From: Antedon bifida | Taxonomy: Eukaryota > Echinodermata > Crinoidea > Comatulida > Antedonidae | Reading direction: 5' to 3' | DNA: 64,000 bases | Assembly (NCBI GenBank): GCA_963402885.1 | Contig: OY727097.1 | Coordinates: 31,303,401-31,367,400 of the forward strand | Shown: positions 1 to 64,000 of the stretch, in pieces | How positions within the stretch are numbered: position 1 is the stretch's first letter | Layout of the letters: each line of letters begins with the position of its first letter | Notes under the pieces: generated by a model | What the model saw: the letters and a program-made list of their open reading frames with translations, nothing else | Database searches by the model: none | Told to the model about the DNA's origin: nothing | Made by a program: the position numbers and the translations under genes

Positions 1-2
1 TT

Positions 3-29
3 ATTTGCGCAATTTTAAATTGCGCAAAT
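3..29. repeat. Perfect short inverted repeat
   Basis: Two 13-base arms (ATTTGCGCAATTT and its complement) are separated by a single base. The remaining sequence up to base 518 is AT-rich; I see no reading frame there that I can support, although further exons of the minus-strand gene at 519-586 must lie to the left. Confidence 0.6.
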
Positions 30-518
30 CGTTCAAATCGCGCATAACATTTACAACATTTATTTATTGGAAAAAATACAAAAGATTTACACTTTTACAC
101 ATAACAAACAGTGCTAGAGAGAAGAGTAGTACACATTTTGTAACTTAATACAGGAAGGAAGGTTAGTATTGGTTTACAACATACTCTGTATCCGGAAAAC
201 CAATGCCTACTAACTACACTTGTAGTCTGCTAACAAAATACGAAAGAAGACACAAGGGTACAAGAGAGGTTCCTGTGATAGGATAGGTGAACAGTTAAAT
301 CGGTCAATGACATTTCAGAGGCGCGTCCTCTGATCTGTTTTTGTTTATCATCAATCTGATCATATCATTCATATAAAGTCAAAAGCTGATGCCATTCAAC
401 ACAAATCAAAACGTGAACATTAAACTATTACTACAGAAGATGAATAATACTATTTACGAAATCGAGTGTCAAACTCCTTACATTTATTCATTAAAAAAAG
501 GAACACAAAAATACTCAC

Positions 519-586
519 TTTGCTTTTCCGCGGTTGATTGCACCTACTCTCCCTGGCTTCAGGGTCAACATTGGCCTTCCTTCCAT
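519..586 (-). CDS. First coding exon of an unidentified minus-strand gene
   Basis: On the minus strand an ATG at 586 opens a 22-codon frame (starting MEGRPMLTLKPGRVG and ending in GKA plus two bases), followed directly by the consensus splice donor GTGAGT (518-513). The exon is basic and glycine/proline-containing. I do not recognise the protein, and its later exons lie outside or undetected in the left 500 bases. The head-to-head arrangement with RRP8, about 870 bp away, suggests a shared upstream region. Confidence rests only on the ATG plus the donor and sensible residue content. Confidence 0.4.
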
Positions 587-1452
587 ATAAGGTCAGAGAA
601 TGTTACCTGTACACAGAAAAGATTATATTTTAAACAGATTTAAACATTATAAACTAATAAAATAATTCGATTTTTACATTTTATAAACTATTTGATTGTA
701 TAATAAATTTTTTTTTATCGTTCTATATTGAAAATATAACATAATTTAAATCAAATGTTCGTGATAGAAATATAAACTTTAAAAAGCCTCACGTATGACG
801 TCATACAAAACAATATGGCAGCGCCCGTATAGCTTCGTCGTGTTTTAAAACTTGTTAATTTAATACTACTAAAAAGCGTTTTAAACTATGAAAATATCAA
901 TTTATTAAGTTCGATTAATTACATACACACTTTAAAAAACACCCCATTCGTAAATTGTTAAGGGTATGTATGCTTTATATTAGAATAAAGAAATATCCAG
1001 CCTACTGGTAGGCTAGTTACTGTAGTACAGCTATTTTTTTATTTAGTTAAGCAGCCGACTAGAGAGTGACATGTGCCTGTGTGACCATGTCACGTGTGTG
1101 CGGCTCAGGGTATCATGCTTATGAGTAGGCTAGGCCTATACAGTAACAGGCAGCGAGGTGAGCTATGGTGTCACAGGGTATGAATGATGAGGTCCATGAG
1201 TAAATATTTGTAAATACTGCACACTGACTGTCAATAATAATATTATTATTATTATATAATCAGATTCTTAAAAATGAATGAAAATATCTTGGTCTATAGT
1301 TCGAAACGTCCGGATTATCTTGTCTTGTTTTAAAGTAATAGTTGATACTAATAATACTTATATTAAACTATTTATTTCTTTCAAACATTTAAATTTTCTA
1401 TAGATTATAAAATGTTGTTTGTCTTTCAGATAGTATTTGAAGCATTCCAAAA
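587..1452. promoter_or_regulatory. Shared upstream region of the minus-strand gene and RRP8, with CRE palindrome
   Basis: The sequence contains the 14-base perfect palindrome GTATGACGTCATAC (793-806) with a full CRE core TGACGTCA at 796-803. It is followed by a GC-richer stretch with ATGGCAGC (about 815-840) that stands out from the AT-rich surroundings. A probable 5'-UTR acceptor (TTTCAG, about 1425-1430) precedes the RRP8 start. Promoter function is inferred from position between two divergent first exons. Confidence 0.4.
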
Positions 1453-4050
1453 ATGGCTGTTGATTTTGAGGTAAAAAGTTCCGGAGACTGGGGTGATGAT
1501 GGAGTAAGCGATTTGCATGCTGTCTTGTTTAATAAGGTATGGTAACAAATTATACAATTAATGTTCAGTGTATTAAAACAACTGGTGAGGTGCATAATAA
1601 TAATCAACTCAATATTTTTAAATAGTAATTAACATACACGTCAAGACAATAACCAATAAATGACAAATTGAGAATATTAAAATTTTATTAAAATCCGACG
1701 TGTATACATTTGTTCTTTGTTTGGTTCTTGCAGGAATCTAATATTGATTCTACTCAAAATATTAAACATAGAAAGAAGTCAAAAAAGGCAAAGGCAAAAA
1801 CAGAGGATAGAAATGGCTGCAAAGAAATTTCCAAATTAGAAATTTCAAGAAAAGGAAAAAAATCCAAGACACAAAACATGATAAATGATTGCAAAACATT
1901 AAAAAGGAAATTGGAAAATGATGATGAACCAGAAGTATCGAAGAAGAAAAAGAGAACATTAAATAAAAAAGTAGAACAAAACATTGAAAATGAGGAAAAT
2001 ACAATATTACTAAATGAAACAAAAAATACAGAGAAAAAAGTTCAGAAGAAGAAGATAAAACGAAAAAAGAATGAGGACGGAGATGGTAGGAAATTAAATG
2101 AAGGAGAAGAAAAACAAAAAGTAGATGATGAAATAAATGAGGCAACAGATCAATTGAAAAAGAACAAAAAAAGAAAAAGAAAAGCAGTGAACAAATTCAA
2201 AACAGAAGAGTTCTTGAATACAAAGAAGTTGTGTGGAAAATTTGTCGACCTTACAGCGCCCCCGTCAAAAGTACTAAAACAAAATCCAAAGGTAAAAAAG
2301 ATTAAAGAAGTAGACAATGAAAAGTCAGTCAGTCAAAAAATGTCTGAAGATGAAAAACATTCTGAAAAGATTAATAAAAAGAAACAAAAGAAAATAAAGC
2401 TTGAAACTGGGAATGAAAGACCAGTAAGTAAGTCACAATTAAGTGATTCTAACTCCAAAGCAATGGAGTCAAGTAAGAAGAAATCTGTATTAGATGCTAA
2501 TACGAAAGAAGTGGATAAGATAAAAAAGAAACCAGTATTTGATGCTAACACAAAAGAAGTGGATACGATAAAAAAGAAACCAGTATTTGATGCTAACACA
2601 AAAGAAGTGGATACGATAAAAAAGAAACCAGTATTTGCTGCTAACTCCAAAGAAGTGGCGTCAAGCAAAAAGAAACCAGTATTAGATCTGAGAACAAAAA
2701 TGGAAAACAAGTTAAAAGGAGCAAGATTCCGATTCATAAATGAGAAGCTATACACCTGTACCGGGGATTCGGCTTTGGAGCTATTTACGGAGGATACGGA
2801 TGCTTTCCAAGTCTACCATGATGGGTTTGTTGAACAGGTGAAATCATGGCCTGTTAATCCTATTGATAAAATGATTGAAGATCTTAAGAACATGTAAGTT
2901 CAAGGCTCAACATTTTAATATTATTGTTGTACACATGAACAACAATCTTGAATTGACAAAATCTAGATATCTCAATTTGATTTAATAATATAACTTTTAT
3001 CATTTATTTTCTACCTTTTTTACTATCAAAATCCAATTTTATCATTTTCAGGCCATCATCAAAGGTTGTTGGTGATTTTGGTTGTGGTGATGCTAAGATA
3101 GCTGAGAGTGTCAAACAAAGTGTGTACTCATTTGACTTGGTCTCAACTAAAGCCAACACCATTGCTTGCAATATGGCCAAAGTAAGTTGGATATTATAGA
3201 TGTTATGAATGATGCTTTCTTCCATTCGTTGAGTGAAAAACTTTTATTTGATAATAGTTATCAAGTTCTAAAACACAAGACAAACTTGACATCTTTTTCA
3301 CTGTTTTCACAGTTCTTATAGGCCTTTGTTTTTAACAAATTCAATACCAATTTATATACCATGATTTTATTAATCTTCGTTTTTTTTATGTTTTGGGGAG
3401 ACAACTTCTTTAAACACTATTTGTGTTAAAATTTGAGGCAGGTTTATTTATTTATTTTTTTTATTAGGTTCCTCTTTCTGATAACACACTGGATGTGGCT
3501 GTATTTTGTTTGTCGTTGATGGGTACAAATTGGATTGACTATCTCAAAGAAGCAAATAGAGTTCTAAAAAACAAGTAAGTCTTATTTCTCTTTCTTTCTC
3601 TTTTTTACATTGATGTAACTAGTAACTAACTTTTTTCTTATCTGCAAAATCTAGTCAAATGTTTTTTTTTTCCTTTTTTCAATTTTAGAGGTATTCTAAA
3701 AATTGCTGAAGTATCAAGTCGATTTCAAAACTTAAAAGCATTTAACCTGGCGATGAAGAGACTTGGATTTTCACAATTAAAAAAGGTAAATGGAAAGAAA
3801 AAAGAAAATTTATTTTTGATTTGATTTTGCTAAGTTATTAACCATATATTAAAGTATACTGTATAATAATTAAACCATGGAATGTTAGTGGTGGTCTTTA
3901 CTAAACATTATTTATTTACTATTTTGTTTTTGATAGGATACTAGCAACAAGTTCTTCATCTCATTTGATTACAAAAAGCAAAGTTTACCAAAAGAGATTT
4001 CAGAAGGTATGAACGAGATTCTCAAACCATGTCTGTATAAAAAAAGATAA
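1453..4050 (+). CDS. RRP8: RRP8, nucleolar rRNA-processing methyltransferase (6 coding exons)
   Basis: Exons 1453-1536, 1734-2893, 3052-3181, 3468-3574, 3689-3785 and 3937-4050 join in phase to 563 codons plus stop. Residues 1-~390 are a very lysine-rich, low-complexity nucleolar-type tail. The C-terminal ~170 residues are the Rossmann methyltransferase of the RRP8 family: the SAM-binding motif [12 protein letters not shown], then [38 protein letters not shown] and KKLGF/FFISFDY-like blocks in family order. RRP8 binds H3K9me2 in the eNoSC silencing complex and methylates A645 (m1A) of 28S rRNA in known animals. The C-terminus [10 protein letters not shown] matches the conserved family ending (PCLYKRR in mammals), which supports the stop at 4048-4050. 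That terminal segment is the founder of the downstream tandem repeat. Confidence 0.93.
2474..2700 (+). repeat. 48-bp coding minisatellite in RRP8 exon 2
   Basis: Four to five tandem 48-base units encode 16-residue repeats with the pattern [16 protein letters not shown]. The middle two units are nearly identical at DNA level and the outer ones degenerate. The unit is a multiple of three, so copy changes keep the frame in the lysine-rich linker. Confidence 0.9.
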
Positions 4051-5167
4051 CAACAAGAGAAGGTATGAACGAGATTCTCAAACCATGTCTGTGTAAAAAA
4101 AGATAAACAACAAGAGAAGGTATGAACGAGATTCTCAAACCATGTCTGTGTAAGAAAAGATAAACAACAACAGAAGGTATGAACGAAATTCTCAAACCAT
4201 GTCTGTATAAAATAGATAACAACTACAGAAGGTATGAACGAGATTATCAAACCATGTCTGTATAAGAAAGATAACAACAAGAGAAGGTATGAACGAGATT
4301 CTCAAACCATGTCTGTATAAAAAAAGATAACAACAAGAGAAGGTATGAACGAGATTCTCAAACCATGTCTGTATAAAAAAAGATAAACAACAAGAGAAGG
4401 TATGAACGAGATTCTCAAACCATGTCTGTATAAGAAAAGATAAACAACAAGAGAAGGTATGAACGAGATTCTCAAACCATGTCTGTATAAAAAAAGATAA
4501 ACAACAAGAGAAGGTATGAACGAGATTCTCAAACCATGTCTGTATAAGAAAAGATAAACAACAAGAGAAGGTATGAACGAGATTCTCAAACCATGTCTGT
4601 ATAAAAAAAGATAAACAACAAGAGAAGGTATGAACGAGATTCTCAAACCATGTCTGTATAAGAAAAGATAACAACAAAAGAAGGTATGAACGAGATTCTC
4701 AAACCATGTCTGTGTAAGAAAAGATAAACAACAAGAGAAGGTATGAACGAGATTATCAAACCATGTCTGTGTAAAAAAAGATAAACAACAAGAGAAGGTA
4801 TGAACGAGATTCTCAAACCATGTCTGTATAAGAAAAGATAAACAACAAGAGAAGGTATGAACGAGATTCTCAAACCATGTCTGTATAAAAAAAGATAAAC
4901 AACAAGAGAAGGTATGAACGAGATTCTCAAACCATGTCTGTATAAGAAAAGATAACAACAAAAGAAGGTATGAACGAGATTCTCAAACCATGTCTGTGTA
5001 AGAAAAGATAAACAACAAGAGAAGGTATGAACGAGATTATCAAACCATGTCTGTATAAAAAAAGATAAACAACAAGAGAAGGTATGAACGAGATTCTCAA
5101 ACCATGTCTGTGTAAGAAAAGATAACAACAAGAGAAGGTATGAACGAGATTCTCAAACCATGTCTGA
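4004..5167 (+). repeat. ~57-bp minisatellite derived from the last RRP8 codons and stop
   Basis: About 21 copies of a 56-57-base unit are arranged head to tail. Each contains GGTATGAACGAGATT, then CTCAAACCATGTCTGT and AAAAGATAA. The first copy is the real end of RRP8 ([14 protein letters not shown], stop); every later copy therefore carries its own copy of the terminal codons and stop codon. The last copy breaks off after CCATGTCTG. Variation between units is mostly CTGTATAA/CTGTGTAA and AAAAAAG/AGAAAAG, with some alternation suggesting higher-order pairs. Confidence 0.95.
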
Positions 5168-5930
5168 AAACAACCACTTTATAATGTCTGTACTTGTTTT
5201 CAAGTACTGTATTATAGTTACAAGGAAAGTATAAAGTGTACTACTTGGCCTCATTGGATCCGCCTATTAGACAAATGTATTGATGTAATCAATTTTATCA
5301 GTTTTTTTAATGCATTCTTTTGCTAACATTGTATCTTGTTTTTATATGTTCATCTTTTACACCATTTATTTTATCTATTGATTTATGCCATTTTGACGAG
5401 TGGGAACCAGGCTTCCAGTCAGTTTTTTTCCACATATTAACAAAAAAATAACTGAAGGAGACACCTTTGGGACCCATGCCCCATTAAGAGGGATTGTGTG
5501 TGTATAAGTGTTAAACATATATTTCTCTTCCTTCGTATCAGATGTCCGTCTGAAAAGTATTGTATTTGCTAAAACTTGTCTCTCGATTGTTTACTAGTGT
5601 GGACAGGTTGTTTGATCCAGTGTTTAAAGCTACAAATAGGGTTTGTTTTAATAAAAACCACTATTTGTAAACAAACAACTCACTGTGTTTTTTGTTTTTA
5701 ATGCACTATTCACCTACCACGTTTATGTTTAAATGCACTGTGTTGCTTTTTTTTTAATTTTCTCACTTGAAGCAAAGAATATATATCACTCTTTGCTTGA
5801 AGTCACGTTGTCTCTAGAGAGTATTCAGTTGCATGCCTTGAGGTCACACACACAGCACATTAAAGTTCAAAATTGACCATTTTTAAATTAAAGAACTATC
5901 TTTGATTTGTATGTATTTTTGGGATCCACT
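5168..5930. other. Downstream flank of RRP8 repeat, no gene seen
   Basis: AT-rich intergenic sequence. Possible polyadenylation and UTR sequence for RRP8 may lie here, but nothing decisive is visible. No conserved reading frame. Confidence 0.4.
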
Positions 5931-6075
5931 AGGACGTAACGCAAGGACGTACGGACAACGCAAGTGAGCTGACCAATGACAAGCAACAGTTCGAAAAATC
6001 CATTGTGTGTCATTGGTCAAATTACTTGCGTTGCTCTTACGTCCTTGCGTTACGTTCTAGTGGAAACCAGCTTAA
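5931..6075. mobile_element. Foldback MITE, family 1 (ACGCAACGCAAGGACG type)
   Basis: The two halves are inverted copies: ACTAGGACGTAACGCAAGG with GACCAATGACAAGC on the left, and TGTCATTGGTCAAATTAC with CCTTGCGTTACGTTCTAGT on the right. The same ends and the GACCAATGACAAG core recur at many other places in the window, always as a foldback of roughly 150 bp. No coding capacity. Confidence 0.85.
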
Positions 6076-6287
6076 GCGGAAAACCGCGTAGCTTGTCCCA
6101 CGTACAATCTGTACTCAGCTGAAACCGTCCGATCCGCTCCGCGCTTTGTGTAAATGGTCATAAGGAATATAACAATGATTCTGTATTTGTATTACTGTTA
6201 CGGCACGTTTGTGTAAATTGGATGGCCTTTACAACAAGTTGAATTACGTTTGCGAGGTACCCAAAGCATAAAAAAAACGGTGTTCGG

Positions 6288-6374
6288 TTCCCACTTGTGA
6301 CCCGTAAGTTCTTACGTCACTTCTCGTCGATACGTTACGTCGTCCTTCGTTGCGTCCTAGTGGGAACCAAGCTT
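6288..6374. mobile_element. Truncated family-1 MITE
   Basis: Carries both outer ends (GGTTCCCACT and AGTGGGAACCAAGCTT) and GACGTAACG-like motifs, but the central GACCAATGACAAG core is missing, so this is an internally deleted copy. Confidence 0.6.
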
Positions 6375-6375
6375 T

Positions 6376-7799
6376 ACCCGTTAATCCCTTCTCAATCTAT
6401 CGTTCACTCGTTAACGTACTCGGGTATTGTGTAAATAATCCACTAAAGTAGTGCGTGTGTACTTACACATAGTAAAATTAAATATTCTATTAATATCGGA
6501 AACAATGATGTAGGCTTATTGTAAAGGTAAATGAAATGTTGTATGACCCTGGCAACAACACGATGATTTGATTGATGACAGAAAGATGGACAAAAAAGGG
6601 GGATTTCCCTTTCGATTTTTATTTACAAACCCGGAAATCGCGGTTTTTGAAAATAATAAACCTTTATTATCACACTAGCGGTTATATGGGAACATTTAAG
6701 TTCTGCATCTCCCATCAAAATAGAAGGAGGACGTGACCTGGGGGACGCACATGAAAAACCCCGTCGTAAAACGATTTCTTCGATCGCCTGGGTCGGCCGT
6801 CCAGGAAAAGCTTGTTTATCTGTGTGGTATATGTTTACATAAACTTTAGAAACATTTCATGCTCACACCTTCCCCCCCCCCCCCCCTCCCCCTTTCTGTC
6901 CTCTCCACGGAAGTACGTAGACGCAGCGAATGTCATTTGACCAATCACAATCAAAGGCTCATTTTACTGCTACTTCAATTGGTTTTTTGTTTTTTTTGGG
7001 TTTTTTTTGGTTCACAAGACAAACATATATACAAGATGCTCTACATAAACAAAGACTTATTACATGTCTTTGGGAGTGGAGTTGTAATTTTGTCCTTAGA
7101 AAAAATCCTGACATGTGACGGGACTTGAACCCAGGACCCTTGGAGTGGTAGCCACAACTCCAATTTAAATTACTTGAATTGCGCGTACGGCGTCCTTGCG
7201 TGTACGTATGCGAATATTATACTTTCAGTATCGTGGTAGACCTACTGATTTAAAGTTGAAAAGAAATATCTCAATGTTTAATGGACAGATAAAAACAAAC
7301 AGCTTTGCACTATACTAAAACTAGCAATACATGGGTGGTGTAAAGAGAAAGCGGTTTGGTTTTATTATTTCAAGTACCCTGGTATAATGGAGGTTTAATT
7401 TCATTATACAATTACTGCAACGTAATATCTCCTTTTGTTGTTTCCTCTTTGTCAAGAAGCCAAAAATGTAAAATAGGCTTTTACCAAAATTCCCACTTGC
7501 TCGCTAGTGTCTGTTACAAACAAGGAAGTAAATACTTTCTTAGAACGTATAAATAAACAGCTTGTATAATAATAGTCTGTTAATATGTGACTACAGTATT
7601 TATATATTTGACGTCATTTATTGCGTACGTTTTCTGTTGTGATCCTCGTAGAGATTTCAGTAGACCTACATACTATTTGATGCATGCAAACTACTGTGTC
7701 GTCCGCCGCGTTATATCATCGTATGATGCCTAGTTTGTTTTGATTCAAATTGGTATCTCCTGTACGGCTGTCAACAATAGGAAACAAAACATTTTTATT
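6376..7799. other. Gene-poor spacer upstream of otopetrin a
   Basis: Contains a poly-C tract near 6872-6890 and a possible tRNA-derived SINE fragment (described separately). I find no reading frame with protein-like composition. Promoter elements for the otopetrin gene at 8050 presumably lie in the right part, but none is recognisable. Confidence 0.4.
7100..7165 (-). repeat. Possible tRNA-derived SINE head (minus strand)
   Basis: The minus strand reads GTGGCTACCACTCC, then AAGGGTCCTGGGTTCAAGTCC, which contains a good RNA polymerase III B-box (GGTTCAAGTCC). No complete cloverleaf can be drawn, so a functional tRNA is unlikely; a SINE or tRNA relic fits better. Confidence 0.35.
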
Positions 7800-8036
7800 G
7801 CTCCGCCCTGTTGCTGCTTCGTTCTGTTGCTGCTCAGTTCTATTGCTGCTTCGTTCTGTTGCTGCTCCGTTCTGTTGCTGCTTCGTTCTGTTGCTGCTTC
7901 GTTCTGTTGCTGCTCCTTTCTGTTGCTGCTTCGTTCTGTTGCTGCTCCTTTCTGTTGCTGCTTTGTTCTGTTGCTACGTCGTTCTGTTGCTGCTCCGTTC
8001 TGTAGCTGCTCTGTCCTGTTGCTGCTCCGCTCTGTA
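7800..8036 (+). repeat. 15-18-bp minisatellite, GTTGCTGCTCCGTTCT type
   Basis: About fifteen degenerate copies of GTTGCTGCTCCGTTCT and GTTGCTGCTTCGTTCT lie just upstream of the otopetrin ATG. Read in frame with the channel gene, it would encode a repetitive Cys/Leu/Ala/Val leader; I treat it as 5' untranslated. Confidence 0.9.
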
Positions 8037-8049
8037 CAGTGTTGTAAAA

Positions 8050-9885
8050 ATGTCTTCTGTTACAAGCCCACTGATCGTTAACACTTCACGACATCCGAAA
8101 ACTCTATCATTTGGACAAGTTTTGGTGCAGCTACTGCGAACAGGATTAAGGAGTAACGAAGATAATCCACCACCAGAAAGCGAGGATGGATGCTATGCTT
8201 CTCTTCTCTTTTTCATCGCCTTATGTTCCTTCGGATCTGTCATGATTTTTTCCAGCATGATGTGTCGTGACCTTTTATCTTATGGCACAATGTCAATTTT
8301 TTTGATTATATTAATAGTGTTTGATTTGACAGTCATGTTTTACTTCATGAAATCAAAACAAAGATGGATTGATAAGTCAATTGTGCTGTTGAATTCCTCC
8401 TCCTCAGAGCGACGTGTACATAACAACGCCACTGAGATGACACCAATCAATGGTGGTCCACGTGACCTCCCTTCAGAAAACAGTATCCCGAATGAATCGC
8501 GTGTAAGGCACCAGAAATCCAGTCTTTCTTTGATTGGCATATACATATTTGGCAGTATTACTCTTGTCATGTTTTCAATTGATATGGTTCAAGTCGGAAC
8601 ATGCATTCCTTTTTTCCTCAACGACTTTACTACGATGAGATACTTCAACGAAGATATTTTGTACGTCATCTTCCGTGGCACATGCAATGTTTTCTTTTGC
8701 GGGCAGATTGCTTTCTTCGTCTGTTTCAAAAACACTAGATTCGTGAGCAGTCCGTGGTTCTGTTATTCCATCCTCATGTTCGTAAGTCTCAACTTCTTTG
8801 CTCTGCTTGAGGGATTGGTGTATATTGCATCTGATCGAATTAAGGTTGAACTACCATGGCAACACCGTGAAGGATTCAAACACATATCTGATTACGATAT
8901 TCAATGTTATAACAGCACTCGGCTGTTTGATAATGTTGTGTTTATCATGCACGACATATGCTACCCGTTTGCTATTGAATTCTTCATTCTCTCCATTGGA
9001 ATATTTCTTCATCATTGGTTTAGCCTCGTGCAAAATCCAAGCAGAGCTACTACGCGTGCGCCGAATAATGGTGAACTGCCGCCACGTACGCGTAATTGCG
9101 ACGAACAAGATAGCGTGTCTACTGCTGGTCATCATCATCAAGAAAAACATTGCTCATTCGTTCTGCTGTTTGCCATCTTCATGGCATTACTTCTCATTGT
9201 GTCTGCTGCTATGCTTTTATTTCAAGGTACCCTGCGTCAAATCGTTTACATTTATCACACAGTCAGACTGCTTTATCAGGCATTGTTAATCGTACCTGTC
9301 ATGCTCGGCGTTCGGTACCTATCGTATTTCCGATACGACAGAAAACAGGCTCTGGATGGAAGCGAGATGCTCCTTGTCAGTACTGTTACGGGTACATTTT
9401 TGGTCACCGCGTTTACGGCTATAACATCGTCAACACTGCTGTATGAATTTAATAACTATATTCCGGAGAATATCACTGGCAAAGGTGTTGTTGACGGTTT
9501 TGACGTTACGGCCACGGATTCTGCTCTCTGTTTGACGTACTCAATCGTAAACTACTTTCAGATTTTTATTCAGACATGTTTCTTTATTGCCGCGCGTCGT
9601 CGAATACCGTCACGTCATGCTTCAGTAACTTCTTACAAGCTTTGTGAATGCTTCCTGTATCTTGCTGTCTGCAACGCGTTCATTTTGGCAACGGACACGT
9701 TTATCGCGCTTAAAAACTTCCGCGTCGAATCACCAACAAACGTCTGGTTTTTTGGCGCACGTGATTGGAACATCATTGTGAGCGTGCTCTTTCCAGTAGC
9801 AGAGTTATATCATTTCCACTCTGTCCTGCTGTGCAGTGAACTTTACTTAGATTTTAGAGTTGATTATAGACTTCTTTCTTTTTAA
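8050..9885 (+). CDS. OTOP-like: Otopetrin-like proton channel a (single exon)
   Basis: An uninterrupted 611-codon frame. The product has about 12 hydrophobic segments. Diagnostic otopetrin features are visible: the YPFAIEFFILSIGIFLHHWF block (family YPFTIEY...W), the preceding NTRFVSSPWFCYSILM helix, and the C-terminal VLFPVAELYHFHSVLLCSELY, corresponding to the family PxxIFYRxHS ending. Otopetrins are dimeric plasma-membrane proton channels used in acid sensing and ion balance. I chose the ATG at 8050 because the paralogue at 11186 starts at the equivalent place; an in-frame ATG at 7750 would add 100 residues of minisatellite-encoded, cysteine-rich sequence. The lack of introns, unlike neighbouring genes, suggests retroposition or old intron loss. 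Confidence 0.85.
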   Translation: MSSVTSPLIVNTSRHPKTLSFGQVLVQLLRTGLRSNEDNPPPESEDGCYASLLFFIALCSFGSVMIFSSMMCRDLLSYGTMSIFLIILIVFDLTVMFYFMKSKQRWIDKSIVLLNSSSSERRVHNNATEMTPINGGPRDLPSENSIPNESRVRHQKSSLSLIGIYIFGSITLVMFSIDMVQVGTCIPFFLNDFTTMRYFNEDILYVIFRGTCNVFFCGQIAFFVCFKNTRFVSSPWFCYSILMFVSLNFFALLEGLVYIASDRIKVELPWQHREGFKHISDYDIQCYNSTRLFDNVVFIMHDICYPFAIEFFILSIGIFLHHWFSLVQNPSRATTRAPNNGELPPRTRNCDEQDSVSTAGHHHQEKHCSFVLLFAIFMALLLIVSAAMLLFQGTLRQIVYIYHTVRLLYQALLIVPVMLGVRYLSYFRYDRKQALDGSEMLLVSTVTGTFLVTAFTAITSSTLLYEFNNYIPENITGKGVVDGFDVTATDSALCLTYSIVNYFQIFIQTCFFIAARRRIPSRHASVTSYKLCECFLYLAVCNAFILATDTFIALKNFRVESPTNVWFFGARDWNIIVSVLFPVAELYHFHSVLLCSELYLDFRVDYRLLSF

Positions 9886-11185
9886 GAACATTTTTATTAA
9901 TGATTAATATTAATGCCTTTGTGACTCATTCTAAATAACTCTTTTAATTAAGTTTTGAAATTGTCAGAAATAATTGTGTAGTTTTAATGAACTTTCACCC
10001 AAATGTATTTCTAAAAACGTTTGAATTTTGTGAAAAGCAAAAGTAATTTATGTTTGCATTAGGTTTCAGAAGCGTGATCACTAACAAATTAATCATCTCC
10101 ACTTGTTTTTATAAATAATTGTTTAAGATCTTCTTGATAAAAACAAGTTTCAATACAAATATTTTGATACAATGTTGATGATATAATTATTCCATCATCT
10201 GCTATTATTATGCTATTACTATATTTAGGAAAATACATCTGCATAGCCTTATAGTAAATTTATCTGACTACCTATCTTTTGGGGTTTTTTTCTAATTCGA
10301 TATGTGTATATTGTTTAATACGTAGAAAAATATAAAAACTAGAAGTCAAAGGTTTTTGAATATAAGAACACAATTCTTTGAATACTGTACACTTTGGATA
10401 AACATTGTACACAAAGGAATGATGTAAATGCATTGTAATGCATTACTGTACATAATAATAATAACCTGTAGCTTTACAGTTATTGAGCCTAACAGTCTTG
10501 ATGCGCATGCTCGTATGTTTCTAAGCATGCGCAGAATGACTTGTTAGGCCTACTCATTGGCGCGTAGTTTTGAGGCGCGTAGTTTTTACATTATAGTAAT
10601 CTAATTCTCAACTTAAATTTAATGCTTACAGAACATTTCTTAATTCATTATATTAAAGTATTTTGTATTCAGTTTTCGGCGTTGAGATCACCAATGTATA
10701 TTGCTATGTTTATTTTATAACAATCTAAATATAGATTAAAATAGATGAACATTGGAAAATCGCTTCTGTAGACAAAGCCTAACAATGATACATAACAATT
10801 ACATGTAATTTAATTTTCTTTTCTTTTCGCTTCTAGAAAATATAGATTAAATATTATACATGAAAATTAGAAGAAGCTTCTAGAAAATGTATTTAGAATT
10901 TATTATCTATACCTGTAAATTGTTTACACGACTTATAACTAACTATGCTTAGATGAAAACAGGAAGATTGCTTCGGCAAATATAGACTGGTTATTAAATA
11001 TTGTCGTTGATTGTTATCATTTTCAATTTAATAATGAAAAACCGAAACTATAATGGTTTTCTATTAACTTTCTATTGCACAAATAAAGAATATAACTGAT
11101 AACACATTAGCACGAGTTAGTTTCTTATCTGAACCAGGCAGCAGACAAAGTATTAAACATTACATTACATTTTTATGTTTTAAAC
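9886..11185. other. Spacer between the two otopetrin genes
   Basis: AT-rich, with the 3' flank of otopetrin a and the upstream region of otopetrin b. It contains one TAGGCCTA octamer (10545-10552) followed by two GGCGCGTAGTTTT direct repeats (about 10560-10587). No gene seen. Confidence 0.5.
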
Positions 11186-12982
11186 ATGTCTGCCGTTAAT
11201 TTCGCATTGATATCACCCGACACAACGAGAAGCCGGACAAGTATTTCAATTGGAAATGTGTTGGTGCAGTTACTGCGAACAGGATTAAGAAGTAACGAAG
11301 ATAATCCAACACCAGAAAGCGAGGATGGATGCTATGCTTCTCTTCTCCTTTTTATTTGGCTCTCTTCTTTGTCTTTTGCAATGAGTTTTTCCTCATTGAC
11401 GACAGGTTTCAAGTTATCGGTCAGTACGGCACAGATTTTATCGCTCGTTCTACTAATGTTTAATTCCTTCAACATTTTATATTTTATCAAAACTAAAAGC
11501 AAGTGGACAGAACCCTCAGCCGGCGCCACATTGTATGAAATGCATGACAACACTACGGAGCATGACGTCATTGAACTACGTAATATGTCAGATGTTTCTC
11601 CGCCTTTTCAAGTGTCCACAACATGCGGCAACAAGAAACACACATCGTCAAACCTGTCATTGTTCGGTGTTTTCATCTTTGCTAGTTTCTCTCTGATCAT
11701 GTTCACAGCAGACATTATACAAGTTGCAACATGTTTACCTTTCTTTAACAACGAATACAGTAATGATTTATATATACAACAGGACATAATCTACATCGTT
11801 TTTCGAACCTTTTCGAACATGTATATCTGTATTAAAATTGCCTTCATGATTTGCTTCAAAAATAGTAAATTTGTAAGTAGTGTGTGGTTCTGCTATTCGA
11901 TCTTGCTATATGTGGCTTTGGATGTTGTGTACCTGATGGAAGGTTTAATGTATACTGCTTTTGTTCGTCTGAATATCACCGCTCCATGGGACTCACGTGA
12001 CCAACCAGATACTCCGACATCGCGTTACGATTCGCTCTGCTATAACAAAACTCGAGCGTATGATGACGTTGTGTTCGCCATCCAGAACGTCTTCTATCCG
12101 TTTACTATAGAATTTTATATTCTGTCAATTGGAATATTTCTTCATTATTGGTTTAATGCAAGTTTGCCAACTAAACGGAACAGAATCGTAAATGGGTATG
12201 GTGCTGTCGTTAACGATGATTCAGTAACGAATCGTACGGTCGATGAGGAGCAACAAGATGAAATGGTTCACTACTCATCCACAATTCCATTAGCTATTAT
12301 CATGTCTCTGCTTTTACTTGGATCATCTATGTTTCTACAATTTGACCAATTGTTAACAGTTGTTTACATTTATCATACAATTAGGATTATCTACAAAGTG
12401 TTGATGATCATACCTGTGGTATTGGGTGTTGGATATTTGTCGTATTTATCATACGATCGAAAACCATCTCTCGACGGAAGCGAGAAGCTGCTGTTTGGCA
12501 CAGTCACTGCGACGTTTTTGACTACTGCGTTCACAGCTCTGACGTCATCATTGCTTCTGCATCAGTTTAACATCAAACCAGCTGCCGATGTACCGGTATC
12601 CGGTAAAGATGGTCATGTGAACGTGACAGTTGAGGATTCTGTTATCTGCTTGATGTACTCTATCATTAATTACTTTCAAGTTGCAATGCAGACATGTTTC
12701 TTCATTTCTGCTCGTCGTCGTCGGCACCCATTTACCGCACACTTTAGTACCGTAAGCCAGCGGCGGCTTCGCGAATGCTTCTTATACCTTGCTATTTGCA
12801 ATGCTTTTATTCTGCTTTCGGGTACGTTTAAACTTATAAGCGTGGAAGTAACGAACGTCTGGTATTTTGGTGAGCGCCAATGGAGTATCATTGAAAGCTT
12901 GCTCTTTCCAATCGAAGAGCTGTACTACTTCCATTCTGTTTTACTTTGCAGTGAACTGTATCTGTTCTTTAAGGTTGAATAG
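11186..12982 (+). CDS. OTOP-like: Otopetrin-like proton channel b (single exon)
   Basis: A 598-codon frame paralogous to the gene at 8050 and in the same orientation. It shares the otopetrin blocks: YPFTIEFYILSIGIFLHYWF, the WFCYSILLYVALDVVYLMEG helix, and the C-terminal LFPIEELYYFHSVLLCSELY. A stretch of about 87 bases near the 5' end (11261-11347) is almost identical to the paralogue, although the proteins diverge elsewhere. Predicted function is a proton-selective membrane channel. The last 16 codons including the stop have been amplified downstream. Two adjacent intronless copies indicate local tandem duplication of an intronless ancestor. Confidence 0.87.
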   Translation: MSAVNFALISPDTTRSRTSISIGNVLVQLLRTGLRSNEDNPTPESEDGCYASLLLFIWLSSLSFAMSFSSLTTGFKLSVSTAQILSLVLLMFNSFNILYFIKTKSKWTEPSAGATLYEMHDNTTEHDVIELRNMSDVSPPFQVSTTCGNKKHTSSNLSLFGVFIFASFSLIMFTADIIQVATCLPFFNNEYSNDLYIQQDIIYIVFRTFSNMYICIKIAFMICFKNSKFVSSVWFCYSILLYVALDVVYLMEGLMYTAFVRLNITAPWDSRDQPDTPTSRYDSLCYNKTRAYDDVVFAIQNVFYPFTIEFYILSIGIFLHYWFNASLPTKRNRIVNGYGAVVNDDSVTNRTVDEEQQDEMVHYSSTIPLAIIMSLLLLGSSMFLQFDQLLTVVYIYHTIRIIYKVLMIIPVVLGVGYLSYLSYDRKPSLDGSEKLLFGTVTATFLTTAFTALTSSLLLHQFNIKPAADVPVSGKDGHVNVTVEDSVICLMYSIINYFQVAMQTCFFISARRRRHPFTAHFSTVSQRRLRECFLYLAICNAFILLSGTFKLISVEVTNVWYFGERQWSIIESLLFPIEELYYFHSVLLCSELYLFFKVE

Positions 12983-13318
12983 GCTGTTTTACTTTGCAGT
13001 GAACTGTATCTGTTCTTTAAGGTTGAATAGGCTGTTTTACTTTGCAGTGAACTGTATCTGTTCTTTAAGGTTGAATAGGCTGTTTTACTTTGCAGTGAAC
13101 TGTATCTGTTCTTTAAGGTTGAATAGGCTGTTTTACTTTGCAGTGAACTGTATCTGTTCTTTAAGGTTGAATAGGCTGTTTTACTTTGCAGTGAACTGTA
13201 TCTGTTCTTTAAGGTTGAATAGGCTGTTTTACTTTGCAGTGAACTGTATCTGTTCTTTAAGGTTGAATAGGCTGTTTTACTTTGCAGTGAACTGTATCTG
13301 TTCTTTAAGGTTGAATAG
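12935..13318 (+). repeat. 48-bp minisatellite from the end of otopetrin b
   Basis: Eight consecutive 48-base units. The first is the terminal coding segment SVLLCSELYLFFKVE plus TAG; the next seven are near-perfect copies (the first base differs only in the coding copy). Because 48 is a multiple of three, every copy repeats the same frame and the same stop. The array ends in a partial GCTGTTT. Confidence 0.97.
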
Positions 13319-13344
13319 GCTGTTTGTGTACAGTATACAAACTG

Positions 13345-14096
13345 GAAAGCCACTCCGAGAGTGCATACCCCCGCCTACTGTAATGCTTGGTTCCCACAGA
13401 GACGCAACACAAGGACGTAACGCAACGTAAGTGAATTGACCAATGACAAGCGAAGTAATAGACAGTTAGCAATCGCAAGCGAATAAGCCATCGCTTGTGA
13501 TTGGTCAATTGCGTTGCGTCGCTAGTGGGAACCACGCTTAATGTGATTTAGGCTGATTTCACTACAAACATGTGTATGCGAGTTTGGTGTAAAGGTTATG
13601 TAACCAGCCTTTCAACTAACAATAGTTTCAGTTGACTAACAATAGAACAGGAACGCCAAAATCAAACGGGTGAATTTGAAAAGAATTATGTTTTTAAAAC
13701 TACTCGTATCAAAAACCTGTACATAAAATCAAATTATGTTTTAAAATTACAAATCAGAAATTATAACTCTTGCCTCTTGCAAAAATGAAGTGTTTTAGAT
13801 AAGTAGTTCTCGAGAAAATGCAATTTCAGTTTACTAATTGTTACTTAACTTTAAGACTGCTCGTCGGCTTTTGAAAATTCTGTCCTATCTTTTAACACTA
13901 GCAGGTCTAAAAAATAATACTAAAAAGTGGTCCAGAATTGGGGCCGTGGTCCTGATTGCCATTAATGGAGTGATCCTTCACCACATATCTATCTGTAGTT
14001 TAATTTTTTGGTAAAGATCTTGCAATAACTTTTAGTAATCCTGCTAACAAACAGACACACGCGATCGATTACATACCTCCTTGGCGGAGGTACATA
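13345..14096. mobile_element. Dispersed repeat with CCTCCTTGGCGGAGGTA end (copy 1)
   Basis: Begins GAAAGCCACTCCGAGAGTGC and ends CCTCCTTGGCGGAGGTAC. The same order of blocks (GTGATTTAGGCT, TTTCACTACAA, GTATGCGAGTTTGGTGTAA, CTCGAGAAAATGCAATTTC, the AAAGTGGTCCAGAATTGGG segment) is found at 35246-35948, about 85-90 percent alike by eye. A family-1 MITE is inserted in this copy. No coding capacity recognised. Confidence 0.8.
13386..13540. mobile_element. Family-1 foldback MITE nested in dispersed repeat
   Basis: Ends GCTTGGTTCCCAC and GTGGGAACCACGCTTA are inverted. The inner arms carry GAATTGACCAATGACAAGCG and CGCTTGTGATTGGTCAATT. It interrupts the dispersed repeat between its CTACTGTAA and TGTGATTTAGGCT blocks. 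Confidence 0.88.
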
Positions 14097-14626
14097 ATTG
14101 CTATGTGATGGTAAATACGGAAGAGCAAACAAATGCTTTTTTGAATGAGTACTGTACCTCACCCTTCGTTTATAAGCAAGTCTATCAAACCATGTTTACA
14201 ATTTAGTTTAGAGTCTTCGTGAACGTGTACCCCATTTTTTAGCTCTGATTACTTGTTTTTTCGCTTCGTAAAAAGTACTAATTTTGCTGAAGCAAAAAAC
14301 TAAAAGAACTCAGAAATGAATGATTTTCAGAAGGAATTATAATTATGCATTATAAAATTATACAAATATAGTCTATAAAGTATATAAGAATAATATCATG
14401 TAAGGAAAAATAGTTAATAATAATCATGTTTGTATTAATAAAATGGTGAAAGAAATTGTTTGTATAAAATATTATATTTATATACATGTACATATTAAAC
14501 TACAATCATGTTTTAAAAAATACGTTTTTTTATCTAGACCTAAATGTGGGTGAAATCCAGTATGTATATTTTTTTAGTTAAAATTCTAAACTAAGTGGGT
14601 ACTGAAACACTGCTTTATAGTTTGTC
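14097..14626. other. Downstream flank of the large TSP1 gene
   Basis: AT-rich sequence beyond the stop codon of the minus-strand TSP1 gene; it probably contains its 3' UTR. No other feature recognised. Confidence 0.4.
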
Positions 14627-17600
14627 TTATCCTGATATGGTTGGGTTGCTAACGAAACATGACTCTTCGGTTACTGTCGCCGTATCATCTGTGTAGTCTT
14701 GTCGGCTAGGTCTACCATGGCGGTATACCTCCATAGGCGTACTGTAGTTTTGCACAGAAGGTCTACTATTTTTTAAAGTAGACCTACGTTTCTTTCTTCT
14801 ATAGATGTAGATCAAACTGTAACATTGAAAAAAGTAATTTTAATCTACCAAATTTTCAATCTAATGTTCATAATCTATTACAAATTGGTTTTACAACTTT
14901 AAAAAGATGCTTTTGCAAGATAATTTTTTGTATCTTATACTGTAATAGTTATCCACTTTGACCAAAAATTGGATCGAAAAAAGTGTATTTACCTGAAAAA
15001 ACTGTAATTTAAAGCATAAAATGGTCAAATTAGCTGCCAGCCAATGGGTTTTTGATTGAAATTAGTTTATTTTATCATTTTATAAGTGAAAACATTATTA
15101 TTTTTTTTTGCTTTTCTATGGAAGAGATTAACTTTATTAAAACTACACAATAACATATTCAAAGTTTGATTTAATTAATCATTTTTTCAGTTTTTTTATC
15201 TTTAACAAACATATAGATGAAAAAATGTTAAAACTACAAAATAACATATTCAAATTCTGATTTAATAATCATTCTTCATGTTTTTTCATCTTTAACAAAC
15301 ATAATACTGTATGTTACATTAAAATAGCATATTCAACAAAAGTTTGTTAAGAATTAATTTTTCAGGGGGACAATACATCTTAAGTGTATTTTTGTGTTTG
15401 ATTGAGAATCCTGTATTTGCCTGGTAAGACTGGAACATGTGTTCTTACCTGATTGTGACCCCAAGCAAGAGGGTAACCAGCAAAGCGTAAGAAATCAAAG
15501 TTCCAAATCCTGCCTTTTGAACCAACTTTTGTGATTTTAACGTTTCTTGGCAAGATTTCTCTTCTGTCAACGGCCCTTCGCATGTTCTTCCGGAACACGA
15601 TGCGTATGTAGCGAAGTCTCGTGATCTTAATTGACGGGTTGCATTTTTACACGAGGACCAATCGCTCCATTCCATGAAGCTGCAGTCGACATCTTTGCAC
15701 CCACAGCACTCTCCACTATATCCATCTCCACAGTCACATTCGTTCTCGTGTGGTTTGAGGACTCCGTTGTTGTAACAGTACTGGTTGCATTCTTTCTGTT
15801 CAACAAGGTCTATAGGACAGACAGCACCACCGCAACCTGAATCTTTGATAATACTACGTGTACGGAACTGCTTTCCTAAAGGTCCACAATTTTTAGAACA
15901 CGCTGACCACTTGCTCCAACCACTAACAATGCAATCTTGTATTTTACAGTCGCAACAAGCACCACTGTATCCATCTTTACAGTCACACTTCTGCTTGGTG
16001 TCATTAGGTGTCCCGCCATTGTAACAAACCCGATTACAAGATTGCTCCTCAGATAACATCGAAGGAAGCATAGTTTCACCACAAACAGACGATCTGTCAA
16101 TGTCACGTGTTCTGAATCGTTTTCCTAGCGCACCACATGTATGAGAACATGACGACCATTGACTCCAAGGAATCATAGCACAGTCCTGTAATTTCACACC
16201 ACAACACTGACCACTGAACCCATCTGGACATCTGCAAACGTCCTCTGACCGAGCCAGAGTACCTTTGTTGTAACAAACGCGGTTACACGATTGCTGCTGA
16301 GAAAAGACAGATGGACATTCACTTCCACCACACTCTGGTGCCTGTTGGATATCTCGTGTTCGAAATCGAGTTCCTAAAGGACCACACTCGTGAGAACATG
16401 GTGACCAATCACTCCAATCTGTCATTTCACAATGTTTTATTTCACAATCACAACATTTTCCACTATATCTAGAGGAACATCTACAATCAGTTCTGTCTAA
16501 TAAACCACCATTACGACAGACCCGATTACACGGCCGATTTTCTGATAAAGCAAAGGAGCACAATCCACCACATTCTGCCGGTTGGCTGACGTCACGAATT
16601 CTAAACTGAGTTCCTAGAGGGCCACATGTTTCGGAACAAACTGACCAATCACTCCAAGACGATAGTAAGCAGTTTTTTACCTTACAGTTACAACAATCAC
16701 CAGTGTATCCAGTTGGGCAATAACATTGATCGTTCGCAGCTCTCCCGCCATTGTAACAAACCCGATTACAGGATTGCTCCTCGGATAATGTCGACGGAAG
16801 CATAGTTTCCCCACAGACAGACGATCTGTCAATGTCACGTGTTCTGAATCGTTTTCCTAGTGCACCACATGCATGTGAACATGACGACCATTGGCTCCAA
16901 GGAACCATAGCACAGTCCTGTAATTTCACATCACAACACTGACCACTGAACCCATCTGGACATCTGCAAACATCCTCCGAGGGAACCAGAGCACCTTTGT
17001 TGTAACAAACGCGGTTACACGATTGCTGCTGAGAAAAGACAGATGGGCATTCACTTCCACCACACTCTGGTGCCTGTTGGATATCTCGTGTTCGAAATCG
17101 AGTTCCTAAAGGACCACACTCGTGAGAACATGGTGACCAATCACTCCAATCTGTCATTTCACAATATTTTATTTCACAATCACAACATTTTCCGCTATAT
17201 CTAGAGGAACATCTACAACCATTGTTGTCTAATAAACCACCATTACGACAGACCCGATTACACGGTTGGTTTTCTGATAAAGAAAAAGAACACAGTCCTC
17301 CACATTCTGCCGGTTGGCTGACGTCACGAATTCTAAACTGAGTTCCTAGAGGACCACATGTTTCGGAACAAACTGACCAATCACTCCAAGACGATAGTAA
17401 GCAGTTTTTTACCTTACAGTTACAACAATCACCAGTGTATCCAGTTGGGCAATAACATTGATCGTTTGCAGCTCTCCCGCCATTGTAACAAACCCGATTA
17501 CAGGATTGCTCCTCGGATAATGTCGACGGAAGCATAGTTTCACCACAGACAGACGATCTTTCAATGTCACGTGTTCTGAATCGTTTTCCTAGCGCACCAC

Positions 17601-18492
17601 ATGTATGAGAACATGACGACCATTGGCTCCAAGGAACCATAGCACAGTCCTGTAATTTCACATCACAACACTGACCACTGAACCCATCTGGACATCTGCA
17701 AACATCCTCCGAGGGAACCAGAGTACCTTTATTGTAACAAATTAGGTTGCATTGTTCCTGCTGTGAAAAAACAGATGGGCATTCACTTCCGCCACACTCT
17801 GGTGACTGTTCGATATCTCGTGTTCGAAATCTAGTTCCTAAAGGACCACATTCGTGAGAACATGGTGACCAATCACTCCAATCTGTCATCTCACAATGTT
17901 TTATTTTACAATCACAACACGTGCCTCTAAATCCAGACGGACATCTACATACTTTGCTGAGTAATGAACCGCCATTGTAACACTTACGATTGCATTGGTC
18001 CTGTTCTGTAAGTGATTGACATGTTACTCCACCGTTTTCCGGATAACGAGTTATTTTCCGACTTCTAAAACGAGTGCCTAGAGGTCCACAATCATGCGAG
18101 CATATTGACCAACTGCTCCAGCTAGTCAAACGACAATCGTTCACTGGAAGTTCGCAACATTCACCGGAGAATCTTTTTGGACACTCACACTTATCTAAGT
18201 TCTTACCGCCATTATAACAGAAGTTATTGCACTTTTTTTCTTCATAAGATGGTCCTGTACAGGTCACACCACTGCACGTTGATTCTTTATGTATTTTTCT
18301 ATACCTGTGTCGCATACCCTCTGTCCCGCACTCATGTGAACAGTTGCTCCATGGACTCCACCCTTCCCATTCACACGCAACGGGAACGCATTTGTAACGG
18401 TTTCTGCCTATGAAAAATCCTCCAATTAAACATCCTACTACTGCAGCTACTGCCGTACAGATTACTATAGCAGCTATGGAACTCCCCTTCAT
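14627..18492 (-). CDS. Large TSP1/EGF-like repeat transmembrane protein (2 coding exons)
   Basis: Exon 18492-15449 plus tail exon 14816-14627 gives about 1,077 residues. An N-terminal hydrophobic stretch (about 5-30; signal peptide or anchor) precedes 12 thrombospondin type 1 modules with WSxWSxC cores (WxxW sites are typical for C-mannosylation), separated by 11 short cysteine-rich EGF-like hooks of the CYNGG...CRCPxGFxGxCC form. Modules 3-4-5, 6-7-8 and 9-10 repeat a three-module order. The C-terminal hydrophobic segment runs across the splice junction (LLLGVTI, then SLIYIY) into a basic stop-transfer RRKKRR and a tail of about 60 residues. The single-exon frame appears to stop at TAA, but this is the splice donor AG|GTAAGA; a phase-2 junction to the acceptor TTACAG at 14817-14822 restores a membrane-receptor layout. 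I do not recognise a named orthologue; a cell-surface recognition or adhesion role is inference. Confidence 0.82.
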
Positions 18493-18794
18493 GTTTCTTT
18501 TTTCTGCAAAAGATATGGATAGTCTAGATAGGTCCTTTTCACACTGATACGGTTCACAACTACAGTTGAATCTCCGAGATGGTAGGCCTAATATTTCTGG
18601 TAATAAAACTTGTTCAAATATTTACCTTAGTAAATTCAAAGAAACATTAATATTTAACTCAATCTGTAAAATTCCATTGTTGCTGCGTAACTGTGTTTGT
18701 CTCCCAGTCAGAGCGAAAAAACAATTATTATGCATTTGAGTCATGATTGTTCTTTTCTTTAGAATTTTAAATAAAATCTTACTACAGTGGAATA
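18493..18794. promoter_or_regulatory. Upstream flank of the large TSP1 gene
   Basis: Position makes this the likely 5' UTR and promoter. It contains one TAGGCCTA octamer (18583-18590). No recognisable core promoter motif. Confidence 0.35.
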
Positions 18795-18953
18795 ATGTTC
18801 CCACTATAACGCAACGCAAAGACGTAGGCAGCAACGCAACGCGAATTGACCAATCAAGAACGATGGATTATTTTTCGAACTGACGCTTGTTATTGGTCAA
18901 TTCATTTGCTTGCGTCATTGCGTTGTGTCCAAGTGTGAACCAAGCCTTAGGAA
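18795..18953. mobile_element. Family-1 foldback MITE
   Basis: Left arm TGTTCCCACTATAACGCAAC with GCGAATTGACCAATCAAG; right arm TATTGGTCAATTCATTTGC with GCGTTGTGTCCAAGTGTGAACCAAGCCTTA. More degenerate than the copy at 5931. Confidence 0.8.
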
Positions 18954-18965
18954 GTGTTTTATTCG

Positions 18966-20110
18966 TTGTACTAATACTTATATATCCATGTAATGTTAAA
19001 TGAAGATCGTTGTTTACATAGTCACCACTCAAGTAGGTATTAATATGTTGATGCTTTTTAATTTCAACTCTAGAATGAGACCTTATTAACGTCTCTGCGC
19101 TCTTTTTCCTCAAGTTTTTTGGTGCCTGGTCTTGTTGGAATTTGTGTTTATTTTTCTTCGTCTGTTTAAGTCCGATTTTACGATAATATAGCTTGCAAGT
19201 TGAAATTAAACTGTTTCATATCCATGCAATTATACTATACGTCAACAATAATACAACAATATTTGACAAATTACTTTTATTACTGTTAATAAGCGTATTG
19301 GCTCGTTATATAACTTCAATTTCATTTGGAAAATACAGTATAACATTTTAATAAGTGACATTTATAAAAAAGTCAATAATTATTTTTGTTCGAATTAAGT
19401 TGGGTACATGAGTATGTAGAAGATAACAATCGTGAAGTATGTACAATTATTCCCTGTTATCATTTATATGTTTGCTTTGTAGGCTTCAAATAGGTCTCTG
19501 AAAGGCTAAAGTACGGTACCGTAGACTATATACAAAACAAGACCAGACAAGGTAATGACGCAGACGCAACGCAAACAAGTTGACCAATGACAAGAGAAAG
19601 TTTGAATAATCCATCGCTTGTGATTGGTCAAATTACTGTCTTTGTTACGTACTTGTGTCGCGTCTCTAGTTGGAACCAATCATTAGTAAAATATATTGCT
19701 GCAGTGCTATATTAGACACCTTAAGCACACCAAACCTTAATCTAAAGGCAAATTTTCAATTTTCTATAATAATAAATATAATACTTAATATAATAATAAT
19801 TTAAGTAAATGGAATTAAGTTAAGTATACCGACCTAACAACGTACTCTCAAGTTATACAGTACTGATTAACAGCTTTTGTAAAATACAATATTTAAAGTT
19901 GTAGCGTTTATATTCTCAATATTGCCTCATTTTAATGAATCAGCTAAGAAAAAGCATTTAAAAATGTAAAGTGTTTAACTTTTACATAATTTCAGTCTCA
20001 TCAATCCTTCTCCGTCGTACGCACGTCACACGTTCATAAATAATGCCAACGAGCATGCGCAGAGTGTGATTGTTAGATGCGCTCAATAGCTGTATGTTTT
20101 TGCCTTCGTT
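18966..20110. repeat. 1.17-kb direct duplication, copy 1 (3' flank of TSP1 copy A)
   Basis: Runs from ACTTATATATCCATGTAATG to TTTTTGCCTTCGTT and is repeated nearly base for base at 20132-21282 with an offset of 1,164-1,172 bp. The duplicated stretch is the region downstream of the TSP1 tail exon and includes a family-1 MITE. It breaks off before the tail-exon codons, so no gene is carried in this copy. Confidence 0.9.
19540..19680. mobile_element. Family-1 MITE in duplication copy 1
   Basis: Contains GACGCAACGCAAACAAGTTG, GACCAATGACAAGAG and, inverted, CGCTTGTGATTGGTCAAATTA, then GTCGCGTCTCTAGTTGGAACCAA. Confidence 0.8.
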
Positions 20111-20131
20111 ACAAATACTTGTATTGATTCG

Positions 20132-21282
20132 TTACAAATACTTATATATCCATGTAATGTTAAATGAAGATCGTTGTAGTCATAGTCACCACTCAAAAGT
20201 AGGTATTAATATGTTGATGCTTTTTAATTTCAACTCTAGAATGAGACATAATTAACGTCTCTGCGCTCTTTTTCCTCAAGTTTTTTGGTGCCTGGTCTTG
20301 TTGGAATTTGTGTTTATTTTTCTTCGTCTGTTTAAGTCCGATTTTACGATAATATAGCTTGCAAGTTGAAATTAAACTGTTTCATATCCATGCAATTAGG
20401 CCTATACTATACGTCAACAATAATACAACAATATTTGACAAATTACTTTTATTACTGTTAATAAGCGTATTGGCTCGTTATATAACTTCAATTTCATTTG
20501 GAAAATACAGTATAACATTTTAATAAGTGACATTTATAAAAAAGTCAATAATTATTTTTGTTCGAATTAAGTTGGGTACATGAGTATGTACAAGATAACA
20601 ATCGTGAAGTATGTACAATTATTCCCTGTTATCATTAATATGTTTGCTTTGTAGGCTTCAAATAGGTCTCTGAAAGGCTAAAGTACGGTACCGTAGACTA
20701 TATACAAAACAAGACCAGACAAGGTAATGACGCAGACGCAACGCAAACAAGTTGACCAATGACAAGAGAAAGTTTGAATAATCCATCGCTTGTGATTGGT
20801 CAAATTACTGTCTTTGTTACGTACTTGTGTCGCGTCTCTAGTTGGAACCAATCATTAGTAAAATATATTGCTGCAGTGCTATATTAGACACCTTAAGCAC
20901 ACCAAACCTTAATCTAAAGGCAAATTTTCAATTTTCTATAATAATAAATATAATACTTAATATAATAATAATTTAAGTAAATGGAATTAAGTTAAGTATA
21001 CCGACCTAACAACGTACTCTCAAGTTATACAGTACTGATTAACAGCTTTTGTAAAATACAATATTTAAAGTTGTAGCGTTTATATTCTCAATATTGCCTC
21101 ATTTTAATGAATCAGCTAAGAAAAAGCATTTAAAAATGTAAAGTGTTTAACTTTTACATAATTTCAGTCTCATCAATCCTTCTCCGTCGTACGCACGTCA
21201 CACGTTCATAAATAATGCCAACGAGCATGCGCAGAGTGTGATTGTTAGATGCGCTCAATAGCTGTATGTTTTTGCCTTCGTT
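20132..21282. repeat. 1.17-kb direct duplication, copy 2
   Basis: Same order and sequence as 18966-20110, with a small insertion near 20400 (GGCCTATAC) and a few substitutions. This copy continues without a break into the tail exon of TSP1 copy A, so it is the parental context. Confidence 0.9.
20706..20855. mobile_element. Family-1 MITE in duplication copy 2
   Basis: Essentially identical to the copy at 19540-19680, having been duplicated with the surrounding block. Confidence 0.8.
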
Positions 21283-21313
21283 GTTCGTATACATCCAAAC
21301 AGAAGGAAGGTCG

Positions 21314-22873
21314 CTATCCTTTAATAGCAGACTTTTCGTCGTCAATACTGCTATAGTTGACATGCATAGCAGCACTACCAACATTTCTGGAAAAAAAACA
21401 AAGTTTTTATAACATTATAAATATTTTTTAAGTAGTTTTAACAAATTGTAAAACGTTGGGCGTATTTCCAAAATGTATAAATATTTTTATTATGACCATT
21501 CTCAGGGTATTTGTCAATTCCGTTTTCAAAGGGCTGAATGTACATTCGTCCAAAAAAAGTCACGTAGTTAAATTTTTTTTAAATCAAATATCTTTAATGA
21601 TATAATTAATGTGATGATGGTGATCATAATGGTCTATGTTACGTTAAAACGGTTAAGATTACGGTTAATTAATCATGATGATAACAATGATGATGTTGAT
21701 TAATCATGCAGATGACAAAACGATTATATTCAAAGGTTTTCTGATGATGATATGCTAATATAATGACCTTTACCTTTTATGCCTAGTATAAAATAATAGT
21801 GCCATATAAATGAAGCTAATTGTCACCACCACTGCAGTAATAACGTTTAGGGCAATGAATCCTGGCTTTGACACCAACACTTTTCCTTTCAAAGCGATAC
21901 CGCAACTCTGTTCTTCTGTATAAGGTCCTTTACAGTTTGTACCTGCGCATTCGGACTCGCGTACAACATCACGTGACCGTACGCGATTCGTTGCGTTCTC
22001 ACACGATGACCATTCGGTCCAGCTACTCGGTTCACAATCTATGTTTTTGCAATCACAGCACTGGCCACTGTATGTGGTCTTCAGACAATCACAACCTTTT
22101 GTTGTCAGTATACCTCCGTTGTAACAAACACGATTGCACGACTGTTCTTCAGTAGTTGGTTTGGAGCATTGTCCACATACCTCTAGAACATTTCGAACTC
22201 TAAATTGGAATCCACTCGCGCCGCATTCCTGTGTACATTCAGACCAAACACCCCAATCACTGTACTCACAGCCACTACATCCGTCCTTACATTCTTGTTT
22301 TTGAGTGGTTGGTTCTGAGCAAGTTCCGCATACTTTAAGTACGTCCCGAACTCTAAATTGAGTACCAGACTTACCGCATTCTGGTGAGTAACACTCCGAC
22401 CAAACACCCCAATCACTGTACTCACAGCCACTACATCCGTCCTTACATTCTTGTTTTTGAGTGGTTGGTTCTGAGCAAGTTCCGCATACTTTAAGTACGT
22501 CCCGAACTCTAAATTGAGTACCAGACTTACCGCATTCTGGTGAGTAACACTCCGACCAAACACCCCAATCACTGTACTCACAGCCACTACATGGTACATT
22601 ACATGATTGTTCTTCACTGGTAGGTTCAGGGCACACATGCGGTCCACATCCATCCATCTGGAGTACGTTCCTAACCCTCAATTGAGTTCCTGAAGTCTTA
22701 CCGCATTCTGACGAGTAGCACGCAGACCATGGACCCCAATCACTGTACGTACATCCACTTTTATGTTCAGACTTTGTCTTACGTATTTTCTCGTAACCCA
22801 CTCCTCCGAAAAAAAGTCCCAAACCAGCTACTACTACGAACAGGAATATTATTGCAATTGCTTTACCGCCCAT
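21314..22873 (-). CDS. TSP1-repeat transmembrane protein, copy A (2 coding exons)
   Basis: Exon 22873-21774 plus tail exon 21386-21314 gives about 390 residues. The ATG at 22873 (MGGKAIAI) is used; a longer frame upstream would start at TTG. Order: hydrophobic N-terminus (about residues 4-24), five TSP1 modules (cores DWGPWSACYSSECG, DWGVWSECYSPECG twice, DWGVWSECTQECG and SWTEWSSC), one EGF-like hook (CYNGG...YSGQCC) before the last TSP1, then a transmembrane helix (ALNVITAVVVTISFIYMALL) and YTRHKR. The apparent stop is AGGTAA formed by the donor AG|GTAAAG; splicing in phase 2 to the acceptor TTCCAG gives the tail NVGSAAMHVNYSSIDDEKSA plus IKG and stop. Modules 2 and 3 are identical 52-residue (156-bp) units, a recent internal duplication absent from copies B and C. 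Function unknown; the layout is receptor-like. Confidence 0.85.
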
Positions 22874-23228
22874 CTTCAATCTAGTATGTGACTACTGCAG
22901 AACGTCGACGTCGATCGATTGATTAGAAATAAATAGGAATTTCCAAAATCGATAACAATCATTTTCTTTGAGTAGTCTTTTGTACAGACGTACTGTGGTT
23001 GAATATTCGACCGTGCTCGACCTACCAATTTGGTATATTTCATATACAGAGGGGTTTTAATAACGAGAGAACAAACGAGCACAAAAGCGAGCAAGATGAA
23101 AGCCTGAACAAAAAGATAAGGCCTACAAATTAAAACACCACAAATATGTATTTAATATCATATAGCTTCGAATTTACAAGTTTAAGAAACTATCAGGGTG
23201 TTAAAAATATAACGATATAGGTACTGTA
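22874..23228. promoter_or_regulatory. Head-to-head upstream region of copy A and goliath fragment
   Basis: This ~355-bp region is repeated at 25996-26350 and, with a few changes, at 32011-32381. In the last place it separates a TSP1 start (minus) from the intact goliath gene (plus), so it is a candidate bidirectional promoter. No classical core element identified. Confidence 0.5.
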
Positions 23229-23506
23229 ATGATTTGTATTCGTTCCAAGATGGTAAGAGGCGTTCAGAATGTTGTGATGATACTGCTCTGTGTTCTTTGG
23301 CCGCCGCAGCCGAAACGACCAACAACAACAAGGTCTAGGCCTAGTAGTAGTAGGCCTAGTCGTGTGGGCATTGTCAGTGGTAAAATACCACTTTTATTAA
23401 CTGAGCAAATGAGAAGATCGGGATTGAGTTGGGCTTTAATTTTACTTGGATTTGCTTTTCCGTCAGTCTCATGTACATATGACTCGTACGCAAGTAATCG
23501 GAATAC
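23229..23506 (+). pseudogene. Truncated copy of goliath/RNF130-like first exon (beside copy A)
   Basis: The frame from ATG 23229 matches the first ~93 residues of the gene at 32382 (through SYASNRN), including the signal peptide, and then runs into unrelated flank sequence next to a MITE and stops at 23546. No PA, transmembrane or RING exons follow. Relative to the intact gene it lacks 9 bases (one ATTTTACTA unit), an in-frame difference shared with the fragment at 26351. Confidence 0.85.
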
Positions 23507-23522
23507 CGTCGTAGACTATACA

Positions 23523-23672
23523 AAACCAGACCAGACAACGCAATGACGCAGACGCAACGCAAGCAAGTTGACCAATGACAAGAGAAAGTTTGAATAATCC
23601 ATCGCTTGTGATTGGTCAAATCACTGTCTTTGTTACGTACTTGTGTTGCGTCTCTAGTTGGAACCAATCATT
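23523..23672. mobile_element. Family-1 MITE in unit B
   Basis: GACGCAACGCAAGCAAGTTG with GACCAATGACAAGAG is followed by the inverted CGCTTGTGATTGGTCAAATCA and TTGCGTCTCTAGTTGGAACC. Confidence 0.82.
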
Positions 23673-23753
23673 AGTAAAATATATTTCTGCAGTGCTATAG
23701 ACACCTTAGGCACATCAAACCTTAATCTAAAGGCAAATTTTCAATTTTCTATA

Positions 23754-24183
23754 ATTCAATTCAATTCAATAAACTTTATTGTCAAACTCATAAATGGCTG
23801 GAAACTTTGGCTGAAAGTACACACATTAAAATTGTCTAAAAACATTGTCGCACAAACAGTAAAAAAGAATAAAATCACATAAAACAGAGAACAAGATGTT
23901 ATATAAAAAAGTTAAAAGAGGACACAAAAAGTACAAATTGAGTTAAAAATACAGATTTAAATATACAGATTTAAAATACTTATTGCAGTTTTCGTTTCCA
24001 CCTTAAATTAAAATACCTCATAGCAGGTTTAAAAAATACAGATTTAAAATACTTATTGCAGTTATCGTTTCCACCTTAAATTAAAATGCCTCATAGCAGA
24101 TGGGAGAAAGGATCTACGTAGGCGTTCAGTGTTCCAGCGAGGATATGTAATGCGCCCAGACCGGCTTAACGTAATGTACTGGT
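23754..24183 (-). mobile_element. Retroelement fragment with (TTGAA)n-type tail, inserted in units B and C only
   Basis: Unit A reads straight through (TTTTCTATAATAATAAATA), while units B and C carry about 430 extra bases beginning TTCAATTCAATTCAATAAAC and including a duplicated internal block (AAAATACAGATTTAAAATAC twice). On the minus strand the element ends in an ATTGA-repeat tail, as in many LINE/SINE 3' ends. A similar tail is at 36287-36325. Confidence 0.65.
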
Positions 24184-24602
24184 TAATAAATATAATACTA
24201 ATATAATCATTTAAGTAAATGGAATTAAGTATACCGACCTAACAACGTACTCTCAAGTTATACAGTACTGATTAACAGCTTTTGTAAAATACAAAATTTA
24301 AAGTTGTAGCGTTTATATTCTCAATATTGCCCCATTAAATGCTTTTCTTAGCTTATTCAATCTCGAGTCATTTCGTTTCACAGTTAATTGTCAATTTTAT
24401 ACAATAAATATTTGTTTCTCAGTGTTTAACTTTTACATAATTTCAGTCTCATCAATCCTTTTCCGTTGTACGCACGTCACACGTTCATAAAAACATGCCC
24501 ATAATGCCAACGAACATGCGCAGAGTGCGATTGTTAGATGCGCGCAATAGCTGTGTTTTTGCCTTCGTTGTACGTAAATACATCCAAACAGAAGGAAGGT
24601 CG

Positions 24603-25995
24603 CTATCCTATAAAAGCAGACTTTTCGTCAATACTGCTATAGTTGACATGCGTAGCAGCACTACCAACATTTCTGAAAAAAAAAACAATTATAAATATTT
24701 TTTAAGTAGTTTTAACAAATTGTAAAACGTTGGGCGTATTTCCAAAATGTATAAATATTTTTATTATGACCATTCTCAGGGTATTTGTCAATTCCATTTT
24801 CAAAGGGCTGAATGTACATTCGTCCAAAAAAAGTCAGGTAGTTTAATTTTACATTATGATATCAAATATCTTTAATGATATAATCAATGTGATGATGGTG
24901 ATCATAATGGTCTATGTTGCGTTAAAACGGTTAAGATTACGGTTAATTAATCATGACGATAACAATGATGATGTTGATTAATCATGCAGATGACAAAACA
25001 ATTATATTCAAAGGTTTTCTGATGATGATATGCTAATATAATGACCTTTACCTTTTATGCCTAGTATAAAATAATAGTGCCATATAAATGAAGCTAATTG
25101 TCACCACCACTGCAGTAATAACGTTTAGGGCAATGAATCCTGGCTTTGACACCAACACTTTTCCTTTCAAAGCGATACCGCAACTCTGCTCTTCTGTATA
25201 AGGTCCTTTACAGTTTGTACCTGCGCATTCGGACTCGCGTACAACATCACGTGACCGTACGCGATTCGTTGCGTTCTCACACGATGACCATTCGGTCCAG
25301 CTACTCAGTTCACAATCTATGTTTTTGCAATCACAGCACTGGCCACTGTATGTGGTCTTCAGACAATCACAACCTTTTGTTGTCAGTATACCTCCGTTGT
25401 AACAAACACGATTGCACGACTGTTCTTCAGTAGTTGGTTTGGAGCATTGTCCACATACCTCTAGAATATTTCGAACTCTAAATTGGAATCCACTCGCGCC
25501 GCATTCCTGTGTACATTCAGACCAAACACCCCAATCACTGTACTCACAGCCACTACATCCGTCCTTACATTCTTGTTTTTGAGTGGTTGGTTCTGAGCAA
25601 GTTCCGCATACTTTAAGTACGTCCCGAACTCTAAATTGAGTACCAGACTTACCGCATTCTGGTGAGTAACACTCCGACCAAACACCCCAATCACTGTACT
25701 CACAGCCACTACATGGTACATTACATGATTGTTCTTCACTGGTAGGTTCAGGGCACACATGCGGTCCACATCCATCCATCTGGAGTACGTTCCTAACCCT
25801 CAATTGAGTTCCTGAAGTCTTACCGCATTCTGACGAGTAGCACGCAGACCATGGACCCCAATCACTGTACGTACATCCACTTTTATGTTCAGACTTTGTC
25901 TTACGTATTTTCTCGTAACCCACTCCTCCGAAAAAAAGTCCCAACCCAGCTACTACTACGAACAGGAATATTATTGCAATTGCTTTACCGTCCAT
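24603..25995 (-). CDS. TSP1-repeat transmembrane protein, copy B (2 coding exons)
   Basis: Exon 25995-25052 plus tail exon 24672-24603 gives about 337 residues. It has the same layout as copy A but with four TSP1 modules (one DWGVWSECYSPECG unit fewer). The signal/anchor segment, EGF-like hook, transmembrane helix and phase-2 donor AG|GTAAAG are conserved. The tail reads NVGSAATHVNYSSIDEKSAF plus IG and stop. It differs from copy A by an in-frame loss of one Asp codon and a few substitutions, which supports the tail as genuinely coding. The ATG at 25995 (MDGKAIAI) is used. Immediate neighbours are the duplicated head-to-head region and goliath exon fragment. Confidence 0.85.
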
Positions 25996-26350
25996 CTTCA
26001 ATCTAGTATGTGACTACTGCAGAACGTCGACGTCGATCGATTGATTAGAAATAAATAGGAATTTCCAAAATCGATAACAATCATTTTCTTTGAGTAGTCT
26101 TTTGTACAGACGTACTGTGGTTGAATATTCGACCGTGCTCGACCTACCAATTTGGTATATTTCATATACAGAGGGGTTTTAATAACGAGAGAACAAACGA
26201 GCACAAAAGCGAGCAAGATGAAAGCCTGAACAAAAAGATAAGGCCTACAAATTAAAACACCACAAATATGTATTTAATATCATATAGCTTCGAATTTACA
26301 AGTTTAAGAAACTATCAGGGTGTTAAAAATATAACGATATAGGTACTGTA
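25996..26350. promoter_or_regulatory. Head-to-head upstream region of copy B and goliath fragment
   Basis: Duplicate of the region at 22874-23228; same length and nearly identical sequence. Confidence 0.45.
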
Positions 26351-26628
26351 ATGATTTGTATTCGTTCCAAGATGGTAAGAGGCGTTCAGAATGTTGTGAT
26401 GATACTGCTCTGTGTTCTTTGGCCGCCGCAGCCGAAACGACCAACAACAACAAGGTCTAGGCCTAGTAGTAGTAGGCCTAGTCGTGTGGGCATTGTCAGT
26501 GGTAAAATACCACTTTTATTAACTGAGCAAATGAGAAGATCGGGATTGAGTTGGGCTTTAATTTTACTTGGATTTGCTTTTCCGTCAGTCTCATGTACAT
26601 ATGACTCGTACGCAAGTAATCGGAATAC
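26351..26628 (+). pseudogene. Truncated copy of goliath/RNF130-like first exon (beside copy B)
   Basis: Identical in structure to the fragment at 23229: start and signal-peptide coding sequence kept, then fused to the MITE-associated junction, with a stop at 26668. No downstream exons of the ligase. Confidence 0.85.
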
Positions 26629-26644
26629 CGTCGTAGACTATACA

Positions 26645-26794
26645 AAACCAGACCAGACAACGCAATGACGCAGACGCAACGCAAGCAAGTTGACCAATGA
26701 CAAGAGAAAGTTTGAATAATCCATCGCTTGTGATTGGTCAAATCACTGTCTTTGTTACGTACTTGTGTTGCGTCTCTAGTTGGAACCAATCATT
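26645..26794. mobile_element. Family-1 MITE in unit C
   Basis: Duplicate of the element at 23523-23672, offset 3,122 bp. Confidence 0.82.
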
Positions 26795-26875
26795 AGTAAA
26801 ATATATTTCTGCAGTGCTATAGACACCTTAGGCACATCAAACCTTAATCTAAAGGCAAATTTTCAATTTTCTATA

Positions 26876-27305
26876 ATTCAATTCAATTCAATAAACTTTA
26901 TTGTCAAACTCATAAATGGCTGGAAACTTTGGCTGAAAGTACACACATTAAAATTGTCTAAAAACATTGTCGCACAAACAGTAAAAAAGAATAAAATCAC
27001 ATAAAACAGACAACAAGATGTTATATAAAAAAGTTAAAAGAGGACACAAAAAGTACAAATTGAGTTAAAAATACAGATTTAAATATACAGATTTAAAATA
27101 CTTATTGCAGTTTTCGTTTCCACCTTAAATTAAAATGCCTCATAGCAGGTTTAAAAAATACAGATTTAAAATACTTATTGCAGTTATCGTTTCCACCTTA
27201 AATTAAAATGCCTCATAGCAGATGGGAGAAAGGATCTACGTAGGCGTTCAGTGTTCCAGCGAGGATATGTAATGCTCCCAGACCGGCTTAACGTAATGTA
27301 CTGGT
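26876..27305 (-). mobile_element. Retroelement fragment in unit C
   Basis: Duplicate of 23754-24183 with a few substitutions; it was present before the B/C duplication. Confidence 0.65.
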
Positions 27306-29063
27306 TAATAAATATAATACTAATATAATCATTTAAGTAAATGGAATTAAGTATACCGACCTAACAACGTACTCTCAAGTTATACAGTACTGATTAACAG
27401 CTTTTGTAAAATACAAAATTTAAAGTTGTAGCGTTTATATTCTCAATATTGCCCCATTAAATGCTTTTCTTAGCTTATTCAGTCTCGAGTCATTTCGTTT
27501 CACAGTTAATTGTCAATTTTATACAATAAATATTTGTTTCTCAGTGTTTAACTTTTACATAATTTCAGTCTCATCAATCCTTTTCCGTTGTACGCACGTC
27601 ACACGTTCATAAAAACATGCCCATAATGCCAACGAACATGCGCAGAGTGCGATTGTTAGATGCGCGCAATAGCTGTGTTTTTGCCTTCGTTGTACGTAAA
27701 TACATCCAAACAGAAGGAAGGTCGCTATCCTATAAAAGCAGACTTTTCGTCAATACTGCTATAGTTGACATGCGTAGCAGCACTACCAACATTTCTGAAA
27801 AAAAAAACAATTATAAATATTTTTTAAGTAGTTTTAACAAATTGTAAAACGTTGGGCGTATTTCCAAAATGTATAAATATTTTTATTATGACCATTCTCA
27901 GGGTATTTGTCAATTCCATTTTCAAAGGGCTGAATGTACATTCGTCCAAAAAAAGTCAGGTAGTTTAATTTTACATTATGATATCAAATATCTTTAATGA
28001 TATAATCAATGTGATGATGGTGATCATAATGGTCTATGTTGCGTTAAAACGGTTAAGATTACGGTTAATTAATCATGACGATAACAATGATGATGTTGAT
28101 TAATCATGCAGATGACAAAACAATTATATTCAAAGGTTTTCTGATGATGATATGCTAATATAATGACCTTTACCTTTTATGCCTAGTATAAAATAATAGT
28201 GCCATATAAATGAAGCTAATTGTCACCACCACTGCAGTAATAACGTTTAGGGCAATGAATCCTGGCTTTGACACCAACACTTTTCCTTTCAAAGCGATAC
28301 CGCAACTCTGCTCTTCTGTATAAGGTCCTTTACAGTTTGTACCTGCGCATTCGGACTCGCGTACAACATCACGTGACCGTACGCGATTCGTTGCGTTCTC
28401 ACACGATGACCATTCGGTCCAGCTACTCAGTTCACAATCTATGTTTTTGCAATCACAGCACTGGCCACTGTATGTGGTCTTCAGACAATCACAACCTTTT
28501 GTTGTCAGTATACCTCCGTTGTAACAAACACGATTGCACGACTGTTCTTCAGTAGTTGGTTTGGAGCATTGTCCACATACCTCTAGAACATTTCGAACTC
28601 TAAATTGGAATCCACTCGCGCCGCATTCCTGTGTACATTCAGACCAAACACCCCAATCACTGTACTCACAGCCACTACATCCGTCCTTACATTCTTGTTT
28701 TTGAGTGGTTGGTTCTGAGCAAGTTCCGCATACTTTAAGTACGTCCCGAACTCTAAATTGAGTACCAGACTTACCGCATTCTGGTGAGTAACACTCCGAC
28801 CAAACACCCCAATCACTGTACTCACAGCCACTACATGGTACATTACATGATTGTTCTTCACTGGTAGGTTCAGGGCACACATGCGGTCCACATCCATCCA
28901 TCTGGAGTACGTTCCTAACCCTCAATTGAGTTCCTGAAGTCTTACCGCATTCTGACGAGTAGCACGCAGACCATGGACCCCAATCACTGTACGTACATCC
29001 ACTTTTATGTTCAGACTTTGTCTTACGTATTTTCTCGTAACCCACTCCTCCGAAAAAAAGTCC

Positions 29064-31948
29064 GGGATCAGGTGCCGTTTTCGGCCACCTCGACTTGTAT
29101 GGACTATACCATTATTATGATAGGGGTGTGGTGTATTATGTTTTATGTAGAAGGGTGTCTACTGAATGGGAAGACAATACAATCGTTCTGTTATGTAACC
29201 TACAGTACAAACTACAAGGAACAATACAGAACATCAAAAACTAGCAAGCATGTACTTTTTATAAGGCATGTTATTATATTAGGTACTGTGCCAAGATTTT
29301 GTAACAATAGTACTTTTATTAACTAGGCCTATAAGTAGGTATACTGACTTACTATATATAAAAACTAAACTAAACACTACGGTATAATCAAAATTAAAAC
29401 ATATTAAATACTATGTTATGCCTATCTGGATTTAAACACATTAAATTTTAGTACAATCGGATTCGAAATTAGAAAATCTTAAATACTACAATACAATCGG
29501 AACATATGAATCTCTTGAGCAACGAAATAGCTAAATTGCCCCAACACACTCCACCGGGACATGAATACCACTGATTTCGCATCGTGATATTCTACAAAAC
29601 ACTTGATTTTCATGTTCCCACCTAAATATCTCGGCTATTATAAATCGGATTGTTTTGGATAGTAGCTCAAAATAAACTGTAGACAATACTGAACATTATG
29701 ATATATGTTTGAAATTGTAAAGTTACAAAAAGTATGTGTCATTTTACGTTTTAAAACTTACCATCCATTGCCCGCTGACAGTGTGAGGTCAATTTTTTAC
29801 CTATTTTCTAAAGCACCACAGTGTTTTATTTGCAATTTAAGATCACTTGTAGGCCATCAATCATTTTGGATAGTTTCTTAAAAGAAAGCTGAATATTCAT
29901 AGATTCCTTACATACTTTTCTTATGAGCATTGGCTTAAAATAGACTGTGTCAAAATAGCAAAATCTATTTTGAAAAAATCTAAAAAATCCTCAAAAAGGC
30001 GGCAAAATTCAAATAGGGTTTGCCTGTGTTATCAAGTCTTCACTTGACAGACCGTTGGATTGTAGCTAAGTTTGGGGTTAATTTTTTCATTATATAATTG
30101 TAAGTAGCATTTTAATTTTTATATCATTCTAATGTTTGATATATAAGGAACAATTGTTAGTGTTATTTAGTTCTATATGTCGTGTTTTATATTCACAATT
30201 GCCAAATTAAGACACCTATGTTTTAATGATAGCGAGCTGGGATCTACCATTTTCACTCGGGTAATGGTTATGTTTATCTTTCTGTGACCTGTTTTGTTTA
30301 ATGAATAGATGGTAATTATTACAAAGTCTGGAAATGTTCATACTATACTAGTTTATGTCATTTTAATTTTTTGGTTAAAAAATATAATCAATAATTGTGG
30401 AAATTATGTAGTCATAATGGTTGACCCCCCTATATAATGGACGATGACAAGACTTGGGTTGCATGAACTTGGTATGAACTTATAAGTAGATAAACAGCTC
30501 AATAGGTACATATTAAAAATCACTGTTTGGTTGCAAAATTTGCACCAAGAGATTCATATGTAAAACATGTTACCTACAATACAACTAAATACAGTACAAT
30601 CGGAATCAAAACATATTAAAAACTACAGTACAATCGGAATCAAAACATATTAAAAACTACAGTACAATCGGAATTAAAACATGTTAAACTACAAAACAAC
30701 TAAACTAAATATCACAATCGGTATTAAAAAATCTTAAATACTACAGTACAATCGATATTAAAATATCCTAATACTACATTACAATCGGTTAAATTACCTA
30801 CACTCTATAATATTGTGAAATATGTAAAAGAATGTTGGCAAAAGCATTCTAATCGGCCCAATCCTATCGGTAGATAAATCATATTTTTTATTTGCAAAGG
30901 ATAAATCCCAACAACATGGATTTGAACCCAAGAACCTGGCATCGGTAGACAAGCATAATTGAAGATTCATTGACATAATTATATGTTTTTTGTTTGTTTT
31001 ACCTGATACGTTTACATTTAATGCTAAATGTAAAACGAATTGTAGATACAGAAACAAAAGGGTAACAGATTCATTGACATAATTATATGTTTATTTGTTT
31101 TACTGATTACCTGATACATTTACATTTAAAATGAAACGAATGAAGATACAAAAAAAAAATGGTAACAGATTCATTAACGTAATTATATGTTTATTTGTTT
31201 TACTGATTACCTGATACATTTACATTTAGTAGTGTAGTAGTAGTAGTGTTGACTAAAGCTTAAATGGGTGGACATGTTGATCATATAGTTAGAAGTTAAA
31301 TACAAGGCTGTAGGCCTACTGCTTGAGGAAACATTTAAAAACGTGTTTAAAACGTTTTAGAAAAACCAAACCTAAAAACATGCAATGTCAAACATTTCGA
31401 GTACCTTTAACAAACGATCTGTGTTTTCTGGGAACAAAATGGTACAGATTCATTGATAAAAAATTATAATGTTTATTTGTTTTACTGATTACCTAATAAT
31501 CAGTATGTGATAGATCTTATTAAATGTACTACTGTCATCTTTGTTAAATATGTACTACTGTGTTATCGTTAGATAAATTATATTTTTTTATTTGTAACTG
31601 AAAAAAAACCTAATTTCTTTATACTTTCTGTATCTATAAATCCGTAAAAATATTCAATATCCACCTTAGGGAATCCACCTAATATCCATATTAAGGAAGG
31701 ATACATAAATATTATATAGAAATAAAGAGCCATAATATACTGTATTAACTTGAAAACTGAAATTAGGTGCAGGGCGTAGGTGTTTTTCCTTTGTTGCCGA
31801 AACATAATGCACTAAACAAAAGAACAAAAGCAGCAGTATTTTAACACATTAACACACTCAATTAATAAATGGGACACCCCTATTTTCCCATCTTTTTATA
31901 ATGGTATAGTCCATACAAGTCGAGGTGGCCGAAAACGGCACCTGATCC
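29064..31948. mobile_element. 2.9-kb non-autonomous DNA transposon with ~50-bp TIRs and 8-bp target duplication
   Basis: Terminal inverted repeats of about 50 bp begin GGATCAGGTGCCGTTTTCGG and read through GACTTGTATGGACTATACC in both orientations; the left end has one extra G. The flanking 8 bp AAAAGTCC are present on both sides (29056-29063 and 31949-31956) but once in copies A and B. Internally there are reiterated blocks (ACAGTACAATCGGAATCAAA with AACATATTAAAAACT; GATTCATTGACATAATTATA with TGTTTATTTGTTTTACTGAT), but no long reading frame, so it would need a transposase in trans. Eight-bp duplications fit hAT, P or Merlin superfamilies; the termini do not let me choose. Confidence 0.9.
30590..30790. 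repeat. Internal ~33-bp subrepeats of the transposon
   Basis: Five to six degenerate copies of TACAGTACAATCGGAATCAA followed by AACATATTAAAAACT. Similar ACAATCGG units also occur near the left end (29440-29500). Confidence 0.75.
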
Positions 31949-32010
31949 AAAAGTCCCAAACCAGCTACTACTACGAACAGGAATATTATTGCAATTGCTT
32001 TACCGTCCAT

Positions 32011-32381
32011 CTTCAATCTAGTATGTGACTACTGCAGAACGTGCCTTGATATGAGTGGTGGAATCTTGAGTGTCATCCGTCGACCGATTGATTAGGAATA
32101 AATAGTAATTTCCAAAATCTATAAGTAGCCTTTTGTACAGACGTACTGTGGTTGAATATTCGACCATGCTCGACCTACCAATTTGGTATATTTCATATAC
32201 AGAGGGGTTTTAATAACGAGAGAACGAACGAGCACAAAAGCGAGCAAGATGAAAGCCTGAACAAAAAGACAAGGCCTACAAATTAAAACACCACAAATAT
32301 GTATTTAATATCATATAGCTTCGAATTTACAAGTTTAAGAAACTATCAGAGTGTTAAAAATATAACGATATAGGTACTGTA
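32011..32381. promoter_or_regulatory. Head-to-head upstream region of copy C and the intact goliath gene
   Basis: Third copy of the 355-bp region, with a changed stretch near 32042-32080 (GCCTTGATATGAGTGGTGG). As the only copy leading into an intact ligase gene, it is the functional promoter candidate on the plus side. Confidence 0.5.
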
Positions 32382-35300
32382 ATGATTTGTATTCGTTCCA
32401 AGATGGTAAGAGGCGTTCAGAATGTTGTGATGATACTGCTCTGTGTTCTTTGGCCGCCGCAGCCGAAACGATCAACAACAACAAGGTCTAGGCCTAGTAG
32501 TAGTAGGCCTAGTCGTGTGGGCATTGTCAGTGGTAAAATACCACTTTTATTAACTGAGCAAATGAGAAGATCGGGATTGAGTTGGGCTTTAATTTTACTA
32601 ATTTTACTTGGATTTGCTTTTCCGTCAGTCTCATGTACATATGACTCGTACGCAAGTAATCGGAATAATGAGAAAAACGTTAATGTAACATATATTGAGG
32701 AAGTTCAAAAAGTGAACAAAACTCATATTATTCAATCTGCTAAATATCTTATACCACCAAATCTTCCAAAGCATGTGTTTGGTATTCTTATACAACCGAG
32801 TGAAAAAAAAGGTTGTAAAAATGAAGATTATTACAAAAATGGAAAGTTAAAATTACCACCAAATAATGAACAGTGGATTGCTTTAGTTACGGACGGAAAA
32901 TGTCCTAACTCCCAGAATAGTAACAACATCAAAAACTTTGAAGTAAAAAGTGCGGTAGCGCAAGCGCTGAACGCATCCGCTTTGTTAGTATACGGTTCTC
33001 AAAGCTTCCACAACAATCGTCAAAGTATCAGTAAGTTTTAACTTTTTTTGTTCATGACACTTTTTAAACCATTCATCATTCACTAATCAATTGCCAACAA
33101 CATCTTCCATTTAATATCAACATTATCTTACATCATCAAGTCTATCAACATCATCTTACATCATCAAGTCTATCAACATCATCTTACATCATCAAGTCTA
33201 TCAACATCATCTTACATCATCAAGTCTATCAACATCATCTTATGCACTTGTCAATTGTATGACCCACTATACGACCCCCGGGAGACGTGCGTCATGGGTG
33301 CGTCATTTACAAATAATTACTGACGCAGGGGTGCGTCAAAAAACCTAGATGGTACGTCACATCAATGAACAAGGTGTGTCAATGTCCGTCACTTACTTTA
33401 CCACCCACCATATCATAAACAACATGGTAACAGTGCGTCAAAATGGGTGCGTCATGGTCACCTAAAGGTAAGTCACATTTTTGACGCACGGGTGCGTCAT
33501 GGTATTCAATGGTATGACGCACATCGGACAAATGACGCACCTCTCCCGGGGGTCGTATAGTGGGTCATACAATTGACAAGTGCATTACATCATCAAGTCT
33601 ATCAACATCATCTTACATCATCAAGTCTATCAACATCATCATACATCATTAAGTCTATCAACATCATCTTACATCATCAAGTCTATCAACATCATCATAC
33701 ATCATCAAGTCTATCAACATCATCTTACATCATCAAGTCTATCAACATCATCTTACATCATCAAGTCTATCAACATCATCTTACATCATCAAGTCTATCA
33801 ACATCATCATACATCATCAAGTCTATCAACATTATCTTACATCATTAAGTCTATCAACATCATCTAGTCTATCAACATCATCTTACATCATCAAGTATAT
33901 CAACATCATCAAGTCTATCAACATCATCTTACATCATCAAGTCTATCAACATCATCTTACATCATCAAGTCTATCAACATCATCTTACATCATCAAGTCT
34001 ATCAACATCATCTTACATCATCAAGTCTATCAACATCATCTTACATCATCAAGTCTATCAACATCATCTTACATCATCAAGTCTATCAACATCATCTTAC
34101 ATCATCAAGTCTATCAACATCATCTTACATCATCAAGTCTATCAACATCATCTTACATCATCAAGTCTCTCAACATCATCTTACATCACCACGTCTATCA
34201 ACATCATCTTACATCGTCAAGTCTATCAACATCATCTTACATCATCAAGTCTATCAACATCATCTTACATCATCAAGTCTATCAACATCATCTTACATAA
34301 TCAAGTCTATCAACATCATCTTACATCATCAAGTCTCTCAACATCATCTTACATCACCACGTCTATCAACATCATCAAGTCTATCAACATCATCTTACAT
34401 CATCAAGTCTATCAACATCATCTTACATCATCAAGTCTATCAACATCATCTTACATAATCAAGTCTATCAACATCATCTTACATCATCAAGTCTATCAAC
34501 ATCATCTTACATCATTAAGTCTATCAACATCATCTTATATCATCAAGTCTATCAACATCATATTACATAATCAAGTCTATCAACATCATCTTACATCATC
34601 AAGTCTATCAACATCATCTAGTCTATCAACATCATCTTACATCATCAAGTCTATCAACATCATCTTACATCATCAAGTCTATCAACATCATCAAGTCTAT
34701 CAACATCATCTTACTATACAAACCTCCAAATAATTATAGATAATGTAATGATCTATCAATTCAGATATCATAGAGACATGAGGTTTGTTTAGAAACATAA
34801 TTATCAACTTTAATTTCAGATTTGCAAATTCCAGTAATTCAATTATCGAAGAGTGAGGGTGAGGTGATTTCTAAAAAAATTTCTGAAGATGATAAGAGGA
34901 TATGGGTTGATTTGCAGCCGTCATTGAATTCTAAAGTTGCAACTCCAATACGAAAGTCTTCAGTATTATTTGTGTCTATTTCTTTTATTGTTTTGATGGT
35001 CATATCGTTAGCTTGGCTTGTGTTTTATTATGTACAGAGATTCCGATTTGCACAAGCTAGAGACAGGACACAGGTATGCAACTTTCATTTATGTTACAGA
35101 TATAGATAAGGCAGAACTAGATTTTTGTTGGAGGGTGATCAGGTCTATCATTTATACATGCATATTGCGATTCGGAAAAAAAAAAAAATCTCTCAACAAC
35201 ATTTAAGTCTACTAGATTTTAAACCAGATTAATAATTAAATAGAAAGCCACTCCGAGAGTGCATACCTCCGTCTACTGTAAAATTCTCCTACATAAGATT

Positions 35301-35873
35301 TCTCCGGGAAAAAATATATATATATTATTTGTGTGTGTCTTAATGCTGTTTGTGATTTAGGCTAATTTCACTACAAGCATGTGTATGCGAGTTTGGTGTA
35401 ATGGTTATGTAACAAGCCTTTCAATTAACAATAGCTTCAGTTAACTAACAATAGAACAGCAACGCAAAAATCAAACGAGTGAATTTGAAAAGAAATAGGT
35501 TTTTTAAACTACTCGCATCAATAAAGGTGCACATTAAATCAAATTATGTTTTAAAATTACAAATCACAAATTGTAACTCTTGCCTCTTGTACAAAAATGA
35601 AGTTTTTTGGACAAGTAGTTCTCGAGAAAATGCAATTTCAGTTTACTTGTTACTTTAAGACTGCTCGCCGGCTTTTGAAAAATTCTGTCCTATCTTTTAA
35701 CACTAGCAGGTCTGAAAAATATACTAAAAAGTGGTCCAGAATTGGGACCATGGTCCCAAATAGTCCCAAAATTTAATGGAATGGTCCTTGACCACATATC
35801 TAACTGTATATTCATTTTGGTAAAGATCTTGTAATTGCTTTTTGAGTAATCCTGCTAACAAACAAACATACAA

Positions 35874-35904
<31 letters not shown>

Positions 35905-38900
35905 AACAAACACACACGATCGATTACATATACCTCCTTGGCGGAGGTAAATAAGTACATGAGATCAACAAATACACACTAAAATATTAGATTTTAATTT
36001 AACTTGTTGACAAATGTCAATGGACACCATCCCAGATCTATGCACACAAGAACATGCTAAAGATGTATAGAACATTGCTGTTCATCTAAGTGAAACCAGC
36101 TCAATACACCACAATCTATTAACTTCTTATCAAATATTTGTGAAAACACCAAACCTCAAAACATAATCCACATATTTTAAGAGGCACTATATGTCAACAA
36201 ATAAGTATTAGTCCTCTCTCCATGACGGTTGTCACATAATGCTTTGTATTATTTTTTATTGTATTTATATGTTTCATATGGACAGTTTGTCTGAAATAAA
36301 GTTGAATTGAATTGAATTGAATTGAAAATGTTAAGAACTGTCTTTTCACACTCAAAATCATTCAAATCAAAGAGTAGTAATCTTAAGCTCTGTCTACACT
36401 ATCAAACTTGATGTGACAAAAACATGTGATGTGCCCATATATGGACATTGATGATGTCATATCACTACCATATTTAAGCATATCACTACCATATATGGGT
36501 ACATCACACTTTTTTGTTACATAATAGTTTGATAGTGTAGACAGAGCTTTAGATTCCATTGTCAATCTGCTGAATATGCCCTTGATTCATCTATAGAGGG
36601 CAGCAGAGTTAGACTGGCTTTATCCTTTTTTCTGTAATAAACCATTCCATTATTTATGCCAGTAAAAAGTTTACAAATAAGGGTATTTTAAATTTACATT
36701 AAAAAGATTTTTATGATTAGATCATATTATTGAAATATTTATCACTACCCTGATAATAGTATGTTCCAATCCAAGTCAAGGTTTAGTGTTTTAGACAATC
36801 AGTTGATTCAATGTTACAGTGTTGAAAGGAAATATTGTCTATTGATTATACTAGGATGTTCCAATTCTATTCCAATTCACTTCCTTTTGTGAGCTTACTT
36901 TGAGATTGTTTAAAACAGAATATATTATTTACAAGCTGTGTGTCTGCTGTTAGATACTGTACTGTAGTCATAATTCACTAAAAAATCAAAAGAAGGTGTT
37001 GTTACGGATGATGAGTTGCTATACATTAGAAACCACTATCAAAAGCAGATAAAATGTGTCGGACTTGTGAATTGATTTATTCTGTGTTTTGGTTTTTTAA
37101 ACAGAAACGTCTTGGAAGGGCAGCGAGGAAAGCGATTGCGAAGTTGCCGTCAAAGTCTGTCAAAGAATGTGACCTGGTAGGTTTGTTTGTTTTTTGTTAA
37201 CTCAGGGCTTAACATTCACCCTAGCAAATTAGCAATGTGCTAAGTAGCTAGTGGAACATTTCAGAACTAATGTTTGCTTTTGAAAATTAATAGTTAGTTG
37301 TTTTTAGATTAGCAAAGGTAGTCTCTACATACAATGCTTAAAGCGTGATCTGCTAAATCTGTTTACATTCAAGTTTTTGTAGAATTAATTAATTACCATT
37401 GTTTATAATAAAACCAATTTGCTTTCTTGATGGAAGTAGGTGGTTACTCATTTTGCTTGTTTTTTAAATATAACTAACTAGCAAAGGTTTGCTAGTGGAT
37501 AAAAAAGGAAATGTTTAACACTGTATTTCAAGTAATATATTATAGGCAATTGTACTGTATTACTATCATGTCATACTGTACATAGATTAGTTGTACAATT
37601 CTTTATTATTGATATACATATGCTGCTTTTGTGAGATTAAATCAAAAACCGGGCTGTGTAATTATATAGACTGTATTGATATTAAATATTTAATATAAAA
37701 ACATTAATTTTAAATTGGAACCGTTTTTAATTAGACTACCGTTCATATTGTTGTGAATAACAATTTGCATGGCAGTGTGTTCAACTTTGCCACTTGTGTA
37801 TGGCCAACTTTTGACCTTGGTGTCCTTATGTGCTTCCTAAACTGAATATTAATTTTGTTGTCTAGCTCAATTTTATTACCAGCCTTTTTTAATGAAGGGT
37901 GCCTTCCTTCTAATTATAGATTAGATAAAGCATGGAGCTATAAAATATCCTCCATGGATAAAGTATTATTTCTTGGGATTCAATTTTTTATCAAGTTAAA
38001 TCTTCATCTTGGATTGTTTAGGTATTCCTTGTACTGATTTTGTACTAGCCTACAGTATCTTTAAATTAAAACCTTCCATTTTTCTCAACATGTTTCTCTG
38101 CATACCATTTTTTCAATGCATTTCTGTTTTTTCTTTGCAATCCTTTTTTCTCCAGATTCTTTTTTCTCTGCAATCTTTTTTCTATGTATTTCTGGTTTTT
38201 CTCTGCAATCTTTTTTCTATGTATTTCTGGTTTTTCTCTGCAATCTTTTTTCTATGTATTTCTGGTTTTTCTCTGCATACCTTTTTTTCTATTACGAGAT
38301 AAGCCTAAGCCTCTAAAGCTTGGTTTCCACATGGAGTAAAGAATAATTATTATAAATTATTCTTTACTCCATGGTTTCCACTAGTACACAACATAAGGAT
38401 GTACACACAAACTAAAAGTTGACCAATGACAAGCGACAGTTTAGATTATAATCCAGTGCTTGTGATTGGTCAAAACAGTGCTTGTGATTGGTCAAAACAC
38501 ATGCATTGTGTTTACGTCCTTGCGTTGAATCCTAGTGGGAACCAAGCTTAATGTTGTATGTTATACCAGAAATGATATACTTTCTAGTTTAAGTCTTATT
38601 TATTTTAAAGGCCAGAACTCGATTGGTCTTTTGTCTTGTAGTAATGATTTTTTTTATTTGAGAAATAAAAAAAGCCAATAAAAGATTATTAACGACAACT
38701 GTGCATTAAAGTATGATGATTAAATTTGTTTTTCTTCAGGACTTTGATTATGAGAATTGTCCAGTTTGCCTTGAGAGTTACAGGACAAATGACAATCTAA
38801 GGATTTTACCATGCAAGTAAGTGACATTATGATTCGCTTCATTACTCATTTTCAAGGAGTTGACCAATGACAAGTTCAAATCACTTGTGATTGGTCAAAT

Positions 38901-40598
38901 CACATTGCATTATGTCTTTGTGTGTTGCATCTGTAGTTGGATTGGAATCAAGCATTACAAGACACCAAATGTATAGCCAAAGGCTAAAAAAATTAGGACA
39001 AACTATGTACTAACAAATGTACTCATTTCTTTTTGCATTCTTTGGATTAATAAACAAACTGATATGCCCTTTGACAACCCTTTGTAGTATACAATATTAG
39101 AAATATGTGCTGTATAGCACCCTCTTATTAAATCAGTGACAATTCCTTGTTTGACCATAAAGTATCAAGCATTTTCCTTCCAATGTTTAACGTCTGAAGG
39201 TAACCAAAACAAACTTTAAAAGAGGTTGATAAAATGTAGCTTTTGCGGAACACCTTGTTACCCACCAATATGGTGTGATAATGATGTTAACAAAGTTTAT
39301 TATATTACTTGTGTATCTTTCAAGCACTTATTAAATTACCTCTTTTTTTTTCAATTTTGTCTAGACATTATTTCCATAAACATTGTGTTGATCAATGGCT
39401 GATAGAACATCGGACTTGTCCAATGTGTAAACTCAATATTTTAAAAGCATTAGGTTATCAGGTATGAACAGTACTATTCATTTTGAAATGTTTAAATGCA
39501 TAATTATAGTGTAGTATGCCAACATTATTATTTTGTCAGCTAATTTGGTTGAGGTCATACTGCTATGCGCTGAACCATAAAGGTCATATTGTGCACTGAA
39601 CCGTGAAGGTCATAATGCTGTTCACTTAACCATGAATGTTTCTTTGATTAAAATTATCAAAGCAGGGAAGAGTGAATTCCCTGATCAAAATCTAAGTGTT
39701 ATGAACCTACTGTCCTTCAAATTGGATGTTAAGCTGTAGGTCCTATGTCTGCCATGCAAAGGAAAGATACTGTATTCTTCTAGTTGAAGATTGCCCCAAG
39801 AGTGTCATCTGAGAGATGATATCTATACTCAATCCAATCTAACAACAGAAATAAAACACTTTTGGTTTTCCTTTTGTTTTCAGCCCGCTTCTAGGCCGAG
39901 TGAAGATACATTTGCAATAGAGATTGCTGAGCAGGCCGTCATGCCCATGTCTGACAGTAGTGGTATTTTAGTTGTTCATTTAGAGAGTATTCAGTTTAAC
40001 CCTATATATAGTAGACGTCTTAGTTCATCTAGCTGCTCACATCTGATGGGTCAAGGAGACAGCTCAACCAATAGTAGCAGTCAAGATAGGTCACAAGATG
40101 AACAAGGTAATTGACATGGTTTACTGGTAGGCAGGAGGGGGGCCTGCCCTGTATTTTTTTTTTATTTATTTGTACTGGGTAACCTCTTCAGTCAAACACT
40201 AGTCTCCCAGAGGGCCCAGTTATGATCAGTGACTGTGTGTGTACTAGTACACTGGGGTAACTCCCTACTTGTCTCAAAAGATGTACTAGGTTCTTTAAAG
40301 TGCACATGAACTGGTTTATAGTCATTTAGGGCCTAATCCATGGATGAATTATGCACAGAATCCAGCTAAGCATATTGAGTCTGCCTGATAATAGTTGTCA
40401 ATTAATTATTTCATCAAACACAATATTTTATATTATTATTTTGAGTGGACATATTTAAATTGTGACATGTCATTTTAAATTGGCATATATTTTTAAACAG
40501 GTTTTCAAGAGGTAATGGCAGTTGCTGAAATGCATCATGACGTTGAACCAATGGTTGAGGGCGGTGTTGTTTTGCCACCTGGGTCATCATTAGTATGA
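32382..40598 (+). CDS. RNF130-like: Goliath/RNF130-type PA-TM-RING E3 ubiquitin ligase (7 coding exons)
   Basis: Exons 32382-33030, 34820-35073, 37105-37176, 38740-38816, 39365-39461, 39884-40106 and 40501-40598 join in phase to 489 residues. Order: leader, hydrophobic signal ([20 protein letters not shown]), protease-associated (PA) domain with N-glycosylation sites (NVT, NKT, NAS) and the [10 protein letters not shown] and [14 protein letters not shown] blocks, one transmembrane helix ([20 protein letters not shown]), the juxtamembrane [10 protein letters not shown] block, and a RING-H2 finger CPVC...CKHYFHKHC...CPMC followed by [11 protein letters not shown], which is characteristic of goliath/RNF130/RNF149/RNF150. 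Such ligases ubiquitinate membrane cargo in endosomes. In-frame ATGs exist at 32382, 32403 (best Kozak context) and 32562 (just before the signal peptide), so the start is uncertain. Introns hold a minisatellite and several MITEs. Confidence 0.9.
33110..34715 (+). repeat. 28-bp intronic minisatellite (TCATCTTACATCATCAAGTC type)
   Basis: About 45-50 head-to-tail copies of TCATCTTACATCATCAAGTC followed by TATCAACA, with shortened variants lacking CTTACAT. The array is split by a foldback element at 33241-33585. It occupies most of goliath intron 1 and ends about 100 bp before exon 2. Confidence 0.95.
33241..33585. mobile_element. ~345-bp foldback MITE inside the minisatellite, TTA target duplication
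   Basis: Inverted ends TGCACTTGTCAATTGTATG, then ACCCACTATACGACCCCCGGG, span about 42 bp on each side. The interior is made of repeated TGCGTCA/TGACGCA motifs in both orientations. Flanks read CTTA|TGCAC...GTGCA|TTAC, a TTA duplication compatible with the PIF/Harbinger group. No coding capacity. Confidence 0.85.
35246..35948. mobile_element. Dispersed repeat with CCTCCTTGGCGGAGGTA end (copy 2)
   Basis: Colinear with 13345-14096 but without the nested MITE; it carries TCTCCTACATAAGATTTCTC in that place. A CAGA/CAAA microsatellite (35870-35915) lies just before the end. Located in goliath intron 2. Confidence 0.8.
36225..36327 (+). mobile_element. Retroelement 3' end with (TTGAA)n tail
   Basis: ACAGTTTGTCTGAAATAAAG runs into TTGAATTGAATTGAATTGAA, a pentameric tail typical of LINE/SINE 3' ends and the complement of the tail in TSP1 units B and C. 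Confidence 0.5.
36331..36552. mobile_element. Foldback MITE, family 2 (AAGCTCTGTCTACACT type)
   Basis: Inverted ends TAAGCTCTGTCTACACTATC and GATAGTGTAGACAGAGCTTTA. The inside carries CATATATGGACAT, a run of TATCACTACCATAT units and TGGGTACATCACACTTTTTTG. The ~50 bp left of the inverted end (TTTTCACACTCAAAATCATT...) are also shared with the copy at 41262. Confidence 0.88.
38158..38278 (+). repeat. ~35-bp intronic minisatellite
   Basis: Three copies of TTTTCTCTGCAATCTTTTTT followed by CTATGTATTTCTGG, in goliath intron 3, with degenerate versions to the left. Confidence 0.85.
38317..38553. mobile_element. Family-1 MITE with a nested 42-bp hairpin
   Basis: Ends AAAGCTTGGTTTCCAC and GTGGGAACCAAGCTTA are inverted, and the core has GACCAATGACAAGCGACAG against GTGCTTGTGATTGGTCAAAAC (the latter doubled). 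Near the left end, 38331-38372 is a perfect hairpin with 18-bp arms (ATGGAGTAAAGAATAATT) and a 6-base loop. Confidence 0.85.
38857..38958. mobile_element. Reduced family-1 MITE
   Basis: GAGTTGACCAATGACAAG faces CACTTGTGATTGGTCAAATC, and the right end reads TGTAGTTGGATTGGAATCAAGC. Short internal arms remain. Located in goliath intron 4. Confidence 0.7.
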
Positions 40599-41261
40599 CA
40601 CCGTCATTTGTAGCAGATGAGGGCAGTATTATTTTGCCGGTCAACGTCAATAATTCACTTACCACCAAACATTTTTACTATAACATATCAGACGCTATAT
40701 AATATGACATACTATAGTAATTGTAATGAAGTTTTGGAAAGATGGAGCATTGTTTAGCCACAGTCTCATCACTCGATTCTCAATAAGCTGTATCATAGGC
40801 AAATTGAATAAAACAGCATCTCATGTGTATCACATGTGTTGCCCATATCATGGAAGGTTACTGCAAGTTAATAGTTAGGTTAGGGTCTATGATACAGGTG
40901 GCACATGTGAAACACATCAAGGCTGTATCATGCTTTCTCCCTTCTACAGCTCCCCACCTCTCACCACCCCATCTCTGCCTATTCTTGTTTTACAAAGAAA
41001 CATTCTTCTATATATAGTGTAGATTTAAAGTTAATTGACTGACATAATTTAACACTAATAGCTCTATTGAGTAAATGAAATAAAGAATCTTACCATAGAA
41101 CTCCCATCAAAGTGTGCTCCACTTGTAGTGTTGCCTTGTTTGTTTCGTGGGTAATTATCCCTTAATAGAGATATGCCCTGTTGGGTTGGCTGTGTTAAAA
41201 TAACTCATCCTCTTAATTTTTAAAAATGTTTCACAGGAGTGTTTCTACTACATTACAATCT

Positions 41262-41442
41262 TTTCACACTCAAAATCATTCAAATCAAAGAGTAGTAATC
41301 TTAAGCTATGTCTACACTTTCCAACTTTATGTGACAACAAATGTGATATGCCCATATATGGACATGATGATCATATCACTACAATATTTGGGCATATCAC
41401 ACTTTTTTGTCAAACTAGTTTTACAGTGTAGACAGCGCTTTA
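41262..41442. mobile_element. Family-2 foldback MITE
   Basis: Left part TTTTCACACTCAAAATCATT through TAAGCTATGTCTACACT is shared with 36331; the right end AGTGTAGACAGCGCTTTA is inverted. It is internally shortened relative to the copy at 36331. Confidence 0.82.
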
Positions 41443-42572
41443 GATACTACACAAATGTATGGTTTAAAATATGTATAATAATACAGATTTAGTTTGATTT
41501 ATGATATACACATATATTTGTATTATGTTATTAACTGGAAGTGATATTGTATTATGACTACTTATTAAAAATCAAATTATCTTTAAGCCAAATGAATGAA
41601 GAAAACAAGCTGATGGTGCTATAGGTAATTTGCTATAGGTACTTTGCTATAGGAAAATGTGTGTGTACTTGGTGCGAATGGAATGTTTAAGTTAGGGTGG
41701 GGCAAGTTAGTGCTGGTACGGACTTGTTATAGGGTGGTAGAATGGTATTTGGGAAATATTTAGTTCCCAGGACAAGCCAACAAAACATAGCTAATGTTAT
41801 TGCCAGCTTGGGGTGAGTTAATAGAGTGACCCAGGCTGGCAAGTGCTGTGTAAGGTTTCCACAGGTCAAGCCAGGTCAAACACCGGATGATGATTAAAAT
41901 AAAAAGGGCATTGTAGCTTGTTATGGCCATTATACTTTAAAATGCATTTAGTGCTCATATCATGATGGTATTATACTGGTCAAGGGTCAAAGGTTCTATA
42001 TTATATCATATCAGTAGAATAATGTAAAATTGTAGATCAAAACTGAGTGAGTAGGTTGCTGACATTAGAGACAGAATTTACGTTAGGGCCTATGTATCAT
42101 AGTTCGAAATTATTTTTATACCTTCCCTAACTAATGAATAATAATGAGCTAACTAATCAATATTAATGAGTTTGGCCTATATGAGTGATTTTGACAATAT
42201 TAACCCTATAACTGCTATTGAATTAGAGTAGGATATGTACTCCTATATTATATACAAAAAAATCACTTTACTTTACACATATTACTTGCTTACCTCCTAA
42301 GGGATCGTATCAAAATTAACCTACTGCAGTTACTACTGGTTTATGAGGAGTAAACAGTAAAACAATAAGTATTATAAGGTTAAGAGTAAACAAAATATAG
42401 TCCCTGTACTGCAGTGACTGCAGTACAATAATGTTGACATGATTGCTAACTAATTACAGTTTGCCATGTATGATACAAAATAAACATCTGGTCTTGTTGT
42501 AAACCTCCCCTGTTGTGTTCAACTTTAGCTGCTATAATTATACTGAAAAACGGCAATCCCAGTTCACATTAG

Positions 42573-42740
42573 CTTAAGCTCTGTCTACACTATCAAACTG
42601 TATGTGAGAAAAAAATGTGATGTGCACAAATATAGACATGATGATGTCATATCACTACCATATTTGAGCATATCGCTACCATATTTGGGCACATCGCACT
42701 TTTGTAAAACTAGTTTAATAGTGTGTAGACAGAGCTTTAT
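42573..42740. mobile_element. Family-2 foldback MITE
   Basis: Ends TTAAGCTCTGTCTACACTAT and TAGTGTGTAGACAGAGCTTTA, with TATCACTACCATATTTGAGC inside. Confidence 0.85.
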
Positions 42741-43029
42741 ACATTCAAATTTCTTGTTCACAACCCCACACACTTAATAGTATATGTACTTTTAAACAAA
42801 ATTCAATACGCCCCATTTATACCTCCCAAACTCCACCAAAAGTTTCAATTGACAATCGTTTTAGGCCGAATTCGAAAACCTCTCTTGCCATGTTTAAATT
42901 GTTGAAAGAATGCAAAATGTAATCGTTAGATAGATTTAATTAGTTACTAATTTATACAACAAATATGTTTATAGTTTTTAAATTGACTATATTTTAATTA
43001 TTATTTAAGCTGTGGTATATACGACAATT

Positions 43030-43170
43030 CTTCCCAGGCCCCGTATGCGCCTGTTGCGTTTCACGGAAGACAGTGGCGCGTTCCGTGAAACGGCACAGGT
43101 GCGTTTTTCGTCGGTGCGCGCGCACGGAGAGTCAAAGCGTTACCAGCCGTCTACAAACGTATATGTATGT
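43030..43170. promoter_or_regulatory. CpG-rich stretch with inverted repeat upstream of the WD-repeat gene
   Basis: A sharply GC- and CpG-rich island in AT-rich surroundings. It contains the 11-base inverted repeat GTTTCACGGAA (43058-43068) and TTCCGTGAAAC (43081-43091), plus GTGCGCGCGCAC. Located about 600 bp before the first ATG of the next plus-strand gene. Promoter role is inferred. Confidence 0.45.
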
Positions 43171-43746
43171 TTTACTACCGCGCGTTAATTTGTTGACATA
43201 GTCTAAGGTCAGTGGTGGAATGCAGTTAGGCTGTATATAAAATATTTTAGACAGTACAGTTTTGTGTAATGCTTGCATATAAATATAATTTGAAAGTAGC
43301 TTACAGAGAAACTGCTATAATGTGAACTAAAAAGAGCGTGGTTAAGTTAGTTAGTGTAAACATATCATACCTCACTAGTAATTAGTTTGTTGTGGGGGAA
43401 AATATTCTAAAATATGGAACGTCGTCTCTCAAATATCAATCTTCCGTTATCATTACAATGAATAAATACAACAAACTAATGCAAAGTAAACTTGAGTGTT
43501 TAGTAAATTTGTTTTCGTGTCCTTACTTAATTGCACAAAAGAAAGAACTTGTATTGCGTATGCGTACGCAGAAGCGCAATGACGCGTCTCAATGGTTACT
43601 ATTCCATGGTAACCTTCGTCGTCAACGCATGCAGAGAGAGCTGAGAGAGAGGACACGACACACAAAAGCTTCAAGCTTAATATTTACTTCTCTTGTTGAA
43701 TTTTTTATTTAAAATGTGATACTGTAATTAAAATAAAATCAGCTGG

Positions 43747-46700
43747 ATGCCAGGTTCGTTTTCGAATGAACATTTAAATCGTAATGCTGCTGCTGGTGGT
43801 GGCAAACAAAAGACGGGGTTTAAAGGGGCAGCTAATTTGATCAAAGCCGCACGTAAAGTTGCCTGGACTACGCCGAACTCATCGTGGCACGATATACAGC
43901 AGTGAGTAGTGTATAATAAGTATCATATGGGAAGAAGCGGCGGGTTAGGTGGGGTGGAGCTCCAAATGAGTACCCAAGTATTAGTAAATCCTTTCCCCGT
44001 AATGGTATTGAAATAACAATTGTTTTGACACATTAGATAAATGAAATGCTAAAAGCTATTCCACGTAGGCCTAGTTGAATTCCTTGTTTTTGATTTTTAA
44101 AATTTGAAATATTCATTAGGCCTAAGTTTATACCGTAATTTGTTATACTTTAAATTTCAGGAACGGTTCAAACCAAGGATGGGCGTCAATTTGGTATCAT
44201 AGACGGGCTAATCGCCGGTAAATACCTGGTTATATTTAAACAATAATCAAATATACTAATATTTAATAATGATATTCTTTTTTTTATTTAAAAAAAACAG
44301 ACCTATATAGCAGTATACTACTATTGTATAGGCCGGCAATTCAAGACTGTTTATTACATTTAAATTATCATTATGCCTAATATTACATTTAACAGTGTTA
44401 TAATTGATCGATAATCAATAGAAATTACTTAGTAATTAGTATTAATCGATAGATAGTCCTACTCTCGTACTGTGCTAAGTACTTAAGTTGTTACCATAGC
44501 AACATGATGCTATGTCGTGACAAGTAAACAAATAGTTCGGTTGTAAATTACTTATTTAGTCCTTGTATATTCTGCAAATAATTCAAGATTTGTATCAATA
44601 TGTTTTTTTAAATGTTTTATTTGGTTAATTTAGTTATCATTCATAATTTATTTTAGCCGAATGAATTCGGCGGATTACTCTGCTCTGGGTAACAAGATTC
44701 TGAACCGAAGTAAATGGGGCGAAAGCACGGGTCGTAGTGACCGCGATAATCACTTCAAGTTCAGTGAGATAACGTACGATGAACAAAAACTTTTGGACTT
44801 GGTAGGCCAGCAGCCTAAAGCAGCTAAAGGCATGCCACATGTTAAGAAGTCCGGACGTATTATTAGACCAACGTCAGCTAATGCTAAACTTCAGTCTTAT
44901 TATAATGTGCCTAACAACTTCGATGAAGTTCGTCCCGCTACAGCGGCAGGGGGTTTGGTATATAATGGGGACCGACCAGGCCACCAACTTCAATCAACTA
45001 AGTCACGACAGGGGCTAACGTCGGCCTGCTGGACTACCAGACAAGAAGATGATTTTGGTAAGATTGATACTCAAGTTCGACGGCTAAGTATCAGTGGTGC
45101 AGATGGTATAGCAGATAGGCAAGAAGAAAATGCTTATACAACTAAACGTAGAATACAAACTGCTCAAATATTGACTGGTTCCAAGATAAAGGTAAATATG
45201 ATAAGGTGGGGGGGGGGGGGTTATGAATTAAAAGGAAGGGGAGTGGTTGAGGGTGGTGTGATGTGGATTCTTCATTGAATTATGTTGCAATTATATTTTA
45301 TGAGTGTTTGGTGGTGAATACTGGAATATAACTTTTATTTATTTTTTATTTATTGTTATTATTTATAGTTATTATATTGATTGAACAATGATCGATTATC
45401 TACGCCTAACAATCGTTCATTTGTGATGCAAAATATAAAACTAAGGTTAGTCACCAACCTGACCATATACAAGATTTGGAATATTCCAACATGTGTTTCA
45501 TGATGCTATTATGTATTTTAAATTGTGTTATAACTTATAAGCAATTAAAAAAAGTCTTCTCAGATAAGTGTACACATTTTTGTCGTGTGAAGAAGAGTAG
45601 AGTGTTACCCTGGTGTAATTTCAATCCATGTCGTTTATGGACGGCCTGCATCATGGTGACTGCTGTGGGTCCATAGAGAACCTAATGCGATGTTCCTCAA
45701 TTTGAGGATGAAGATATTATCAAATACGGTACACATGTATTTAAGCCTACTCTATTCTGCTCACTGTTTTGGTATGAACTGGTCAAGCATTGGTAAAAAT
45801 GATAAGGATGAGTTGACCACATCATTTTATGTGTCAATGGTTTTGTGAACTTTCAAATAGCAATTATTTTGAAGGGTCTGTTGATCATTGTTTGTTAGCA
45901 GCTGCAACGTAACGACTCTTTTAATAGATTTCTGCTTAAATCTCTCCTAGTGCTTCATTGCCATAGCAACTACTCTATTGAATTTTCCTGTTAAGAGTCT
46001 GAATTTAGACTTCAAACCGGTTGAATTGATTAATCTTGTAGGGATGTGCGTACACATTTTTGAGAAATGATTTAATCATTTAATGTTGTTTACAATCCCA
46101 TTATTTTGATACGGAAAAACATATAAATTATTTGATAGATGTTTACACGTTTGTTACATGTAAAGACAAAAGGCAGTATGCGTATTCAGTTCAGTTTGTA
46201 CATGTGCCCTGTATCTATCTTCGCTCTTAACCTTGCAATTTTATAACTTGAAAGCAGCTGTATTCAATAAATGTCGTAGCATAATTTGATGAGATGCGAA
46301 GATTATTTTTTCCATTCATTACCATGGAAATTTTAAGATAAAATTTCTGTTTTGACAATTATGAAGCCGCTGAGAAAACAGTTGATGTTTCAGAGCAGTT
46401 TGCAGACGGTATCTTTTTTTTTTCCTTTACTATTTCATTTCATTTGGTATATTTGTATTAAAGCAACAGCTCTATATTTAGGTTTAGTGATGTTAAATGC
46501 ATTGATTGATAGTTCTGTAGATGATGATTTTGCTTCTGGTAAAGTTAAAGGTTGGGTAAGTATAAATTATGGCTCAGGCTTATTTCATAATTCTTGTTTC
46601 CAATTATTTAAAAAATTTTGTTTTAGTTTGTTTACAATGCTGCAGAACTGTATCCAACAAAGATTTAAATATTTTGTTTGTTAGAGTTTGTTTTCTTCTT

Positions 46701-49700
46701 GGTAGAATAGTGTACTGAGTATTTCTTCTTTCATTGAAAAGCGATTTCAACAACATTATTTTATATATACGCTTGGTTGGTACTGGGACAAACTGGTGCA
46801 GCTTGAATATCTCTTAAGTGTGAACCCAACCTTAGAATCTATCTTGGCTTGAATTTCCAGAAACCATTGCAACTAATTAATACTGTGTAATATAATAACT
46901 GTGAACAATATACCTTGGTAATTGCTTGGCAAGTGAACACCAAGTTCATTATTTAAACAATTTCCCTGCAGAGTGTTTCAAACTAACATTTCTACCAGTT
47001 TTTTGTTGATAAACTTCTTAACAATCGACATTTATGGAAAATATAACAGAGGTTTTTGAAGCATTGGTAATGATATCCTTTTGGCTTTTTCACTGTACTT
47101 TCTTTATTTCCATTTTATTCTCTTGTTCCAATAATATCAGATATATTGTCAAATGTGATAGAATGTGTAGCTGCATATAGAAGAAAAAGACCATTTTGGT
47201 TAACAATTCTTCTTTGCAAACTTTGAATGTTTTATTTTGTTAGCATATTCTGAACATACAGTAGATATGTTTGCCTAATAATTCAGAACATTACCTTATG
47301 CAAACTTCCTTTCATTATTGTTTAAATTTTTATGTTTAAGTAAGTAAATTTACTTTTTTTTTTTATTGTTATACAGATTGAAGAAAGAATTAGTCTTGAG
47401 CATCTACACAAGCTGAAGCAATCTTTTCTGGTAAATTAGATATTTTGTTTTTGTGTTTTCTATCTTAAATTTCTCATTTAATTAAAACAATTTTCACTTT
47501 TATTTACACTTATTTAGAAATTATTACTGGATCTGAATTGAAGTTGATAGTTGAATTCAATTGAATCTTAATGTACTCTATATTTTAAATTTAGACTTTT
47601 TATGAATATATAGACAATATTAACAGTCAATGAGCACTTACTTAAATGGCTTACTTATGTAAATAGATTGATTGATTAATTTTCAATGTGTTACATATTT
47701 TTCTAGGAAGTGAACAAAGATGGAACATTATCATTGGAACAGTTCCAGGCAGTTATTAAGAATTCACTTGGATTACGTGGTAAATTGGTAAGTTTTTTGT
47801 TACATGCTCATGCAGCAAAGCAATACTTGTTAATAGTCTATCTGTTGTGCTATTCTGTTTATTCTTTTCTTTTAATTAATTTTTATTATTAAATTAAATT
47901 TTTGTCATTTGTTTTCAGAATGAAGACCAAGTGACAGCTTTGTTTATGAAGATTGATTCGTCGTCTGAGGGCTTCATAGCCTGGGTAAGTACTGTCTTAT
48001 GTTTGCTGTACTACTTACCTACAAATTTATTTCTAGCTATTAGAACTGTACCAGAAAGTTTCTTAGGACAATAGAATGTATAAATTATGTATTATTATCA
48101 TAATGTAAGTATATATAAGTAACTTTTCCAAAAACAAAATGGAAAAAGGAAATGGCAACTTGTAGTTAATAAATAAACCAAAAAAGAGAAAAAGAAATGT
48201 TGCTGTTTGGAAGAAAAAATAAGTGAAAAGTAATTCTAATAAATTATTTCCTTCTTTTTTTAGGATAAATTTTGTACATACATGCAACTTGAATATGAGG
48301 AGAAGGAAGATTCATATCTACGTGAAAAAGAAGTAGTCTTCCAGCTTCCAGCCACATCTCACCCAATGCCACATCGCGAAAATGTCCTGCGAGTTTGTAA
48401 CATGTCAGATGGGACGTTTGTTGTCGTTAGTCAGGTACGTATAAATGATCCTTCTTGATGAGAATGCGTTAATAAATCAATAATGATTAAGGTAATTATT
48501 GAAAGTGCTACTATTTATGAACATTATGGTTGATTATTTTATCCCACCTTTTTAATTTGCATTTTCTTTAGTTTTTGCTCTTCTTTTTTCTGTTGATTGT
48601 TCAGCGCTTAGAGGCGTCCTGCATTTTGCGCTATAGTAAATTGAACATTATTATTATTATTTTCAGGATGGTGCAATATCTTTTTGGAACGGAGCAATGG
48701 AATTGAAAAGAACTAGATCTGTTATGGTAAGTTTGAAAAAAAAACTTGTTTTATGAAATGTAAAAAACATTAACAACATTAAAAAAGCTTAAAATAAAGC
48801 TAAAAGTCTTCCTTTGTGTGAAGTGACATTAATGTTTTGTACGACTGTAACATTTCAGGTTGACCAGAACACAAATAGACAGAAACCAAAATGGATCACA
48901 GACTTCATACTGATGCCACAGTATAATAAGTTTATTCTTGGAACCGGGTAAGTATAATGGTCTTTTCTTACAAAAAGAGACAATTTAGTTTTATTGATTT
49001 ATCATAGGGATTCTGTACAAACTGTAAAGAGTTTGTGTTATAATGTTTTATCTTGAACAATCGCTTGATTATTTTATCCTACCTTTTTTTATTTGCATTT
49101 TCTTTAGTTTTTGCTCTTCTTTTTTCTGTTGATTGTTCAGCGCTTAGAGGCGTCCTGCATTTTGCGCTATAGTAAATTGAACATTATTTGTGAATGATTA
49201 AGTAATTGAAAAGTCAAAATTGTTTTAATTATATATTTCATTTAGGGATCGAGAAATACAGTTTTACGAGTTGAGTACCTTTGAGCCATATTGCCAGATA
49301 TCAGGATTAGAAACAACACCACTCAAGTTGGCATATTGGTGAGTATTCTTTATTGATGCACAAAACATTTTTTTTTTGTACTACTGTACGTCTGTTTTGG
49401 AAGATGTAATGGTTAAGGATACTGTATTTTTATAAATAACTTTAGCTACCAGGTATAGTTACTTATAACATTGTATTGTGTTCTTATTTCAGTTCTACTG
49501 GGTATGATGAGTGTCTGATAATATTTGGTGATAGTGAAGGCTGCATTAATATCATCATCATCAAAGGTGCAGGTGAAACTCTCAGGTATGTATGCAGCAT
49601 CCTAGCAGTGTTTCCACAACAGCAGTGTTTCCAGTTTTTAAGAAGACAAGTTTTGGCAAACTTTGGTTGCATAGAATTTAGTTTAGATTTATGTAGGCCT

Positions 49701-52700
49701 ATGTAATCCACCTTCTAAACATCGATGTTTCATTTCTGCAGAACTTGGAAGAAAATGCCAAAAACTGATGGAATAGCCAGTGTCACGCTTGAGAAGGTCG
49801 CACATTCACCTCTCACTAAATTCCTGCGTTGGAAGGTTCACAATGATTGGGTCGCTGAAGTCCGCTATTATGATGACATTAGAATGATTATATCATGTTC
49901 AAACAATGAGAACACTGCACTTGTGATTGGTAAGTATTTAATTTCTTTATACAGAGTGCCCTGCTCAGTAAAGGTTCATCCAAAGGACCCAGTTTATTAC
50001 CTGCACACTGAGAGACAAACCCATACTTACCCATAGAATAGTCTACCAATTTCTTTATTGTGCAAATTTGACATTTAAATCCATGATGTTCTTTTTTTCT
50101 TCTTATTCAATTATTTTAGACTTCAATTAAATTAATCCATATAAAATGTTTTTTTTTTTTTTTTGGCAGGCAACACAGTAGGCAGCACCCATGTAGAGTC
50201 ACAGCTTAGGGAAATTCGTGAAATGACTAAGTCACCTGACACGGCTGAACGGAAGGCCAAGATTGCGCAACAGAACTATGCACAAGCACGAAGACACCTA
50301 GACAACGATCAGTTAGTGTTCAGAATTCATAAAGGAGTGAAAACATTTGACTTTTCCAAGAGAAAAAATGTGATTGTTACTGGAGGAATGGATAGAATTG
50401 TTAGGATTTGGAACCCCTATGTCCCAGTGTAAGTTATATTGTGTATACCATCTGGAGCATTTTAATTTGATGTTGATTAGTGTTTCAAATAAATATCTGC
50501 AATAATATTCTTTGTGTGATAATTTATAATATCTGTACAGAATCATAGGTGGAATTTAATGGTTTTTTGGCATCTGGTTATATTCTCCAAATTATTTTCT
50601 ATCATCTGTTTATTTTTTACACAAAACAGGAAACCAACAGGAATGCTACGTGGGCATAATGCTCCAATAACTGGTCTTTTTATAGCAACTGATGAAGATA
50701 GGATTTTCAGCATATCGCAGGATAAAACTGTCAAGGTATGCAAAATACTACTTAAAAAAACTTTGTAATATAGATTATGAAAGACAATAACAACATTTCT
50801 TTGAAGTACAGGGAAGGAAACTAAAAATTGATCTATATTTAGATACTGGCAGTAAAATGCTTACTAATTTAATTTTTTACAAAACGCAAGAATAAAAAAT
50901 ATTGAAATTGTTTTATTTGAAAAGGTTTGGGACATCAAAGACCAAGCATGCATGCTAACTGTCAGACCAAAATCACACAAGATTCGAGGCGACATTCAAG
51001 CCTGTCATTATAATTCTGTTGTCAAGTGCCTAGCTGTTGCCACAAGCACTGACCAGATGGCTTTCCTTGGTTTGAAAATTAAGTAAGTTCTAAAGATATA
51101 CTTTATATTATACTTAATAATCTTAGGAACCATGAGTTTAATCTCTGAAACAGAACAGAAACCAATGATAAAACTGTTAAAACTTAAAATCAAGGCATTA
51201 ATTATTGAGTTATCAATTGGAAACAAATTCTTATTTAGGCAATGTTGTAGACTTTACTCCTAAAAGACTTGTTTCTTTCTGTATAGAGTACAGATGCATG
51301 CAGATATAGCAATTACTCACAAGGAACCTGTTTTGTGTGCAAAATACAACTCAAGCTTCCAACATATTGTCACATGCTCAGAAGGATCTGTAAGTACAAA
51401 CTTTTGTTTGTCAAAACTAAGTAATAACTAAATTATGTAAGTAAATTTAAGATCATTAATTTCTGCTGATTTTGTTAACCTAAATTTTATTTTTCAGGTC
51501 GTTAAATTATGGGATTTTGAAACTGGAAATGCAGTTTTTGAATTTTCTCAAGCCCATGACGATCAAGCAATTACATGTATGACCTTTGATGTATCGGGAA
51601 GACGTCTTATAACAGGAGGTCGAGATGGAAGACTTAAAGTATGGAATTACAATAATGGCCATTGCTTAAAAAGACTTGAAAGATTTGAAGGTTTTGAAGA
51701 AGTTTCAGACGTTGTTTATGTAGAAATGAACAAGAATCGTTTTGTCTTATCTGTCGGTTGGGATCGAAGGATAAATATGTATTCTGATTCAATGGATGAT
51801 TTTAGACATGTACAGAACCCTCTACCAAAATGGACGGATGATGTGGTAAGATGATGGAAAATAAAATTAAGCTAAACATAAAAACCCGACTTGGTCACAA
51901 GTCTAGCATTAAATTAAGACCTGTTTTGACAGAATGTATTAAACATATTCATCATTCAGTTTATTTACTCTTAAAGCTCTGCAGTAATTATCTTTGACAT
52001 TGCTGAAAATGAAAAGCAATTTCATTGTTTATGTTACTTTGTATAAATCAGAATTGAAATTCCAAAAAAATAATTAAGATAATTGCAAATATTTTTCTCT
52101 TTTTGTAGAAAAATGGTCACAGAGAAGACATCCTGTCTGTTGCTGCCTGTGCTCCTAGTCTCCTAGCAACATCAAGCTATGATGGAGAGGTGATAGTTTG
52201 GAATCTTGTATCTGGTCATATTTATTGCCATTTGTTTTCTCCTCCTGACTCAGAATATGATCATCAACAGTGTGAGTATATTATTGTCAACATCTTCACA
52301 TGCTTGCCTTTGAATCCTAAGTTCCAGTGGCTGTATTCACCAATAACACTTGTGTGAGATGTTTCCCTTAAATACTAAGTATTTCAGTTAAGTGGTGTTC
52401 ATAGGAGAATTTTGTAGACAGTTTGTTTCCTTTAGCCTGAGTGTGATTAAGGGTACAATCCTTTCCTAGTGTTTTTTCTCCACTCCATAAACCTTTATCT
52501 TTAAAGACTTTGTTTATCCATCTTGTAATTGGTGAGTTGCTTGCTATAACACAAATTAGTTAAAACGTCTTTTATGTTGATAGTGGATGGTGATAACAGC
52601 ATCCGTAAGCTGGTGTTTCTATGTTCTAGAGTAAGTGATAAATCTTCAGCTCAGCTTGTAGCCAGTGGACCAAGAGGCTGTATACATTTCTGGAATGTTT

Positions 52701-54488
52701 ATAATGGCGGTATCCTCCACTCAAAGTTCCAAGTAGTATGTTAATATTATTTTGTTTTTGTTGCAAAAACTGTTCTGTATATATATTAAATTTTCATCAT
52801 ACAGAAATACCATAAAAGAAAGACTTATGTTCTTCGATCAAATTATCTGTAAACTGTGCTACATCTGATATGATGACCTTTACTGAAGCAGTCACTGGTA
52901 GCTGTAGTCGAAAAGAGAAAGAAAATTGTTAGCATTATTATTATCACAATTTTTTTCAGAATAAGAAGCAGTGTCCTTTGAGTTTTCTTGTGGTTAGTTC
53001 TGATAATAAGAAGCTGTTAAGTGGCGACGCTCAAGGCTTTGTGAATACTTACAACATTGAAGGCTATTGTGAAGGTGTAAAAGAGTCTGATCCTCCAGAA
53101 AGTAAGACACTTTTTCCAGATTTTCCAAATTTTTCCAAATTTATATCTTTATATTTTGCATTCCTTAGTATGAGTTTACTTTATCTTTTCTATGTTTATT
53201 CTCAGCACTGGCATCATGGAGAGCACATGTTGAAAGCATAACTTGGTAAGTTTTTTTGTCTTTTTAACTTGATCTTAGTCTCCAGTGGTGAAAAAAATGT
53301 TTCTTTTGCAGTAAATCTGAACTGTAAGTTCCTTGTGTGTGAACCTTATCTCTCTTATTTCGTCTCTATAAGTTATATATGCTTTTATTTTCTAAAGCAT
53401 GGACTTAGTTGAGGGTAGTGATGTTGTCATAACAAGCTCAAACGACTGCACTGTTCGACTGTGGACTACAGGAGCGCATTACATTGGTAAGGGGTGTTTT
53501 TTTTAAAATTTATACTGCATTACAAATTTAAAAAGAGCATGTCGATAATTTTATGAATTGCTTACAATTATATCTTCTTCAAGGTACCCTTGGCCAGACT
53601 GAGACATGGGACATTTACAATCCGTCTACTTATATACACCCAATGGTTCCATATGATGTCTTAGTTGATCCACTAAGTATGCCATCTCATCCTGTTCTTA
53701 ATACAAAGTCCTCAACTGAAGATGTCATCCGTGCAGATTCGGAGGATGGCGACTCTTTGAATGGAACCAGCTCCACAGATGAGGTAACTTTGTCTTTTTT
53801 AATACAAAGTGCAGTGGTGGCTCCATGATTTTAAAATAGGAGGGAGACATGGCCTAAAAATGGTAAAATTAAGTTCCAAACCTAATGTCCTATTTTTTGC
53901 ATTGGAAATTTCTAAATTTAGAGGACCTGCCTTTATAGTGGAATTGTGATCTAACCCTAACATGCTTCAATAGATCTTTTCATTGGTTTAGAGGAGGACA
54001 AAGATTCACCTTGATACCTTTTTAATTTCTTTGCTTTCTTTTGCAGGCGGAAGTGACAAGTATGAGTTTTAGTAGCAGATCCACATTCCATTATGATGAT
54101 ACAATGATAGCAAACGAACTGAAAACAAAACCGTTTGATAACAGTTGTGGAAAGAGGTAAAGTACCATTCGTACAAAGAATCTGTATGTAGGTTGTGGAA
54201 AAGATTTAAAAGAGAATTAATTTAAATCTTAGTGTTTGTAATTGCCCTTGTATAATAATTTGGGGGGTTTTAGAGGCAAATAATATCATAATATCTTTAC
54301 TACAATTTTATTTTTTACAAATGTTTTTCAGATTACGTCATGAGCGCTTAAAGGTCAACCCAAAAGACAGGGGAGGTCAGAATGCGTACCAACAGTTAAA
54401 ATGTTTTAACCTGGATGACACGCCTCCAATAACTCATCCAATCAAAAACAAGGATAAGATGCAAGACCCACTCGGCTTTCCCTTCTAA
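43747..54488 (+). CDS. WDR49-like: EF-hand/WD-repeat protein, WDR49/WDR64 type (about 25 exons)
   Basis: Coding exons: 43747-43901, 44161-44217, 44657-45191; 47377-47430, 47707-47787, 47919-47984, 48264-48434, 48667-48726, 48859-48947, 49246-49338, 49493-49585, 49742-49929, 50170-50428, 50630-50735, 50925-51082, 51287-51389, 51498-51845, 52109-52271, 52584-52735, 52960-53101, 53206-53245, 53398-53486, 53584-53783, 54047-54156, 54332-54488. From 47377 onward every junction keeps phase (973 residues). A degenerate EF-hand (EVNKDGTLSLEQF) precedes many WD40 blades ending VRIWNPY, VKVWDIK, VKLWDFE, LKVWNYN, VIVWNLV, IHFWNVY and VRLWTTG. Known relatives (WDR49/CFAP337, WDR64, fly WDY) are cilium- or sperm-associated. 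The first three exons (249 codons) encode a disordered basic N-terminus I do not recognise. Their link to the WD part is inferred from order and phase. Between 46367 and 46555 there are one or two further possible exons I could not place. Confidence 0.83.
48535..48662 (+). repeat. SINE/LINE-like 3' end in WD-repeat intron (copy 1)
   Basis: Contains TTGTTCAGCGCTTAGAGGCG and TTGCGCTATAGTAAATTGAAC followed by ATTATTATTATT, a layout common for retroelement 3' ends. A second copy is at 49070. Confidence 0.65.
49070..49190 (+). repeat. SINE/LINE-like 3' end in WD-repeat intron (copy 2)
   Basis: About 110 bases nearly identical to 48535-48650, ending GCTATAGTAAATTGAACATT. The two copies lie in introns about 530 bp apart and may have arisen by local duplication rather than two insertions. 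Confidence 0.65.
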
Positions 54489-55330
54489 AATATTTTACCT
54501 GTCAATAATAAAATATGTGCAATTATTTGTTACATTATAAGAGGTGTACCTTATGCAGATATATTTTGCTACCATGAGATTTGTTTAGTTATTTTTTATA
54601 TTTGTTCTCTAAAGTATATAAATCATTGTGTGGTTGTATTATATATTGTATGATAAAAAATATATTATGGTTTGACTCAGTGTTTTAAAAAGGACTTTTT
54701 TGTTTTGGTTCGGGTTTGGCCGGGTGTATTTCTTTATAAAATTGTGAATTAAAACAACATGGCTGTTGTAAATACTAAAAAGTGAAATGTTCTTTTTTCT
54801 GGGCTTTACCTGATATTCTTCCAATTACATCAAACATTATGTTCGATATATATAGCAACAAACGATATACATTTTGTACTATTTCCCTAGAAAGGATCAG
54901 TACATCAGGCTTCAAGAAATTGGCATATATTTTATGAAATCATGAAAGCAAATAATTTTTACCTTGCAATAATAACTATTATGTGATGTTTTTGTTATTA
55001 AATATCATAATTGCTTAAATATGTTGTGTTGACGCTTTTATTCAAACAAGTTTCGTAGTTGACGCGTTTTACAAAGCAATAACGTTATCGCGGCCCAGAA
55101 CGCACAGCTCGACTCGTGTCTTTTTTTTAGTTTACTGTTTTGTGTCTGTTGATTTTCATTCCTAAATTAATTTTATTAAGATTAAGACAAACGTAAGTGA
55201 CGTATATGGATCCGAATTTTCTATTTTTATATTTTAATTTATCAAATATGTAATATAATTAGACAAAAGGCGTGGCCCTATATTATGTCTGGCTAGCTAG
55301 GCCCCAAGATAGTGACTAGGCTAGGCCGTT
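54489..55330. other. Spacer: WD-repeat 3' flank
   Basis: An AATAAA hexamer follows the WD-repeat stop by about 20 bases (54508 region). The rest is AT-rich without a recognisable gene; GC content rises near 55060-55120, towards the next promoter. Confidence 0.5.
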
Positions 55331-55443
55331 CCGTTGTTTTTAGTAGTAGGACCATGGCGCGGCGCGCAGTATGGATCTGGGATGTGTGAAGATGAAAAGC
55401 GAAAACGACCGGTCATACTAATCTACACCCCCGGTATTTCCCG
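55331..55443 (+). other. Probable non-coding first exon and promoter of the SLC25A15-like gene
   Basis: A GC-rich block (CCATGGCGCGGCGCGCAG) ends at the donor CCCG|GTAAGG (55443/55444). The next acceptor TTTTTGTAG (to 55789) opens 7 bases before the carrier ATG, so a 5'-UTR intron of about 345 bp is likely. Short upstream ATGs occur here. Confidence 0.45.
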
Positions 55444-55796
55444 GTAAGGTTTTATGATATAAAATGATGTCAATTGCATGTTATTAAACATGCTCTAGTG
55501 GTAAATTTAATTTATATATATTTTTTATTCCAGAAAAATGTTAAAATCGGTTAAAATCATTAATTAATATTACACTTTTCATTCGTCAATCGTCACAACA
55601 ATGCGTCTATAAACAACCACACAGAGGGCAGTCTTTAGTTTTGGAATAAATCTAATCAGTATATTTTGACTTAAATTAACTAATTTTGATTTTTTAAAAT
55701 GTATTAATTAAATATAAAAATAATAAATATAATGTTAGCCTGTACTTGATAACATATCATAAAACTGTAATTATATTTTATTTTTGTAGATATGAA

Positions 55797-57674
55797 ATGG
55801 CTTCTGCACAACCAGAGCAACCTCGTAAGATTGTTGGTTTTTACCATGCATTCGCTGACCTAATGGCAGGAGCTGTAGGTCAGTTATTTTAACGCAATTT
55901 TAGTTTCTTTTGAATTCATACAAAATAAAACTGTTAATTAATATAAGCATACATTGAGGAATTATTACTTAGTTACTGTTGTCATGGCATGCTGTTGTCA
56001 ATCAACTGATAAATCTTCAGTCAATCAAGATATTTATTTAAGTCACATTCTATACAGAAATACAACAGCTGTTGATGTTAAAAATTGAAATTTGATTTAA
56101 ATGAAACCCAAAAGAATTTTTTTTGTCCACAGGTGGTGTTGTGTGTGCATATGTAGGCCAGCCATTTGATACAATCAAAGTTAAAATGCAGACTTATCCA
56201 CATCTGTACAAAAATAGTTTATTTTGTCTGAAACAGACTTTAAACAAAGAAGGTATACCGGGAATCTATAGAGGGAGTCTGCCAGCATGCGCTGCAGTTG
56301 TTGGCGAGACGTCTGTTGTCTTCATGTGCTATGGACTGTGTCAGAAAGCAATTTGTAGTCTTTTTCGTGTCGATAAACCGGAAAATTTAACCACTTTTCA
56401 AAATTCTTGTGCTGGTGGAACAGCTGCCTTTTTTTCTTCTATTGTGTTATGTCCGACAGAACTGGTTAAATGCCGCGTACAAGCTATGCAGGAAGCGTAT
56501 GGAAATGAACTGGGATCTGTTAAAAAAGTGTAGGTCAAAGGTTAACATTGCATCATACTTTTACACTTTAGTCTTGCCTCATTTGTGCAGCACTTACTTT
56601 TTAGTTACATTAAAAATATACAGTTTACAGTAAATCATTCTCACTCCTGAAGACGATCAAAGCATATTGAGCGAAACGTTGAGAAACTCAACAGTTCTTT
56701 TCAGAGCTAATATACGTACAGTAAATATTATTATTTAAACAAGTACTGTAACTTAATACTGAAAATTTTTTTATTTATTTTATAGTGGTCCATGGCAGGT
56801 AACAAAAAATTTGATAAAAGCTGATGGTATAGGTGGACTGTTTCAAGGCCTGACAAGTACATGGCTCAGAGAAATGCCTGGATTTTTTATTCTCTTTGGA
56901 GTTTATGAATTTTGTAGGCAACGAATAGCACCGGCTGGTGTAGCAAAAGAAGACATAGGTAGGTTTACTGGTAGGATTGCAAATGATAGGCCTACTATCA
57001 TCATCTTTATTATGACATGGTTTAAAAATTTGAAATAGTGCTCACGCTTGTATCGTTAATTTGTTTACCATCACAATGTGCTACAACCAATAACTTGTCT
57101 TATTGTGTGTGTATTTTGCAGGACCAGTACCTACATTGATATGTGGTGGAATAGCAGGTACAGCACTGTGGACTATGATCTATCCAATTGATGTTATTAA
57201 ATCTAGAATTCAAGTCCAATCAATGGTTGGCGCAATGCCAGGCTTCGGAGCTACGTTCATTAAAGTACTCAAAACTGAAGGTAAATTGTTCAATAGTTTT
57301 ATTTTGTATGTCCATTCATTAAGGTTAATAGAGAGAGCGGTATGGCATTGGTTGGTTGTTGCATATCTCTTTATTGTAAAATGTAAGATAATAATAATTA
57401 CTTATTTGACAAAAATACCAAATAAAAAGCTTTTGCTCAGATTATCATGGAGAATCAAGGGTTGCAGATCTGTCTGTTCTGTATTGATAGTATCCTTAGG
57501 CAAGATGCTTAACTTTTATTACATAAGCGAATTATCTATTTGCTTATTTCAGGTCTTCCAGCATTTACAAGCGGTTTGATTCCGTGTGTGTTGAGGGCGT
57601 TCCCTGCAAATGCTGCAATGTTTATCACGTTTGAATGGACCAAGAATCATCTACGTGCCATTGGTCCTCAGTAA
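55797..57674 (+). CDS. SLC25A15: Mitochondrial ornithine carrier-like protein (5 coding exons)
   Basis: Exons 55797-55878, 56133-56529, 56786-56958, 57122-57280 and 57553-57674 join in phase to 310 residues, normal for the mitochondrial carrier family. Three ~100-residue repeats carry the carrier signature: QPFDTIKVKMQ, CPTELVKCRVQ (the ornithine-carrier form of PxExxKxR) and YPIDVIKSRIQ, each beginning an odd-numbered helix and followed by a GxxxGxxxxxxR-type block (GIPGIYRGSLPA, GIGGLFQGLTSTWLRE). ETSVVFMCYG and PTELVKCR point to SLC25A15/SLC25A2, which exchanges cytosolic ornithine for matrix citrulline in the urea cycle. The ATG at 55797 (MASAQ) follows an out-of-frame ATG four bases upstream in the same exon. 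Located in the inner mitochondrial membrane. Confidence 0.92.
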
Positions 57675-58446
57675 TTATCATTTTATCAAGTTACTAAGGA
57701 AGCTTTTGGTTAGTGATGACCTATGTCAGGTCATGTTAATTCATGCATGAAATTGGGACACCCTATTCCTTGACACAGTTTTGGTGATTTCTAGGTTCAG
57801 ATGATGACCAATGACACATTGCGTATGTAAGCCCTAGGTCATTGGCCATCACAAATCAAACGCTCCCTCTGATTGGTTGGATTAATATCTACACTTTTAG
57901 GCTTCTTATAACCATCACTGTATTTAATATTTATTTGATTGATTTATTAATTTTGCTGTTGGTAGAGATTTTATTTTATTCTTTTTAACTGTAGTAATAT
58001 TAATAAATTTCCAAATAATGTCAAAATATTTATATTACTATAGTAATAAAAGTTTTAGGTATAAATAAATAATTTTAAAATATAAACTTACAGGGTAAAT
58101 CATGAAATGTAATTAATTTTAAAAAGAAATATACTGTACTACACTTAGTGTATATAAATATATCACAAAATATGTAAAGATATTTATATTACTATGGTAA
58201 TCCCAGTTTATAGGTAATAGATAAATAATTTTAAAATAAATATTGCAAACCTATTTGGGAATCATTGAAATGTAATTAGAGTATTGTCTAAACATGATAA
58301 ACTATTACTGAGGATCTTGGGTGGCCAGTAGTGGCTCTAAGATTTTGAAATAGCTGAGTGTGGAGGAGGGAGAGAGGCATGGAAAAAGAAAGTGCTGAAC
58401 TTGTCTAATAATATTTTATTCTTTGCATTGTATAAGGTAAATTAAA

Positions 58447-58596
58447 GGATCTTTCACACTGGCTCCAGTTCTGGTTTGCGAATATCGAGTACAATGATTG
58501 GTGCATAGCCACGTTTAGTGTCCTTTAAACAAAACATTGAGATGCCATTATTTGCCAGAGCCAGACTCCAGAAGCAGGTGTGAAAGACGTTTTAAT
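58447..58596. mobile_element. Possible foldback MITE, family 3 (CTTTCACACTGGCTCC type)
   Basis: The left end GATCTTTCACACTGGCTCCAG has an imperfect inverted partner at the right end (CAGAAGCAGGTGTGAAAGAC). The centre is unrelated. Single copy in the window. Confidence 0.5.
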
Positions 58597-59392
58597 AAAT
58601 AACATAAATAGTACTAAACTCTTGCCTGTATCTTAATAAATTTTATCTTGTGATAATAGCAATTAAATATTTTTACATAAACATGTGTATAGTATTTGTA
58701 ATCTTTATTTAAAAATTAGAAATAATGGTGATGATGAATAAAAAAAATGATGATGAAAAAGATGATGGTTACACTAGTGATAATAATGATGAGTGATGAT
58801 GATGTTTCTGCTGACTTTAATATACAATCTTCATTCTGCATATTTACTTATATTCTTGGAGTAGTTTCCAGTAACAAACCATGTCAACATTTCTACTGCT
58901 GTTTTACTGTATTAACTGCATTTCTTACTGCAGTAACATATGATTTTACTGGAATAAACATTGTGTATGATTTTCCAAAAAATCTTTCAAATCAAAGAGG
59001 TTGAAGTTCAACAAAGATTCAAAATTGAAACAAAACGAGTGTTTCTTTTCTTTTCTAAAGACAATGTTGCTAAAGATAGAATTATTGTATTTTAATTGCT
59101 TTACAATAAGATGAGCTTTCGTGAAACTTTATGAACTTTGACCGCACATCATGATTACATGTGAACTTTGTTATTTAGTTTAAATATTAGACAAGATAAC
59201 CAGTTTACTTTACAACTGCAGTACTTAGTCCTGAGTATGGTAACTATAGGCACGGGTGCTTCATTCTAAGTACTTGCCTACTTCCCGTTACTTATTTCAG
59301 TATCTTGGTGGAAACAATTTATAAGGTAGATACTTAATTTTCTTGTGTAGGCTACACTTGTTTTTTAATTACAATCTATCTATAATTCATTT

Positions 59393-59573
59393 CCTACAGT
59401 AGAATGTCCCCTTTCGGGACATCCATATTTAGCGGACAGGACTTCCCTTTCAAGGAAACATATTCCCGTGAAATTAACAAGGCGGTTTCAACTTTACCGT
59501 AAAGGCAGCCCTTATTCAGGGAGAACCCCTAAGGGACACTCAAGGTGTTCCCCTTATAATAATCTACTGCGTT
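59393..59573. mobile_element. Possible small inverted-repeat element
   Basis: Ends TACAGTAGAATGTCCCCTT and AAGGTGTTCCCCTTATAATAATCTACTG are imperfect inverted repeats. The interior has further short palindromes (CCCCTTTCGGG; GGGAGAACCCCTAAGGG). Weak case. Confidence 0.35.
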
Positions 59574-60011
59574 TGTTTATTGAGATCAACTGATAAGTAC
59601 AGTATACAACTTTATTTAGCTTGGTGTGTTTAGTACATCATTGCCATTTTTACGATTCATTGAATGGGTAGGCCTACTAATAGTGTTTGTAATTATACAT
59701 AGACTGTATATCTATCTTATATAATCGGTATTTTATCCAATCATATAAAAAAATATACATTTCAGCGTAAAACGCTGCAGTATTTGTACAAAAAATGATT
59801 AATATTATATAGACAAATTACATTAATACAAAGAACAGGTACACAATATAAAAAAAAGCAAATACAATACAATCAACATTTTTCAAAATGTCTAAGATGT
59901 CAAACTTTTTTTAATGGTAGGATGAAAATTAAAATATTATTGTAGATTAGTGATACACCTAAAATCTGCATTTATTGGTCACCTGTACATTTTGATTTCC
60001 CAGCATTCACC

Positions 60012-63000
60012 ATGAGTTATGAAAGATTTGAAGATGACGATGAGGTGGACATTCCACAAATCGCAGTCACCTTTTCGAATGACCTGTCTAATGGAACCGA
60101 TGTAGTGCATTTACAAGGGATTGGTGATGTACAAAGCAATTCTAGCGCTGTCTTACAGCTGTCTGACCACCAGGAAACACTAAATGAGATTCAACCAAAG
60201 AAAGAACTCACAACAATAAAGTATATGTTATCTTTAATAATCATTTATTTGCAAACTACACCTTTGAGGTGTTGGTTCAATATTGTGTTGTGGAATTCCC
60301 TACCAATTTCAATCTATGTAATTTAGCCTAATTTTAAGATCTAGTAAGACTTTTCTTCCAACGAACTTTTTCATTTATCTAACAATTTTGCCCTTTCCTG
60401 TTTTACTTCAATGATGTACAGATTGAGGGCCTCACTATTATGCTAGGCCTATATAACTAATATTTATCTTTCAATTATTGTGCCGTCTGGTATTGTAACC
60501 TCTCATACTTCGGTCGAACTTTGTACATTTTATTTACAATTTATTTTCACAGAAAAGCCCGGCTAAAAGCAAAGTGGTTTACAGAGCATCTGTATGTCAG
60601 GTAACGTGTAATTTATAGATTGTTGTAATCTTTCTAACAGTTTATTAAGATTAACACACAGACTTCTTTTAAAACGATAATTATTCGGTTAGGCCTAATT
60701 ATTTTCATGAATATCAAGCTGTAAATGTAATAACCAAAGAATATCTTAATTTTAATTTTAAAATATTGTTTAAAACATTGTTTAATTTGACAGACTTTTT
60801 GGTGTGTTTCTGGTTATTTTCGATATTATTATCGTGATTGTTGACATAGTAGAAGACCCAGTAAAGGGACCGTATCTTACAACATATGACATCATATCTC
60901 TCACCATACTCAGCTACTTTGTAATGGAGTTGTCATTACGTATGTTTGCTAAAGGGTGAGAACTTACATTATTAATATCTATCATTATTTATCAAAAATG
61001 TGACGGTGCCCATATATGGACATGATAATGTCATATCTCTACCATATTTGGTCATATCACTACTATATTTGGTCATATCACTACCGTATTTGTGTGTAAA
61101 CAGAGCTTAAGAAGACCTTCATTTTCATATCATATCACTATCATCAACAACATTATAATCATCATTTCTTCATTACACATATTAAAACCAGAAATAATGT
61201 TTCTTATATTCACTTTTTTCTGTACATTCAATGCATATTTTGTTTTGTTTCAGAAAGAAATTTTTCTACAGCACTATCGATTTAATTGATACATTTATTG
61301 TATTTTTAACGGGTTCAGTTACTATTGTCTATGTATCAGTTGATTTCTCTGGAGATGTGGGCCAGTATTACAAGTAAGTAGACATTATTTGTTTGTTGAT
61401 CACCTTTTTTCAGAAAATAACTTCTATATTTAATACACAATACAAAAACGACGATACAACAATTTAACTACACTGATCACACACTAAAATTGAATTTTCT
61501 TTCATTTATCGTACAATCTAGTATTTTTTAAATATTTTTATTAAACTTTGTTTAATGAGGGTGACTTAAAACAGCCGATGCTGACATGCATGAGGCCCTC
61601 AACAGGAACGATACAAATAATTTTATAGTATTTAAATTAATACTTGTTGTGAGAATGAGAATACGATGTTTCGTGAGATATGCTTTATTGGTGAGACGGG
61701 TTTGCTGACTATATTAGCACATTTTAATATTTCTCCCTCAATATTATATAAATGTAATGTTACTTTGGTGTGTTTCAGATTAGTGGTAGTGTGTCGTCTG
61801 ATGAGGGTGTTCTTGTTCGTACGTCTTTTAACTGAGCGGGATCATGTGAACAAGGCATCAAGACGAATGGTAAATTAAACTTCTTGTTTTATAATAATAC
61901 AATAAACTGACCATCCAATCATACACAAGATAAGAACTCTTAGTTAACAAACAAAAAACAACTTATGATTCACTGTTATGCCTACTTGTTTACTGATATA
62001 TGCAAAATATTTATCTCCTTTGCCTCGTAATTAATATCTTTAGGTTTCGGAAAATAAAAGAAGATATCGTGAAGAAGGATTTGACTTGGATCTTACATAC
62101 ATAACAGGTTTGGCAATTATAGATTTCTTACATGTTAACACAATATGTACACAGCAGCTTGAATCTTGACTTTTATGATTGAAATGTTCAAACTATAGTT
62201 TTATTTTCTCAATAGAGCATCACATTCTGGGAAATGTTGTATCAATGGTTATTGTTGGATGTAAACATCCTAAAATGTGTTTCTGTTTCAGATCGTATTA
62301 TAGCTACATCATTCCCATCTTGAAACATCATTAAGACATCATGAAATGTTCAACATGTGGTTTTCATTTTTTTTTAAACTACTCTTCGAAATATTGTAAT
62401 AGTAAGTTTAAAATGTGTTTCTGTTTCAGATCGTATAATAGCTACATCATTCCCATCGTCTGGTAAACAAAAATTGTACAGAAATTCTATTAAAGAAGTT
62501 TCCAAGTTTTTAGAATTCAAACACTGCAACCATTACAAAGTCTACAATCTTTGCAGTAAGTGAAAACACAATTTGTACGGCTAATATCGGTATTGGACGT
62601 TTTTAACAAAGCTTCTTGGAAAATGTTGTTTGTAAAGAAGTCATAATAAAACAATAATGTATTGTATTTCTGTTTTAGGTGAGAAACATTACGATGAATC
62701 TTATTTCCAATTTCGGGTTCAACGAGTCATGATAGATGATCATAATGTGCCACATCTAGCGTGAGTTGGACCCTTTATTGATTAAGTCAACTAATTGTCA
62801 ATGTATTTTATTTCTAAAACTGCAAGACTTTGAAGTACCGCTTAGCTCTCATCTTTATCGCATCTCAATATGATGATAAATTGACTATACAAATTATGTT
62901 TAATTTGTTTTCAGAGAACTACAGAAGTTCACTGCTAATGCCAAAGAATGGATTGAAAAAGACCCGAAGAATTTAATTGTGGTGCATTGTAAAGGTGGAA

Positions 63001-64000
63001 AAGGTATGATACGTTAAGTTTCTAGCGTTCGTACTTCATATTGTTAGTGATTACCATGATAGATAGCATGCAGGTACCGGTACTTAAGTAAGTTAATAAG
63101 ATAGGTAAGACGTAATAAGTAAGTAAGTAATTCAAGTAAGCACTTAAGTAAGTAAGTAATTCAAGTAAGCACTTAAGTAAGTAAAGTAATTGTTCATATT
63201 GTATCCTCGTAAAACTAATAATGTTTTTTTATAGGACGGACAGGTACATGTATAAGTTGTTGGCTATTGGAATCGGGTGAATTTAAAACAGCAAAGGTGA
63301 AACTTATTTTAACATATTTCTTTGTCAAATAAAAGTATATTAAGTTATTTATTGATAAACTGTACACGTGTTTTAACATTTATATTAGAATAAATTCATT
63401 ATTCGAGCTTTACATTCATTATTACATTTTCCAATTTCATATTCAATTTATGTTTTATTTTGATTTAAACTTCTTATTTTGATTTCAGGAAGCGCTTGAT
63501 CATTTTGGTAATCGTAGGACAGATTACGATGTTGGCAGTAAGTTTCAAGGTGTACAAACACCCAGTCAAGTAAGTACTGGAACTTAAGTAATTCAAGTAA
63601 GCACTTAAGTAAGTAAAGTAGCATAGGTAAGTAAGTCAATTAAGTAAGTAAGAATTTAGTTTAAGTCAATAAGTACTTAAGTAAGAAAAGGTACTAAATT
63701 AAGTAAGTTAGTCTGCATTTATTGTTGGTGGTAGTTCTTGTACTTGTTGTTACCACAGGCTCGGTATGTTGGTTATTATGAAATGGTTAAATACACGCAC
63801 AATGGTATGATTCCTAACTCGTCTACATTCAAGATAGAGTCCATCCAAATACAGTCTTTACAGGGTTCGTACTTTGATTGCTATTTCTCTTAATCACCTT
63901 AGAAAGCTTCTGATGAAAGAAAAACGTTTTATAGTAGGCACAGAATCCTTTCAATAAACGCATACATTTTGTTTTACTAGGATTTGGTGCAGGTAATGGC
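60012..64000 (+). CDS. TPTE/VSP: Voltage-sensing phosphatase (VSP/TPTE), 5' part
   Basis: Exons 60012-60220, 60553-60600, 60794-60955, 61254-61373, 61779-61869, 62044-62107, 62430-62555, 62679-62760, 62915-63003, 63235-63296, 63489-63569, 63759-63864 and 63981 onward all join in phase. An acidic N-terminus is followed by four transmembrane segments of a voltage-sensor domain, with S4 reading [13 protein letters not shown], then the basic linker [20 protein letters not shown], the PTEN-like phosphatase ([24 protein letters not shown]; catalytic P-loop HCKGGKGRTGT at 62976-63246; [18 protein letters not shown]) and the start of C2 (GFGAGNG). VSPs dephosphorylate phosphoinositides upon depolarisation. 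The CKGGKGR loop is intact, so catalysis is expected, unlike inactive TPTE. The C2 end lies beyond the window. Confidence 0.93.
61005..61112. mobile_element. Partial family-2 MITE in VSP intron
   Basis: Contains CCCATATATGGACATGATAA, three TATCACTACCATATTTGGTC-like units and the right end TGTGTAAACAGAGCTTAAG; the left inverted end is missing. Confidence 0.7.
62270..62321 (+). repeat. Partial duplicate of VSP exon 7 with its acceptor (decoy exon)
   Basis: AAAATGTGTTTCTGTTTCAG and the first ~28 coding bases (ATCGTATTATAGCTACATC, ATTCCCATC) repeat those at 62411-62458, then run directly into TGA. It lies about 140 bp upstream of the real exon in the same intron; use of this acceptor would truncate the protein after RIIATSFPS. 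Confidence 0.8.
63085..63190 (+). repeat. (TAAG)n-type simple repeat in VSP intron 9
   Basis: Runs of GTAAGTAAGTAA with TTCAAGTAAGCACTTAAGTAAG repeated; the same motif mix returns at 63570-63705. Confidence 0.85.
63570..63705 (+). repeat. (TAAG)n-type simple repeat in VSP intron 11
   Basis: Begins exactly at the exon 11 donor (CAA|GTAAGTACTGG) and continues as AAGTAATTCAAGTAAGCAC and TTAAGTAAGTAAAG units, related to 63085-63190. Confidence 0.85.

Follow-up and report, generated by a model that had tools for sequence, protein, structure and literature searches.

Among described systems, the 40-bp VNTR of SLC6A3/DAT1, which is named in PMC8096271, comes close to the array at the 3' end of the RRP8 gene presented here: both consist of tandem units of tens of base pairs, and both lie in a 3' UTR, for RRP8 a predicted one. 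The main text of PMC8096271 describes human minisatellite VNTRs that overlap exons, as does the RRP8 array, which is known here from one assembly; the term 'stop codon' is absent from that text. Among echinoderms, a likewise repeat-rich gene region is that of the sea urchin Sp185/333 genes with their short tandem repeats, as described in PMC5103432, although these are clustered immune genes, unlike RRP8. In the titles and abstract openings of the minisatellite, VNTR and tandem-repeat literature, with few subscription journals among them, no description of a minisatellite that spans a stop codon was found. Three further papers were set aside, PMC4915136 being concerned with PCR primers, PMC3477136 with stop codons engineered into tolA of E. 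coli, and PMC3449122 giving a general treatment.

The genome is represented by one assembly of 315.6 Mb in 27 contigs, and the window is the whole stretch of 64,000 nucleotides analysed here, positions 31303401-31367400 of contig C10. The animal is taken to be an echinoderm, as the mitochondrial COX1 on contig C27 aligned best with solved COX1 under genetic code 9, that of echinoderms and flatworms (811.9 bits, against 801.2 under code 24 and 787.0 under code 5). RRP8 is an enzyme that modifies ribosomal RNA. Its coding region occupies 1453..4050 of the plus strand in six exons (1453-1536, 1734-2893, 3052-3181, 3468-3574, 3689-3785 and 3937-4050) with GT-AG introns, and the joined frame is open from the ATG at 1453 to the TAA at 4048-4050, giving a predicted protein of 563 aa that terminates in PCLYKKR. 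Methyltransf_8 (Pfam PF05148) was matched over its whole length (1-219 of 219, E 1.6e-84) at residues 346-563, and the solved chain 2zfu, whose database entry is titled 'Cerebral protein 1' and which we take to be human RRP8, aligned with the protein to its last residue (E 2.2e-66), its own end being QPCLYKRR. A genome search with PF05148 gave three matches, all inside RRP8, and no other PF05148 gene was found in the 315.6 Mb. RRP8 is a single intact gene, complete to the C-terminal end of the domain, and not a decayed copy. The final exon from 3937 to 4050 on the plus strand, ending with PCLYKKR and TAA, had been put forward in the original prediction and is confirmed by the joined six-exon reading; the description of PCLYKKR as family-conserved agrees with the Methyltransf_8 profile and with 2zfu, a basis of one profile and one relative. 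RRP8 carries two arrays with different units, one spanning the stop (4002-5166) and one in exon 2, where an in-frame coding minisatellite of 48/96 bp at 2444-2699 encodes a varied 16-residue repeat.

TRF placed the stop-spanning array at 4002-5166 with a period of 57, 20.6 copies, 95% matches and a score of 2085, and for the same array also reported a 284-bp period, equal to five units, with a score of 2147; the maximum score at periods of at least 10 in 200 dinucleotide shuffles of 3938-5667 was 71. Direct parsing yielded 21 unit starts from 4004, spaced 57 bp apart in 13 cases, 56 bp in five and 55 bp in two, so that the array has 20 full units and one truncated unit, and it begins 46 bp before the stop. 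A head-to-tail array of 57 bp in 20.6 copies is a minisatellite in the usual sense of units of roughly 10-100 bp in many copies. Unit 1 (4004..4059, plus strand, 56 bp) contains the 15 C-terminal codons of RRP8, the stop and then about 10 bases, and is the sole unit read as protein (15 residues and the stop). Units 2-20 (4060..5134, plus strand) lie beyond the stop in presumed 3' UTR, and unit 21 (5135..5166, plus strand) is truncated after CCATGTCTG. Among the 20 full units, 9 of 57 alignment columns are variable, and the downstream units show changes of Tyr to Cys and Leu to Ile together with frame-shifting deletions, as expected of copies that are not translated. TRF, direct parsing and the shuffle control thus bear out the tandem array that had been reported over the terminal codons and stop; the figure of about 21 copies at 56-57 bp holds for the number of unit starts and misses the two 55-bp spacings.

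A genome search with the unit, which skips very common words, returned 20 matches, every one inside the RRP8 array and none elsewhere in the 315.6 Mb, indicating that the array derives from RRP8 and not the reverse. In addition, the unit carries terminal codons that align to 2zfu, and the proposed growth of the array from the RRP8 end is well supported by these comparisons. Units five apart differed on average by 1.47, where permutation gave a mean of 2.56, and this was the lowest value among separations 1-10. At separation 5, values as low occurred in 0 of 20000 permutations, and the minimum over all ten separations was as low in 6 of 20000. This similarity points to the copying of five-unit blocks as part of array growth, and identical units were found at 12 and 17, 13 and 18, and 1 and 6. 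The block pattern is that of a minisatellite, with patterned variants from internal duplication, and unit variation patterned in this way argues against an assembly artefact.

Growth probably began with a tandem duplication of ~57 bp, through slippage or unequal exchange, that took in the stop with the 15 codons before it and about 10 bases after it. With translation terminating in copy one, the extra copy would have done no harm and so been tolerated. Further rounds of slippage or unequal exchange, partly in the five-unit blocks observed here, would have produced the 20 full units, with the later copies, most likely within the 3' UTR, drifting free of coding constraint. Very probably the array is a minisatellite of the ordinary sort that happened to arise over the stop of RRP8, and no function need be invoked for it.

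Contrary to a purely passive account, the codons of unit 1 could exchange with the array. That the last 15 codons of RRP8 belong to an exchanging array, by which the terminus is homogenised and sometimes replaced by untranslated copies, is rather unlikely, if worth keeping in view; the identity of units 1 and 6 fits exchange and fits simple block duplication equally. If such exchange did cross the stop, a protein terminus would evolve in concert with its untranslated copies, and individuals might carry ends in PCLYKKR, in PCLCKKR or extended by 15 residues.

The sole AATAAA within 4001-6200, a likely poly(A) signal, lies beyond the array at 5650..5655 on the plus strand (ATTAAA occurs at 5859 and 5887), so that the RRP8 message probably includes the whole array as predicted 3' UTR. 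Through its copy number, the array might then tune the end or stability of the RRP8 mRNA, by way of TATAAA as a weak poly(A) hexamer, a cryptic donor AAG/GTATGA or a binding site in each unit, and TATAAA does occur at 8 places within the array, while AAGGTATGAACGA, present in 21 of 21 units, comes near the RRP8 intron 1 donor AAG/GTATGG. However, the codons that the unit carries (LYK, EGM) already give rise to TATAAA and AAG/GTATGA, which are therefore expected without any function. Rfam gave no match at the gathering threshold over 3900-5700, and the RNA fold of 4051-4350 is unremarkable (z = -1.63, matched or bettered by 8 of 200 shuffles). Regulation of this kind is improbable, and the ordinary minisatellite remains the preferred explanation.

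RRP8 was also read in silico with each of the 21 units placed first. The C-terminus was identical from 11 of the starting units and of unchanged length with one or two substitutions from 7; with unit 4 or 5 first (2 of 21), deletions in an A-run cost the stop and the protein ended 15 residues later, and the truncated unit 21 (1 of 21) gave the end PCLKTTTL. The original prediction had rightly anticipated a different C-terminus from the last unit, cut after CCATGTCTG. It had also held that the 57-bp period keeps the frame and that the protein is safe whichever unit comes first, and both statements fail: the stop lies inside unit 1, so unit length has no bearing on the frame under in-register exchange, and 10 of 21 starting units alter the C-terminus. 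The protection of the C-terminus is partial and a by-product of the likeness among copies. A frame-preserving period retained as a safeguard of that terminus, with any unit first, would accord with the 57 bp found in 13 of 20 spacings and with the normal stop position seen when 18 of 21 units are placed first. We hold it to be very improbable all the same: the frame is set by the junction of exon and unit rather than by the period, the altered proteins include two 15-residue extensions and one new end, and the other stop-spanning arrays, presented below, have units of 48, 28 and 21 bp, one of them not divisible by three.

A satellite or mobile sequence inserted at the RRP8 end, or captured by it, would suit a window rich in tandem and dispersed repeats, but the confinement of 20 of 20 genome matches of the unit to the RRP8 array, in a search that passes over very common words, and the alignment of its codons to the relative 2zfu make such an origin highly implausible. 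That the minus strand of the array codes for a repeat protein, with ORFs of 226, 169, 168 and 110 aa lying over it, is scarcely credible, since a 57-bp unit is by chance free of stops in two of its three minus-strand frames, so that long ORFs would come from any such array, and the frame is switched by the 55- and 56-bp units.

A second stop-spanning minisatellite (12936..13325, plus strand, 48 bp × 8.1 copies, 100% matches) was found 8 kb downstream of RRP8, at an otopetrin-like gene with an ORF at 11111-12982, whose TAG at 12980-12982 lies inside the array. As at RRP8, the unit holds the last codons and the stop; in contrast to RRP8, the 48-bp unit, within which VLLCSELYLFFKVE and the TAG lie, is wholly coding plus stop, and its 8.1 copies match perfectly. 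The gene is labelled otopetrin-like because hmmscan of the ORF returned no Pfam family, yet 11999-12922 scores as otopetrin in the genome profile search (56.1 bits, above the cut-off), and the end of the ORF resembles that of the neighbour L017, which hmmscan calls an otopetrin. L017 stops several residues beyond the end of this ORF. Two paralogs, L019 and L022, stop at the equivalent place (HSVLLCSELYLAFRPK, then the stop) with the array absent, suggesting that, as at RRP8, the array of the otopetrin-like gene is probably younger than its stop.

That one window should hold two stop-spanning arrays less than 10 kb apart suggests more than chance. The wider survey covered seven protein families and 133 gene ends, each of which was followed past the family match as far as the stop; L091, taken at first for a stop in an array, was dropped when its reading proved to have entered an array-bearing intron, leaving 132. 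The stop lay within an array at 3 of the 132 ends. These are L020, which is the otopetrin-like gene of the window; L095, an SLC25 carrier on another contig with a stop-spanning array of 28 bp × 4.8; and L014, of the otopetrin family on another contig, where the array is 21 bp × 6.0 at 2821-2947 of that locus and the gene end comes after an Asp-rich simple-repeat tail, so that this case is less secure than the other two. At L070, L079, L083 and L086, an earlier in-frame stop occurs just inside the match, and an array is absent there. RRP8 itself stands outside the 132, and doubtful ends such as L081, L082, L096 and L156 stayed in the denominator. Many of the sampled ends are paralogs, some of them near-identical (L150/L152 and L015/L016), and independence is lacking. 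Moreover, the otopetrins were sampled after the window case had been noticed (2/131 when that gene is removed).

Array density was taken from 100 kb of reference sequence, L057-L061 plus window 14001-64000, which is not random, as the window and its neighbours supply 90 kb of it and otopetrin genes were the reason for choosing L061. It holds 51 arrays that occupy 7-12% of the sequence, and the fraction lying in a first unit on a given strand is 1.4% for strong arrays and 1.9% for all arrays. The expectation is 1.9-2.6 stops in arrays per 132 ends against the 3 observed (P for at least 3 = 0.29-0.47). The observed fraction has a 95% interval of 0.5-6.5%, which admits about a threefold excess over expectation. 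The first batch gave 3/92 (expected 1.3-1.8, P 0.14-0.27) and the added batch, 40 ends taken after the 3/92 was already known, gave 0/40. These figures rest on whole-sequence coordinates; a null from random 480-base windows (4.9% in the first unit, by which 3/93 would fall short of expectation) was set aside, since in windows cut in this way mid-array points pass for first units. With a reference mostly near the window and close paralogs among the ends, the test is a rough one for an excess of arrays at stops. On this rough test no excess of stop-spanning arrays was detected, and the interval allows modest enrichment; a propensity of arrays to begin at stops is unsupported by the 132 gene ends, again with a wide interval. 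The frequency of arrays over stops is close to that predicted from array density, with a wide error.

Other repeats were noticed in the window and among the sampled loci. At L155, a Ras-family gene, a 16-bp unit in 5.1 copies with 100% matches lies directly 3' of the stop. A dispersed 21-bp unit like CATATCACTACCATATTTGGG forms short arrays at several sites and on either strand (window 42648-42695 and 61030-61092, L058 333-437, L092 and L156), and a unit of this type occurs once within the reading of a Ras-like tail. A 28-bp unit, TATCAACATCATCTTACATCATCAAGTC, forms a short array at 33115-33242 and a long one at 33585-34692, both behind an ORF ending at 33041 that bears a weak likeness to a PA domain, scoring 21.7 bits against a cut-off of 23.9. 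Three very similar minus-strand ORFs (21770-22891, 25048-26013 and 28170-29111) contain, as judged by eye, thrombospondin-type-1-like repeats, and the first exceeds the second by 52 residues, equal to one 156-bp repeat. Short inverted repeats with related ends, MITE-like by eye, lie at about 5930-6070 and 13385-13540 of the window and past the stop of L019, so that one follows soon after the 12936-13325 array and another the stop of this paralog; their ends show words such as CGTAACG, CAAGGACGT and CTAGTGGGAACC.

With a stop inside an array, one copy is translated and under selection while its many near-identical neighbours are not, and a stop-spanning array thereby offers a natural test of minisatellite drift and exchange. 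Where arrays make up several percent of the sequence, a stop-spanning minisatellite is to be expected at roughly 1-2 gene ends per hundred, and arrays found at the expected density call for no adaptive reading without further evidence. The RRP8 array is confirmed and tidy, and its mechanism is ordinary: in a minisatellite-rich genome, one array straddled a stop by chance. Compared with 3' UTR VNTRs of the DAT1 type, RRP8 differs in that the founding unit contains the stop together with 15 codons, and the first unit of the array is translated.
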